NCBI GenBank assembly: GCA_902622745.1
Contig: CACNQW010000009.1
Location: forward strand, 1 to 38,810
Length of the DNA: 38,810 bases
Direction: 5' to 3'
Origin: an uncultured SAR116 cluster alpha proteobacterium
GTDB lineage: Bacteria > Pseudomonadota > Alphaproteobacteria > Puniceispirillales > Marisalimonadaceae
Positions 1 through 38,810 of this stretch are shown here, piece after piece. A program made the position numbers and the translations under genes. Below the pieces are notes generated by a model. It was not told where the DNA came from. It saw only the letters and a program-made list of their open reading frames with translations, and did no database searches. Every line of letters starts with the position of its first letter. The stretch's first letter is position 1.

Positions 1-1
1 A

Positions 2-820
2 ATTAAGGATTGTCAGAGAGTTGTAGAAGAATTTAATAATCCAGATGCTTTTTCCATGCTTCGAGTTGTAATTGCTCCATGTTCACCATTTTCAGTAAGT
101 CAAGACCTTATGAAAATAACTGCAGAAATGGCTAGAAATTATAATGTAACCCTTCATACACATTTAGCTGAAAATGACGAAGATATTGAATATTCAATTA
201 AAAAATTTAATAAATCACCAGGTGAATACGCTCAAGATTTAGGATGGTTAGGGAATGATGTTTGGCATGCTCATTGTGTTAAATTAAATCAATCTGAGTC
301 AAAATTATTTTCTAAAACTTGTACAGGTATAGCTCATTGCCCAACTTCAAACATGAGATTAGCAAGTGGTATAGCTCCAGTTAGAGATTGGGTTGATTTA
401 GGGGTAAATGTTGGATTAGGAGTTGATGGTTCAAGTTCTAATGATAGTGGTCATTTGCTGGCGGAAGCAAGACAAACAATGCTTCTTCAGCGTGTTAAGT
501 ATGGTACAGACAAGTTTTCAGCTCGAGAAGCTCTGAAAATAGCAACTAAAGGTGGAGCAGAAACTTTAAATAGAAATGATATTGGAGAAATATCAATTGG
601 AAAAGCTGCAGACTTTGCAATTTATGACTTGAACCAAATTGATATGTCTGGGACTTTTTCAGATCCAATTGCTGGATTAATTTTTTGTGGACCAATTAAA
701 ACCAAGTTTACTATCTGCAATGGGAACATAATAGCTGAAAATGGACATATGAAGAATTTTGATTTAAATACCTCTCTTGAAAATCATAAAATGGCAAGTA
801 AAAGATTATTAAACATTTAA
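2..820 (+). CDS. 8-oxoguanine deaminase-like amidohydrolase (5' end missing)
   Basis: The frame is open from base 2, so the N-terminal part lies outside the window; the ATG at 56 is internal. The visible 272 residues cover the C-terminal two thirds of an amidohydrolase of the guanine deaminase / hydroxydechloroatrazine ethylaminohydrolase class. Metal and substrate motifs are HTHLAEND, VWHAHCVKL, AHCPTSNMRLASG and GVDGSSSNDSGHLL. The last is characteristic of the 8-oxoguanine deaminases (family knowledge). That reaction would turn 8-oxoguanine into urate and ammonia in the cytoplasm, directly upstream of the urate oxidase encoded nearby. A guanine or isoguanine deaminase is the alternative. 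The last 12 bases overlap the convergent allA gene. Confidence 0.85.
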   Translation: MKDCQRVVEEFNNPDAFSMLRVVIAPCSPFSVSQDLMKITAEMARNYNVTLHTHLAENDEDIEYSIKKFNKSPGEYAQDLGWLGNDVWHAHCVKLNQSESKLFSKTCTGIAHCPTSNMRLASGIAPVRDWVDLGVNVGLGVDGSSSNDSGHLLAEARQTMLLQRVKYGTDKFSAREALKIATKGGAETLNRNDIGEISIGKAADFAIYDLNQIDMSGTFSDPIAGLIFCGPIKTKFTICNGNIIAENGHMKNFDLNTSLENHKMASKRLLNI

Positions 821-1327
821 ATCTATATAAACATAATCTTTTACATCAAAATAAAATTCTTCTAAATTTTCATTATTTTTTTCAAAATTGTTTATTCGAT
901 CTATTACCCAAAAATCTTGATTTTTTGTTACTAAAAGTGGATGATGCCAAATATTTTTTTTATACGTTACTCCCATTTCAGAATTAACTTTAAAACATCT
1001 TAATGTGTTAAGACATGGCATATTATTTTCTTCTTGAGCAACAACAATTAACCAATCAAAGCTTTGAATTGGTAAAAAGGTTTGCGTTGCTAAAGGATGT
1101 TTTTCTAATATTTTAATTTCGATTGGAAAAGGTCTTGGTTTTCCGGAAAAAATTGAAACAAAGCTATCACCATTATTTTCATTGAGATTTAGTTTAGAAA
1201 TTTCACTATATCTTTTGGTTGTTCCTTGATTTATAGATATTTGTTTAGATGAACTTTTTTTATCAATAATATCTCCAAACGAAGAAAAGTTATTTTGATC
1301 AATAGTTTCTATTTTCAAAAAATTCAA
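809..1327 (-). CDS. allA: Ureidoglycolate lyase
   Basis: The 172-residue protein has the length of AllA, which splits (S)-ureidoglycolate into glyoxylate and urea, the last step of allantoin use. The family hallmark near residues 118-135 is visible: MGVTYKKNIWHHPLLV, with the paired histidines. The stretch FLPIQSFDWLIVVA is the cupin-like core typical of the family. The gene is the third of a minus-strand operon. Its ATG overlaps the stop of the upstream allantoicase by 4 bases, so translation is probably coupled and product passes straight from allantoicase to this enzyme. Confidence 0.9.
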   Translation of the reverse strand: MNFLKIETIDQNNFSSFGDIIDKKSSSKQISINQGTTKRYSEISKLNLNENNGDSFVSIFSGKPRPFPIEIKILEKHPLATQTFLPIQSFDWLIVVAQEENNMPCLNTLRCFKVNSEMGVTYKKNIWHHPLLVTKNQDFWVIDRINNFEKNNENLEEFYFDVKDYVYIDLNV

Positions 1328-2301
1328 ATTGTTAAACTTCCAAAAATTCTTAACCTTGAGACACCGCCATCTGGGAAAATATTTAATTTAACGTAATTTA
1401 CGGGACCAGATTCGTTTAAATTCGAAAAAGTGTGAATATTATCAGCCTTTAACTTTTGAGAAGATAATATTTCTTTCCAATTCACGGAGTTATCTATTAA
1501 TTTTTTAACTGTAGAGGTGTCATTTATAAGCGCACACTGTATTGACGCTTTATCTGGAAAATTACCTTTAAAATGAGCTGTATCAATTTCTATTTTTTTT
1601 ATTAAACCTGTGTGTGCTAATTTAATTATTATCCAATCATTGCCTGGTGTTCTTCTTCTTCTTGTTTCCCACCCATCACCCATTGTTTTTCCTCTACCTT
1701 CAGAAAGTAATGCGGAAACATCGCCATAATGAGCATTATTATAAGAAATTATTTTTCCTCCTAAGTTTAAGGATGAGAGTTCATAAATATCTTTTTTATT
1801 TTTTTGAAAATCATACAAAACATTACCATTAAGTCTCAATCTAGCTACACCACCATCTGGATAAATTTGAAATTTAACATAATTAATTAACTCCGATTTA
1901 ACTTTAAACTTTTGAGATTTATCACCTTTAAGTTCAGTTTTTTTTAAAATAGAAGTCCAATCATCATCAAATTTAGGTTTTTCTTTTGAATAAATACCCT
2001 CTAAAGAAGCATACGGTGGAAAATTACCAGTGAAGTGACTCGTGTCAATTTCTATTTCTTCTATTTCTCCTGAGGATCCTAACTCTATAATTGACCAATC
2101 ATTACCTTCAGTTCTTTTTCTTCTACTTTCCCATCCATCCATCCATTTCCCATGATTATCGTACTTATCAGGAATAAAGATTGGATCTTCATCTTTTAAC
2201 ATTCTTGAGACATCACCAAAAAAATCATCTGTAAATTCAACAACCCTCGTGCCTAGCCTCGGTGAGGCTAAATTAACAAAATTTAAAATATTATCATTCA
2301 T
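1324..2301 (-). CDS. alc: Allantoicase
   Basis: This is a clear two-repeat allantoicase of 325 residues, near the usual 330-340. Each half carries the same motif set: GDVS, then DGWESRRKRTEGNDW or DGWETRRRRTPGNDW, then IEIDTSHFTGNFP or IEIDTAHFKGNFP, and finally YPDGGVARLR or FPDGGVSRLR. The enzyme hydrolyses allantoate to (S)-ureidoglycolate and urea. It lies 10 bp after the amidohydrolase gene and overlaps allA, forming one operon. The presence of allantoicase rather than allantoate amidohydrolase means nitrogen leaves as urea. No urease gene is in this window. Confidence 0.95.
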   Translation of the reverse strand: MNDNILNFVNLASPRLGTRVVEFTDDFFGDVSRMLKDEDPIFIPDKYDNHGKWMDGWESRRKRTEGNDWSIIELGSSGEIEEIEIDTSHFTGNFPPYASLEGIYSKEKPKFDDDWTSILKKTELKGDKSQKFKVKSELINYVKFQIYPDGGVARLRLNGNVLYDFQKNKKDIYELSSLNLGGKIISYNNAHYGDVSALLSEGRGKTMGDGWETRRRRTPGNDWIIIKLAHTGLIKKIEIDTAHFKGNFPDKASIQCALINDTSTVKKLIDNSVNWKEILSSQKLKADNIHTFSNLNESGPVNYVKLNIFPDGGVSRLRIFGSLTI

Positions 2302-2311
2302 AATTATTCCT

Positions 2312-3718
2312 TTAAAATGATGAAAAATCTCTGCTCATATATTGACCAAGATTTTTTAATGCAGTAAATTCTCCGTTATCAAAAATTTTTATACCGCGTA
2401 ACCAGGTCTGAACTGGCCAGCCTGTTATTTCTAATCCTTCATATGGTGTATAGTCAGAACCATGATTAAGGTTATTTTGAGAAATCGTTTTTTTTAAATT
2501 AGGATCCCAAAATGTTAGATCTGCATCTGAGCCAACTTTAATAACTCCTTTTTTGGGGTACATACCATACATTTTGGCAGGGTTTGTAGATGTTAATTCT
2601 ACAAATCTTTTTAAATTAATTTTGTTTTTTGTAACGCCTTCTGAAAACAAAATAGGCATTCTTGTTTCCACACCAGGAATTCCGTTAGGCACCCATTTAA
2701 ATGAAGTTCTTGCACCAGGTCTATCTTTGCCTTTTTTATCTTTAAATCTAAATGGACAGTGATCTGAAGAGAAGATTTCAAATGTACCGTCAATTAACCC
2801 TGACCAAATAGCCTCTTGACTTTCCTTATCTCTTGGTGGAGGAGAGCAAACATACTTTGCACCTTCAAAGTCCATATTCAGTCCTTTTAGATCATCTTCA
2901 GTAAGACAAATATATTGTGGACATGTTTCTGAAAAAACTTTTACACCTTTATCTTTTGCCCATCTGATTTGGTTTAGTGCCTCTTCACCGGAAACATGAA
3001 CTATCATAAGAGGAATATCTACGATCTGAGCATGACTTATTGCTCTGTGTGTAGCTTCTCTTTCGACAATTTGAGGTCTAGTTGAAGCATGATAATAAGG
3101 TGCAGTTTTACCTTCTTTTTCAAATTTATCTGATAAATATTTTATTGAATCATATCCCTCAGCATGAACCATTACTAAAGTCTTTAATTGTTTTGCAACA
3201 TCAAATACTTCAATTAATTCTTTATCATTTAAAACTAAATCGTCATATGTCATGAAAACTTTAAAAGATGTATAGCCATCCTTCGAGAGTGCGGGCAATT
3301 CTTGTCCTAAAACTTGAGGGGTTGGATCACTAATGATTAAATGAAATGAAGTATCAATATAGAGATTTCCTGAAGCTTTTTTATGGTAATCTTCAACACA
3401 TTTTCTTAATGATTGTCCTTTTATTTGCATGGCAAATGGAAGAATGGTGGTATTTCCTCCAGCGGCAGCTGACCTTGTAGCAGATTGAAAATCATCAGCC
3501 ATAATAACATCATCTCCTGATGGCTGATCAACATGAACATGAGGGTCAATGCCCCCAGGTAAAATAATTAAATTATTAGCATTAATTTTTAACTCTGCAT
3601 TTAAGTTTTTATCACCAAGATAAGCTACTTTACCATCTCTAATACCAATGTTTAGTTGGCCAATTTTATTTTCTGTTACAACTAAACCATTTTCAATTAA
3701 GGTATCAAAATTATTCAT
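2312..3718 (-). CDS. Dihydropyrimidinase/hydantoinase-family amidohydrolase, probable allantoinase
   Basis: This is a cyclic-amide hydrolase of about 468 residues. Metal ligands are visible: HVHVD (His60 and His62), the carboxylated lysine in FKVFMTY near residue 152, histidines in VMVHAEG and MIVHVSG, and the aspartate in SSDHCPF. SETCPQY and DHCPFRF are closer to dihydropyrimidinase than to classical AllB. No other allantoinase candidate lies in the cluster, and this gene heads the operon with alc and allA, so allantoin is the inferred substrate. I chose the ATG at 3718 because GAGAAAAG sits just upstream; an upstream TTG at 3730 would add four residues across that binding site. A true dihydropyrimidinase is the alternative. 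Confidence 0.8.
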   Translation of the reverse strand: MNNFDTLIENGLVVTENKIGQLNIGIRDGKVAYLGDKNLNAELKINANNLIILPGGIDPHVHVDQPSGDDVIMADDFQSATRSAAAGGNTTILPFAMQIKGQSLRKCVEDYHKKASGNLYIDTSFHLIISDPTPQVLGQELPALSKDGYTSFKVFMTYDDLVLNDKELIEVFDVAKQLKTLVMVHAEGYDSIKYLSDKFEKEGKTAPYYHASTRPQIVEREATHRAISHAQIVDIPLMIVHVSGEEALNQIRWAKDKGVKVFSETCPQYICLTEDDLKGLNMDFEGAKYVCSPPPRDKESQEAIWSGLIDGTFEIFSSDHCPFRFKDKKGKDRPGARTSFKWVPNGIPGVETRMPILFSEGVTKNKINLKRFVELTSTNPAKMYGMYPKKGVIKVGSDADLTFWDPNLKKTISQNNLNHGSDYTPYEGLEITGWPVQTWLRGIKIFDNGEFTALKNLGQYMSRDFSSF

Positions 3719-3793
3719 ATCTTTTCTCAATTATCAGAATATATTTGATAGATATATAAATCTACTATGATTTATTATAATTTAAAATACCTA

Positions 3794-3822
3794 ATGATAA
3801 ATTACAAAAATCGTAATGTGAA
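3794..3822 (-). promoter_or_regulatory. Possible sigma-70 promoter of the amidohydrolase-alc-allA operon
   Basis: On the minus strand TTCACA (3822-3817) and TATCAT (3799-3794) are separated by 17 bases, each one mismatch from consensus. The predicted start leaves a leader of about 70 bases before the ATG at 3718. The spacer holds an inverted repeat, ATTAC-7-GTAAT (3801-3817), that could be an operator. In such AT-rich DNA chance matches are common. Confidence 0.35.
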
Positions 3823-3884
3823 TTAGATATAAATTTTGTAAATTAAATTATAAAGTTTTAAAAAGGACTTTGTTAGATAAAGCA

Positions 3885-5102
3885 TTAAAGTTTATCAACA
3901 AAGTGATATAAATCGTAAAGAATTTTTCTTTCTGAATTTTCTAAAACACTTATGTTTCCTGGTGGCATTGCGTATGACATCACAGATTGAGAGTAAACTC
4001 CTTCTATATTTTTTATTAAATCATTAATATTTTCAAGATTAACTAGTTTTGGAGAGTGTTGCATGTTATCCCACAATGGTTCTTTCGCATGACACATTGA
4101 ACATTTAGAAATAATTATTTCTTCTGATGCCGATATAAGATCTTTTGGAATTTGCTCTATGATTGCATTTGCTCTTTTATCATTATTTGTTAGGTTAGGC
4201 TTACCTATTTCAGACAAATAAACTGAAAACAAAATTATCATTAACACAGGAGCCCAAAGCAAGTAAGGAGGTTTTTTCCCAGAGTGTTTTATATTGAAAA
4301 ATTGTCTAATCAATGCACTAGCAATGATTATTAATGAAATTACTATCCAGGAATAATCAGTAGCGTATATTGTTGGATAGTGATTACTTATCATAATAAA
4401 TATGACAGGGAGAGTTAAATAATTATTATGTAAAGATCTTTGTTTTGCAGTTGTTCCATGAATAGGATCAGGTTTTTTATTTTCGAGTAAACTTTGAACT
4501 ACTTTCTTCTGTCCAGGAATTATAATCATTAAAACGTTAGCTACCATTATTGTTCCTAACATCGAACCAATCTGCATATAAGCTCCTCGATGTGAAAAAA
4601 CTTGAAAATATAACCAACTAAAAAATGTGAATACTAAAAGAATAAAGATAGAGAGCATTATATTATTTTTATTTACTGTTTTTTTACAAATATAATTGTA
4701 TAAAACCCATCCTAAAATAATTCCCATTAATGAAAGTGATATTGCTTCTAAATTTGAAAGATCAATTTTTTCAATTTCAATCATATAAAGATCTGCACTG
4801 ATATAATAAACTAGTATTAAGAGTAAAAAGCCAGAAATCCAAGTAGCGTATGCCTCCCATTTGAACCATGTTAGTTGAGATGGAAGTTTATCTGGGGCTA
4901 CAAGATATTTTACTATTTGGTAAAAGCCTCCACCATGAACTTGCCAAGCTTCACCATGAGCTTCTTTTGGGATATCTTTTCTATTTATTAAACTTAAATC
5001 TAAAGCGATAAAATAAAAACTTGATCCAATCCATGCTATTCCAGCAATCACATGTAGCCATCTAACTAAAAATTCAGTCCATTCAAGTAAAATATAAGAC
5101 AC
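3885..5102 (-). CDS. puuD: Membrane urate oxidase with cytochrome c domain (PuuD type)
   Basis: About 405 residues. The N-terminal part has many hydrophobic segments, starting with ILLEWTEFLVRWLHVIAGIA and WIGSSFYFIALDLSL, which are signatures of the PuuD integral membrane urate hydroxylase. The C-terminal 75 residues form a class I cytochrome c: CSMCH near residue 334 binds haem, and the methionine in MPPGN is the likely distal ligand. The family oxidises urate to 5-hydroxyisourate and passes electrons to the respiratory chain instead of making peroxide. I chose the GTG at 5102 because AGGGGA lies 7 bases upstream and it starts one base after the HIU hydrolase stop. A TTG at 5132 would overlap that gene. 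Confidence 0.92.
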   Translation of the reverse strand: MSYILLEWTEFLVRWLHVIAGIAWIGSSFYFIALDLSLINRKDIPKEAHGEAWQVHGGGFYQIVKYLVAPDKLPSQLTWFKWEAYATWISGFLLLILVYYISADLYMIEIEKIDLSNLEAISLSLMGIILGWVLYNYICKKTVNKNNIMLSIFILLVFTFFSWLYFQVFSHRGAYMQIGSMLGTIMVANVLMIIIPGQKKVVQSLLENKKPDPIHGTTAKQRSLHNNYLTLPVIFIMISNHYPTIYATDYSWIVISLIIIASALIRQFFNIKHSGKKPPYLLWAPVLMIILFSVYLSEIGKPNLTNNDKRANAIIEQIPKDLISASEEIIISKCSMCHAKEPLWDNMQHSPKLVNLENINDLIKNIEGVYSQSVMSYAMPPGNISVLENSERKILYDLYHFVDKL

Positions 5103-5103
5103 T

Positions 5104-5454
5104 TTAGCTTCCCCTATAAGTACTATAACCAAATGGAGAAACTAACAACGGAATATGATAATGATTTTTTTCCGTTATTGAAAAATTGATATTTATTTTA
5201 TCATAAAAAGAATAATCAGGATTTACAGTTTTATTTTTTAAAAAATAATCTTTTACATGAAAAATAAGTTGGTAATTTCCAAACTTAAAATTTTCATGAG
5301 TTAGTAAAGGTTTGTCAACACGCCCATCTTTGTTCGTAGTACATTCTAAAATTTTATTTTTAACTTCATTGTTTAAAAAAAATAATTCTATTAGAATATC
5401 ATGTGCAGGTTTGCCAATGCTCGTATCTAGTACATGTGTGGTTAACCCAGCCAT
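5104..5454 (-). CDS. uraH: 5-hydroxyisourate hydrolase
   Basis: The 116-residue transthyretin-like protein opens with LTTHVLDTSIGKPAHDI, whose histidine is catalytic, and ends in YRGS, the signature tetrapeptide that separates HIU hydrolases from true transthyretins. HYHIPLLVSPFGYSTYRGS is the full C-terminal motif. It converts the unstable product of urate oxidation to OHCU. It lies one base ahead of puuD on the same strand, so both are probably translated from one message. No signal peptide is visible. Confidence 0.96.
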   Translation of the reverse strand: MAGLTTHVLDTSIGKPAHDILIELFFLNNEVKNKILECTTNKDGRVDKPLLTHENFKFGNYQLIFHVKDYFLKNKTVNPDYSFYDKININFSITEKNHYHIPLLVSPFGYSTYRGS

Positions 5455-5487
5455 AAATTTTTATATCATATATGTTGAGGCAAAGAA

Positions 5488-6009
5488 ATGGAAAATGAAA
5501 TTATCAATTTTGAAAATAAAAATTTTAAAAAATCAAAATTTGTATCTTTATTTGAATCGATATATGAGCATTCTGATTGGGTAATTAAAAGCGTTATTGA
5601 GGATAAATCTAAACTTCCAAATACTTCAAATGAGCTTAGATCAGTTATGAAAAAAATAGTAAATAAAAGCTCAGATAATTTAAAACTAAAGTTATTAAGG
5701 TCTCACCCTGAACTTGGAATAAAAAAAAATGAAATTTCTAGTCTTACTGAATCGTCTCAAGAAGAACAAAAATCTGCAGGTTTAGATCAATGCTCTCAAG
5801 AGGAATATGAAGAAATTAAATCACTTAACAAATTATATAAAGAAAAGTTCGATTTCCCATTTATTATCGCTGTCAAAGGTCTTAATAGATCAGATGTAAT
5901 TAATTCAATGAAAAACAGAATAAATAATAATTATGAAGAAGAGTTTTCGACTGCAATAAATGAAGTCCATAAAATCGCTAAAATTAGATTTGATGCATTA
6001 GAATTTTAA
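5488..6009 (+). CDS. uraD: OHCU decarboxylase
   Basis: The 173-residue protein has the catalytic motif SHPELG with the active histidine. It also has the family stretch TESSQEEQKSAGLDQC and then KEKFDFPFIIAVKG. It decarboxylates 2-oxo-4-hydroxy-4-carboxy-5-ureidoimidazoline to (S)-allantoin. The gene is divergent from uraH with only 33 bp between starts, and it ends exactly where the convergent molybdoenzyme gene ends. GAGG lies about 10 bases before the ATG. Because the space is so short, its promoter must reach into uraH. Confidence 0.95.
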   Translation: MENEIINFENKNFKKSKFVSLFESIYEHSDWVIKSVIEDKSKLPNTSNELRSVMKKIVNKSSDNLKLKLLRSHPELGIKKNEISSLTESSQEEQKSAGLDQCSQEEYEEIKSLNKLYKEKFDFPFIIAVKGLNRSDVINSMKNRINNNYEEEFSTAINEVHKIAKIRFDALEF

Positions 6010-8337
6010 TTATTTTATTTTTGGCATATCAAATATTGAAATAGGTGGTAAATCTTTTTCCCATTTTTTTATTTCAACTAAAGTAGAATGAGCCGATGGC
6101 CCCTGACTTAAAGATGAACATCCAATGTCATCAGTAAGAACGTTGGGGTTACCATGGATGCAAAATGTATCATCATCTGGTGCATGATTATACCAAGCAC
6201 CAACAGGAAGAAATACAGTTCCTTCCATAACATCATCAGAAATTTTCAAACCTGCTAAGCATGAACCTCTATCATTGAAAACTTTAACAATATCTTCATT
6301 TTTCAAATTTCGTGTTTTTGCATCATTTGGGTTTAATAGAAGTGGTTCTCTTCCACGGATCTTTGATTTTTTACTATGTCTACTGTTATCAAGTTGACTA
6401 TGTAGTCGATTTTCAGGTTGACCAGAAATTAAATGTAATGGAAATTTTTTTGTTATTTTTGAACCCAGCCATTCTTTTGGTTCTAACCATGTAGGATGAC
6501 CCGGGCAATCAGAGTAATTAAAACTATCTACTTCATCTGAAAAAATTTCTATTTTTTTAGAACGATTTGATAAAGGAAATTGCTTAGGATTTCTCACGAA
6601 ATCTTCCATAAGTATTTGTTCGTTTGTAGGTTTTAAAACCTCAAAGAATCCTCCATTCCAAAATTCATCAAAATTAGGGAGATTAAAATTTTTTTCTTTT
6701 GCACTTTCTTTTGCCTTTCCCCATAAAGTTTTAAGCCATTCCTCTTCAGTTTTATTTTCAGTAAATTGCTCTTTAAAACCTAATTTTTTTGAAATTAAAG
6801 AAAAAATTTCATGGTCATTTTTTGAATTTCCAACAGGTTCTATTACTTTGTGCATTGGTGATACAGTTTGTTCCCAATGTCTAAAGCCAATATCATTTCT
6901 CTCAAGTGATGTAGTTGTAGGTAATACTATATCAGAATGTCTGGCAAGACTATTCCACCATATCTCATTTGTAATAATTGTATCAGGTTTAAATGTGGCC
7001 TTTCTTAATTTTGATAAGTTCATTTGATGATGAAATGGATTACCACCGGCCCAATAAACTAATTTTATATCTGGATATTGATATGTTTGTCCATTAAAAG
7101 AAAAACTTTTACCTGGGTTAAGCAACATGTCAGAATATCTTGCTACAGGAATGAAATCTAGTATTTGATTTTTAAATTGATCTAATGCTGGCCATTTAAA
7201 ATTTTTTACTGGATTTCCAATTCCATTCTCTGCACTATATCCTAAACCAAAACCACCACCTGGTTTACCAATTTGTCCTATCATTGATGCTAAAACAACT
7301 ATCATCCAATGTGGTTGTTCTCCATATTGTTGTCTCTGAAGAGACCATGAACCAGAAACAAGAACTTTTTTATTTTCAATTGAATCAATAACTTTGTAAA
7401 AGACTGTTTTATCAAGTCCTGTTATTTTATGAGCCCATTCAGGGTCCTTCTTAACTCCATCATTGGTACCAAGAAGATAATCTTTAAATTTATCATATCC
7501 ATGGCAACGTGTTTTTAAAAACTCTCGATTGCATAGATTTTTACTCTCTAACAAATAAGCGAGACCAAGCATAAAAGCTACATCAGTTCCTGGTCTGATC
7601 TTTATCCATTCGGCATTAACTAACTTATCAGCTTCAAAATTAGTAGGACTTATATTAAAAAATTTTACATTTCTTTTTTTACATTTTTGTAAAAAAGCTT
7701 TTGTAGTATGAAAGCCAACTCCTCCTGAAGTCACTTGAGCGTTTTTTAATGGCAAACTCCCAAACATTAAGATCACATCTGTGTTTTTGGAAATACTATT
7801 CCAATCAGTATGTTGATCTAAAAATTTTCTATAAGACATACCTATTACATGGGGAATAATTGTTTCACTCGCTGCATATGAATATGTAGTTACAGATTTA
7901 ACGTAACCACCAAAACAATTAAAAAAACGGTGTAATTGACTTTGAGCATGATGAAATCTTCCTGCAGATGCCCAACCATACGATCCTGCAAAAATAGATT
8001 TATTAGTAAAACCAGTTTTAACTCTATTTAATTCTTTTGAAACTATGTTTACAACTTCTTCCCATGAAATTTCAATAAATTCATCATTTCCTCTTTTTTC
8101 TCTAGCTCTATCAGAGACTATATTATTATTTTCACTTTCATTTAAATAATCATGGTACCAACCAGCTCTAACACAAGGATTTTGAATTCTTAACTTATCA
8201 TTTACTGCATCAATCATTCCCTCTGAAATTAGAGACGGGTTTTCATCTTTTTCATAAGGTTCAAGAGATATAAGTTTTTTATTTTTTACTTTAGGATAAT
8301 AACTTCCCCAATGAGCACTTGTTGTTTTAATTTTCAT
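6010..8337 (-). CDS. Cytoplasmic molybdopterin oxidoreductase, BisC/TorA/DMSO reductase family
   Basis: The 775 residues match the single-subunit, Ser-ligated Mo-bisMGD reductases of biotin sulfoxide, methionine sulfoxide, DMSO and TMAO. The start TTSAHWGSYYPKVKN and the motif GSYGWASAGRFHHAQSQ near residues 118-134, which should hold the Mo-ligating serine, are typical. Others are YWAGGNPFHHQMNL, NEIWWNSLARHSDIVLPTTT and the C-terminal VFLPVGAWYNHAPDDD. No twin-arginine signal and no N-terminal Fe-S cluster motif is present, so it should act in the cytoplasm like BisC. It follows the FAD/Fe-S dehydrogenase gene by 2 bp. The substrate cannot be read from sequence; its place inside a purine cluster hints at an oxidised purine. 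Confidence 0.85.
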   Translation of the reverse strand: MKIKTTSAHWGSYYPKVKNKKLISLEPYEKDENPSLISEGMIDAVNDKLRIQNPCVRAGWYHDYLNESENNNIVSDRAREKRGNDEFIEISWEEVVNIVSKELNRVKTGFTNKSIFAGSYGWASAGRFHHAQSQLHRFFNCFGGYVKSVTTYSYAASETIIPHVIGMSYRKFLDQHTDWNSISKNTDVILMFGSLPLKNAQVTSGGVGFHTTKAFLQKCKKRNVKFFNISPTNFEADKLVNAEWIKIRPGTDVAFMLGLAYLLESKNLCNREFLKTRCHGYDKFKDYLLGTNDGVKKDPEWAHKITGLDKTVFYKVIDSIENKKVLVSGSWSLQRQQYGEQPHWMIVVLASMIGQIGKPGGGFGLGYSAENGIGNPVKNFKWPALDQFKNQILDFIPVARYSDMLLNPGKSFSFNGQTYQYPDIKLVYWAGGNPFHHQMNLSKLRKATFKPDTIITNEIWWNSLARHSDIVLPTTTSLERNDIGFRHWEQTVSPMHKVIEPVGNSKNDHEIFSLISKKLGFKEQFTENKTEEEWLKTLWGKAKESAKEKNFNLPNFDEFWNGGFFEVLKPTNEQILMEDFVRNPKQFPLSNRSKKIEIFSDEVDSFNYSDCPGHPTWLEPKEWLGSKITKKFPLHLISGQPENRLHSQLDNSRHSKKSKIRGREPLLLNPNDAKTRNLKNEDIVKVFNDRGSCLAGLKISDDVMEGTVFLPVGAWYNHAPDDDTFCIHGNPNVLTDDIGCSSLSQGPSAHSTLVEIKKWEKDLPPISIFDMPKIK

Positions 8338-8339
8338 TA

Positions 8340-11297
8340 TTAATTAATTTTCTCTGTAATTAATGGTTCTAAAAAATTTGCTATATGAACAGCTTTTATT
8401 TCAGATTGGTCTTTAATTTGAGCTCGGCAGGAAGTACCATCGGCTATAACAGTTGGATTTTTATACTTTAAAATAGAGGGAATAAGTTTAGCCATTGCCA
8501 TCTTTATTGATACTTCATAAGTTTCTTTATTGTATCCAAATGCACCAGCCATTCCACAACAGCTTGTTTCTATATTTTCTAGCTGAATTTTAGGAATTTT
8601 TTTCAAAATTTCTACAATAGGGTTTACAACATCAAAGGCTTTTTGGTGACAATGTCCATGAAGTAACACTTTATCATTGTATGGTTTAAAATTGAAGTTA
8701 GATATTTTTTTAGATAGGAGTTCTTCAAATGTAAAACTATTTTTTGAAAGTAAAAGTGCTTCTTTACTTTTTATTAAAGAGGGCAACTCGTCTCTGAAAG
8801 ATAAAATGCATGATGGTTCTAATCCAACAACTGGGATGCCTTTTTTTAAATAGGGCAAAAATGTTTTTAAAATATTTTCGTATTCATTTTTTGTTTTGTC
8901 TATTAATCCATAAGTTAGAAAGGTTCTTCCACAACATAAATTTTTATTATTAATTTTTGGAAGAAATGGACTGAAACCCAATTTCTTAAGAACCCTTATT
9001 GCAGCTCTTATATTTTCAGGTTCATGGAACCTATTAAAACTATCTGGAAAAACAATTACAGGATTTCTCATGTTTTTATCAAGCTCTGAAGCTAATTCAT
9101 CATCTTTAAAATAATTCATTTTAGTTAAAGGAATATCTCTTTTTGCTGAAATATTTAAGAAAGCCTCATTGATAAAATTTAAAATTTTTAATTTTTGTAA
9201 AATTTTTAAAATTGGATAAAAATAACTTAGGTATTTACTGTATTTTGGTAAGTATGCTACCAATTTTTGTGATAAAGAAAGGCCATATTTTTCGTGACGT
9301 AGTCTTTCTATTTCAATTTTCATTTTTGAAATATCAACACTCGTAGGACATTCTTTCTTACATGCTTTGCATGAAACACAAAGTTTCATTGTTTCAAACA
9401 TTTCATTTGAAGTAAGTGCATCATTTTTAAACTGACCAGTTAAGGCTAATCTAAGAGTGTTAGCTCTTCCTCGTGGTGAATCTTTTTCATCTTTAGTTAC
9501 TCTGTACGAAGGACACATAACTCCATTTTCTAATTTACGGCAAGATCCATTATTATTACACATTTCAATAGCGCCTTGAAAACCATCAGATTTTCCTGGC
9601 CATGAAGACCAATCCATAACCGTTTTTATGTCCAAGGCTGAGTACGCAGGAGAATATCGAAATAAATTTCTATCATCCATTTTTGGTGCATCTATGATTT
9701 TTTCTGGATTAAAAATTCTATTAGGATCAAATAAATCTTTTGCCTGTCTAAAAATATTATTAACTTTTTTATCAAACATTTTTTCAATGAATTCTGATCT
9801 AACAATTCCATCTCCATGCTCACCTGAAAAAGAACCTCCAAATTTTTTAACTAAGGCACAAGCTTCTTCTGCAATCATTCTCATTTTTTTTACATCTTCA
9901 TTAATTTTCATATTTAAAACAGGACGAACGTGTAAGCACCCCACTGAAGCGTGTGCGTACCATGTGCCGTGAACATTATATTTTTTAAAAATTTTTGTTA
10001 AACCATCTGTGTATTCAGCGAGGTTCTCAAGGTTTACAGCGCAATCTTCTACAAAAGAAACAGGTTTACCTTCGCTTTTCATGGACATCATTATATTCAA
10101 TCCAGATTTCCTCATTTCTGTAAGGCGGGATTGATCTGTGTCATTTAGTATTTTTACAACTCCTCCGGTTTTAGGTTTACTATCCCAATTAAAACCAAGA
10201 TTTTGCATCATTTTTTCTAATTTATTTAATTTATCTAAGTTTTTTGTTTGATTTTTATCTGCAAACTCAACAACGAGTAATGACGCTGGATTTCCTACAA
10301 CAATATCTTTAACAGTTTGCTTGAAAATTTGAATATCATTGGCCAATTTTAACATTGTGTCATCTATTAATTCTACTGAAACTGGATTCAATTTTACAAT
10401 ATGCTGAGCGGCATCCATTGATTCGTAAAATGAAGGAAAATGACATACTCCCATTACTTTTTTACTTGGTAATACTGATAATTTAAGTTTGACTTTCGTG
10501 AAATAACCTAAGGTACCTTCAGATCCAACTAAAAAATGAGATAAGTTTATACCATCACCTTTTTTGCCATTTGGTCTGTAGGACATTGCATCTGGCAAAA
10601 GAGCGTCTACATTATATCCTGCAACTCTTCGCAATACTTTTGGGAAATCATTTAAAATTACATTCTTATTTTTCTTAACTTGTTCATATAATTTAAAAAT
10701 ATTATTGTTAAAAACATTCGAATTGGAATTATTTTTTAATTCATCAATATCTATGTCACCAAAACAATATTCTTTTCCGTCATTTAATATCGCTTCAATC
10801 GACAATACATTATCTCTCATCATTCCGTATTTAAGAGATCTTCCACCACAGCTATTATTTCCAGCCATTCCTCCAATGGTTGCCCTACTAGATGTTGATA
10901 CATCTACTGGAAACCAAAGGCCAAAAGGTTTTAAAAACTTGTTAAGTTCATCTAAAACAATTCCTGGTTCGACAGTACAAGTTTTATTTTTTTCATCAAA
11001 ATCAACAATCTTATTAAAATATTTTGAATTATCAATTACAAGTGAACGATTAACTGTTTGACCACATTGTGAAGTGCCCCCTCCACGTGGAAGAATTGAA
11101 ATATTATTATCAAGACAAAAATTAACTGCTTTAATTACATCATCTTTAGATTTAGGAATAAACACAGCTAAGGGCTGAATTTGATAAATTGATGCATCTG
11201 TTGAATATCTACCTTTTGAAAATTCATCATCATAGAATTCTCCATTGGTCAGGGTTTTTAATTCAGAAAGAGGGACTAGTGCGAAATCTTTTGGCAT
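8340..11297 (-). CDS. FAD-linked oxidase fused to Fe-S/CCG domains (YdiJ-like D-2-hydroxyacid dehydrogenase)
   Basis: This is a 985-residue fusion of the GlcD-like and GlpC/GlcF-like parts. A PCMH-type FAD-binding domain covers roughly residues 40-270, with LPRGGGTSQCGQ and TIGGMAGNNSCGG. A FAD-oxidase C-terminal domain follows, with WYAHASVGCLHVRP and GGSFSGEHGDG. Then come MCNNNGSCRKL and SPRGRANTLR (about 585-625), the 4Fe-4S motif CVSCKACKKECP (about 638-649), and cysteine-rich pairs at CCGRTF (about 786), HGHCHQKAF (about 879) and SCCGMAGAFG (about 909). E. coli YdiJ of this layout oxidises D-2-hydroxyglutarate. Here glycolate, D-lactate or a purine-derived hydroxyacid is equally possible. 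It is co-oriented with the molybdoenzyme gene. Confidence 0.85.
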   Translation of the reverse strand: MPKDFALVPLSELKTLTNGEFYDDEFSKGRYSTDASIYQIQPLAVFIPKSKDDVIKAVNFCLDNNISILPRGGGTSQCGQTVNRSLVIDNSKYFNKIVDFDEKNKTCTVEPGIVLDELNKFLKPFGLWFPVDVSTSSRATIGGMAGNNSCGGRSLKYGMMRDNVLSIEAILNDGKEYCFGDIDIDELKNNSNSNVFNNNIFKLYEQVKKNKNVILNDFPKVLRRVAGYNVDALLPDAMSYRPNGKKGDGINLSHFLVGSEGTLGYFTKVKLKLSVLPSKKVMGVCHFPSFYESMDAAQHIVKLNPVSVELIDDTMLKLANDIQIFKQTVKDIVVGNPASLLVVEFADKNQTKNLDKLNKLEKMMQNLGFNWDSKPKTGGVVKILNDTDQSRLTEMRKSGLNIMMSMKSEGKPVSFVEDCAVNLENLAEYTDGLTKIFKKYNVHGTWYAHASVGCLHVRPVLNMKINEDVKKMRMIAEEACALVKKFGGSFSGEHGDGIVRSEFIEKMFDKKVNNIFRQAKDLFDPNRIFNPEKIIDAPKMDDRNLFRYSPAYSALDIKTVMDWSSWPGKSDGFQGAIEMCNNNGSCRKLENGVMCPSYRVTKDEKDSPRGRANTLRLALTGQFKNDALTSNEMFETMKLCVSCKACKKECPTSVDISKMKIEIERLRHEKYGLSLSQKLVAYLPKYSKYLSYFYPILKILQKLKILNFINEAFLNISAKRDIPLTKMNYFKDDELASELDKNMRNPVIVFPDSFNRFHEPENIRAAIRVLKKLGFSPFLPKINNKNLCCGRTFLTYGLIDKTKNEYENILKTFLPYLKKGIPVVGLEPSCILSFRDELPSLIKSKEALLLSKNSFTFEELLSKKISNFNFKPYNDKVLLHGHCHQKAFDVVNPIVEILKKIPKIQLENIETSCCGMAGAFGYNKETYEVSIKMAMAKLIPSILKYKNPTVIADGTSCRAQIKDQSEIKAVHIANFLEPLITEKIN

Positions 11298-11356
11298 TTA
11301 AAATCTTATGTTTTAAAAAAGGTGTTATTTGTATTTAATACATATATATATATTCT

Positions 11357-11362
11357 TATAAT
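11357..11362 (+). promoter_or_regulatory. Possible -10 box for the aminotransferase operon
   Basis: A perfect TATAAT lies 25 bases before the aminotransferase ATG, in the 90-bp gap between two divergent genes. AAGG lies 8 bases before the ATG. I see no convincing -35 box at 17 bases (TTTAAT only), so this is a weak call in AT-rich DNA. Confidence 0.3.
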
Positions 11363-11387
11363 ATTAAAGATTTAACAAGGATTAATA

Positions 11388-12566
11388 ATGAGTAATCGAA
11401 AATACAAACCTGGTAAACACTTTTTACAATTGCCTGGACCATCTAATGTACCAGATAGAATTTTGAATGCTATGTGTTATCCTACAATTGATCACAGAGG
11501 TCCAGAGTTTTCAGAGTTGGCATTGAAATGTCTTGGTGGTATCAAAACAATCTTTAAAACAGAGAACCCTGTTATTATTTTTCCAGCGTCAGGAACAGGA
11601 GCTTGGGAAGCTGCTTTAGTTAACACATTAAATGAAGGAGATAATGTTTTAATGGTTGAAACTGGACATTTTGCATCTCTTTGGAACAATATGGCAAAAA
11701 AATTAGGTCTACAGGTAGAACTTTTAAAGACAGATTGGAGACAAGGTTTAGATCCTAACGAAATAGAAAAAAGATTAAGTCTTGATGTTGATAAAAAAAT
11801 TAAAGCTGTTTGTATAGTTCATAATGAAACTTCAACAGGATGTACTGCTAATGTAAAAGCTGTTAGGGATGTTTTAGATAATTTAAACCACGATGCATTA
11901 TTAATGGTTGATACAATTTCCGGTTTAGCATCTATAAATTATGAACATGATGAATGGGGTGTTGATATCACTATTTCAGGATCTCAAAAAGGTTTAATGC
12001 TTCCACCTGGGCTATCATTTAATGCAATTTCTGAAAAAGCAATTAATGTCTCAAACAAATCAACTCTTAAAAAATCTTATTGGGATTGGAATGAACATCT
12101 AGAATTTAATAAGACAGGTTTTTTTCCATACACTCCCGCTACAAATCTGCTGTTTGGACTCAAAGAAGCTATTGATATGCTTCATGAAGAGGGACTTAAT
12201 AATGTTTTTAAAAGACATGCAAGGTATTCAAAAGCTTCTAGAATAGCTGTTGAGGCATGGGGTTTAGAAGTTTATTGTCAAAATTACGAAAGGTTTTCTG
12301 ATGTGTTAACTGCAGTATTAGTTCCTGAAAACAAAGATGCTGATCAGTTAAGAAAAATTATATTAGAAAATTTTAACATGTCCTTGGGAAATGGATTATC
12401 CAAATTAAAAGGTAAAGTCTTTAGAATTGGTCATCTAGGTGACTTTAATGATTTAAGTCTTTTGGCAACATTAAGTGGAGTTGAAATGGGTTTAGATTTA
12501 ATACAAATACCTATTAGAGAAGCTGGAGTTGAAAAGGCAAGAGAATACTTGAAAGAAAATTTATAA
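11388..12566 (+). CDS. PucG/serine-glyoxylate-type aminotransferase
   Basis: This is a class V PLP aminotransferase of 392 residues in the alanine/serine/ureidoglycine-glyoxylate family. It opens with LQLPGPSNVPDRILNAM and DHRGPEFSEL, has PASGTGAWEAALVNTL for cofactor phosphate binding, and has the Schiff-base lysine K201 in SGSQKGLMLPPG. The family moves an amino group onto glyoxylate to give glycine. It stands next to genes that release glyoxylate, so it probably drains that product; in Bacillus, PucG uses ureidoglycine as donor. Serine-glyoxylate aminotransferase of one-carbon metabolism is the alternative. The malonyl-CoA decarboxylase gene follows after 2 bp. Confidence 0.82.
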   Translation: MSNRKYKPGKHFLQLPGPSNVPDRILNAMCYPTIDHRGPEFSELALKCLGGIKTIFKTENPVIIFPASGTGAWEAALVNTLNEGDNVLMVETGHFASLWNNMAKKLGLQVELLKTDWRQGLDPNEIEKRLSLDVDKKIKAVCIVHNETSTGCTANVKAVRDVLDNLNHDALLMVDTISGLASINYEHDEWGVDITISGSQKGLMLPPGLSFNAISEKAINVSNKSTLKKSYWDWNEHLEFNKTGFFPYTPATNLLFGLKEAIDMLHEEGLNNVFKRHARYSKASRIAVEAWGLEVYCQNYERFSDVLTAVLVPENKDADQLRKIILENFNMSLGNGLSKLKGKVFRIGHLGDFNDLSLLATLSGVEMGLDLIQIPIREAGVEKAREYLKENL

Positions 12567-12568
12567 AT

Positions 12569-13873
12569 ATGAGTAAATTTAGTTTTTTTAGCGATTTAGT
12601 AAATACTTTATTTGACAAAAATAATAGAAAAAAAAATTTTAGTTCTCTTTTTGAAAAAAAACAAAACAAGTCTCTTTTAGAATATGTAGAAAATGTCAAT
12701 GATGCTAAAGGAGAGATTTCTGCTTTAAATTATTCAGAAGAACTGTTGGACTATTTAAGTCAATGTGATCAAAAGACATTAGTTAGTTTTTTTGAATATT
12801 TGGAAAAAGATTATGATTTAGAAATTAATTCAATAGAAGAAGTTTTAAAAAATTATAACAAGAAAAAAGAATACAATTTTTATAAAGTCATTAAAAAGAT
12901 TTCTGAATCAAAACGCTCAGAGATATTCAGACGTTTGAATTCAACTCAACATGGAACGATTAACTTAGTAAAATTAAGAGAAAAGTTGCTAGACCTTTTA
13001 GATAAACATCCAAATTTTCGAAAAATTGATTTTGATTTATCGTCTTTATTCAAAGATTGGTTTAATAGAGGTTTTTTAATATTAAAACCAATTGATTGGG
13101 AGACACCAGCTAATATTTTAGAAAAAATTATTGAATATGAGGCTGTTCACCAAATCAAATCTTGGGATGAGTTAAGATCTAGGTTAGAGCCCGATGATAG
13201 AAAATGCTTTGCATATTTTCATCCAGCTATGGAAGACGAACCCCTAATTTTTATTGAAGTAGCTCTAACTAAAAGTATTCCAGCAAAAATAAACGAAATT
13301 CTTGATCCAAATAGATTAATGATAAAAAGTCAAGAAGCTACAACAGCTGTTTTTTATTCAATTTCTAATTGTCAAAAAGGTCTACAAGGAATTTCTTTTG
13401 GCAATTTTTTAATAAAGCAGGTTGCCAAAGATTTGCAAAATAATTTTGAAAATTTATCTAAATTTGTGACTTTGTCCCCAGTCCCAGGATTTAGTAAATG
13501 GTTACAATCGAATGATACGACTTTGTTTAATAAAATATATAATAAATCTTCTACTACTAAAATTCAAAAAAATGAAATTATATTGAACGAAAGTATTTTA
13601 AAATATTTCTTTATCTCAAAAAGATTAGATTATTTACCAAATGATCCTGTAGCGAGATTTCATATAGGAAATGGAGCAATTTTAGAAAGAATTAATTTCC
13701 TATCTGACACTTCTGAAAAAGGATTAGAACAATCTTTGGGTTTTATGGTCAATTATTTATATAATTTAGAAGAGGTTGAGATAAATCATGAAAAATATGT
13801 TATTGATAAAAAAATTAATACCTCTAAAAGTCTAGAAAAAGAATTTATAAAATTAAATATTGAGATAGGATGA
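12569..13873 (+). CDS. Malonyl-CoA decarboxylase
   Basis: The 434 residues match the MCD family. The N-terminal half is helical and charged. The catalytic GNAT-like half has FAYFHPAMEDEPLIFIEVAL, TAVFYSISNCQKGLQGISFG, FVTLSPVPGFSKWL and the late DPVARFHIGNGAILERINF. The enzyme turns malonyl-CoA into acetyl-CoA. It starts 2 bp after the aminotransferase gene and overlaps the next ORF by 4 bases. No malonyl-CoA synthetase or malonate carrier of a mat operon is nearby, so either malonyl-CoA comes from elsewhere or the enzyme trims surplus malonyl-CoA. No targeting sequence is evident. Confidence 0.88.
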   Translation: MSKFSFFSDLVNTLFDKNNRKKNFSSLFEKKQNKSLLEYVENVNDAKGEISALNYSEELLDYLSQCDQKTLVSFFEYLEKDYDLEINSIEEVLKNYNKKKEYNFYKVIKKISESKRSEIFRRLNSTQHGTINLVKLREKLLDLLDKHPNFRKIDFDLSSLFKDWFNRGFLILKPIDWETPANILEKIIEYEAVHQIKSWDELRSRLEPDDRKCFAYFHPAMEDEPLIFIEVALTKSIPAKINEILDPNRLMIKSQEATTAVFYSISNCQKGLQGISFGNFLIKQVAKDLQNNFENLSKFVTLSPVPGFSKWLQSNDTTLFNKIYNKSSTTKIQKNEIILNESILKYFFISKRLDYLPNDPVARFHIGNGAILERINFLSDTSEKGLEQSLGFMVNYLYNLEEVEINHEKYVIDKKINTSKSLEKEFIKLNIEIG

Positions 13874-14247
13874 AAATGAAAAAAATTATTTACTTGCTAA
13901 CAACTATTTTATTAACTTTTTTTTCTAATAATAGCTTAATTGCTTCTGAAAAAAAAGATCAATACTCTTGTAAGCCAAAGCATGCTGCAGCTATTCGCTC
14001 TAATGGTATACAAACTTTTAAAATTAAAGGTGATGAAAAACCTGTATTACTTTCTATATATAAAGGATTTCTAGAAACTAATGATATGAAGTATAAATTA
14101 TATGAAGCAGGAGGTAGAGCTTTTGCTTTTTCACCTGAAAGAGCTTGGGTGCATTTTCAAGATATTACTGTACTAGACAATGGACAACTTTCTTTTGTTA
14201 TGGCCGTAAATAGTTCCATATCTAGATACTTGTGTGATAAAAAATAA
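13870..14247 (+). CDS. Small exported protein of unknown function
   Basis: I do not recognise this 125-residue protein. Residues 1-26 form a signal peptide: a KMKK start, a leucine-rich core and a probable cut after LIAS. The mature part has two cysteines, at about 34 and 122, near its two ends, which could form a disulfide. The rest looks like short beta strands, for example QTFKIKGDEKPVLLSIYKG and GGRAFAFSPERAWVHFQDI. Its ATG overlaps the malonyl-CoA decarboxylase stop (ATGA), and the next gene starts inside its end. Confidence 0.75.
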   Translation: MKMKKIIYLLTTILLTFFSNNSLIASEKKDQYSCKPKHAAAIRSNGIQTFKIKGDEKPVLLSIYKGFLETNDMKYKLYEAGGRAFAFSPERAWVHFQDITVLDNGQLSFVMAVNSSISRYLCDKK

Positions 14248-15136
14248 AATAAAAAATAATAAGAACTTATTAACAGTTATCTTATTAATTTTTTTAATAA
14301 TTGTTTGGAGTTCTGTTTGGTCTTTATTCAAAATAGCACTTGAAGAGTTTCCACCATTAAGTTTTAGGGTCATGACTGGAGTGCCTGCAGGTATTTTATT
14401 ATTTGTTTTTGTTCTAAATAAAAAAAAATCTTTATCCATTCCCAGAGAAAACTGGAGATCTTTATTACTAATAAGTTTTTTTAATGTTACATTGTGGCAA
14501 GTTTTAATGCTTTATGGTTTGTCCTTACTTGGTGGAGGAAGGGCAGCTGTTCTTGCCTACACTATGCCAGTTTGGGCTACAATTTCAGCCGGATTAATTG
14601 GTTATGAAAAAATCAATTTATCAGTAACTCTTGCTTTGATTTTTGGAATGATTGGAATTTTTTCGTTATCGATAGGAATTGGTGTTATAGATAATATTTT
14701 AGGATTGTTTTTAACACTATCAGCTGGTTTGTCATGGGGCATTGGTACCATGATAGTAAAATATGGTGGATTCAAATCAGACGGTATGTTGGTAGCTGGT
14801 TGGCAACAACTTATTGGTGTATTACCATTAATTCCCTTTGCTCTGTATTTTGACTTAAATAACTTTGGAAATCCTAATTATATTCATTACTTGATAATTT
14901 TTTATGCAATATTTTTTTCAAGCGCATATACCTATTGGGCTTATTTTACTGTATTACAAAAATTTTCAGTTAATATTACATCTATTTCTGTTATGATGGT
15001 TCCTGTTTTAGCAATCATAATAGATTATTTTTTCATGGGAGTGTTTATAACAAATTTTGATATTATTGCTGTCATATTTATTGTTTCCAGTATTTTTATA
15101 GCAGCTACAAAACCATTTAATAAAAAATTAAACTAA
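14234..15136 (+). CDS. EamA/DMT-family transporter
   Basis: The 300-residue protein has about ten hydrophobic segments in two EamA repeats. The first contains IIVWSSVWSLFKIALEEFPP and LGGGRAAVLAYTMPVWATI. The second contains LSAGLSWGIGTMIVKYG and the late SSAYTYWAYFTVLQKFSV. Such proteins export or import small metabolites such as amino acids; the substrate is unknown. The start is the GTG at 14234, which overlaps the preceding gene by 14 bases. No nearby ATG exists before the first membrane segment. Confidence 0.85.
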   Translation: MIKNKIKNNKNLLTVILLIFLIIVWSSVWSLFKIALEEFPPLSFRVMTGVPAGILLFVFVLNKKKSLSIPRENWRSLLLISFFNVTLWQVLMLYGLSLLGGGRAAVLAYTMPVWATISAGLIGYEKINLSVTLALIFGMIGIFSLSIGIGVIDNILGLFLTLSAGLSWGIGTMIVKYGGFKSDGMLVAGWQQLIGVLPLIPFALYFDLNNFGNPNYIHYLIIFYAIFFSSAYTYWAYFTVLQKFSVNITSISVMMVPVLAIIIDYFFMGVFITNFDIIAVIFIVSSIFIAATKPFNKKLN

Positions 15137-15154
15137 TGTTTTTTCAATAAAATT

Positions 15155-16177
15155 ATGCAAAAAGAAAATTTAATAAAATTATGTAAAAATATTTTAATAA
15201 AATTAAATATGGATACTGATAAAGCTCATGCCACCTCTGAAATTTTAGTTGAAGCTGATATGATGGGACATGGCACTCACGGTGTTAGACTCTTGCCAAA
15301 CTATGTTAGTGACATTGAAAAAGGTATAATGAATGTCAGTGGAAACTATAAAATAATTTCTGAAAAAAAATCAAATATTACAATAGATGGAAAATTACTA
15401 CCAGGGATCTGGCTTACTCAAGAGGGATTAAAAATTGGAATTGAAAAAGCTAAAGATTATGGAGTTTCAACTGTAACAATTGGAAATAGTCACCACAATG
15501 GAGCACTTGCAGCATATCTAAAAAATATTGTAGATGAAGGTTTTATAGCAATTATTAAAAGTTCTGTTCCTTCAAATTCCACAGTTGCACCTTTTGGTGG
15601 AACTGAACCTCTTTTTACTCCAAATCCAATGGCAATAGGTTTCCCAACAAATAATTTGCCTATAATTATTGATATAAGTGCATCCATAACAACAAATAAT
15701 ATGATTGCAGAAAAGATTGCAAATGAACAAAAATTTGATTTTGATTGTTTATTAACATCTGAAGGAATACCAAGTAATGATCCATTAGAAGTAAGAGATA
15801 AAGGCGGAACAGTTCTTCCAGTTGGTGGTATGGAGTATGGACATAAAGGATATGGCTTGGCTTTGGGAATTGAAGCCTTATCTCAAGGGTTATCTGGTTT
15901 TGGAAGAGTAGATAATCCTAAAAGTATAAATTTATCGACATTTATACAAATTATAGATCCTGAATTTTTCTCTGGCTTAAATGAATTCAAAAAACAAATG
16001 TCACATACTGTTTCAAAAGCAAAAAAAAATAAACCCATTCCTGGAAAAACTATATATTTACCAGGTGAAAGAGCTCTGACAAAAAGAGAAAAAGCTCTGA
16101 AAAGTGGAATCTTTTTAAATGAGGTAACAAAATCTTCTTTAATTGAATTAAGTAAAAGATTTGATGAAAAGTTTTAA
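15155..16177 (+). CDS. LDH2/malate-ureidoglycolate dehydrogenase family oxidoreductase
   Basis: The 340 residues fit the NAD(P)-dependent LDH2 family (AllD, YlbC, ComC, YiaK). DMMGHGTHGVRLLPNYV near residue 30 holds the substrate-binding GTHG variant of SHG. TVTIGNSHHNGALAAY holds the catalytic histidine, followed by TPNPMAIGFPT, and GMEYGHKGYGLALGIEALSQ lies near the end. Members reduce or oxidise 2-oxo/2-hydroxyacids. In a genome with an allantoin pathway, ureidoglycolate is one candidate substrate, and malate, sulfolactate or 2,3-diketo-gulonate are others. It follows the DMT transporter by 18 bp, so the transporter may carry its substrate. Confidence 0.83.
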   Translation: MQKENLIKLCKNILIKLNMDTDKAHATSEILVEADMMGHGTHGVRLLPNYVSDIEKGIMNVSGNYKIISEKKSNITIDGKLLPGIWLTQEGLKIGIEKAKDYGVSTVTIGNSHHNGALAAYLKNIVDEGFIAIIKSSVPSNSTVAPFGGTEPLFTPNPMAIGFPTNNLPIIIDISASITTNNMIAEKIANEQKFDFDCLLTSEGIPSNDPLEVRDKGGTVLPVGGMEYGHKGYGLALGIEALSQGLSGFGRVDNPKSINLSTFIQIIDPEFFSGLNEFKKQMSHTVSKAKKNKPIPGKTIYLPGERALTKREKALKSGIFLNEVTKSSLIELSKRFDEKF

Positions 16178-16182
16178 TTTTA

Positions 16183-16647
16183 TTATCTTGATCTCCATTC
16201 AATCACTTCTGTGAGAAGGTCAAGTATTTTTTTTATTTTATCCTCACCATATCGTTTTTGAATTGATTTTAAAATTGCCATATATTCAGGTTTGATCGTT
16301 TCTAATTTAAATTTTCCTTCATCAGAAATCTCTAGAATAATTTTTCTTTTATCTAATTTATCTTCTTTTTTGATGATAAATTTATTTTCAATAAGTGTAT
16401 TTATTATTCTAGACAAACTCGGTGATAATATACATGCTTCTGCAGCTAATTGACCTGCATCGCAAGGTCCTTTTTCACCCAAAACCCTAAGGACTCTCCA
16501 TTGCTGTTCAGTAAAATTATGTTTTGCTAAAAGTGGCCGAAATGACATCATTAGAGATTCACGGGCTCTTAGTAAAGTGATTGTTAAGGATTTTTTAGTT
16601 TCAAACAGGGATATTAGACTATCTGAATTTTTATTTTCCTCTTTCAT
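16183..16647 (-). CDS. MarR-family regulator, HpaR type
   Basis: This is a 154-residue winged-helix protein. The stretch TITLLRARESLMMSFRPLLA followed by FTEQQWRVLRVLGEKGPCDA matches HpaR, the repressor of homoprotocatechuate breakdown. The recognition helix is ILSPSLSRIINTLIENKFI and the wing is KEDKLDKRKIILEISDEG. It is divergent from an HpaI-like aldolase gene across a 98-bp gap, the usual place for its operator. The ligand is probably an aromatic acid or the aldolase substrate (inference). Confidence 0.85.
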   Translation of the reverse strand: MKEENKNSDSLISLFETKKSLTITLLRARESLMMSFRPLLAKHNFTEQQWRVLRVLGEKGPCDAGQLAAEACILSPSLSRIINTLIENKFIIKKEDKLDKRKIILEISDEGKFKLETIKPEYMAILKSIQKRYGEDKIKKILDLLTEVIEWRSR

Positions 16648-16682
16648 TATTTAATTTTATTAAAAATATAAAAAACGTGCAA

Positions 16683-16727
16683 ATATTAAATAAATAAGCT
16701 TGATATGAAGGTTTAACTGTATAAGAT
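16683..16727 (+). promoter_or_regulatory. Possible promoter and operator of the aldolase operon
   Basis: TTGATA (16700-16705) and TAAGAT (16722-16727) are 16 bases apart in the gap between the MarR gene and the aldolase gene. An imperfect inverted repeat, ATATTAA and TTGATAT (16683-16706), overlaps the -35 box, where a MarR repressor would be expected to bind. The leader would be only about 12 bases, just enough for the GGAGG ribosome site at 16735. This is a weak match. Confidence 0.25.
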
Positions 16728-16745
16728 TTTTGTGGAGGAATTGCG

Positions 16746-17525
16746 ATGAAGCTAAAAAATATTACAAAATCAAAAATATTGAATAAAGAATTATCTTTTG
16801 GTGTTGGTGTTAGGCAAGCAAGAACTGTTGATATTGGAAAAATTATGAAAACATGTGGATACGATTGGCTGTTTATTGATTTGGAACACAATAGTATGGA
16901 TATTGATATGGCAACTCAGATTTCTATGGCTGCACAAGATACTGGCATTACTCCTATCGTAAGAGTGCCTGATTTTGCTCATCATCATGCAACAAGAGTT
17001 TTAGATTGTGGTTCACAAGGTATAGTTTTTCCTCATGTAGACGACAAAGAAACAGCAGAACGTTTAGTCTCTAATTGCTTTTTTCCTCCAAAAGGTCATA
17101 GATCAATGACAGGATTACTGCCTCAGTTAAATTTTAAAAAATTTCCTGTTGGTGAAGTATCCAAAATAATCAATGACGATATAATAATTGTAGTAATGCT
17201 AGAGACACCTAAAGCAATACATAATGTGGAAGAAATTGCATCTGTTCCTGGAATTGATGTGTTACTGGTGGGAACAAATGATCTTTGTATGGAAATGGGA
17301 ATCCCTGGTGAGTTTAGTCATAATGACGTTAAAAAAGCGTATAAAAAAGTTATTCAAGCTTGTAACAATAATAATATTTTACCAGGAATGGGTGGTGTTT
17401 ATGATGAGACTTTAATGCATGAATATATCGATTTAGGAATGAAGTTTATATTATCTGGATCAGATTTATCTTTTCTAGTAAAAGGTGCTGAGGATCGTCT
17501 AAATAATTTAAAAAATAAAGGTTAG
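16746..17525 (+). CDS. HpcH/HpaI-family aldolase
   Basis: The 259 residues form a class II pyruvate aldolase barrel. YDWLFIDLEHNSMD, VRVPDFAHHHATRVLDCGSQ and FPPKGHRSMTG bind substrate. VVMLETPKAI and LLVGTNDLCMEMG carry the metal-binding Glu and Asp of the family. HpaI itself cleaves 4-hydroxy-2-oxoheptanedioate; relatives act on 2-keto-3-deoxy sugar acids or 4-hydroxy-oxo acids. Preceded by a strong GGAGG site, it shares an operon with the flavin reductase 4 bp downstream. The divergent HpaR-type regulator supports a link to aromatic breakdown, but no other hpa gene is here. Confidence 0.85.
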   Translation: MKLKNITKSKILNKELSFGVGVRQARTVDIGKIMKTCGYDWLFIDLEHNSMDIDMATQISMAAQDTGITPIVRVPDFAHHHATRVLDCGSQGIVFPHVDDKETAERLVSNCFFPPKGHRSMTGLLPQLNFKKFPVGEVSKIINDDIIIVVMLETPKAIHNVEEIASVPGIDVLLVGTNDLCMEMGIPGEFSHNDVKKAYKKVIQACNNNNILPGMGGVYDETLMHEYIDLGMKFILSGSDLSFLVKGAEDRLNNLKNKG

Positions 17526-17529
17526 ATAT

Positions 17530-18666
17530 ATGGCAGAATCGAATTTATTTTCAGCTTTTAGTCTAAATAATAAAATTTTTAGAAATAGAATAATATTATC
17601 ACCAATGTGTCAGTATAAAGCCAATAATGGTTTTATAGATGAATGGCATTTGCAACATTATTCTAGATTTGCTTTCTCTGGGTTGGGAGGCGCGTTTATT
17701 GAAGCAACAGCAGTCTCACCTGAAGGTAGAATAGGTTATGGTTGTACAGGTATATGGAATGATGACCATATTGAAGGATTAAAAAAAATAACCAAAATTT
17801 TTAGAGAACATAATTGTAGAAGTGGGATACAGTTAGCTCATGCAGGTAGAAAAGCAAGTTTTTTAAGACCATGGGATGGAGCTAAACCAATTGAAACAAA
17901 TGATGGTGATGAAAGTAAATGGCAGACAATTGGACCTAGTGCTATTGCAGTAAATGCTGATACTCCAACACCTTTGGAAATGAGTCTAGATGACATCAAC
18001 AGAGTTAAAGAAGATTTTAAAAATGCAGCTATAAGATCTATTAAAGCTGGCTTTGACATGATAGAAATTCATGGCGCACATGGATATTTATTACATTCAT
18101 TTTTCTCTCCATTATCAAATAAAAGAACTGATAACTTTGGAGGAAGCCTGGAAAATAGAATGCGTTTTGGATTAGAGGTTGTAAAATCAATAAAGTCAAT
18201 TTTACCTGATGATATTCCATTATTTTTTAGAATATCCTCTGTGGATGGTGCTGAAAATGGAACAAAGTTTGAAGAAAATATATCTTACGCAAGAGAACTT
18301 AAAAAAGCTGGTGTTGATATTATCGACTGTTCTTCAGGGGGTATCGGAGGCTCACCTGTCTTAACAAAATCTAAAATTATTCCAGGCTTTCAAGTACCAT
18401 ATTCAGAAAGAATTAAAAAAGAAGCTAATATAAATACCATGGCAGTTGGAGCAATAATCGAACCAGATCAAGCTGAAGACATAATAACTAATGGTCGAGC
18501 TGATTTAATAGCAATAGGACGAGAACTTCTTGCTGATACGCAATGGGTTTATAAAGCAGCTACGAAGTTTGGTTTATCTAACTCTAAAGATTTTTTGCCA
18601 GATAGTTATTCTTTTTTCTTAAGTAGAAGAGATGATTACCTCGACAGATCTGCAAAACCAGCTTAA
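17530..18666 (+). CDS. Old yellow enzyme family NADH:flavin oxidoreductase (YqjM-like)
   Basis: This is a 378-residue FMN barrel. PMCQYKANNGFIDEWHLQHY near residue 26 holds the redox-sensing cysteine and tyrosine of YqjM-type (class III) ene-reductases. IEIHGAHGYLLHSFFSPLSN has the His-x-x-His pair that binds the substrate oxygen, followed by KRTDNFGGSLENR. FQVPYSERIKKE and LIAIGRELLADTQWVYKAA complete the FMN site. It reduces activated C=C bonds with NAD(P)H; the natural substrate is unknown. It starts 4 bp after the aldolase gene, and its stop abuts the stop of the convergent NIPSNAP gene. Confidence 0.92.
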   Translation: MAESNLFSAFSLNNKIFRNRIILSPMCQYKANNGFIDEWHLQHYSRFAFSGLGGAFIEATAVSPEGRIGYGCTGIWNDDHIEGLKKITKIFREHNCRSGIQLAHAGRKASFLRPWDGAKPIETNDGDESKWQTIGPSAIAVNADTPTPLEMSLDDINRVKEDFKNAAIRSIKAGFDMIEIHGAHGYLLHSFFSPLSNKRTDNFGGSLENRMRFGLEVVKSIKSILPDDIPLFFRISSVDGAENGTKFEENISYARELKKAGVDIIDCSSGGIGGSPVLTKSKIIPGFQVPYSERIKKEANINTMAVGAIIEPDQAEDIITNGRADLIAIGRELLADTQWVYKAATKFGLSNSKDFLPDSYSFFLSRRDDYLDRSAKPA

Positions 18667-18999
18667 TCAGTTATTAGGGTTTTTAAAATCATAAAAATCA
18701 ACAGTTTTTACTAGCTTGTTTTTTTGAGATTCTAATGCTCCTAACTTAGCACTTTCTTGTGTATAATTTATCCAATCTGGATCTAACCACATTTTCGCTC
18801 TCTTCTTTTCTCTATCATCGGCATTTTTATAAACCCAAATATGAGTATACTCATTAGGATCACCTGTTTCACATACTGCAAACAATAGGGGTTGTCCTAG
18901 ATTTCTTGATTGTGGCTTTTTTCCCATTTTTTCATAAAGTTCTAAATGTTTTTTTATAGTTCCTGGTTTGCATCTATAAGTTCTAATATCTAAAAGCAT
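18667..18999 (-). CDS. NIPSNAP family protein
   Basis: This is a 110-residue ferredoxin-like dimeric alpha-beta barrel protein. It starts MLLDIRTYRCKPGT, continues with HLELYEKMG and has THIWVYKNADDREKKRAKMW, all typical of NIPSNAP. GAGGA precedes the ATG. Bacterial members have no settled biochemical role; many sit beside degradation genes. It is convergent with the old yellow enzyme gene and divergent from the small unknown ORF at 19055. Confidence 0.8.
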   Translation of the reverse strand: MLLDIRTYRCKPGTIKKHLELYEKMGKKPQSRNLGQPLLFAVCETGDPNEYTHIWVYKNADDREKKRAKMWLDPDWINYTQESAKLGALESQKNKLVKTVDFYDFKNPNN

Positions 19000-19054
19000 T
19001 GTATCCTCAAAAATTAATTATATATTAAATATTAATATATCACTACTTCTTACT

Positions 19055-19339
19055 ATGGAAATTATAAAAATTAATACTGTTGAAAAACTATCAATTGATT
19101 CTTCTAATACCACCAGATATCTAGGTTATCCAAGAAAAGTTCCTCTATGGAAGTTGGAGTTCAATCTTCCAGAATTGTGTTCCCTGGTAAGAGGAGAAGA
19201 TAATTCTGACATAAGTTTTGAAATAGAACATTCTAGTGGCGTTGCATTTGTACCATCTTTGTCAAATAAAGAAGCAGAGTTTAGGCTAAAAAAAATGTTT
19301 CCAGATGTTTTGGAAATTAAAAGTTGTTTAAGAGCATAA
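19055..19339 (+). CDS. Small protein of unknown function
   Basis: I do not recognise this 94-residue protein. It has no signal peptide or membrane segment. The sequence is mixed alpha/beta with a well-formed RYLGYPRKVPLWKLEFNLPE stretch and a FRLKKMFPDVLEIKSCLRA tail. The ribosome site is weak, but the composition is protein-like and it fills the gap between two real genes. It may be a single-gene unit divergent from the NIPSNAP gene. Confidence 0.6.
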   Translation: MEIIKINTVEKLSIDSSNTTRYLGYPRKVPLWKLEFNLPELCSLVRGEDNSDISFEIEHSSGVAFVPSLSNKEAEFRLKKMFPDVLEIKSCLRA

Positions 19340-19417
19340 AAACATATAAAAAAATTGCATATTTAAATTTAATTTTATATTTTAAATATATACTAAATTA
19401 AATAGAGAATATCTCTA

Positions 19418-19458
19418 TAAGACTAACTTGCTCAAGTTTTTTGTTCAAACTAGTCTTA
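19418..19458 (+). promoter_or_regulatory. Hairpin in the cold-shock gene leader
   Basis: TAAGACTA (19418-19425) and TAGTCTTA (19451-19458) are exact inverted repeats, and a further 3 bp (CTT-G against C-AAA side) can pair after two mismatches. The hairpin lies about 30 bases before the cold-shock ATG, inside a 149-base leader. It lacks a following T-run, so it is not a terminator for the upstream ORF. Temperature-responsive leaders are known for csp genes; that role here is inferred. Confidence 0.45.
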
Positions 19459-19488
19459 AGTTTAGCATAAACATGTAAAGGAGTTTTT

Positions 19489-19698
19489 ATGCCTAACGGT
19501 ACAGTAAAATGGTTTAACAAAAAAAAAGGTTATGGTTTTATAGAACCTGAAACTGAAAATGAAAAAGATGTATTTGTTCATATTTCAGCAGTCAAGGAAG
19601 CTGGATTATTTAATTTAGATGAAGGCGATAAATTGACTTATGAGCTTGAAACTGGTGAAAATGGTAAAATATCAGCTGTAAAGTTAAGCAAGGCTTAA
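19489..19698 (+). CDS. Cold-shock domain protein, CspA family
   Basis: The 69-residue single-domain protein has both RNA-binding motifs: KGYGFI (RNP1) and VFVHIS (RNP2), after the standard start GTVKWFNKKKGYGFI. It binds single-stranded RNA or DNA and acts as an RNA chaperone. A strong ribosome site, AAGGAG, lies 6 bases before the ATG, and a long structured leader precedes it. The next gene starts 9 bp downstream and may share its transcript. Confidence 0.97.
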   Translation: MPNGTVKWFNKKKGYGFIEPETENEKDVFVHISAVKEAGLFNLDEGDKLTYELETGENGKISAVKLSKA

Positions 19699-19707
19699 AA
19701 CTCAAGT

Positions 19708-20010
19708 ATGAAGGCCTATTGGGTAGCTAGATCTAAAATTATAAATAAAGTTAATTATAAAAAATATACAGATTTAGTTCCTGATATAATTGAAAAATAT
19801 AACGGTAAAATTTTAGCCCGTGGTGGTAACTTTAAAGTTCTAGAAGGTACCGATCAATTCCATAGATTTGTGATTATAGAATTCCCTTCACTTGAGGATG
19901 GGAAAAGATGTTGGTTATCAAAAGAATATCAGAAAGCTTCATCGTTTAGAAAAAATGGATCTGGATTAGTTGATTTGATTTTAGTTGAATCTGGAGATGC
20001 AACTAAATAA
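19708..20010 (+). CDS. DUF1330 family protein
   Basis: The 100-residue dimeric ferredoxin-like protein starts MKAYWVARSKI. It has KILARGGNFKVLEG, FHRFVIIEFPSLEDGKRCW and a YQKASSFRK stretch, the DUF1330 pattern. The function is unknown; members are often near catabolic enzymes. Its stop overlaps the hydrolase start (TAATG), so the two are translationally coupled. Confidence 0.85.
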   Translation: MKAYWVARSKIINKVNYKKYTDLVPDIIEKYNGKILARGGNFKVLEGTDQFHRFVIIEFPSLEDGKRCWLSKEYQKASSFRKNGSGLVDLILVESGDATK

Positions 20011-20915
20011 TGAAACTATATCCAAAATTGAAGTCTGAGTTTATAAATGTTCCCGATAGAGGTTTTGGCAAGTCAAAAATTTATACAAGCCATGGTGGGA
20101 ATGGTCCACCTTTATTACTAATTCATGGTAACCCAATGTGTCAACTAACATGGCACAAAATTTTACCAGCTCTTATAAAAAATTTTTATGTTGTAGCTGT
20201 GGATATTCGTGGTTATGGCGATAGTGAAGGTCCAAAAGCAGGAGGGGAAAACCATATTAATTATTCTTTTAGAGCTATGGGTGATGACTTTAAATTTATT
20301 ATGGAAAAACTAGGGTTCGATAAATTCTACGTGGCTGGTCATGATAGAGGCGCCCGGGTGACTCATAGATTATGTTTAGATTATAAAAATAATATCATTA
20401 AAGCTGCAGTCATTGACATATTGCCAAATCGACATTTATGGAGAAATGTAAATAAAGATTGGTCAATGGCTTATTGGCACTGGGTTTTTATGTTGCAACC
20501 TTATGATTTTCCTGAAAAGTTAATGAGCAGTGTTTCACCCTCCTACTTTATGAAAAAAAAATTATCAAAGCCTGGGGTTGGATTAGATTTTTGTAAAAAA
20601 ACATTTAAGGAATATGTGAGATGTTTTAACTGGAAAACTATATGTGCTTCATGTGAGGATTATAGAGCTTCACCAACTTGCGATTTAGATATGGAGAATA
20701 AGGATTTTCAAAATAATAACCACGTTGATTGTCCTTTGCTAGTTTTGTGGGGTAAGAAAAGCCATACAGAAGTTTCTGATGGTAATGTTTTAGAAACTTG
20801 GAGAAAATATTGTACTAATAAAGTTGTTGGAAGTAGTATAAATGGAGGTCATTACATTCAAGAAGAAAATCCAAAAGAAATTATAAAATGGTTTGAACAT
20901 TTTTTTAGGAGGTAA
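20010..20915 (+). CDS. Alpha/beta hydrolase, haloacetate/fluoroacetate dehalogenase-like
   Basis: The 301-residue hydrolase has the whole residue set known from fluoroacetate dehalogenases. The nucleophile D112 is in GHDRGARV, with carboxylate-binding R113 and R116. The second acid D136 is in VIDILP and the base H281 in GGHYIQEENP. The halide pocket residues H157 and W158 are in YWHW, and Y218 is in DYRAS. VDIRGYGDSEGP is another family stretch. Spacing fits the Rhodopseudomonas enzyme within one or two residues, from memory. It probably cleaves C-F or C-Cl in a 2-haloacid, giving glycolate; an esterase or epoxide hydrolase is less likely. It overlaps the DUF1330 gene by one base. Confidence 0.8.
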   Translation: MKLYPKLKSEFINVPDRGFGKSKIYTSHGGNGPPLLLIHGNPMCQLTWHKILPALIKNFYVVAVDIRGYGDSEGPKAGGENHINYSFRAMGDDFKFIMEKLGFDKFYVAGHDRGARVTHRLCLDYKNNIIKAAVIDILPNRHLWRNVNKDWSMAYWHWVFMLQPYDFPEKLMSSVSPSYFMKKKLSKPGVGLDFCKKTFKEYVRCFNWKTICASCEDYRASPTCDLDMENKDFQNNNHVDCPLLVLWGKKSHTEVSDGNVLETWRKYCTNKVVGSSINGGHYIQEENPKEIIKWFEHFFRR

Positions 20916-20919
20916 ATTT

Positions 20920-21498
20920 ATGAAGACACTTAAAATTTCAAAAGAAGAAATGTTAAAAAGAGTATCTGTTTTTAAGGACTTAAAGCCTTTGCCGATACAA
21001 CTTGATAAAAATATTCCTCAAGAAGGTAAAGATATTGTTTATGCAAGAGAATTACTTTCAATAATTGGCTTAGAGAATAATTCACACAATACGCCAATTA
21101 ATAAAAATGCTCCGATAACAGGAGCTGCTGGAATTACAATGACAATTGCAAAATGTCCACCTAATCAAGGGCCAGGTTTACATAATCATCAAGCTACTTT
21201 TGAAACTTTTACAGTTTTAAAAGGTAAATTTTTAATTGCTTGGAATGACGATGGGTCAGAAGAAATTATATTAAATGAATTAGACACAATTTCAATTCCT
21301 CCTGGTGTTTGCAGATCTTTTAAAAATATTTCAGATGAAGAGGGGTTGCTTCAAGTTATAATTTCTGGAGGTGTTCACGATATGAATGATATAGCTTTTA
21401 CAAAAGTTGCAAAAGATCAAATGGAAAAAATTGAATCAAATTTGTCTAAAAAATTTGAAGATGTTGGTTTTAAATTTAATGCAGGATTAAATAATTAA
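20920..21498 (+). CDS. Cupin-domain protein
   Basis: This is a small cupin of 192 residues. The first cupin motif is present as GLHNHQATFETFTVLKGKF, with two His and one Glu. The second reads IPPGVCRSFKNIS, where the usual metal-binding His is replaced by Arg, so metal binding may be altered. I chose the ATG at 20920 because AGGAGG lies at 20907-20912. An upstream TTG at 20893 would read through that site. It follows the dehalogenase-like gene by 4 bp and overlaps the convergent transporter by 4. Confidence 0.8.
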   Translation: MKTLKISKEEMLKRVSVFKDLKPLPIQLDKNIPQEGKDIVYARELLSIIGLENNSHNTPINKNAPITGAAGITMTIAKCPPNQGPGLHNHQATFETFTVLKGKFLIAWNDDGSEEIILNELDTISIPPGVCRSFKNISDEEGLLQVIISGGVHDMNDIAFTKVAKDQMEKIESNLSKKFEDVGFKFNAGLNN

Positions 21499-22376
21499 TA
21501 AGATATATTTTTTAACTTTGTAAGATAATATCCTGAAACAACTATCAGTATAGATCCTAGAATTGTTGAGTTTTCTGGAACTTCATTATAAATTACATAT
21601 CCCCAAAATGCAGCTAGTATAAGGGTTATATTTACAAATGGTGAAGCAACTGAGGCATTTATATATGTCAATGATTTAATAAAGAAAAAATGTCCTAAAG
21701 TAACTAAGACTCCCATAAGTATCATTAAACAAAGATCAAAAAAAGAAGGGATTTCAAAAAAATAAATCCCAAAAGGGATTGCTAAAAAAGATCCTGAAAT
21801 TGCTGTATAAATTAAAGTAGTGGATGACTTATCATTTTTATTTAAGTATTTTGTTGAAATTGTAAATAATGCAAAAAATAATGCTGCTAAAAAAGGAAAA
21901 ATTATATATAGATTAAAAATTTTAGAACCAGGATTTGCAATAACTATAGCTCCAACTAAACCTATAATAATCAGAAATATTTGTTTGTTTGAAACTTTTT
22001 CTTTTAAAAAAATAATTGCTAGGATCATAGTCAATATTGGTCCTATCATATAAATTGCTATGTGATCTGCAAAAGGAAGAGTTGCTAATCCAGCAAACAT
22101 ACAACATGTTGTTAGCATTAAAAGAGCACCTCTGCCTAGTTGTAATTTAGGCATGTCTGATTTTAATAATTTACTAAAATCTTTATTAAATAATAATATT
22201 AAAAAAATTAACTGTGATACATATCTTGTGAATACAATAAAAAGAGGATCATAACGTTGACCTAAGTCTTTAGCTATAAGTTCCATAATTGAAAAAATGA
22301 AGTATGTAGCTATTATCAAAAAGAAACCTTTTGATTTATTTGATGAAACTTCAAACAATTTGATAATAGAATTCAT
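21495..22376 (-). CDS. EamA/DMT-family transporter
   Basis: The 293-residue protein has about ten hydrophobic segments and two EamA repeats: ELIAKDLGQRYDPLFIVFTR then TCCMFAGLATLPFADHIAIYMIGP, and later a second half with LGHFFFIKSLTYINASVASP. It resembles the RhaT/SAM-carrier-like group of permeases; the substrate is unknown. It lies downstream of the DUF1127 gene and its terminator, so it is probably transcribed on its own. Confidence 0.85.
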   Translation of the reverse strand: MNSIIKLFEVSSNKSKGFFLIIATYFIFSIMELIAKDLGQRYDPLFIVFTRYVSQLIFLILLFNKDFSKLLKSDMPKLQLGRGALLMLTTCCMFAGLATLPFADHIAIYMIGPILTMILAIIFLKEKVSNKQIFLIIIGLVGAIVIANPGSKIFNLYIIFPFLAALFFALFTISTKYLNKNDKSSTTLIYTAISGSFLAIPFGIYFFEIPSFFDLCLMILMGVLVTLGHFFFIKSLTYINASVASPFVNITLILAAFWGYVIYNEVPENSTILGSILIVVSGYYLTKLKNISY

Positions 22377-22404
22377 TTAATAAAATTATATTTATTTATG
22401 TTGA

Positions 22405-22490
22405 ATGCAATAAAAAAGGGTGAAGTTAATCACCCTTTTTATATTTAATCTAGATAAGAAGAGGAGGAGGAATATATATCTAGAAAAAAA
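22405..22490 (-). ncRNA. Candidate anti-Shine-Dalgarno sRNA, cuckoo/CcsR-like
   Basis: Read on the minus strand just after the DUF1127 stop, TCTAGATA and TATCTAGA (22484-22477 and 22456-22449) form an 8-bp stem around a 20-base loop. The loop contains CCTCCTCCTC (22470-22461). About 8 bases later a strong terminator hairpin begins. In Rhodobacter and relatives, sRNAs with CCUCCUCCC loops lie directly downstream of DUF1127 genes and are cut from the shared message. Gene order, loop motif and terminator all agree here. Ends are approximate, and only one loop with the motif is seen. Confidence 0.6.
22413..22440 (-). terminator. Rho-independent terminator
   Basis: An 11-bp perfect stem (22413-22423 with 22430-22440) encloses a 6-base loop. 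The GGGTGA/TCACCC core is flanked by A and T runs, so on the minus strand it ends in a U-tract. It would end transcription of the DUF1127 gene and the sRNA candidate and insulate the transporter gene. The A-rich side also lets it work in the other direction. Confidence 0.85.
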
Positions 22491-22498
22491 TTTTGTAT

Positions 22499-22723
22499 TT
22501 AAGCAGCTTTAGCTTTTGTAGATTTAATTCTACTTATCTTCTTAGTTGGAAAATTTGCAACTTCTTTGTAATTGTAAAAATCACCTGTATCTAAAGAAGT
22601 TCTAGTTATTCCCATTGCTTCAAGCTCATTGTCTGATAAGAATGCCAAGGCTTGTCTTGTTCTATTAATCGCAATTTTTTCGAAAATAGAAGTTATAGTA
22701 TTTATAAATTTATTGTTAGACAT
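22499..22723 (-). CDS. DUF1127 (YjiS-like) small protein
   Basis: The 74-residue basic protein has the DUF1127 core NRTRQALAFLSDNELEAMGI followed by TRTSL, typical of Alphaproteobacteria and often an RNA-binding helix pair. In Rhodobacter sphaeroides the DUF1127 protein CcaF1 binds RNA and helps mature sRNAs encoded downstream. The 3' end here also carries such an sRNA candidate. The tail KKISRIKSTKAKAA is lysine-rich. AAAGGAAC precedes the ATG. Low-complexity AT-rich DNA lies upstream. Confidence 0.88.
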   Translation of the reverse strand: MSNNKFINTITSIFEKIAINRTRQALAFLSDNELEAMGITRTSLDTGDFYNYKEVANFPTKKISRIKSTKAKAA

Positions 22724-22786
22724 TATTTGTTCCTTTTGAATATATTAAAGATATAATTGTTTCTTATTTAAAAGAGAATACACAAT

Positions 22787-22856
22787 AATAGAAAATAATT
22801 ATTTCTATTTTGGAAATTATTTATAAATATTAAATATATTATTTCTAATATAGAAA
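22787..22856. repeat. Two inverted repeats sharing TTTCTA/TAGAAA in the divergent control region
   Basis: AATAGAAA-7-TTTCTATT (22787-22809) and TTTCTA-3-TAGAAA (22842-22856) lie in the 249-bp gap between the DUF1127 gene and the ExbB-like gene. They share the TTTCTA half-site and could be regulator sites. The rest of the gap is AT-rich, with one possible promoter and nothing else I can name. Confidence 0.35.
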
Positions 22857-22886
22857 AAATAGTATTTGAGAAAATATTAATCAAAA

Positions 22887-22914
22887 TTTACAATATTCAC
22901 TTTGAAATTATTTA
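22887..22914 (+). promoter_or_regulatory. Possible promoter of the ExbB-like cassette
   Basis: TTTACA (22887-22892) and TATTTA (22909-22914) are 16 bases apart, giving a leader of about 50 bases before the ATG at 22973. The match is moderate, and chance matches are expected in this AT-rich gap. Confidence 0.25.
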
Positions 22915-22972
22915 AAGCTTGTTTAATTCGACAATTAGATGTTGTAATCACTACGAACATAAGGAGAATTTA

Positions 22973-23434
22973 ATGAAAATAACAAAACCATTTTTATTGT
23001 GGTGGATACAAGTTGTTACCATTTCTTTTGCATCCTTTTTTATATATACTTTTAACTGGTTTGAAGCACTTTATGATGCAGATCAAACAAAAATAAGTTT
23101 TTTAATAATAATTGTATTTATCGGAGCTACTTTAACTGTAGGTGTTTTAAGCTACAAAAACCTATCTAATAGAAATGTTCTATCTAATTATGTTTGGTTT
23201 TCTTCTGAAACCATGGTTACTTTAGGTTTGATTGGAACAGTTGCTGGTTTTCTTTTAATGTTAAGCTCAGCTTTTGATAATCTTGATGTTAAAAATGTTG
23301 AGAATGTTCAAGAAGTTATTACAGATATGTCTTTAGGAATGAGTACAGCTTTGTGTACTACTCTTGTTGGTCTTGTATCAAGTGTATTAACAAAAATACA
23401 AATGGTAATCTTAGAGAATAACAACCATGAATGA
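22973..23434 (+). CDS. Small MotA/TolQ/ExbB-family proton channel protein
   Basis: The 153-residue protein has four hydrophobic segments (about 7-27, 40-60, 80-99, 121-141). The last two hold the family core: LGLIGTVAGF with T89, and MSTALCTTLVGLVSSV with T130. These line up with the proton-path threonines of ExbB (T148, T181 in E. coli); the ExbB Glu176 position is Thr125, as in MotA-like members. At 153 residues it is much shorter than ExbB or MotA and lacks a big cytoplasmic domain. I chose the ATG at 22973 because AAGGAG precedes it. It overlaps the next gene by 8 bases. It is probably the stator ring of a proton-driven complex. Confidence 0.75.
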   Translation: MKITKPFLLWWIQVVTISFASFFIYTFNWFEALYDADQTKISFLIIIVFIGATLTVGVLSYKNLSNRNVLSNYVWFSSETMVTLGLIGTVAGFLLMLSSAFDNLDVKNVENVQEVITDMSLGMSTALCTTLVGLVSSVLTKIQMVILENNNHE

Positions 23435-24044
23435 CCCAAGATATAGATCATCTTTTGGATTTATAGATTTATTATTTAATCTTCTTATAGGATTTGTTTT
23501 TTTGTTCATGTTGGCTTTCATGTTAATAAATCCAGTAGCAAAAAAAGAAACAATTAAACCTAAAGCAGAATACTTTATAATATTAGAATGGGATGGTGAG
23601 AAACCTTATGATTTAGATTTGTGGGTAAAAGACAATTTAGGACATGTTGTTAGTTTTAGACGACCAGATGATGCTTTAATTCATCTAGAGAGAGATGATT
23701 TGGGTACGATTAATGACACTTATTATGATGCTGATGGTAAATTAGTTTATTTAAAAGAAAATAGAGAAACTGTTGCTATTAGGACTAATGATCCTAGATC
23801 TTACCTTGTTACAGTTCACTTTTACAATGCTAGAAAAAACCCTGCACCCTTAATTCATGCATCTGTTAAGCTTATAAAAATTAACCCTTATAGAGAAGAG
23901 TTCCACAAAAAACTTTTTTTCAGTCAAGAGGGACAAGAATTGCCTGCAATGACATTTAGAATAGATTATAATCAAAGTGTTCATGTTAAACCAACTGAAG
24001 AATTGATAATTAAAGATGAAATTATTAGGAAAGAGGGTGCCTAA
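23427..24044 (+). CDS. ExbD/MotB-like stator protein with a beta-rich periplasmic domain
   Basis: Of 205 residues, 11-35 are one membrane segment, GFIDLLFNLLIGFVFLFML, with D14 in the place of the proton-carrying Asp of ExbD (FID motif). The rest should be periplasmic. Residues about 45-140 look like a beta sandwich: FIILEWDGEKPYDLDLWV, GHVVSFRRPDD, HLERDDLG and YLVTVHFYNARKNP. The DLDLWV and RDDLG pattern recalls DUF2135/YfaP-type domains; that is a by-eye resemblance. No OmpA-like peptidoglycan domain is present, which argues against MotB. It is coupled to the channel gene by overlap. Confidence 0.7.
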   Translation: MNDPRYRSSFGFIDLLFNLLIGFVFLFMLAFMLINPVAKKETIKPKAEYFIILEWDGEKPYDLDLWVKDNLGHVVSFRRPDDALIHLERDDLGTINDTYYDADGKLVYLKENRETVAIRTNDPRSYLVTVHFYNARKNPAPLIHASVKLIKINPYREEFHKKLFFSQEGQELPAMTFRIDYNQSVHVKPTEELIIKDEIIRKEGA

Positions 24045-24524
24045 TTGTTAGATTTTTCAATTAGTGGCGGGCAGTTAATGTTAATATGGGCATTTGCTGG
24101 AGCTATTTGTTGTCTTCCTTTTTTTATTAAAAAAAGATGGCAATATTTTGTAACTGTTCCAATTATATTTTTATCAATATATATAAGTTTCATAACAAAT
24201 TATGAATTTATTGGAAAACCACTTTATGAGAGACCTCCTTCAAAATTTGTTTACCAGTATCATAGTGTAATTTACGAAAAAGGTGAAAGATGGATCATAT
24301 TATGGGCACTTCAAAATAAGGAAAATAGATTATACAAATTTCCATGGACTGAAGAAAACGAAGATAGTTTAGATCAGGCTAGAAGAAATCAAGAACAATT
24401 TGGTATTCCTCAAATGGGTGAAGTAATTCCAAAAAAAGAAGGGGACAGAGATAAGCGTTCCAGAAATAATGAGTTTACCTTAAAAACCTACAAATTTCCA
24501 TTTCAAGAAATTATGCCAAAATAA
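24045..24524 (+). CDS. Unknown membrane protein, third gene of the ExbB/ExbD-like cassette
   Basis: I do not recognise this 159-residue protein. Two hydrophobic segments (about 9-27 and 33-50) are followed by a charged tail with FVYQYHSVIYEKGERWIIL and a Pro/Lys/Arg-rich end, RDKRSRNNEFTLKTYKFPF. The start is the TTG at 24045, directly after the stop of the ExbD-like gene and with AGAGGG upstream; an ATG at 24078 is the alternative. Its position implies a structural partner of the proton channel. The stop is 2 bp from the convergent monooxygenase gene. Confidence 0.65.
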   Translation: MLDFSISGGQLMLIWAFAGAICCLPFFIKKRWQYFVTVPIIFLSIYISFITNYEFIGKPLYERPPSKFVYQYHSVIYEKGERWIILWALQNKENRLYKFPWTEENEDSLDQARRNQEQFGIPQMGEVIPKKEGDRDKRSRNNEFTLKTYKFPFQEIMPK

Positions 24525-24526
24525 AA

Positions 24527-25642
24527 TTATTCAGCCGCTGGGAGAGTTTTTAGATTTCTTACATAGTTATCTAATTTAGGCCTAATATTTTCAGACATTT
24601 GCACTAATGTATTTGACCATAATTCTTTCCAACCATAATGATCATGACCGGTAAGAAGTAATGTTCCAAAAGGTCCAACAATATCAATAAAGTTTATAAG
24701 ATTGTCTAAAACTTCTTTTTCAGTGCCAATAATTATCAAATCCTTTGCCTTTAGAATTGACGCTTGTTTTTCTTCTTCAATATTGATTTCATTTTTTGAA
24801 ATTCCTGAAGCAAGTTTTCCTACAGTATTTAGGTATAAAAAATAGTCTGTAAAAATACCTTCAGGGTCATTCAAGATTTCATTAGCTTGTTGCGATGTTT
24901 CAGTGATAAGAACACTTCTTCCAACTCTCCATGAATCATAATCACCTTTTTTTCCACTTTCTCTGGCGCCTTCAAGATATGTTGGCCAGTGAGTTGCAAT
25001 ATCTTCAGCAGGAACAAAATTTCCAGAAACAGGAATCCATCCCTTTTTACCAGCAAATTTAGCTGTCATCGAATTTGCATTTTTTAGAGAAACTGCGATA
25101 GGTGGATGAGGTTTTTGAAATGGTTTTATAAATGTTCCAATTCCAAGTTCTGGAATATAGTTATTTTCAACTTTAAAGTTTATAAAATCACTCTTATAAT
25201 TGAGTGCTTCATTACTGTTCCATATACTTAAAATTGCATCAATGCTGTCTAGCATTGTAAGAGCCCTTGTTTTTCCATCAAGATTATCAAAAAGTTCCCA
25301 GTCACTTACTAATCCTCCTGCTCCTACACCAAACAAAAATCTTCCTTTTGATAGATTATCAAATAAAGCTGCATGTCCAGCTACAATAGCTGGGTGTTGT
25401 TGAGGAAGTGAAATAACACCTGTTCCAAACTTAATTTTTTTGGTTTCTGAAATTAAACTTGCATTAAATATAAATGGTGATGGTACTGGTTCACCTGAAG
25501 AGCTATAATGTTCTCCCATCCAAGCTTCAGAATAATTTAATTTATCTGCTTTTATTACAAGATTTCTATCTTCTTCCAAACAATCAACTAAATTTTTATT
25601 AGCTGGATGTATAGGCATCATGAAAATTCCAAGTTTTAACAT
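24527..25642 (-). CDS. Luciferase-like flavin-dependent monooxygenase (LLM class)
   Basis: This is a 371-residue bacterial-luciferase-type barrel. It opens with LKLGIFMMPIHPANKN, then WMGEHYSSSGEPVPSPFIF, KIKFGTGVISLPQQHPAIVA and GRFLFGVGAGGLVSDWELF, all standard F420/FMN-binding stretches of the family. Late IIIGTEKEVLDNLINF is typical of limonene/alkane monooxygenase relatives. It probably oxygenates an unknown small molecule with reduced flavin from a partner. It is the last gene of the minus-strand operon, 7 bp after the quinone oxidoreductase gene. Confidence 0.88.
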   Translation of the reverse strand: MLKLGIFMMPIHPANKNLVDCLEEDRNLVIKADKLNYSEAWMGEHYSSSGEPVPSPFIFNASLISETKKIKFGTGVISLPQQHPAIVAGHAALFDNLSKGRFLFGVGAGGLVSDWELFDNLDGKTRALTMLDSIDAILSIWNSNEALNYKSDFINFKVENNYIPELGIGTFIKPFQKPHPPIAVSLKNANSMTAKFAGKKGWIPVSGNFVPAEDIATHWPTYLEGARESGKKGDYDSWRVGRSVLITETSQQANEILNDPEGIFTDYFLYLNTVGKLASGISKNEINIEEEKQASILKAKDLIIIGTEKEVLDNLINFIDIVGPFGTLLLTGHDHYGWKELWSNTLVQMSENIRPKLDNYVRNLKTLPAAE

Positions 25643-25649
25643 TAATTCA

Positions 25650-26627
25650 CTATCCCAAATTAATTATAATTTTACCAACGCTTTTTCTTTGTTCAAGTTC
25701 AACATGCGCATTTTGAATTTCATCAAAGTTATATTCTTTATGTATTTGAATTTTAATTTTTGATTCATGAACGAGATCAAATAAATCATCAGCATTTTTT
25801 TGATATTCATCTATATTTTTTGTATATTCAAGAAGACCTCCAGTAGCAATTGACGCAGATAATGGTCTTAACTTATTGATATCTATTGGATCAATTTTAC
25901 CAGAGGATATTCCATAACTGACTATTCGTCCACGCTTTGCAAGGCAATTTAATCCTTTTTCAAAAGTATCTTTTCCTACGGCATCATAAATTACATCAGC
26001 ACCATAGTTGTTAGTATATTCTTTTACTTTACTCTCAAAGTTTTCATTTGAATAATTTATCACAAAATCACAACCATTATTTTTTGCAATTGAAGCTTTA
26101 TAATCATTGCCAACTGTTCCTATTACAGTTGCTCCTATAATTTTAGACCATTGCGTTAAAATTTGCCCCACTCCTCCAGAGGCGGCATGAATAAGAACAT
26201 AATCTTGATTTTTTACTTCCCATGATTTTTGAGTTAAATATTGAGCAGTCAAACCTTGTAATGTTGATGCAGCAGCAAGTTTTAAATCAATGTTGTTTTT
26301 AAGTTTAACCAGACGATTTTCATTTAGAACAAAATATTCAGTGAATGAACCTAAATTCATACAATGTGTAATTTTATCACCAACTTTAAATCTTTTAACA
26401 TCCTTTCCCACTTCTTCGATTATACCTGAAGCTTCCATACCAACATTGGTTGGTAACTCTTTAATTTTATAAGAGCCATTTCTTTGATTTATATCTATGT
26501 AATTTAAACCTAAATAATGATGTTTGATTAACACTTCATTTGATTTTAGGATTGGTATATTTGTTTCTTCAATTTTCAAAACATCATATGAACCCTGTTC
26601 ATATATTCTTATTGATTTAGTTTTCAT
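25650..26627 (-). CDS. Zinc-free quinone oxidoreductase (MDR family)
   Basis: This is a 325-residue medium-chain reductase of QOR type. The N-terminal catalytic domain has LGLNYIDINQRNGSYK and LPTNVGMEASGIIEEVG. The NADPH site is LIHAASGGVGQILTQWSK with the AxxGGVG turn. The structural-zinc cysteines of alcohol dehydrogenases are absent. It reduces quinones or enones with NADPH. It follows trpG by 9 bp. The unusual company of anthranilate synthase suggests it may act on an aromatic product, though in compact genomes neighbours may be unrelated. Confidence 0.9.
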   Translation of the reverse strand: MKTKSIRIYEQGSYDVLKIEETNIPILKSNEVLIKHHYLGLNYIDINQRNGSYKIKELPTNVGMEASGIIEEVGKDVKRFKVGDKITHCMNLGSFTEYFVLNENRLVKLKNNIDLKLAAASTLQGLTAQYLTQKSWEVKNQDYVLIHAASGGVGQILTQWSKIIGATVIGTVGNDYKASIAKNNGCDFVINYSNENFESKVKEYTNNYGADVIYDAVGKDTFEKGLNCLAKRGRIVSYGISSGKIDPIDINKLRPLSASIATGGLLEYTKNIDEYQKNADDLFDLVHESKIKIQIHKEYNFDEIQNAHVELEQRKSVGKIIINLG

Positions 26628-26636
26628 ATTGAAATT

Positions 26637-27284
26637 TTAAGTTAATTTTAGAAAATTTAAAATTATTTTTTTTCCACCTTCTGTTGCAAAAGACTCTGGA
26701 TGATACTGAATTCCAAAAATTGGTTTACTCTCATGTTCAACTGCCATGATTTCATCTTCATTTGGGTTAAAATCTTTTAATGTAAAGTAACTGTCTTCGT
26801 TTTTACAAAAAGCAGTAACTTTTAAACTTTTGGGTAGTTTTGAACAATTGACAATTAATGAATGATATCTCATGATTTCAATTCTTTGAGGGATCTCAGC
26901 ATGAATTCCTTCTTCATTGTGAATAAGAAAAGAAGATTTTCCATGCATTGGAGATTTAGCATGTATAATTTCACCTCCTAAAACATGAACTATTCCTTGC
27001 ATTCCTAGACATATTCCTAAAATAGGAATATTTTCATTCCCAAGTTCTTTTATTACTTCTTTACAAATTCCAAAATAACTATCATCAACAGGTGATCCTG
27101 GACCAGGAGAAATAATTATTTTATCGAAATTATTTTTTTTAATTTCAGATAAACTAACTTCATCATTTCTTTTTACAATAATGTTGTTTATCTCATTAGA
27201 AAATTCTTCATACAAAACTTCACCAGTGAGTTGATAAAGATTAAAAGTGAATGAATCATAATTATCAATTATTAATACTTTCAT
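26637..27284 (-). CDS. trpG: Anthranilate synthase component II (glutamine amidotransferase)
   Basis: The 215-residue class I amidotransferase has the triad in ILGICLGMQGIVHVLGG (nucleophile Cys) and GIQYHPESFAT (His and Glu). IIDNYDSFTFNLYQL at the start and IISPGPGSPVDD complete the TrpG/PabA pattern. It supplies ammonia to TrpE and may also serve PabB. It starts 1 bp after the trpE stop, so the two are surely co-translated. Confidence 0.92.
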   Translation of the reverse strand: MKVLIIDNYDSFTFNLYQLTGEVLYEEFSNEINNIIVKRNDEVSLSEIKKNNFDKIIISPGPGSPVDDSYFGICKEVIKELGNENIPILGICLGMQGIVHVLGGEIIHAKSPMHGKSSFLIHNEEGIHAEIPQRIEIMRYHSLIVNCSKLPKSLKVTAFCKNEDSYFTLKDFNPNEDEIMAVEHESKPIFGIQYHPESFATEGGKKIILNFLKLT

Positions 27285-27285
27285 G

Positions 27286-28647
27286 TTAAAAACTTTCTAG
27301 AACTGATTTCATTGCAGCAAGTTTTCTTTCAATTTCAAGTAGTTCATTTTCAGGAATAGAGTCATGGACTATACCACCACATGTTTGAATAAAACCATTT
27401 TTACCTTTAATGAAAATTGATCTTATAGGAATTGCAAAAGTACAATCACCATTGAATCCAAATTGACCAATGGCACCTCCATATGGACCTCGACCAGAAG
27501 TTTCAATTTCATTGATAATCTTCATGGCTTCAATTTTTGGTGCACCAGTTAAAGTTCCAGCTGGAAAATTTGATGCTAATGCAGAAAACATATCATTTTT
27601 ATCATCAATAATTCCAACAATTTCAGATGATATATGTTGAACATGAGAATAACGTTTTATATCCATTAAATTTCTAACTTTTACAGTTCCAAACTTAGCA
27701 ACTTTTCCGATATCATTTCTATGGAGATCAACAAGCATGTTATGCTCTGCAATCTCTTTAGGGTCATTGAGTAATTCACGTGCAAGCTGGGTATCCTCTC
27801 GAGAATTCTTCCCTCTTTTTGTTGTTCCCGCTAATGGATAGGTTTCCATTTCGCCATTTTTTAATCTAAATAAAAGTTCAGGAGAAGCACCAATAATTTT
27901 TTGATCTTTAAATTTCAAATAATACATATGTGGAGATGGATTAACAATTCTAAGTTTTTCATAAATTTTAGTAGTGTCTCCATTCACTTCATAAAAACTT
28001 TTAAATCCAACTTCACATTGAAATATATAGCCATCAATAATTTTTTCTTTAACTTGTTGTACATGTTTCTTATGTTCATCATTAGTCATTGAGTTGTTTA
28101 AAAAGCTACAAGACAATTTTGAATTATCTTCAAAGTTTTCATTTAAAATTTTTTCAATCAGATCAAATCTGTCTTCATCATAATAATAGTAAAATATCTC
28201 ACCTGTAACTTGATCATATACAAGGCCATCTAAAAAAACTCCAAATTTAAATGATTCGAAGTCATCATTATTTTTTATATTTAAACTTGGTTCAAAATAA
28301 TTAACGCAATCATAACCTAAGTAACCGATTAATCCTCCAGCATATTTTTTCGAAATAATATTACTTGGGATTACATCTCTAATTTTATAGTAAGGGTTTT
28401 TACATTGTATTTTATCAATCTTACCATTTTTATTTTCTATAATTAGATTTTTATGAGTTGGATAAATTATGTATTTAGGGTCAAATCCTAAAATATGATA
28501 TCTTGAAATATAACTTTCTTCCCCAAGCGATTCAAAAAGAAAACAAGTGTCAAATTTTTTTTCAATTTTTTTAAAAAGCCTAAAAAAATTGTAGTCTTCA
28601 GTTAACTTTTTGTAATTCGGCTTACCAATTAGCTCAATTTTATCCAT
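27286..28647 (-). CDS. trpE: Anthranilate synthase component I
   Basis: The 453-residue chorismate-using enzyme has the catalytic stretch ETYPLAGTTKRG, where the A of P-L/I-A-G-T marks anthranilate rather than aminodeoxychorismate synthase. ELLNDPKEIAEHNMLVDLHR, GTLTGAPKIEAM and ETSGRGPYGGAIGQFG follow in order. An N-terminal FLFESLGEESYISRYHILGF resembles the tryptophan-feedback LLES region. It makes anthranilate from chorismate with TrpG. No trpD, trpC, trpF or trpBA is in the window. PabB is the alternative. Confidence 0.87.
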   Translation of the reverse strand: MDKIELIGKPNYKKLTEDYNFFRLFKKIEKKFDTCFLFESLGEESYISRYHILGFDPKYIIYPTHKNLIIENKNGKIDKIQCKNPYYKIRDVIPSNIISKKYAGGLIGYLGYDCVNYFEPSLNIKNNDDFESFKFGVFLDGLVYDQVTGEIFYYYYDEDRFDLIEKILNENFEDNSKLSCSFLNNSMTNDEHKKHVQQVKEKIIDGYIFQCEVGFKSFYEVNGDTTKIYEKLRIVNPSPHMYYLKFKDQKIIGASPELLFRLKNGEMETYPLAGTTKRGKNSREDTQLARELLNDPKEIAEHNMLVDLHRNDIGKVAKFGTVKVRNLMDIKRYSHVQHISSEIVGIIDDKNDMFSALASNFPAGTLTGAPKIEAMKIINEIETSGRGPYGGAIGQFGFNGDCTFAIPIRSIFIKGKNGFIQTCGGIVHDSIPENELLEIERKLAAMKSVLESF

Positions 28648-28655
28648 AGTATTTT

Positions 28656-29582
28656 TTACTGTAAATATTCTTTTTCTCTTGCTGAAATGATGTTACTAAC
28701 AACTGAATTGTAAGGTGTTGTAACATTTAACTCTTTTCCTAAAGTTACAACCATTCCATTGATGGAGCTAAGTTCGCATTTTCTTTTTGCTTCAACATCT
28801 TGAAGCATTGAAGGTTTAGATGAAGGCATTTTATTTCCAAAATCGATAATATATTTTTCAGTATTATCAAATGAAAAATTAATTTTTTTAAGATCACCTA
28901 ATTTTCTTGCTTCAAGTGCACATTGAATTGATACTTCTGTCATGTCTTTATCATTTAAAATTTCACCAATGGTTTTTTTAAAAACAGAACAAGGTCCACT
29001 ATAAGCTACATTGCAAACAAATTTTTCCCAAATTAATTGTTGAATATCTTCAAATCCTTTAGAAGTAAAACCTGCTTCTTCCCAGGCATTAACTATTGTT
29101 GTCAATCTATCAGTTAAACCACCGTTTATTTCCCCTATTCTAATCATGCTCATTCCGTTATGATGAGCATGGCCAGGAGCTTTGATTGATGCGCCAAAAC
29201 CCTGAGCAACTCCTAAGAGAACATTTTCAGTTGGCATGAATTTTTCTATCCTTTCAGCTGCACCTAAGCCATTTTGTATTGTCAAAACAATAGCACTACT
29301 TAAATCAAAGTCAGCAAGTTTTGAGGCCACTGATCCAACTGCATCACCTTTTGTAGCAATAATATAAAGGTCTCTGTCTTTGAGTTCATTAAAATTGGTT
29401 GTTGCTCTAACTTTTTTTTCAGTATGATCTCCACTTATACCAGAAACTCTTAAACCTTTATTGTTTATGGCATTAACATGTTCATCCCAAACATCATAAC
29501 ATAAGACATCAAAATTATTTTTAGCAAAAAAGGATCCATAAATAGATCCCATTGCACCAGTGCCTATCACGCTAACTTTCAT
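28656..29582 (-). CDS. Ketopantoate reductase family protein
   Basis: The 308-residue protein starts with a Rossmann motif, VSVIGTGAMGSIYGSFFAKN. It has the family stretch IVLTIQNGLGAAERIEKF and IWEKFVCNVAYSGPCSVF, whose Lys-Asn pair is catalytic in PanE, and a SMLQDVEAKRKCELSSINGM C-terminal helix. It reduces 2-dehydropantoate or a similar 2-oxoacid with NADPH. Many genomes carry several such paralogues, so true PanE activity is only possible. It lies 8 bp before trpE. Confidence 0.85.
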   Translation of the reverse strand: MKVSVIGTGAMGSIYGSFFAKNNFDVLCYDVWDEHVNAINNKGLRVSGISGDHTEKKVRATTNFNELKDRDLYIIATKGDAVGSVASKLADFDLSSAIVLTIQNGLGAAERIEKFMPTENVLLGVAQGFGASIKAPGHAHHNGMSMIRIGEINGGLTDRLTTIVNAWEEAGFTSKGFEDIQQLIWEKFVCNVAYSGPCSVFKKTIGEILNDKDMTEVSIQCALEARKLGDLKKINFSFDNTEKYIIDFGNKMPSSKPSMLQDVEAKRKCELSSINGMVVTLGKELNVTTPYNSVVSNIISAREKEYLQ

Positions 29583-29595
29583 GTCATTCTCCTAA

Positions 29596-30501
29596 TTATT
29601 TTTTAATAAAAGTCCCATTGTTAAGTTCTTTCATTGCTTGCATTAATTCTTCATTTGTATTCATAACAATTGGTCCGTGCCAAGCAACTGGTTCTTGTAT
29701 AGGTGTACCTCCAATAAGAAGGAAACGTACACCATCACTTGAGGTTTTAATTTTAATCTCATCGCCTCTATCAAAATTAATTAATGTTCTGTTTCCAGTC
29801 ATATCCTGTATGTTAACTTCCTGTCCATTAATCATTTTTTCAACCATTACTCCTTGCGGTTTTGATGCATATTCAAAATTTGCCGAACCCTCAAAGATAT
29901 AGGCAAGTACATTTTTGTTAACTTCAATAGGAATAGTTTTAACTTTATTAGCTGGAATAAAAATATCTAAATAAACTGGGTCAGATGATATTCCTTTTAC
30001 AGGGCCAGAATATCCTCTGTAATTTCCAATTATAATTCTAATTATTGAACCATCATCATCATGAATTTCCTTAATTTCATTAGAGGGGATATCTTGGTAA
30101 TTTGGTGATGTCATCTTTAATGAAGATGGAAGATTAGCCCATAATTGAAATCCATGCATTTCACCTTTTTCGTTTCCTTTTGGCATTTCTTGATGAAGAA
30201 TACCTGAGCCAGCAGTCATCCATTGAACATCTCCAGTTTTTAAAGTTCCTACATTTCCTAGACTATCGCCGTGTTCAACATTACCTTTTAAAATATATGT
30301 TATTGTCTCTATTCCTCTATGAGGATGCCAAGGAAATCCATTTATATAATCTTCTTTTTTATTATTTCTAAAATCATCTAGCAGTAAAAAAGGATCTGAT
30401 AGTGATGTATCTCCAAATCCAAATACTCTATTCAGTTTAACTCCTGCGCCCTCAAGTGTTGGTTTAGAAATTGAAGTTTGCTTAATTGGTCTTATAGTCA
30501 T
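29596..30501 (-). CDS. Pirin family protein
   Basis: The 301-residue bicupin has the N-terminal metal site GFPWHPHRGIETITYILKG (two His), with TAGSGILHQEMPKG supplying the third His and the Glu. MHGFQLWANLPSSLKM is also typical. Some pirins, such as YhhW, open quercetin; others bind regulators or pyruvate dehydrogenase. Function here is unknown. It is the first gene of the six-gene minus-strand run, and 52 bp separate it from the divergent exporter gene. Confidence 0.93.
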   Translation of the reverse strand: MTIRPIKQTSISKPTLEGAGVKLNRVFGFGDTSLSDPFLLLDDFRNNKKEDYINGFPWHPHRGIETITYILKGNVEHGDSLGNVGTLKTGDVQWMTAGSGILHQEMPKGNEKGEMHGFQLWANLPSSLKMTSPNYQDIPSNEIKEIHDDDGSIIRIIIGNYRGYSGPVKGISSDPVYLDIFIPANKVKTIPIEVNKNVLAYIFEGSANFEYASKPQGVMVEKMINGQEVNIQDMTGNRTLINFDRGDEIKIKTSSDGVRFLLIGGTPIQEPVAWHGPIVMNTNEELMQAMKELNNGTFIKK

Positions 30502-30553
30502 ACTTTTTTATATAGAATAAATAAAACAAATTAAATATAAATAAATTTTTATA

Positions 30554-31354
30554 ATGGACATTTTTTTAGAAAATTTATTTACAACTTATTCTAACTTTGA
30601 TTATTCAGTCTTATTTTATTTGACTGCATTTTTATCTGTCTCAGTTGTAGCTATATCTAAGTCTGGGTTTGGAGGAGGCTTAGGAGGATTGGGTGTTCCT
30701 ATAATGTTGTTTATACTTCCTGCAAAAATAGTTTTAGCAGTTTTTTTACCTTTAATTGTTTTAATGGATCTATGGGTAGTTTATGTTTGGCGAAAATTTC
30801 CAATTTATAAAATTATTGTAGTAATGTGCCTTGGAGGGTTCATTGGACAAATCGCTGGGTGGTATTTTTTTCAATATTTAGATGATCAAACTATCTTATT
30901 CATAATTGCATCATTAGCTATAATTACATCATTAAGATATTTTAAAAATTTATATAAAAAAAAAGTCACTAATAAAACAAAAGTGAAAGTTAATTATAAG
31001 AAAGGTGTTGCTTGGTCTTCGTTATCAGGTTTTTCAAGTTTTATTGCGTTATCAGGTGCAATACCTGCTCATATTTTTTTACTACCTTTAAAATTAAAGA
31101 GAGAGAATTTTGTAAGTATAATGAGTTTTTATTTCTTTTTTGTGAATTTTACTAAAATACCATTTTTTTGGGAATTAGATATATTTACAATGGAGACAAT
31201 TGCTATAACTATTTTGTTAATTCCTATAATTCCTATTGGAATATTTTTTGGTAAATGGTTAAATTCAAAATTATCAGATAAAATATTTTATCATATTACG
31301 CACATAGCTTTATTCTTATGTGGTATAAATTTATTTATAAAAGGATATTTTTAG
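30554..31354 (+). CDS. TauE/SafE-family anion exporter
   Basis: The 266 residues hold about eight hydrophobic segments and two family repeats. The first reads VVAISKSGFGGGLGGLGVPI and the second GVAWSSLSGFSSFIALSGAI. Members carry sulfite, sulfoacetate or other organic anions across the inner membrane; the substrate here is unknown. The carboxymuconolactone-decarboxylase-like gene follows after 9 bp, with an AGGAG site. Confidence 0.88.
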   Translation: MDIFLENLFTTYSNFDYSVLFYLTAFLSVSVVAISKSGFGGGLGGLGVPIMLFILPAKIVLAVFLPLIVLMDLWVVYVWRKFPIYKIIVVMCLGGFIGQIAGWYFFQYLDDQTILFIIASLAIITSLRYFKNLYKKKVTNKTKVKVNYKKGVAWSSLSGFSSFIALSGAIPAHIFLLPLKLKRENFVSIMSFYFFFVNFTKIPFFWELDIFTMETIAITILLIPIIPIGIFFGKWLNSKLSDKIFYHITHIALFLCGINLFIKGYF

Positions 31355-31363
31355 GAGAAAATT

Positions 31364-31741
31364 ATGAATAGTGAAATGTTTAATAAAGGCCTTAGCAAGA
31401 GAAGAAAAGTTCTTGGAGATGAATATGTTGATAAGGCTCTTGCTACAGCTGACGAATTTGGAGCAGATCTTCAAAAACTAATTACTGAATATGCATGGGG
31501 TGAAGTTTGGAATAAGGAAGCATTGTCAGATAAAGAAAGATCAATGATTAATTTAGGAATGATTTCAGCTTTAAATAGACCACATGAGTTAGAATTACAT
31601 ATCAAAGGTGCTTTAAATAATGGACTGACTAAAGAGCAAATAAAAGATATTTTTCTACAAGTTACTGTATATTGTGGAGCACCTGCAGGTATTGATTCAA
31701 TGAGAATAGCTAGAAAAGTATTTAAAGAATTAAATATTTAA
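31364..31741 (+). CDS. Carboxymuconolactone decarboxylase family protein (PcaC-like)
   Basis: The 125-residue all-helical protein has the length of PcaC. The start KRRKVLGDEYVDKALATADE matches the PcaC sub-group, RPHELELHIKGALNNGLTKE holds the conserved His, and VYCGAPAGIDSMRIARKVF has the single Cys of this group rather than the CxxC of AhpD peroxidases. It may decarboxylate a muconolactone in the protocatechuate route, but no other pca gene is in the window. Confidence 0.88.
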   Translation: MNSEMFNKGLSKRRKVLGDEYVDKALATADEFGADLQKLITEYAWGEVWNKEALSDKERSMINLGMISALNRPHELELHIKGALNNGLTKEQIKDIFLQVTVYCGAPAGIDSMRIARKVFKELNI

Positions 31742-31825
31742 AATTCTGATTGTCTTTTTTTTAACAATTTTTAGAGTTAAGAAAATGAAATAGTAAATAT
31801 GATTTAAATCTTTTTTAGGAGAGTT

Positions 31826-33235
31826 ATGTCTATTCAAAACGAAAATGATGTTTCAACAATAGATTCAACTAAAGAAGATAGTATTAATAATCTTTTTGGA
31901 CTAACCTATGAAGTAGAAACAGAAATAAAATTCTGTATTAAAAATAATCATAAAAAAAGACTTCTTTTTCTTTTTGATTTGTTACATCCAGCTGATCAAG
32001 CAGACATGCTGGAAAGGCTTTCAAAAGATCAACTTAATAATTGTTTAAGGCTGTTATCAAAGAGACTTGATCCGGAAACTTTAGTTTATCTTGAAGACAC
32101 AGTTCAAGAGGATGTCATTAAAGGAATAGGTCCTAATGCAATTGCCAAGGCTTTACCAGAATTAAATACTGATGACGAAGTCGAAATTTTAGAAAACCTT
32201 CAAGAACATCAAAGAGACACAATTATTAAGAAATTACCAAAAGCTGACAGAATACTTGTTGAAGAAGCATTTACATATCCAGAAAATTCTGCTGGACGTT
32301 TGATGCAAAGAGAGTTTTTATCTTTTCCTGAGTTTTGGACTGTTGGACAAACAATAGATCATATGAGGAATAAAGAATTTGTTGAGGATGAAAATTTTTA
32401 TTCAATATTTATAATCGACCCAGGACAAAGATTATTAGGTGTATTATCTGTTAGTAAATTACTTTCAAATAAAAGGTCTATTAGATTAAAAGATATAATG
32501 AAAAATAATTTCCAATCAGTTGATGTTGAGATAGACCAAGAAGAAATAGCTTTGTTATTTCAGCAATATGCTCTTGTTGACTTGGCTGTTACAGACAAAG
32601 CAAATAGAATTATTGGTGTGATAATATTTGATGATATTGTTGATGTTATCAATGAAGAAGCCGAAGAAGATTTTTTTGGGTTAGGAGGAGTTAGTGATGG
32701 TTCTATACGCACATCTATATATAAAACATTAAAAGATAGGTTTTCATGGTTATCAGTAAATTTAGTAACCGCTATAATAGCCTCTATGGTTATAGGGTTA
32801 TTTCAAGAAGAAATAGAAAAAATTGTAGCATTAGCTGTTTTAATGCCAATAGTAGCTTCAATGGGAGGTAATGCTGGCACCCAAACTGTAACTGTAGCTG
32901 TAAGAGCTTTAGCTACTAGGCAGTTAAGTTATATTAATTTACAAAGATTTGTATTAAGAGAGTCATGGGTTGGAATGTTTAATGGTGTTCTTTTTGCAAT
33001 ATTTTCTTCTATTTTGGCGTTTTTTTGGTTTAATGATTTTCAAATAGCAATAATTATGTCTGCATCTATGATAATAAATCTTTTGTTTGCAGGTATTTTA
33101 GGGACATTGATACCTCTTTCTTTATATAAGTTTAAAATTGATCCAGCAATATCAAGCACAGTTTTGCTTACTACTGCAACAGATGTGATAGGTTTTTTTA
33201 CATTTTTAGGTCTTGCAGCTTGGGTAATTTTGTAG
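31826..33235 (+). CDS. mgtE: Magnesium transporter MgtE
   Basis: The 469-residue channel has the full MgtE layout: a helical N domain (residues about 30-150, LLHPADQADMLERLSKDQLN), a CBS pair (about 155-275, with the AGRLMQREFLSFP junction and LGVLSVSKLL), a plug helix, and five membrane segments. The pore region has MPIVASMGGNAGTQTVTVAV, the Mg2+-selective signature, and SSTVLLTTATDVIGFFTFLG. Uptake should be gated by Mg2+ binding to the N and CBS domains. It stands alone, 84 bp after the previous gene, with AGGAGAG before the ATG. Confidence 0.95.
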   Translation: MSIQNENDVSTIDSTKEDSINNLFGLTYEVETEIKFCIKNNHKKRLLFLFDLLHPADQADMLERLSKDQLNNCLRLLSKRLDPETLVYLEDTVQEDVIKGIGPNAIAKALPELNTDDEVEILENLQEHQRDTIIKKLPKADRILVEEAFTYPENSAGRLMQREFLSFPEFWTVGQTIDHMRNKEFVEDENFYSIFIIDPGQRLLGVLSVSKLLSNKRSIRLKDIMKNNFQSVDVEIDQEEIALLFQQYALVDLAVTDKANRIIGVIIFDDIVDVINEEAEEDFFGLGGVSDGSIRTSIYKTLKDRFSWLSVNLVTAIIASMVIGLFQEEIEKIVALAVLMPIVASMGGNAGTQTVTVAVRALATRQLSYINLQRFVLRESWVGMFNGVLFAIFSSILAFFWFNDFQIAIIMSASMIINLLFAGILGTLIPLSLYKFKIDPAISSTVLLTTATDVIGFFTFLGLAAWVIL

Positions 33236-33267
33236 ATTGATTATATATACTAGTAGTGAAATACAAA

Positions 33268-33675
33268 ATGAGTACAGTGAATCTAAAAAAATTGGCAGTA
33301 GGCATGAGAACAATTGAAGATCTTGAAATGAGATTAAAGTTCAATATAGAAAAAAATGGTGAACTTATTCACATAACAAGGAACAAACCAAAAAGATCAG
33401 AAGAATTGTGTAATGGAGGATCTTTGTTTTGGGTTATAAACAGAAGAGTTTTAGTAAGGCAAAAGATTTTAAATATTAAACAAATAATTGGAGATAATAA
33501 TAAATTTTTCGCTGCCATTTTACTTGAAAATAAAATAATTAAGGTAAGACCTACTCCAATGAAACCTTTTCAAGGTTGGAGATATTATGAAAACAAAGAT
33601 GTTCCACCTGATCTAACCGATGATGGATTTAATGATGAATTTAACAATGAACTTAGCAAATTAGGACTTTATTAG
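33268..33675 (+). CDS. DUF1489 family protein
   Basis: The 135-residue protein has the DUF1489 features: VNLKKLAVGMRTIEDLEMR, HITRNKPKRSEELCNGGSLF, WVINRRVLVRQKIL and PFQGWRYYENKDVPPDL. The family is largely alphaproteobacterial and of unknown function. I chose the ATG at 33268 because it gives the family's usual short start; a GTG at 33256 would add four residues. Its stop overlaps the next gene's GTG (TAGTG). Confidence 0.85.
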   Translation: MSTVNLKKLAVGMRTIEDLEMRLKFNIEKNGELIHITRNKPKRSEELCNGGSLFWVINRRVLVRQKILNIKQIIGDNNKFFAAILLENKIIKVRPTPMKPFQGWRYYENKDVPPDLTDDGFNDEFNNELSKLGLY

Positions 33676-34793
33676 TGTTTTATTGGCTTAAAAAAAATGC
33701 ATTTAAAATAATAATCATAATTGTTGTAATAATCATAATTTTTGTAATTAATTCTTATTTACAAATGACAAAACCAGTACCTAAGGTAAAAATTCAAAAA
33801 GAAAATGAAATAACTGTTAACTCATTAGTAGCGAAACTTGAAGATCATGAACCTTTTCTTTCAGCTTTTGGACGAGTAAAAACCCAGAGGATAGGAAATT
33901 TAAGTTTTGGAGTATCTGGAACAATCTCTTATTTATCAGATAAATTTGTCAATGGTGGAAAAGTTAAAAAAGGAGAGATTTTAGGTAAATTAGATGAAGA
34001 AAAATTTCTATTAATTGTTCAGAGACTTCAAGCAGATATTAAAGAATTAACAAAACAAATTGAATTGAGAAAAAAACAATTGGATAGAAATAAAATAATG
34101 CTTGAAAAAAAAGTTATTAGTCCATCTGTTTATGATGAAGAGTTAATTAAATATTCAAAAAGTCAACAAATGTTAAATAATTCAAAAATAAACCTTGGGT
34201 TAGCAAAAAAAGATTTGAAGGACGCAACATTAATTGCAAAAAGCAATGGAATTATATCAAATGTCAATGCTCATGAGGGTTTACTTGTTTCAAGTAATTC
34301 AATGTTAGGAACTTTTAGATCTCTAGATCATGTTGAAATTGAATTTATTGTACCTGCAAAAATTTTTTCTATTTCAAAAAAATTGATTGGGAAAAAAATT
34401 GAGGTGTATTGGGAAACAGGTAGTGAAAAATTGGTAAGAAAAAATGCAATTATAACTAGGTTTCAAGGCATAATTAATGATGATAGCGGAGGAGGAAAAA
34501 TATTTGCAAAATTTAGTGATGATAAAAATGGTCTGATACCGCTTGATAGCTTTGTCAAAATTATATATCCATTAGAAAAATTTGACTCAGTTATAAAAAT
34601 TCCAGAGTCAGCTTTGTTTAATAAACAATTTATATTTGTAATTGAAAACGGAAGAGCAAAAAAAATTAAAGTAAAAGTTATTCACTCTAATACAGGATAT
34701 TATCTATTAAAAAATGATGATTTGGATGGGTTAGACATAATTTTGAATAGATTTTCTTCAAATATTGAAGGAACCAAAATAAAACAATATTAA
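33675..34793 (+). CDS. RND efflux periplasmic adaptor (HlyD/MFP family)
   Basis: The 372 residues begin with one membrane anchor (about 9-28, rich in Ile/Val). A lipoyl-like half follows with GNLSFGVSGTISYLSDKFVN and GKVKKGEILGKLDEEKF, then an alpha hairpin (about 115-185) with coiled-coil KELTKQIELRKKQLDRNK. The second lipoyl half is IAKSNGIISNVNAHEGLLVS, and a beta barrel ends the protein. It links the inner-membrane pump encoded next to an outer-membrane channel not found here. It starts at GTG, overlapping the DUF1489 stop by one base. Confidence 0.9.
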   Translation: MFYWLKKNAFKIIIIIVVIIIIFVINSYLQMTKPVPKVKIQKENEITVNSLVAKLEDHEPFLSAFGRVKTQRIGNLSFGVSGTISYLSDKFVNGGKVKKGEILGKLDEEKFLLIVQRLQADIKELTKQIELRKKQLDRNKIMLEKKVISPSVYDEELIKYSKSQQMLNNSKINLGLAKKDLKDATLIAKSNGIISNVNAHEGLLVSSNSMLGTFRSLDHVEIEFIVPAKIFSISKKLIGKKIEVYWETGSEKLVRKNAIITRFQGIINDDSGGGKIFAKFSDDKNGLIPLDSFVKIIYPLEKFDSVIKIPESALFNKQFIFVIENGRAKKIKVKVIHSNTGYYLLKNDDLDGLDIILNRFSSNIEGTKIKQY

Positions 34794-34811
34794 TTATTAA
34801 AAGAGTAAAAC

Positions 34812-37800
34812 TTGATTAAATTTCCTCAATCTTCAATTATAACTTTTTTTGTTAAACACAAAACAGCAGCAAATATTATTATGTTTTTAATGTTACTAGC
34901 TGGCTTTTTGTCAATTAATAAACTAAATAGACAATTTTTTCCAAATTTTGATGTTGAAACAATATCTGTTTCTATAGAATGGCCTGGAGCAACTGCAGAA
35001 GAAGTTGATAACAATATCATTCAATTATTAGAACCTGACTTACGTCCAATATCTGGTGTTAAAAAGGTGAAATCTAAATCTGTTGAAGAGCTTGGTTATT
35101 CAATAATAGAATTTAACTTTGGAACAGATATGCAAAAAGCAATGTCTGATGTGGAAAATGCGATTTCACGAATTGATTTTCCTGATGACACAAAAAAACC
35201 TAAAATTACTAAAGCAGAGTTTTATGACATTGTTACTAGGATAGTTTTATCAGGTAATTTAGATTTATCCCAACTAAGAAGTGAAGCAAAAATATTTAAA
35301 GAAAAGTTATTAAATGCTGGAGCTGATAAAGTTGATTTAATTGGGCTGCCAGATGAGGAGATACTTATTCAGATTCCTCAAAGTGAAATTTCAAAATTTA
35401 AATTATCTTTAAATGAAATTTCAAAATTGATTTCTATAGAATCTAAAGATATCCCAGGTGGAAGTTTTGCAGATGGTTCATTACGTATTAGAACTTCAGG
35501 TGACAAAACATTGGTAGAACATTTTGAAAATCTGCAAATTAAAAGTTTTAATGATGGTGGAAAAATAATTTTAAAAGATATTGCAGAAATCAAGGAAACT
35601 TATGATGACTCAAGTATATTACAATATGTAAATGGAAATCCAGCTGTAGAAATTTCAGTCCGTAGAAGTAAAACAAGTGATGCTCTTGATACAGCTGCAA
35701 TCGTTGAAGAAGAATTAATCAAATTTAAAAAAAATAAATCCAACTTTATAGAGGTGACAACTTACAACACAGCCTCAAATTTAATTCAAGAGAGGATATC
35801 TTTATTAGTTAAAAATGGAATTTCAGGATTAATTATTGTTTTAATTGTTTTATTTGTATTTCTTGCTTGGAAAACTGCTATATGGGTTGCACTAGGCATA
35901 CCAATTGCTTTTTTAGCAACATTTGGGGTTATGTTTTTTTCTGGTCAGTCAATAAATATGATTTCATTATTTGGATTAATAATGGCTTTAGGTATAGTAG
36001 TCGACGATGCAATTGTAGTAGGAGAACATTCAAATTATTTAAAAGAAAATAGAAACCTTAATTATAATGATGCACCCATAGTAGCAGCAACTAGAATGTC
36101 TGCTCCAGTAATTTGCGCTATGTTAACGACCGTAGGTGCTTTCCTACCTTTATTCTTAATTAAAGGAATAATAGGTCAAATAATCATTGCAATTCCTATG
36201 GTGATTTGTGCTGTTTTGATAGCAAGTTTGATTGAATGTTTTTTGGTTTTACCTGCACATTTAGCTCATTTTGATAAAGGCAGTTATTCTCCTGGAAAAT
36301 TCAGAATTTGGTTTGATAATAAGTTTAAAAATTTTCAAGATGGTATTTTTAAAAAAATAATTACTTACTGTTATGACTATAGATATTTAACTATGGTAAC
36401 TGTTTTTGGCATGTTTTTTATTTCTATAGGGATGATGAAAAGTAGTAGAGTACAGTTTAGTTTTTTTCCTACACCAGAATCTGACTTAATCATAGCAAAC
36501 TTTGAGATGTCTCCAGGATCAAAAAAGAAACAAACTTATGAAATGATCGATAGCTTAGAAAAAGGTCTTCAACTTACAAAATTACATTTCAAAAATCATC
36601 CAAAGTTAGTCAATTTTAGTATGAGTAATTTTGGAAAATCAACGTCATTTGCGACTGATCAAACAGTTAATAAAAAGGGAAATTATCTTAAGGGTTCAAT
36701 GGTAGTTGAATTGGTAACTGCAGACAAAAGAAAGGTTAGAACAAATGAATTTATTAAAGTTTGGAAAAAAAATGTAGAGAAAGTTTCTGGGTTAGATAAA
36801 CTAATTATTCGAGCTCCACGTGGTGGACCCCCAGGAAGAGATGTTGATGTAAGGTTAAAAGGAAATGATTTAGAAACTTTAAAAAATGCATCTAGTGATT
36901 TGTTGAAAATTGTGAATACAATTCCAAGTATAAGTGCTGTAAATGATAATTTTGAAGTTGGTGTTCAAGAAAGAGTAGTTGTTTTAAACAATAGAGGTAG
37001 AGCCTTAGGTTTTTCTATATCAGAAATCGGATCTCAAATTAGAACAGCAATAAATGGAAAAATTGTTTCAACATTTCCTAGAGGTGATGAAGAGGTTATT
37101 GTAAGAGTTAAATTAGATCAAGATGACGTAATTAATGGTAATTTAGAAAATCTAAGGTTGGTTGGTCCCGAAAATAATGTTGTAATGTTGAACGAAATAG
37201 CAGTAATCGAAAATAAAATTCCTTTTTCTTCAATATCTCGTCAAGATGGATTTAGAGAAGTTACCATATCAGGTGATTTAAACTCTTCTCTAATTAATAC
37301 AACACAAGCGAGAAACTTCTTATTACAGAATGGACTAGTGGAATTAGCTAAAAAATATAATCTTAATTATCGTTTTGCAGGTAAAGACCTGGAGCAAAAA
37401 GAAACTTTTGCAGATATGTTTATTGGCTCAATAATTGGATTAATAATCATTTATATTGTTTTAACTTGGGTCTTTAAATCATGGTTAAGGCCATTTACAA
37501 TTATGATAATGATTCCTCTATCATTTATAGGTGCAGTTTTTGGGCATTATTTTTTAAATTTGACTATGTCAATTCTTTCTATGTTCGCATTGTTAGCTCT
37601 TGCTGGGATAGTAGTAAACAATTCAATAATATTAGTTTCAACAATTGAAAGAAGATTAGATGAATTAATAAAAGGAAATACTATTAATTTAGAGATATTT
37701 AAGCAAGCCGTTATATCTGGAGTTATAAATAGATTAAGACCAGTTTTGCTTACATCGCTTACGACAATTGGAGGTTTGTCTGCTCTAATGTTTGAAAAAT

Positions 37801-37949
37801 CTCTACAGGCACAATTTTTAATTCCAATGGCTGCAACTATAGTATTTGGTTTAGGTATTACAGCAATATTAGTTTTAATTGTAATTCCGTCTATGATGGG
37901 TATTGGAAAAGATTTATCATCGTTGATAAAAGGTAGTAAAATAAACTAG
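34812..37949 (+). CDS. RND efflux pump, inner-membrane permease
   Basis: The 1045 residues have the AcrB-type layout: a first membrane helix near 15-35, a large periplasmic loop, helices 2-6 (about 335-480), helix 7 (about 525), a second periplasmic loop and helices 8-12. LIMALGIVVDDAIVVGEHSN carries the two proton-relay aspartates of helix 4. In helix 10 the AcrB lysine is replaced by Asn (LAGIVVNNSIILVSTIE), a common variant in environmental RND pumps. The substrate is unknown. The start is a TTG at 34812 after a weak GAG site; no ATG lies nearby. It is 18 bp after the adaptor gene. Confidence 0.93.
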   Translation: MIKFPQSSIITFFVKHKTAANIIMFLMLLAGFLSINKLNRQFFPNFDVETISVSIEWPGATAEEVDNNIIQLLEPDLRPISGVKKVKSKSVEELGYSIIEFNFGTDMQKAMSDVENAISRIDFPDDTKKPKITKAEFYDIVTRIVLSGNLDLSQLRSEAKIFKEKLLNAGADKVDLIGLPDEEILIQIPQSEISKFKLSLNEISKLISIESKDIPGGSFADGSLRIRTSGDKTLVEHFENLQIKSFNDGGKIILKDIAEIKETYDDSSILQYVNGNPAVEISVRRSKTSDALDTAAIVEEELIKFKKNKSNFIEVTTYNTASNLIQERISLLVKNGISGLIIVLIVLFVFLAWKTAIWVALGIPIAFLATFGVMFFSGQSINMISLFGLIMALGIVVDDAIVVGEHSNYLKENRNLNYNDAPIVAATRMSAPVICAMLTTVGAFLPLFLIKGIIGQIIIAIPMVICAVLIASLIECFLVLPAHLAHFDKGSYSPGKFRIWFDNKFKNFQDGIFKKIITYCYDYRYLTMVTVFGMFFISIGMMKSSRVQFSFFPTPESDLIIANFEMSPGSKKKQTYEMIDSLEKGLQLTKLHFKNHPKLVNFSMSNFGKSTSFATDQTVNKKGNYLKGSMVVELVTADKRKVRTNEFIKVWKKNVEKVSGLDKLIIRAPRGGPPGRDVDVRLKGNDLETLKNASSDLLKIVNTIPSISAVNDNFEVGVQERVVVLNNRGRALGFSISEIGSQIRTAINGKIVSTFPRGDEEVIVRVKLDQDDVINGNLENLRLVGPENNVVMLNEIAVIENKIPFSSISRQDGFREVTISGDLNSSLINTTQARNFLLQNGLVELAKKYNLNYRFAGKDLEQKETFADMFIGSIIGLIIIYIVLTWVFKSWLRPFTIMIMIPLSFIGAVFGHYFLNLTMSILSMFALLALAGIVVNNSIILVSTIERRLDELIKGNTINLEIFKQAVISGVINRLRPVLLTSLTTIGGLSALMFEKSLQAQFLIPMAATIVFGLGITAILVLIVIPSMMGIGKDLSSLIKGSKIN

Positions 37950-37957
37950 AGAAAAAA

Positions 37958-38275
37958 ATGAACTTTGATATTGAAAATTTAAATTTTAACACATCAGGTT
38001 TAATTCCTGCAATTGCACAATGTTCAGAGACTAAAGATATTTTAATGTTGGCATGGATGAATAAAGAATCTATTAGGTTAACAATTGAAACTAAAAATGT
38101 AACTTATTTTTCTAGATCAAGAAATAAATTATGGGTTAAAGGTGAAACAAGTGGAAATTATCAATATCTCAAAAATATAAAATCAGATTGTGATAATGAT
38201 ACAATTTTACTCACTGTAAAACAAATAGGTCCTGCATGTCATCTGGGAACAAAAACATGTTTTGATAATGAGTGA
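37958..38275 (+). CDS. hisI: Phosphoribosyl-AMP cyclohydrolase
   Basis: The 105-residue protein has the HisI core: DILMLAWMNKESIRLTIETK, TYFSRSRNKLWVKGETSGN, and the metal site SDCDNDTILL with GPACHLGTKTCF. It opens the purine ring of PR-AMP in histidine synthesis. It is a single-domain form, slightly short, without the HisE pyrophosphatase. No other his gene is adjacent. It starts 8 bp after the pump gene and overlaps rlmE by 8 bases. Confidence 0.95.
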   Translation: MNFDIENLNFNTSGLIPAIAQCSETKDILMLAWMNKESIRLTIETKNVTYFSRSRNKLWVKGETSGNYQYLKNIKSDCDNDTILLTVKQIGPACHLGTKTCFDNE

Positions 38276-38810
38276 TTTAGGTAAAAATTTATCACCTTCA
38301 AATAGAGGTAAAAAACAAAAAATCAGAAAATCTAATAAACGCAAGTTATCAAGTACAAATTGGATAAAAAGACAAATTAATGATCCCTATGTAATTGAAG
38401 CAAATAAATTGGGTTATAAATCAAGAGCGGCATTTAAACTACTTCAAATTGATAATAAATATAATTTTTTAAAACCGAACAGAAAGGTTATAGATTTAGG
38501 CTGTGCACCAGGTGGATGGTTACAAGTCGCAGTTCAAAAAGTACGTTCTACAGAAAATCAAGTAAAAGTGATAGGCGTTGATATTTTGCCTGTAGACAAT
38601 ATTCCAGGATCTAAAACATTTATTGGAGATATTAATGATTCTGCGATAGACAAAAAGTTAATTGATTTTTTAGGTGATTATCCTGACATAATTTTATCTG
38701 ATATGGCTGCAAACGTAATTGGTCATAAACAAACAGATCATTTGAGAACAACTCAGTTAATTGAAATTGCGCTTGATTTTACTTTAAAAAACTTAAAAAA
38801 AAATGGAACA
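38268..38810 (+). CDS. rlmE: 23S rRNA 2'-O-methyltransferase RlmE/FtsJ (3' end missing)
   Basis: The 181 codons to the window edge cover most of the enzyme that methylates U2552 in the ribosomal A-loop. Visible are the basic N-terminal tail, WIKRQINDPYVIEANKLGYK, the first catalytic Lys (K57 in SRAAFKLL), the SAM motif VIDLGCAPGGW (74-84) and the catalytic Asp145 in LSDMAANVIGHKQTDHLR. The second catalytic Lys and the Glu lie beyond the edge. The ATG overlaps the hisI stop. Confidence 0.95.
   Translation, partial: MSDLGKNLSPSNRGKKQKIRKSNKRKLSSTNWIKRQINDPYVIEANKLGYKSRAAFKLLQIDNKYNFLKPNRKVIDLGCAPGGWLQVAVQKVRSTENQVKVIGVDILPVDNIPGSKTFIGDINDSAIDKKLIDFLGDYPDIILSDMAANVIGHKQTDHLRTTQLIEIALDFTLKNLKKNGT

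Follow-up and report, generated by a model that had tools for sequence, protein, structure and literature searches.

The RNAs closest to the one analysed here are the CcsR RNAs of Rhodobacter sphaeroides, whose loops carry CCUCCUCCC (as was also stated in the first-pass annotation of this DNA), and an RpoHI/RpoHII promoter is a feature of CcsR1-4. The cuckoo RNA family described by Reinkensmeier and Giegerich in 2015 is said to comprise two to four adjacent hairpins, with the motif present in each of them. The arrangement of a DUF1127 gene followed by a CcsR-like sRNA is referred to as CIN1 in PMC10253847, and CcaF1 and CcsR of this type are treated in PMC10253847 and PMC8625941. The protein CcaF1 was reported to bind RNA and to affect the maturation of its own transcript (PMC10253847, PMC8307010). 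CcsR1-4 are called Hfq-dependent in PMC7866481 and Hfq-interacting in PMC8307010.

In Sinorhizobium meliloti, NfeR1 (alpha-r14) is described as having its own promoter and three hairpins with identical CCUCCUCCC, and PMC10746234, which gives three hairpins for alpha-r14 as well, links this RNA to the cuckoo RNA paper by citation. According to the same source, NfeR1 silences mRNAs at their start region, is independent of Hfq and has an unknown chaperone; it is contrasted there with AbcR1 and AbcR2, which possess similar aSD motifs and whose targets are mostly transport and metabolic mRNAs.

The locus described below resembles ccaF1-CcsR1-4, as outlined in PMC10253847, in that a small DUF1127 gene is followed on the same strand by a hairpin RNA and a Rho-independent terminator. 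It differs in having one CCUCC hairpin, whereas four CcsR RNAs are present in R. sphaeroides. With NfeR1 (PMC10746234) it shares anti-SD loops of the CCUCC type whose stems differ in sequence; however, it has one hairpin located behind DUF1127 instead of three hairpins with a promoter of their own.

Gene, hairpin and terminator in the window

The DNA analysed is a stretch of 38,810 nt from a SAR116 cluster alphaproteobacterium (the whole of it is called the window), with a GC content of 29.5%. Its genome (G000; 1.39 Mb in 74 contigs) is 68% complete, and nine SAR116 (Puniceispirillales) assemblies were named as close relatives, with 89-99% protein identity. The minus strand of the window encodes a small protein of 74 aa at 22499-22723, with a TAA stop at 22501-22499. 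The Pfam search with this protein returned no family at E<=10, the PF06568 search of its own genome gave no match, and the NCBIfam scan of the protein family yielded nothing useful. Orthologs with 69-99% identity are present in 10 other genomes of the same genus. The assignment of the window protein to DUF1127 is indirect and is supported by homology to relatives, because 10 of the 12 members of the family alignment (A2) match PF06568 (best value 2.1e-07). Among 101 genomes, a search with the window protein detected it in 34 and a search with the family alignment in 47; the 13 genomes gained with the alignment belong to other families of the order and gave short matches. Downstream on the same strand, an EamA-type transporter gene starts at 22376. 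Beside the DUF1127 gene on its other side, the divergent plus-strand region 22919-24524 encodes a MotA/ExbB-type protein (PF01618) and also has two ORFs for which Pfam gave no match.

The stop codon is followed by a gap of 14 nt and then, from the 15th base onwards, by a predicted hairpin on the minus strand (22449-22484), in which the arms TCTAGATA (22484-22477) and TATCTAGA (22456-22449) form a stem of 8 bp around a 20-nt loop, TATATTCCTCCTCCTCTTCT. This loop contains CCTCCTCCTC at 22470-22461, that is, the anti-Shine-Dalgarno-like motif CCUCCUCCUC. Eight bases past the hairpin there is a second predicted stem of 11 bp (22413-22440, minus strand; arms 22440-22430 and 22423-22413), with the loop TTAACT, an A run before it and a T run after it, which resembles an intrinsic terminator. 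Both elements had been read in this way in the first-pass annotation, including the stem lengths and the distance of the hairpin from the stop codon, and both readings were confirmed. In the consensus terminator scan the 11-bp stem was listed as terminator-like for the plus strand alone, because the stem itself takes up most of the T run when read on the minus strand. From the positions of the stop codon and the terminator, we infer a 3'-UTR-derived RNA of about 90 nt (22408-22498, minus strand). The 98-nt stretch with these elements folded with -22.8 kcal/mol (z -6.2), and none of 200 shuffles was as good. Taken by themselves, the CCTCC hairpin had -7.0 kcal/mol (z -2.5, with 2/200 shuffles as good) and the terminator -14.4 kcal/mol (z -4.5).

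Among the 45 CCTCC sites on both strands of the window, this is the only one within the loop of a stem of at least 8 bp. In 438.8 kb of the genome (the window and 20 further stretches), 5 of 341 CCTCC sites were located in loops of perfect stems of at least 8 bp, two of the five being the window hairpin itself; for other C-rich 5-mers the corresponding counts were 3/148 (CTCCC), 2/147 (CCCCT), 1/148 (TCCCC) and 0/221 (CCCTC). As CCTCC is found in such loops about as often as other C-rich words, chance can be excluded only by comparison with relatives; a single CCTCC hairpin in AT-rich DNA has no significance alone, and the weight rests on its conservation. The window's own genome has 22 CCTCCTCC sites, and of the 18 that were folded only the window site lay wholly inside the loop of an 8-bp stem; at the L055 site the stem around the loop is weak and has 4 bp. 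Counts of CCTCCTCC in 20 DUF1127-less genomes were uninformative, the motif being common and the backwards control being the same word. No family reached the gathering score in the Rfam scan of the window, and the sub-threshold matches (sraA, mir-628 and others) were taken as chance.

Upstream of the gene, an alignment of 11 loci (A4) contains a conserved block, TTTCCAAAATAGAAATAATTATTTTCTATTATTGTGTATTCTCTTTT, with the dyad AGAAATAATTATTTTCT (22770-22816, minus strand), which is a candidate promoter or operator of the DUF1127 transcript. The number of sigma-70-like matches in the upstream region (8) was close to that in shuffled sequences (mean 5.4, sd 2.2). Resembling sequences are also present upstream in other genera (GGAAACAATTATTTTCC in L012 and GGAAATAATTATATTCC in L017). 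In loci of genus g2 (such as L014, L018 and L025), we also noticed a GAAGG...CCTTC hairpin-like leader ahead of the DUF1127 start codon; CGAAGGA occurs both in this leader and in the terminator of the respective locus.

Loop and stems in related genomes

We compared the DNA after the stop codon at all 36 DUF1127 loci found in the family of the window (f1; 34 genomes) and predicted the fold of the 150 nt that follow each stop. The first-pass annotation had named conservation of the loop and the stem in relatives as a check of its reading, and the core of that reading passes it. CCUCC was located in a hairpin loop at 36/36 loci, with an onset 9-18 nt past the DUF1127 stop, and the stems varied: 15 distinct pairings were counted, many of them close variants of one another. 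The exact CCUCCUCCC is present in 17 of the 36 loci, including one of the window's genus (L011), whereas the window has CCUCCUCCUC. Two copies of the DUF1127-RNA unit were observed in each of two genomes, G024 (L014, L105) and G027 (L081, L106).

Genera g1 (the window's own) and g4 have a single hairpin, and the 23 loci of genera g2 and g3 have a second CCUCC, 70-150 nt past the stop. In the predicted folds this second CCUCC is mostly partly paired: at 20 of these 23 loci only two of its five bases are free. The second hairpin (columns 59-112 of alignment A3) is well conserved and CCUCCCC(C)AAGG-like, with a small inner CCU/AGG stem, and it is possibly a switchable anti-SD.

Stem covariation is thin. 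The alignment of the two-hairpin loci (23, aligned by sequence) was paired in 99.1% of its cells, and 10 cells had double changes, in comparison to a shuffle mean of 3.1 (0/500 shuffles as high, slid controls at most 4); eight of these 10 cells belong to one pair and may represent one event. The three double-change pairs were reached by 13 of 500 shuffles, and in the number of further pair types this alignment did not exceed shuffles (174/500). In the single-hairpin alignment, double changes were found in 5 of 22 pairs. For 10 loci of the same genus, mean pairwise identity was 97% in the CCTCC loop and 100% in the stem; the terminator stem was invariant and its loop had 59% identity. The values for four-fold codon sites (90%, 20 sites), the spacer (91%) and the DNA beyond the terminator (92-94%) were lower than that of the CCTCC loop, which we judge to be constrained, the region past the terminator being just slightly less conserved.

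The window shares with CIN1 a DUF1127 gene (by family homology) directly upstream on the same strand and a downstream CCUCC-loop hairpin followed by a terminator, and it shares with cuckoo RNAs the variable stems around a conserved loop (15 pairings at 36 loci). On the other hand, it has one hairpin and no repeat, and its loop carries CCUCCUCCUC in place of the exact CCUCCUCCC of the CcsR loops. Since the hairpin repeat and the exact motif of the canonical cuckoo RNA are lacking, and no hfq was found that would allow the Hfq-dependence of CcsR (see below), we describe the window RNA as a single-hairpin variant that is apparently Hfq-free; it stands outside the strict cuckoo family and is like cuckoo RNA in design. 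Thus, the earlier label of a cuckoo/CcsR-type sRNA holds for the CIN1 anatomy and the conserved CCUCC loop, but not for the hairpin repeat or for the exact CCUCCUCCC in the window.

Outside the family, six of the eight DUF1127 loci of family f4 have CCTCC as part of a predicted hairpin no more than 90 nt past the stop; it is fully unpaired in three of them and has 2/5 bases unpaired in the other three. None of the five DUF1127 loci of family f2 had a CCTCC hairpin within this distance, and therefore DUF1127 alone is no guarantee of the hairpin. In a non-random class sample of 30 high-scoring DUF1127 loci, of which 28 were parsed, CCTCC was in a loop at seven loci and in arrays of at least four at four loci (six in L146 and four each in L139-L141, which belong to one genus). 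These arrays after DUF1127 resemble the CcsR array of R. sphaeroides.

The hfq locus in the family

Across 136 genomes of the order, Hfq (PF17209) was detected above the cut-off in 66, all of which belong to family f2, f3 or f4. Family f1 gave just two sub-cut-off matches, one of them with an internal stop. A check of 17 f1 genomes, including the window's own and three that are at least 90% complete, found no Hfq, and its E. coli and Caulobacter controls were positive.

The gene order is trkA-dat-hfq in f4 and trkA-hfq in f2. With trkA as the query, 18 of 22 genomes gave a match, 16 of them among the 20 from f1. No trkA match was obtained in the window's own genome, and the evidence on the trkA-dat junction comes from other f1 genomes. 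We compared the f1 junction loci (L207-L216 and L218-L222) with L204, L205 and L206, a sixteenth f1 locus ending too early. In 15/15 covered f1 loci hfq was absent, and a GTPase-like gene began 2-23 nt past trkA-dat. A single Hfq match came up at the f1 junctions, within dat of L219, and its E value of 0.42 is no better than chance. The two junction GTPase genes that were checked had matches to the GTP-bdg_N and GTP-bdg_M domains, and from these domains the junction gene can be read as hflX-type (HflX). Judging by this gene order, hfq appears to have been lost cleanly from family f1, at the point where dat meets the hflX-type gene. Among the papers searched, none joined Hfq with SAR116, and for Hfq and Puniceispirillum there was nothing that was relevant by title; the absence of hfq in family f1 is a new observation. 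CcsR1-4 are described as dependent on Hfq, whereas no hfq was found in the lineage of the window, and for this reason a dependence on Hfq as in the Rhodobacter CcsR RNAs is unlikely.

Proposed anti-Shine-Dalgarno action and its alternatives

We favour, with a probability of roughly 0.6, the reading in which the 3' UTR of the DUF1127 mRNA carries a single-hairpin anti-SD regulatory RNA, similar to CcsR and NfeR1 and acting without Hfq. The DUF1127 gene and the RNA would be co-transcribed up to the terminator, and processing past the stop codon, possibly by RNase E as in Rhodobacter, would release an RNA of about 90 nt composed of one CCUCC-loop hairpin and the terminator. With its short stem keeping it open, the loop would pair with strong AGGAGG-like Shine-Dalgarno sequences and keep ribosomes from binding to a subset of mRNAs, in the mode of CcsR and NfeR1 and as a minimal single-hairpin variant of them. 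Because family f1 shows no hfq, the pairing would be chaperone-free or aided by another protein, most obviously the DUF1127 protein encoded on the same mRNA.

The anti-SD sequence CACCTCCTT is intact in the 16S tail, and a minority of genes have SD motifs: GGAG was present in 52 of 396 start regions versus 8 in the control window, and AGGAGG in 4 versus 1. Loop duplexes of -12 kcal/mol or lower were predicted for 22 of the 396 start regions, in comparison to 21, 23, 16, 9 and 15 for five shuffled loops, and for 33 coding interiors, which is above the 22 of the start regions. The predicted targets are not enriched above chance. The AGGAGG at 20907, which had been suggested as a binding site, is indeed present 7 nt ahead of the ATG at 20920; as a target it fared poorly, ranking 42 among 396 by duplex energy, with -9.8 versus the stronger -11.6 of the ribosome itself. 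The count of the AGGAGG-before-ATG pattern (59 versus 57 for the backwards control) was uninformative. The start regions of lowest energy, named by eye, belong to adenylate kinase-like, ribosomal protein S3-like, SMR-like transporter, proteorhodopsin-like and TRAP/TTT transporter genes and are leads only. An ORF at 16371 of L185, proteorhodopsin-like by eye, has a GGGGAGGA ribosome site and the fourth best loop duplex among the 396. With no target enrichment, the case for the proposed anti-SD action is built on the loop, its conservation and the experiments with relatives.

The lack of enrichment for trans targets is also what would be expected if the hairpin were a cis-acting 3'-UTR element, which protects or marks the DUF1127 mRNA or serves as an autoregulation site of the DUF1127 protein. 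This reading is possible, if unlikely, and it has a precedent in the reported effect of the RNA-binding CcaF1 on the maturation of its own transcript (PMC10253847, PMC8307010). It is favoured as well by the linkage of the gene and the RNA, which also counts for the anti-SD reading above. We used the two-hairpin RNA of genus g2, whose positive control was matched, to search 17 f1 genomes without a detected DUF1127 (G006, G012 and G018 were left out), and in 16 of them, which thus miss the gene and the RNA together, there was no substantial match to this query, which a diverged RNA of another genus (G017, g3) could escape. The remaining genome, G019, had a 63-nt match at two contig ends. The DUF1127 locus itself is patchy: it was not found in the near-complete f1 genomes G013 (99%), G016 (93%) and G021 (90%), and is therefore not essential. 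However, a merely protective hairpin needs no CCUCC loop that is kept while the stems change, and an RNA with a related loop is described as acting in trans (PMC10746234).

We consider it improbable that the C-rich loop serves to bind another protein (Rho or a cold-shock protein, for example) instead of acting as an anti-SD. C-rich codons do control another DUF1127 gene, with an action of Rho proposed in PMC12218461, but the element presented there is a leader upstream of the gene and not a 3'-UTR hairpin; moreover, the core common to the loci studied here is specifically CCUCC, followed by a terminator-like stem. An ordinary double terminator or a chance hairpin in AT-rich DNA is disfavoured to the point of being hardly credible. 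Such hairpins are not rare by themselves (the 5/341 CCTCC sites given above), but the CCUCC loop persists at all 36 loci over 15 stem pairings and the stems include double changes.

The regulatory RNA that we favour could be a part of a self-sufficient unit that took shape after the loss of hfq, in which one mRNA would give both an anti-SD RNA and its own chaperone or processing partner, DUF1127. This extension is rather doubtful; if true, the unit would be very small in the genus of the window, consisting of one hairpin and one 74-aa protein. Very short intergenic spacers are reported for such genomes in PMC8547437, whose low-GC subclade probably corresponds to the family of the window, as suggested by the 29.5% GC and by the single-cell isolate names of its relatives, and the structured 3' region has been kept despite them. 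A family in which hfq was apparently deleted cleanly, and in which many members kept the DUF1127-RNA pair, represents a natural experiment. If the RNA works in the f1 lineage, Hfq would be dispensable for it, and DUF1127 would be the first protein to test in its place.
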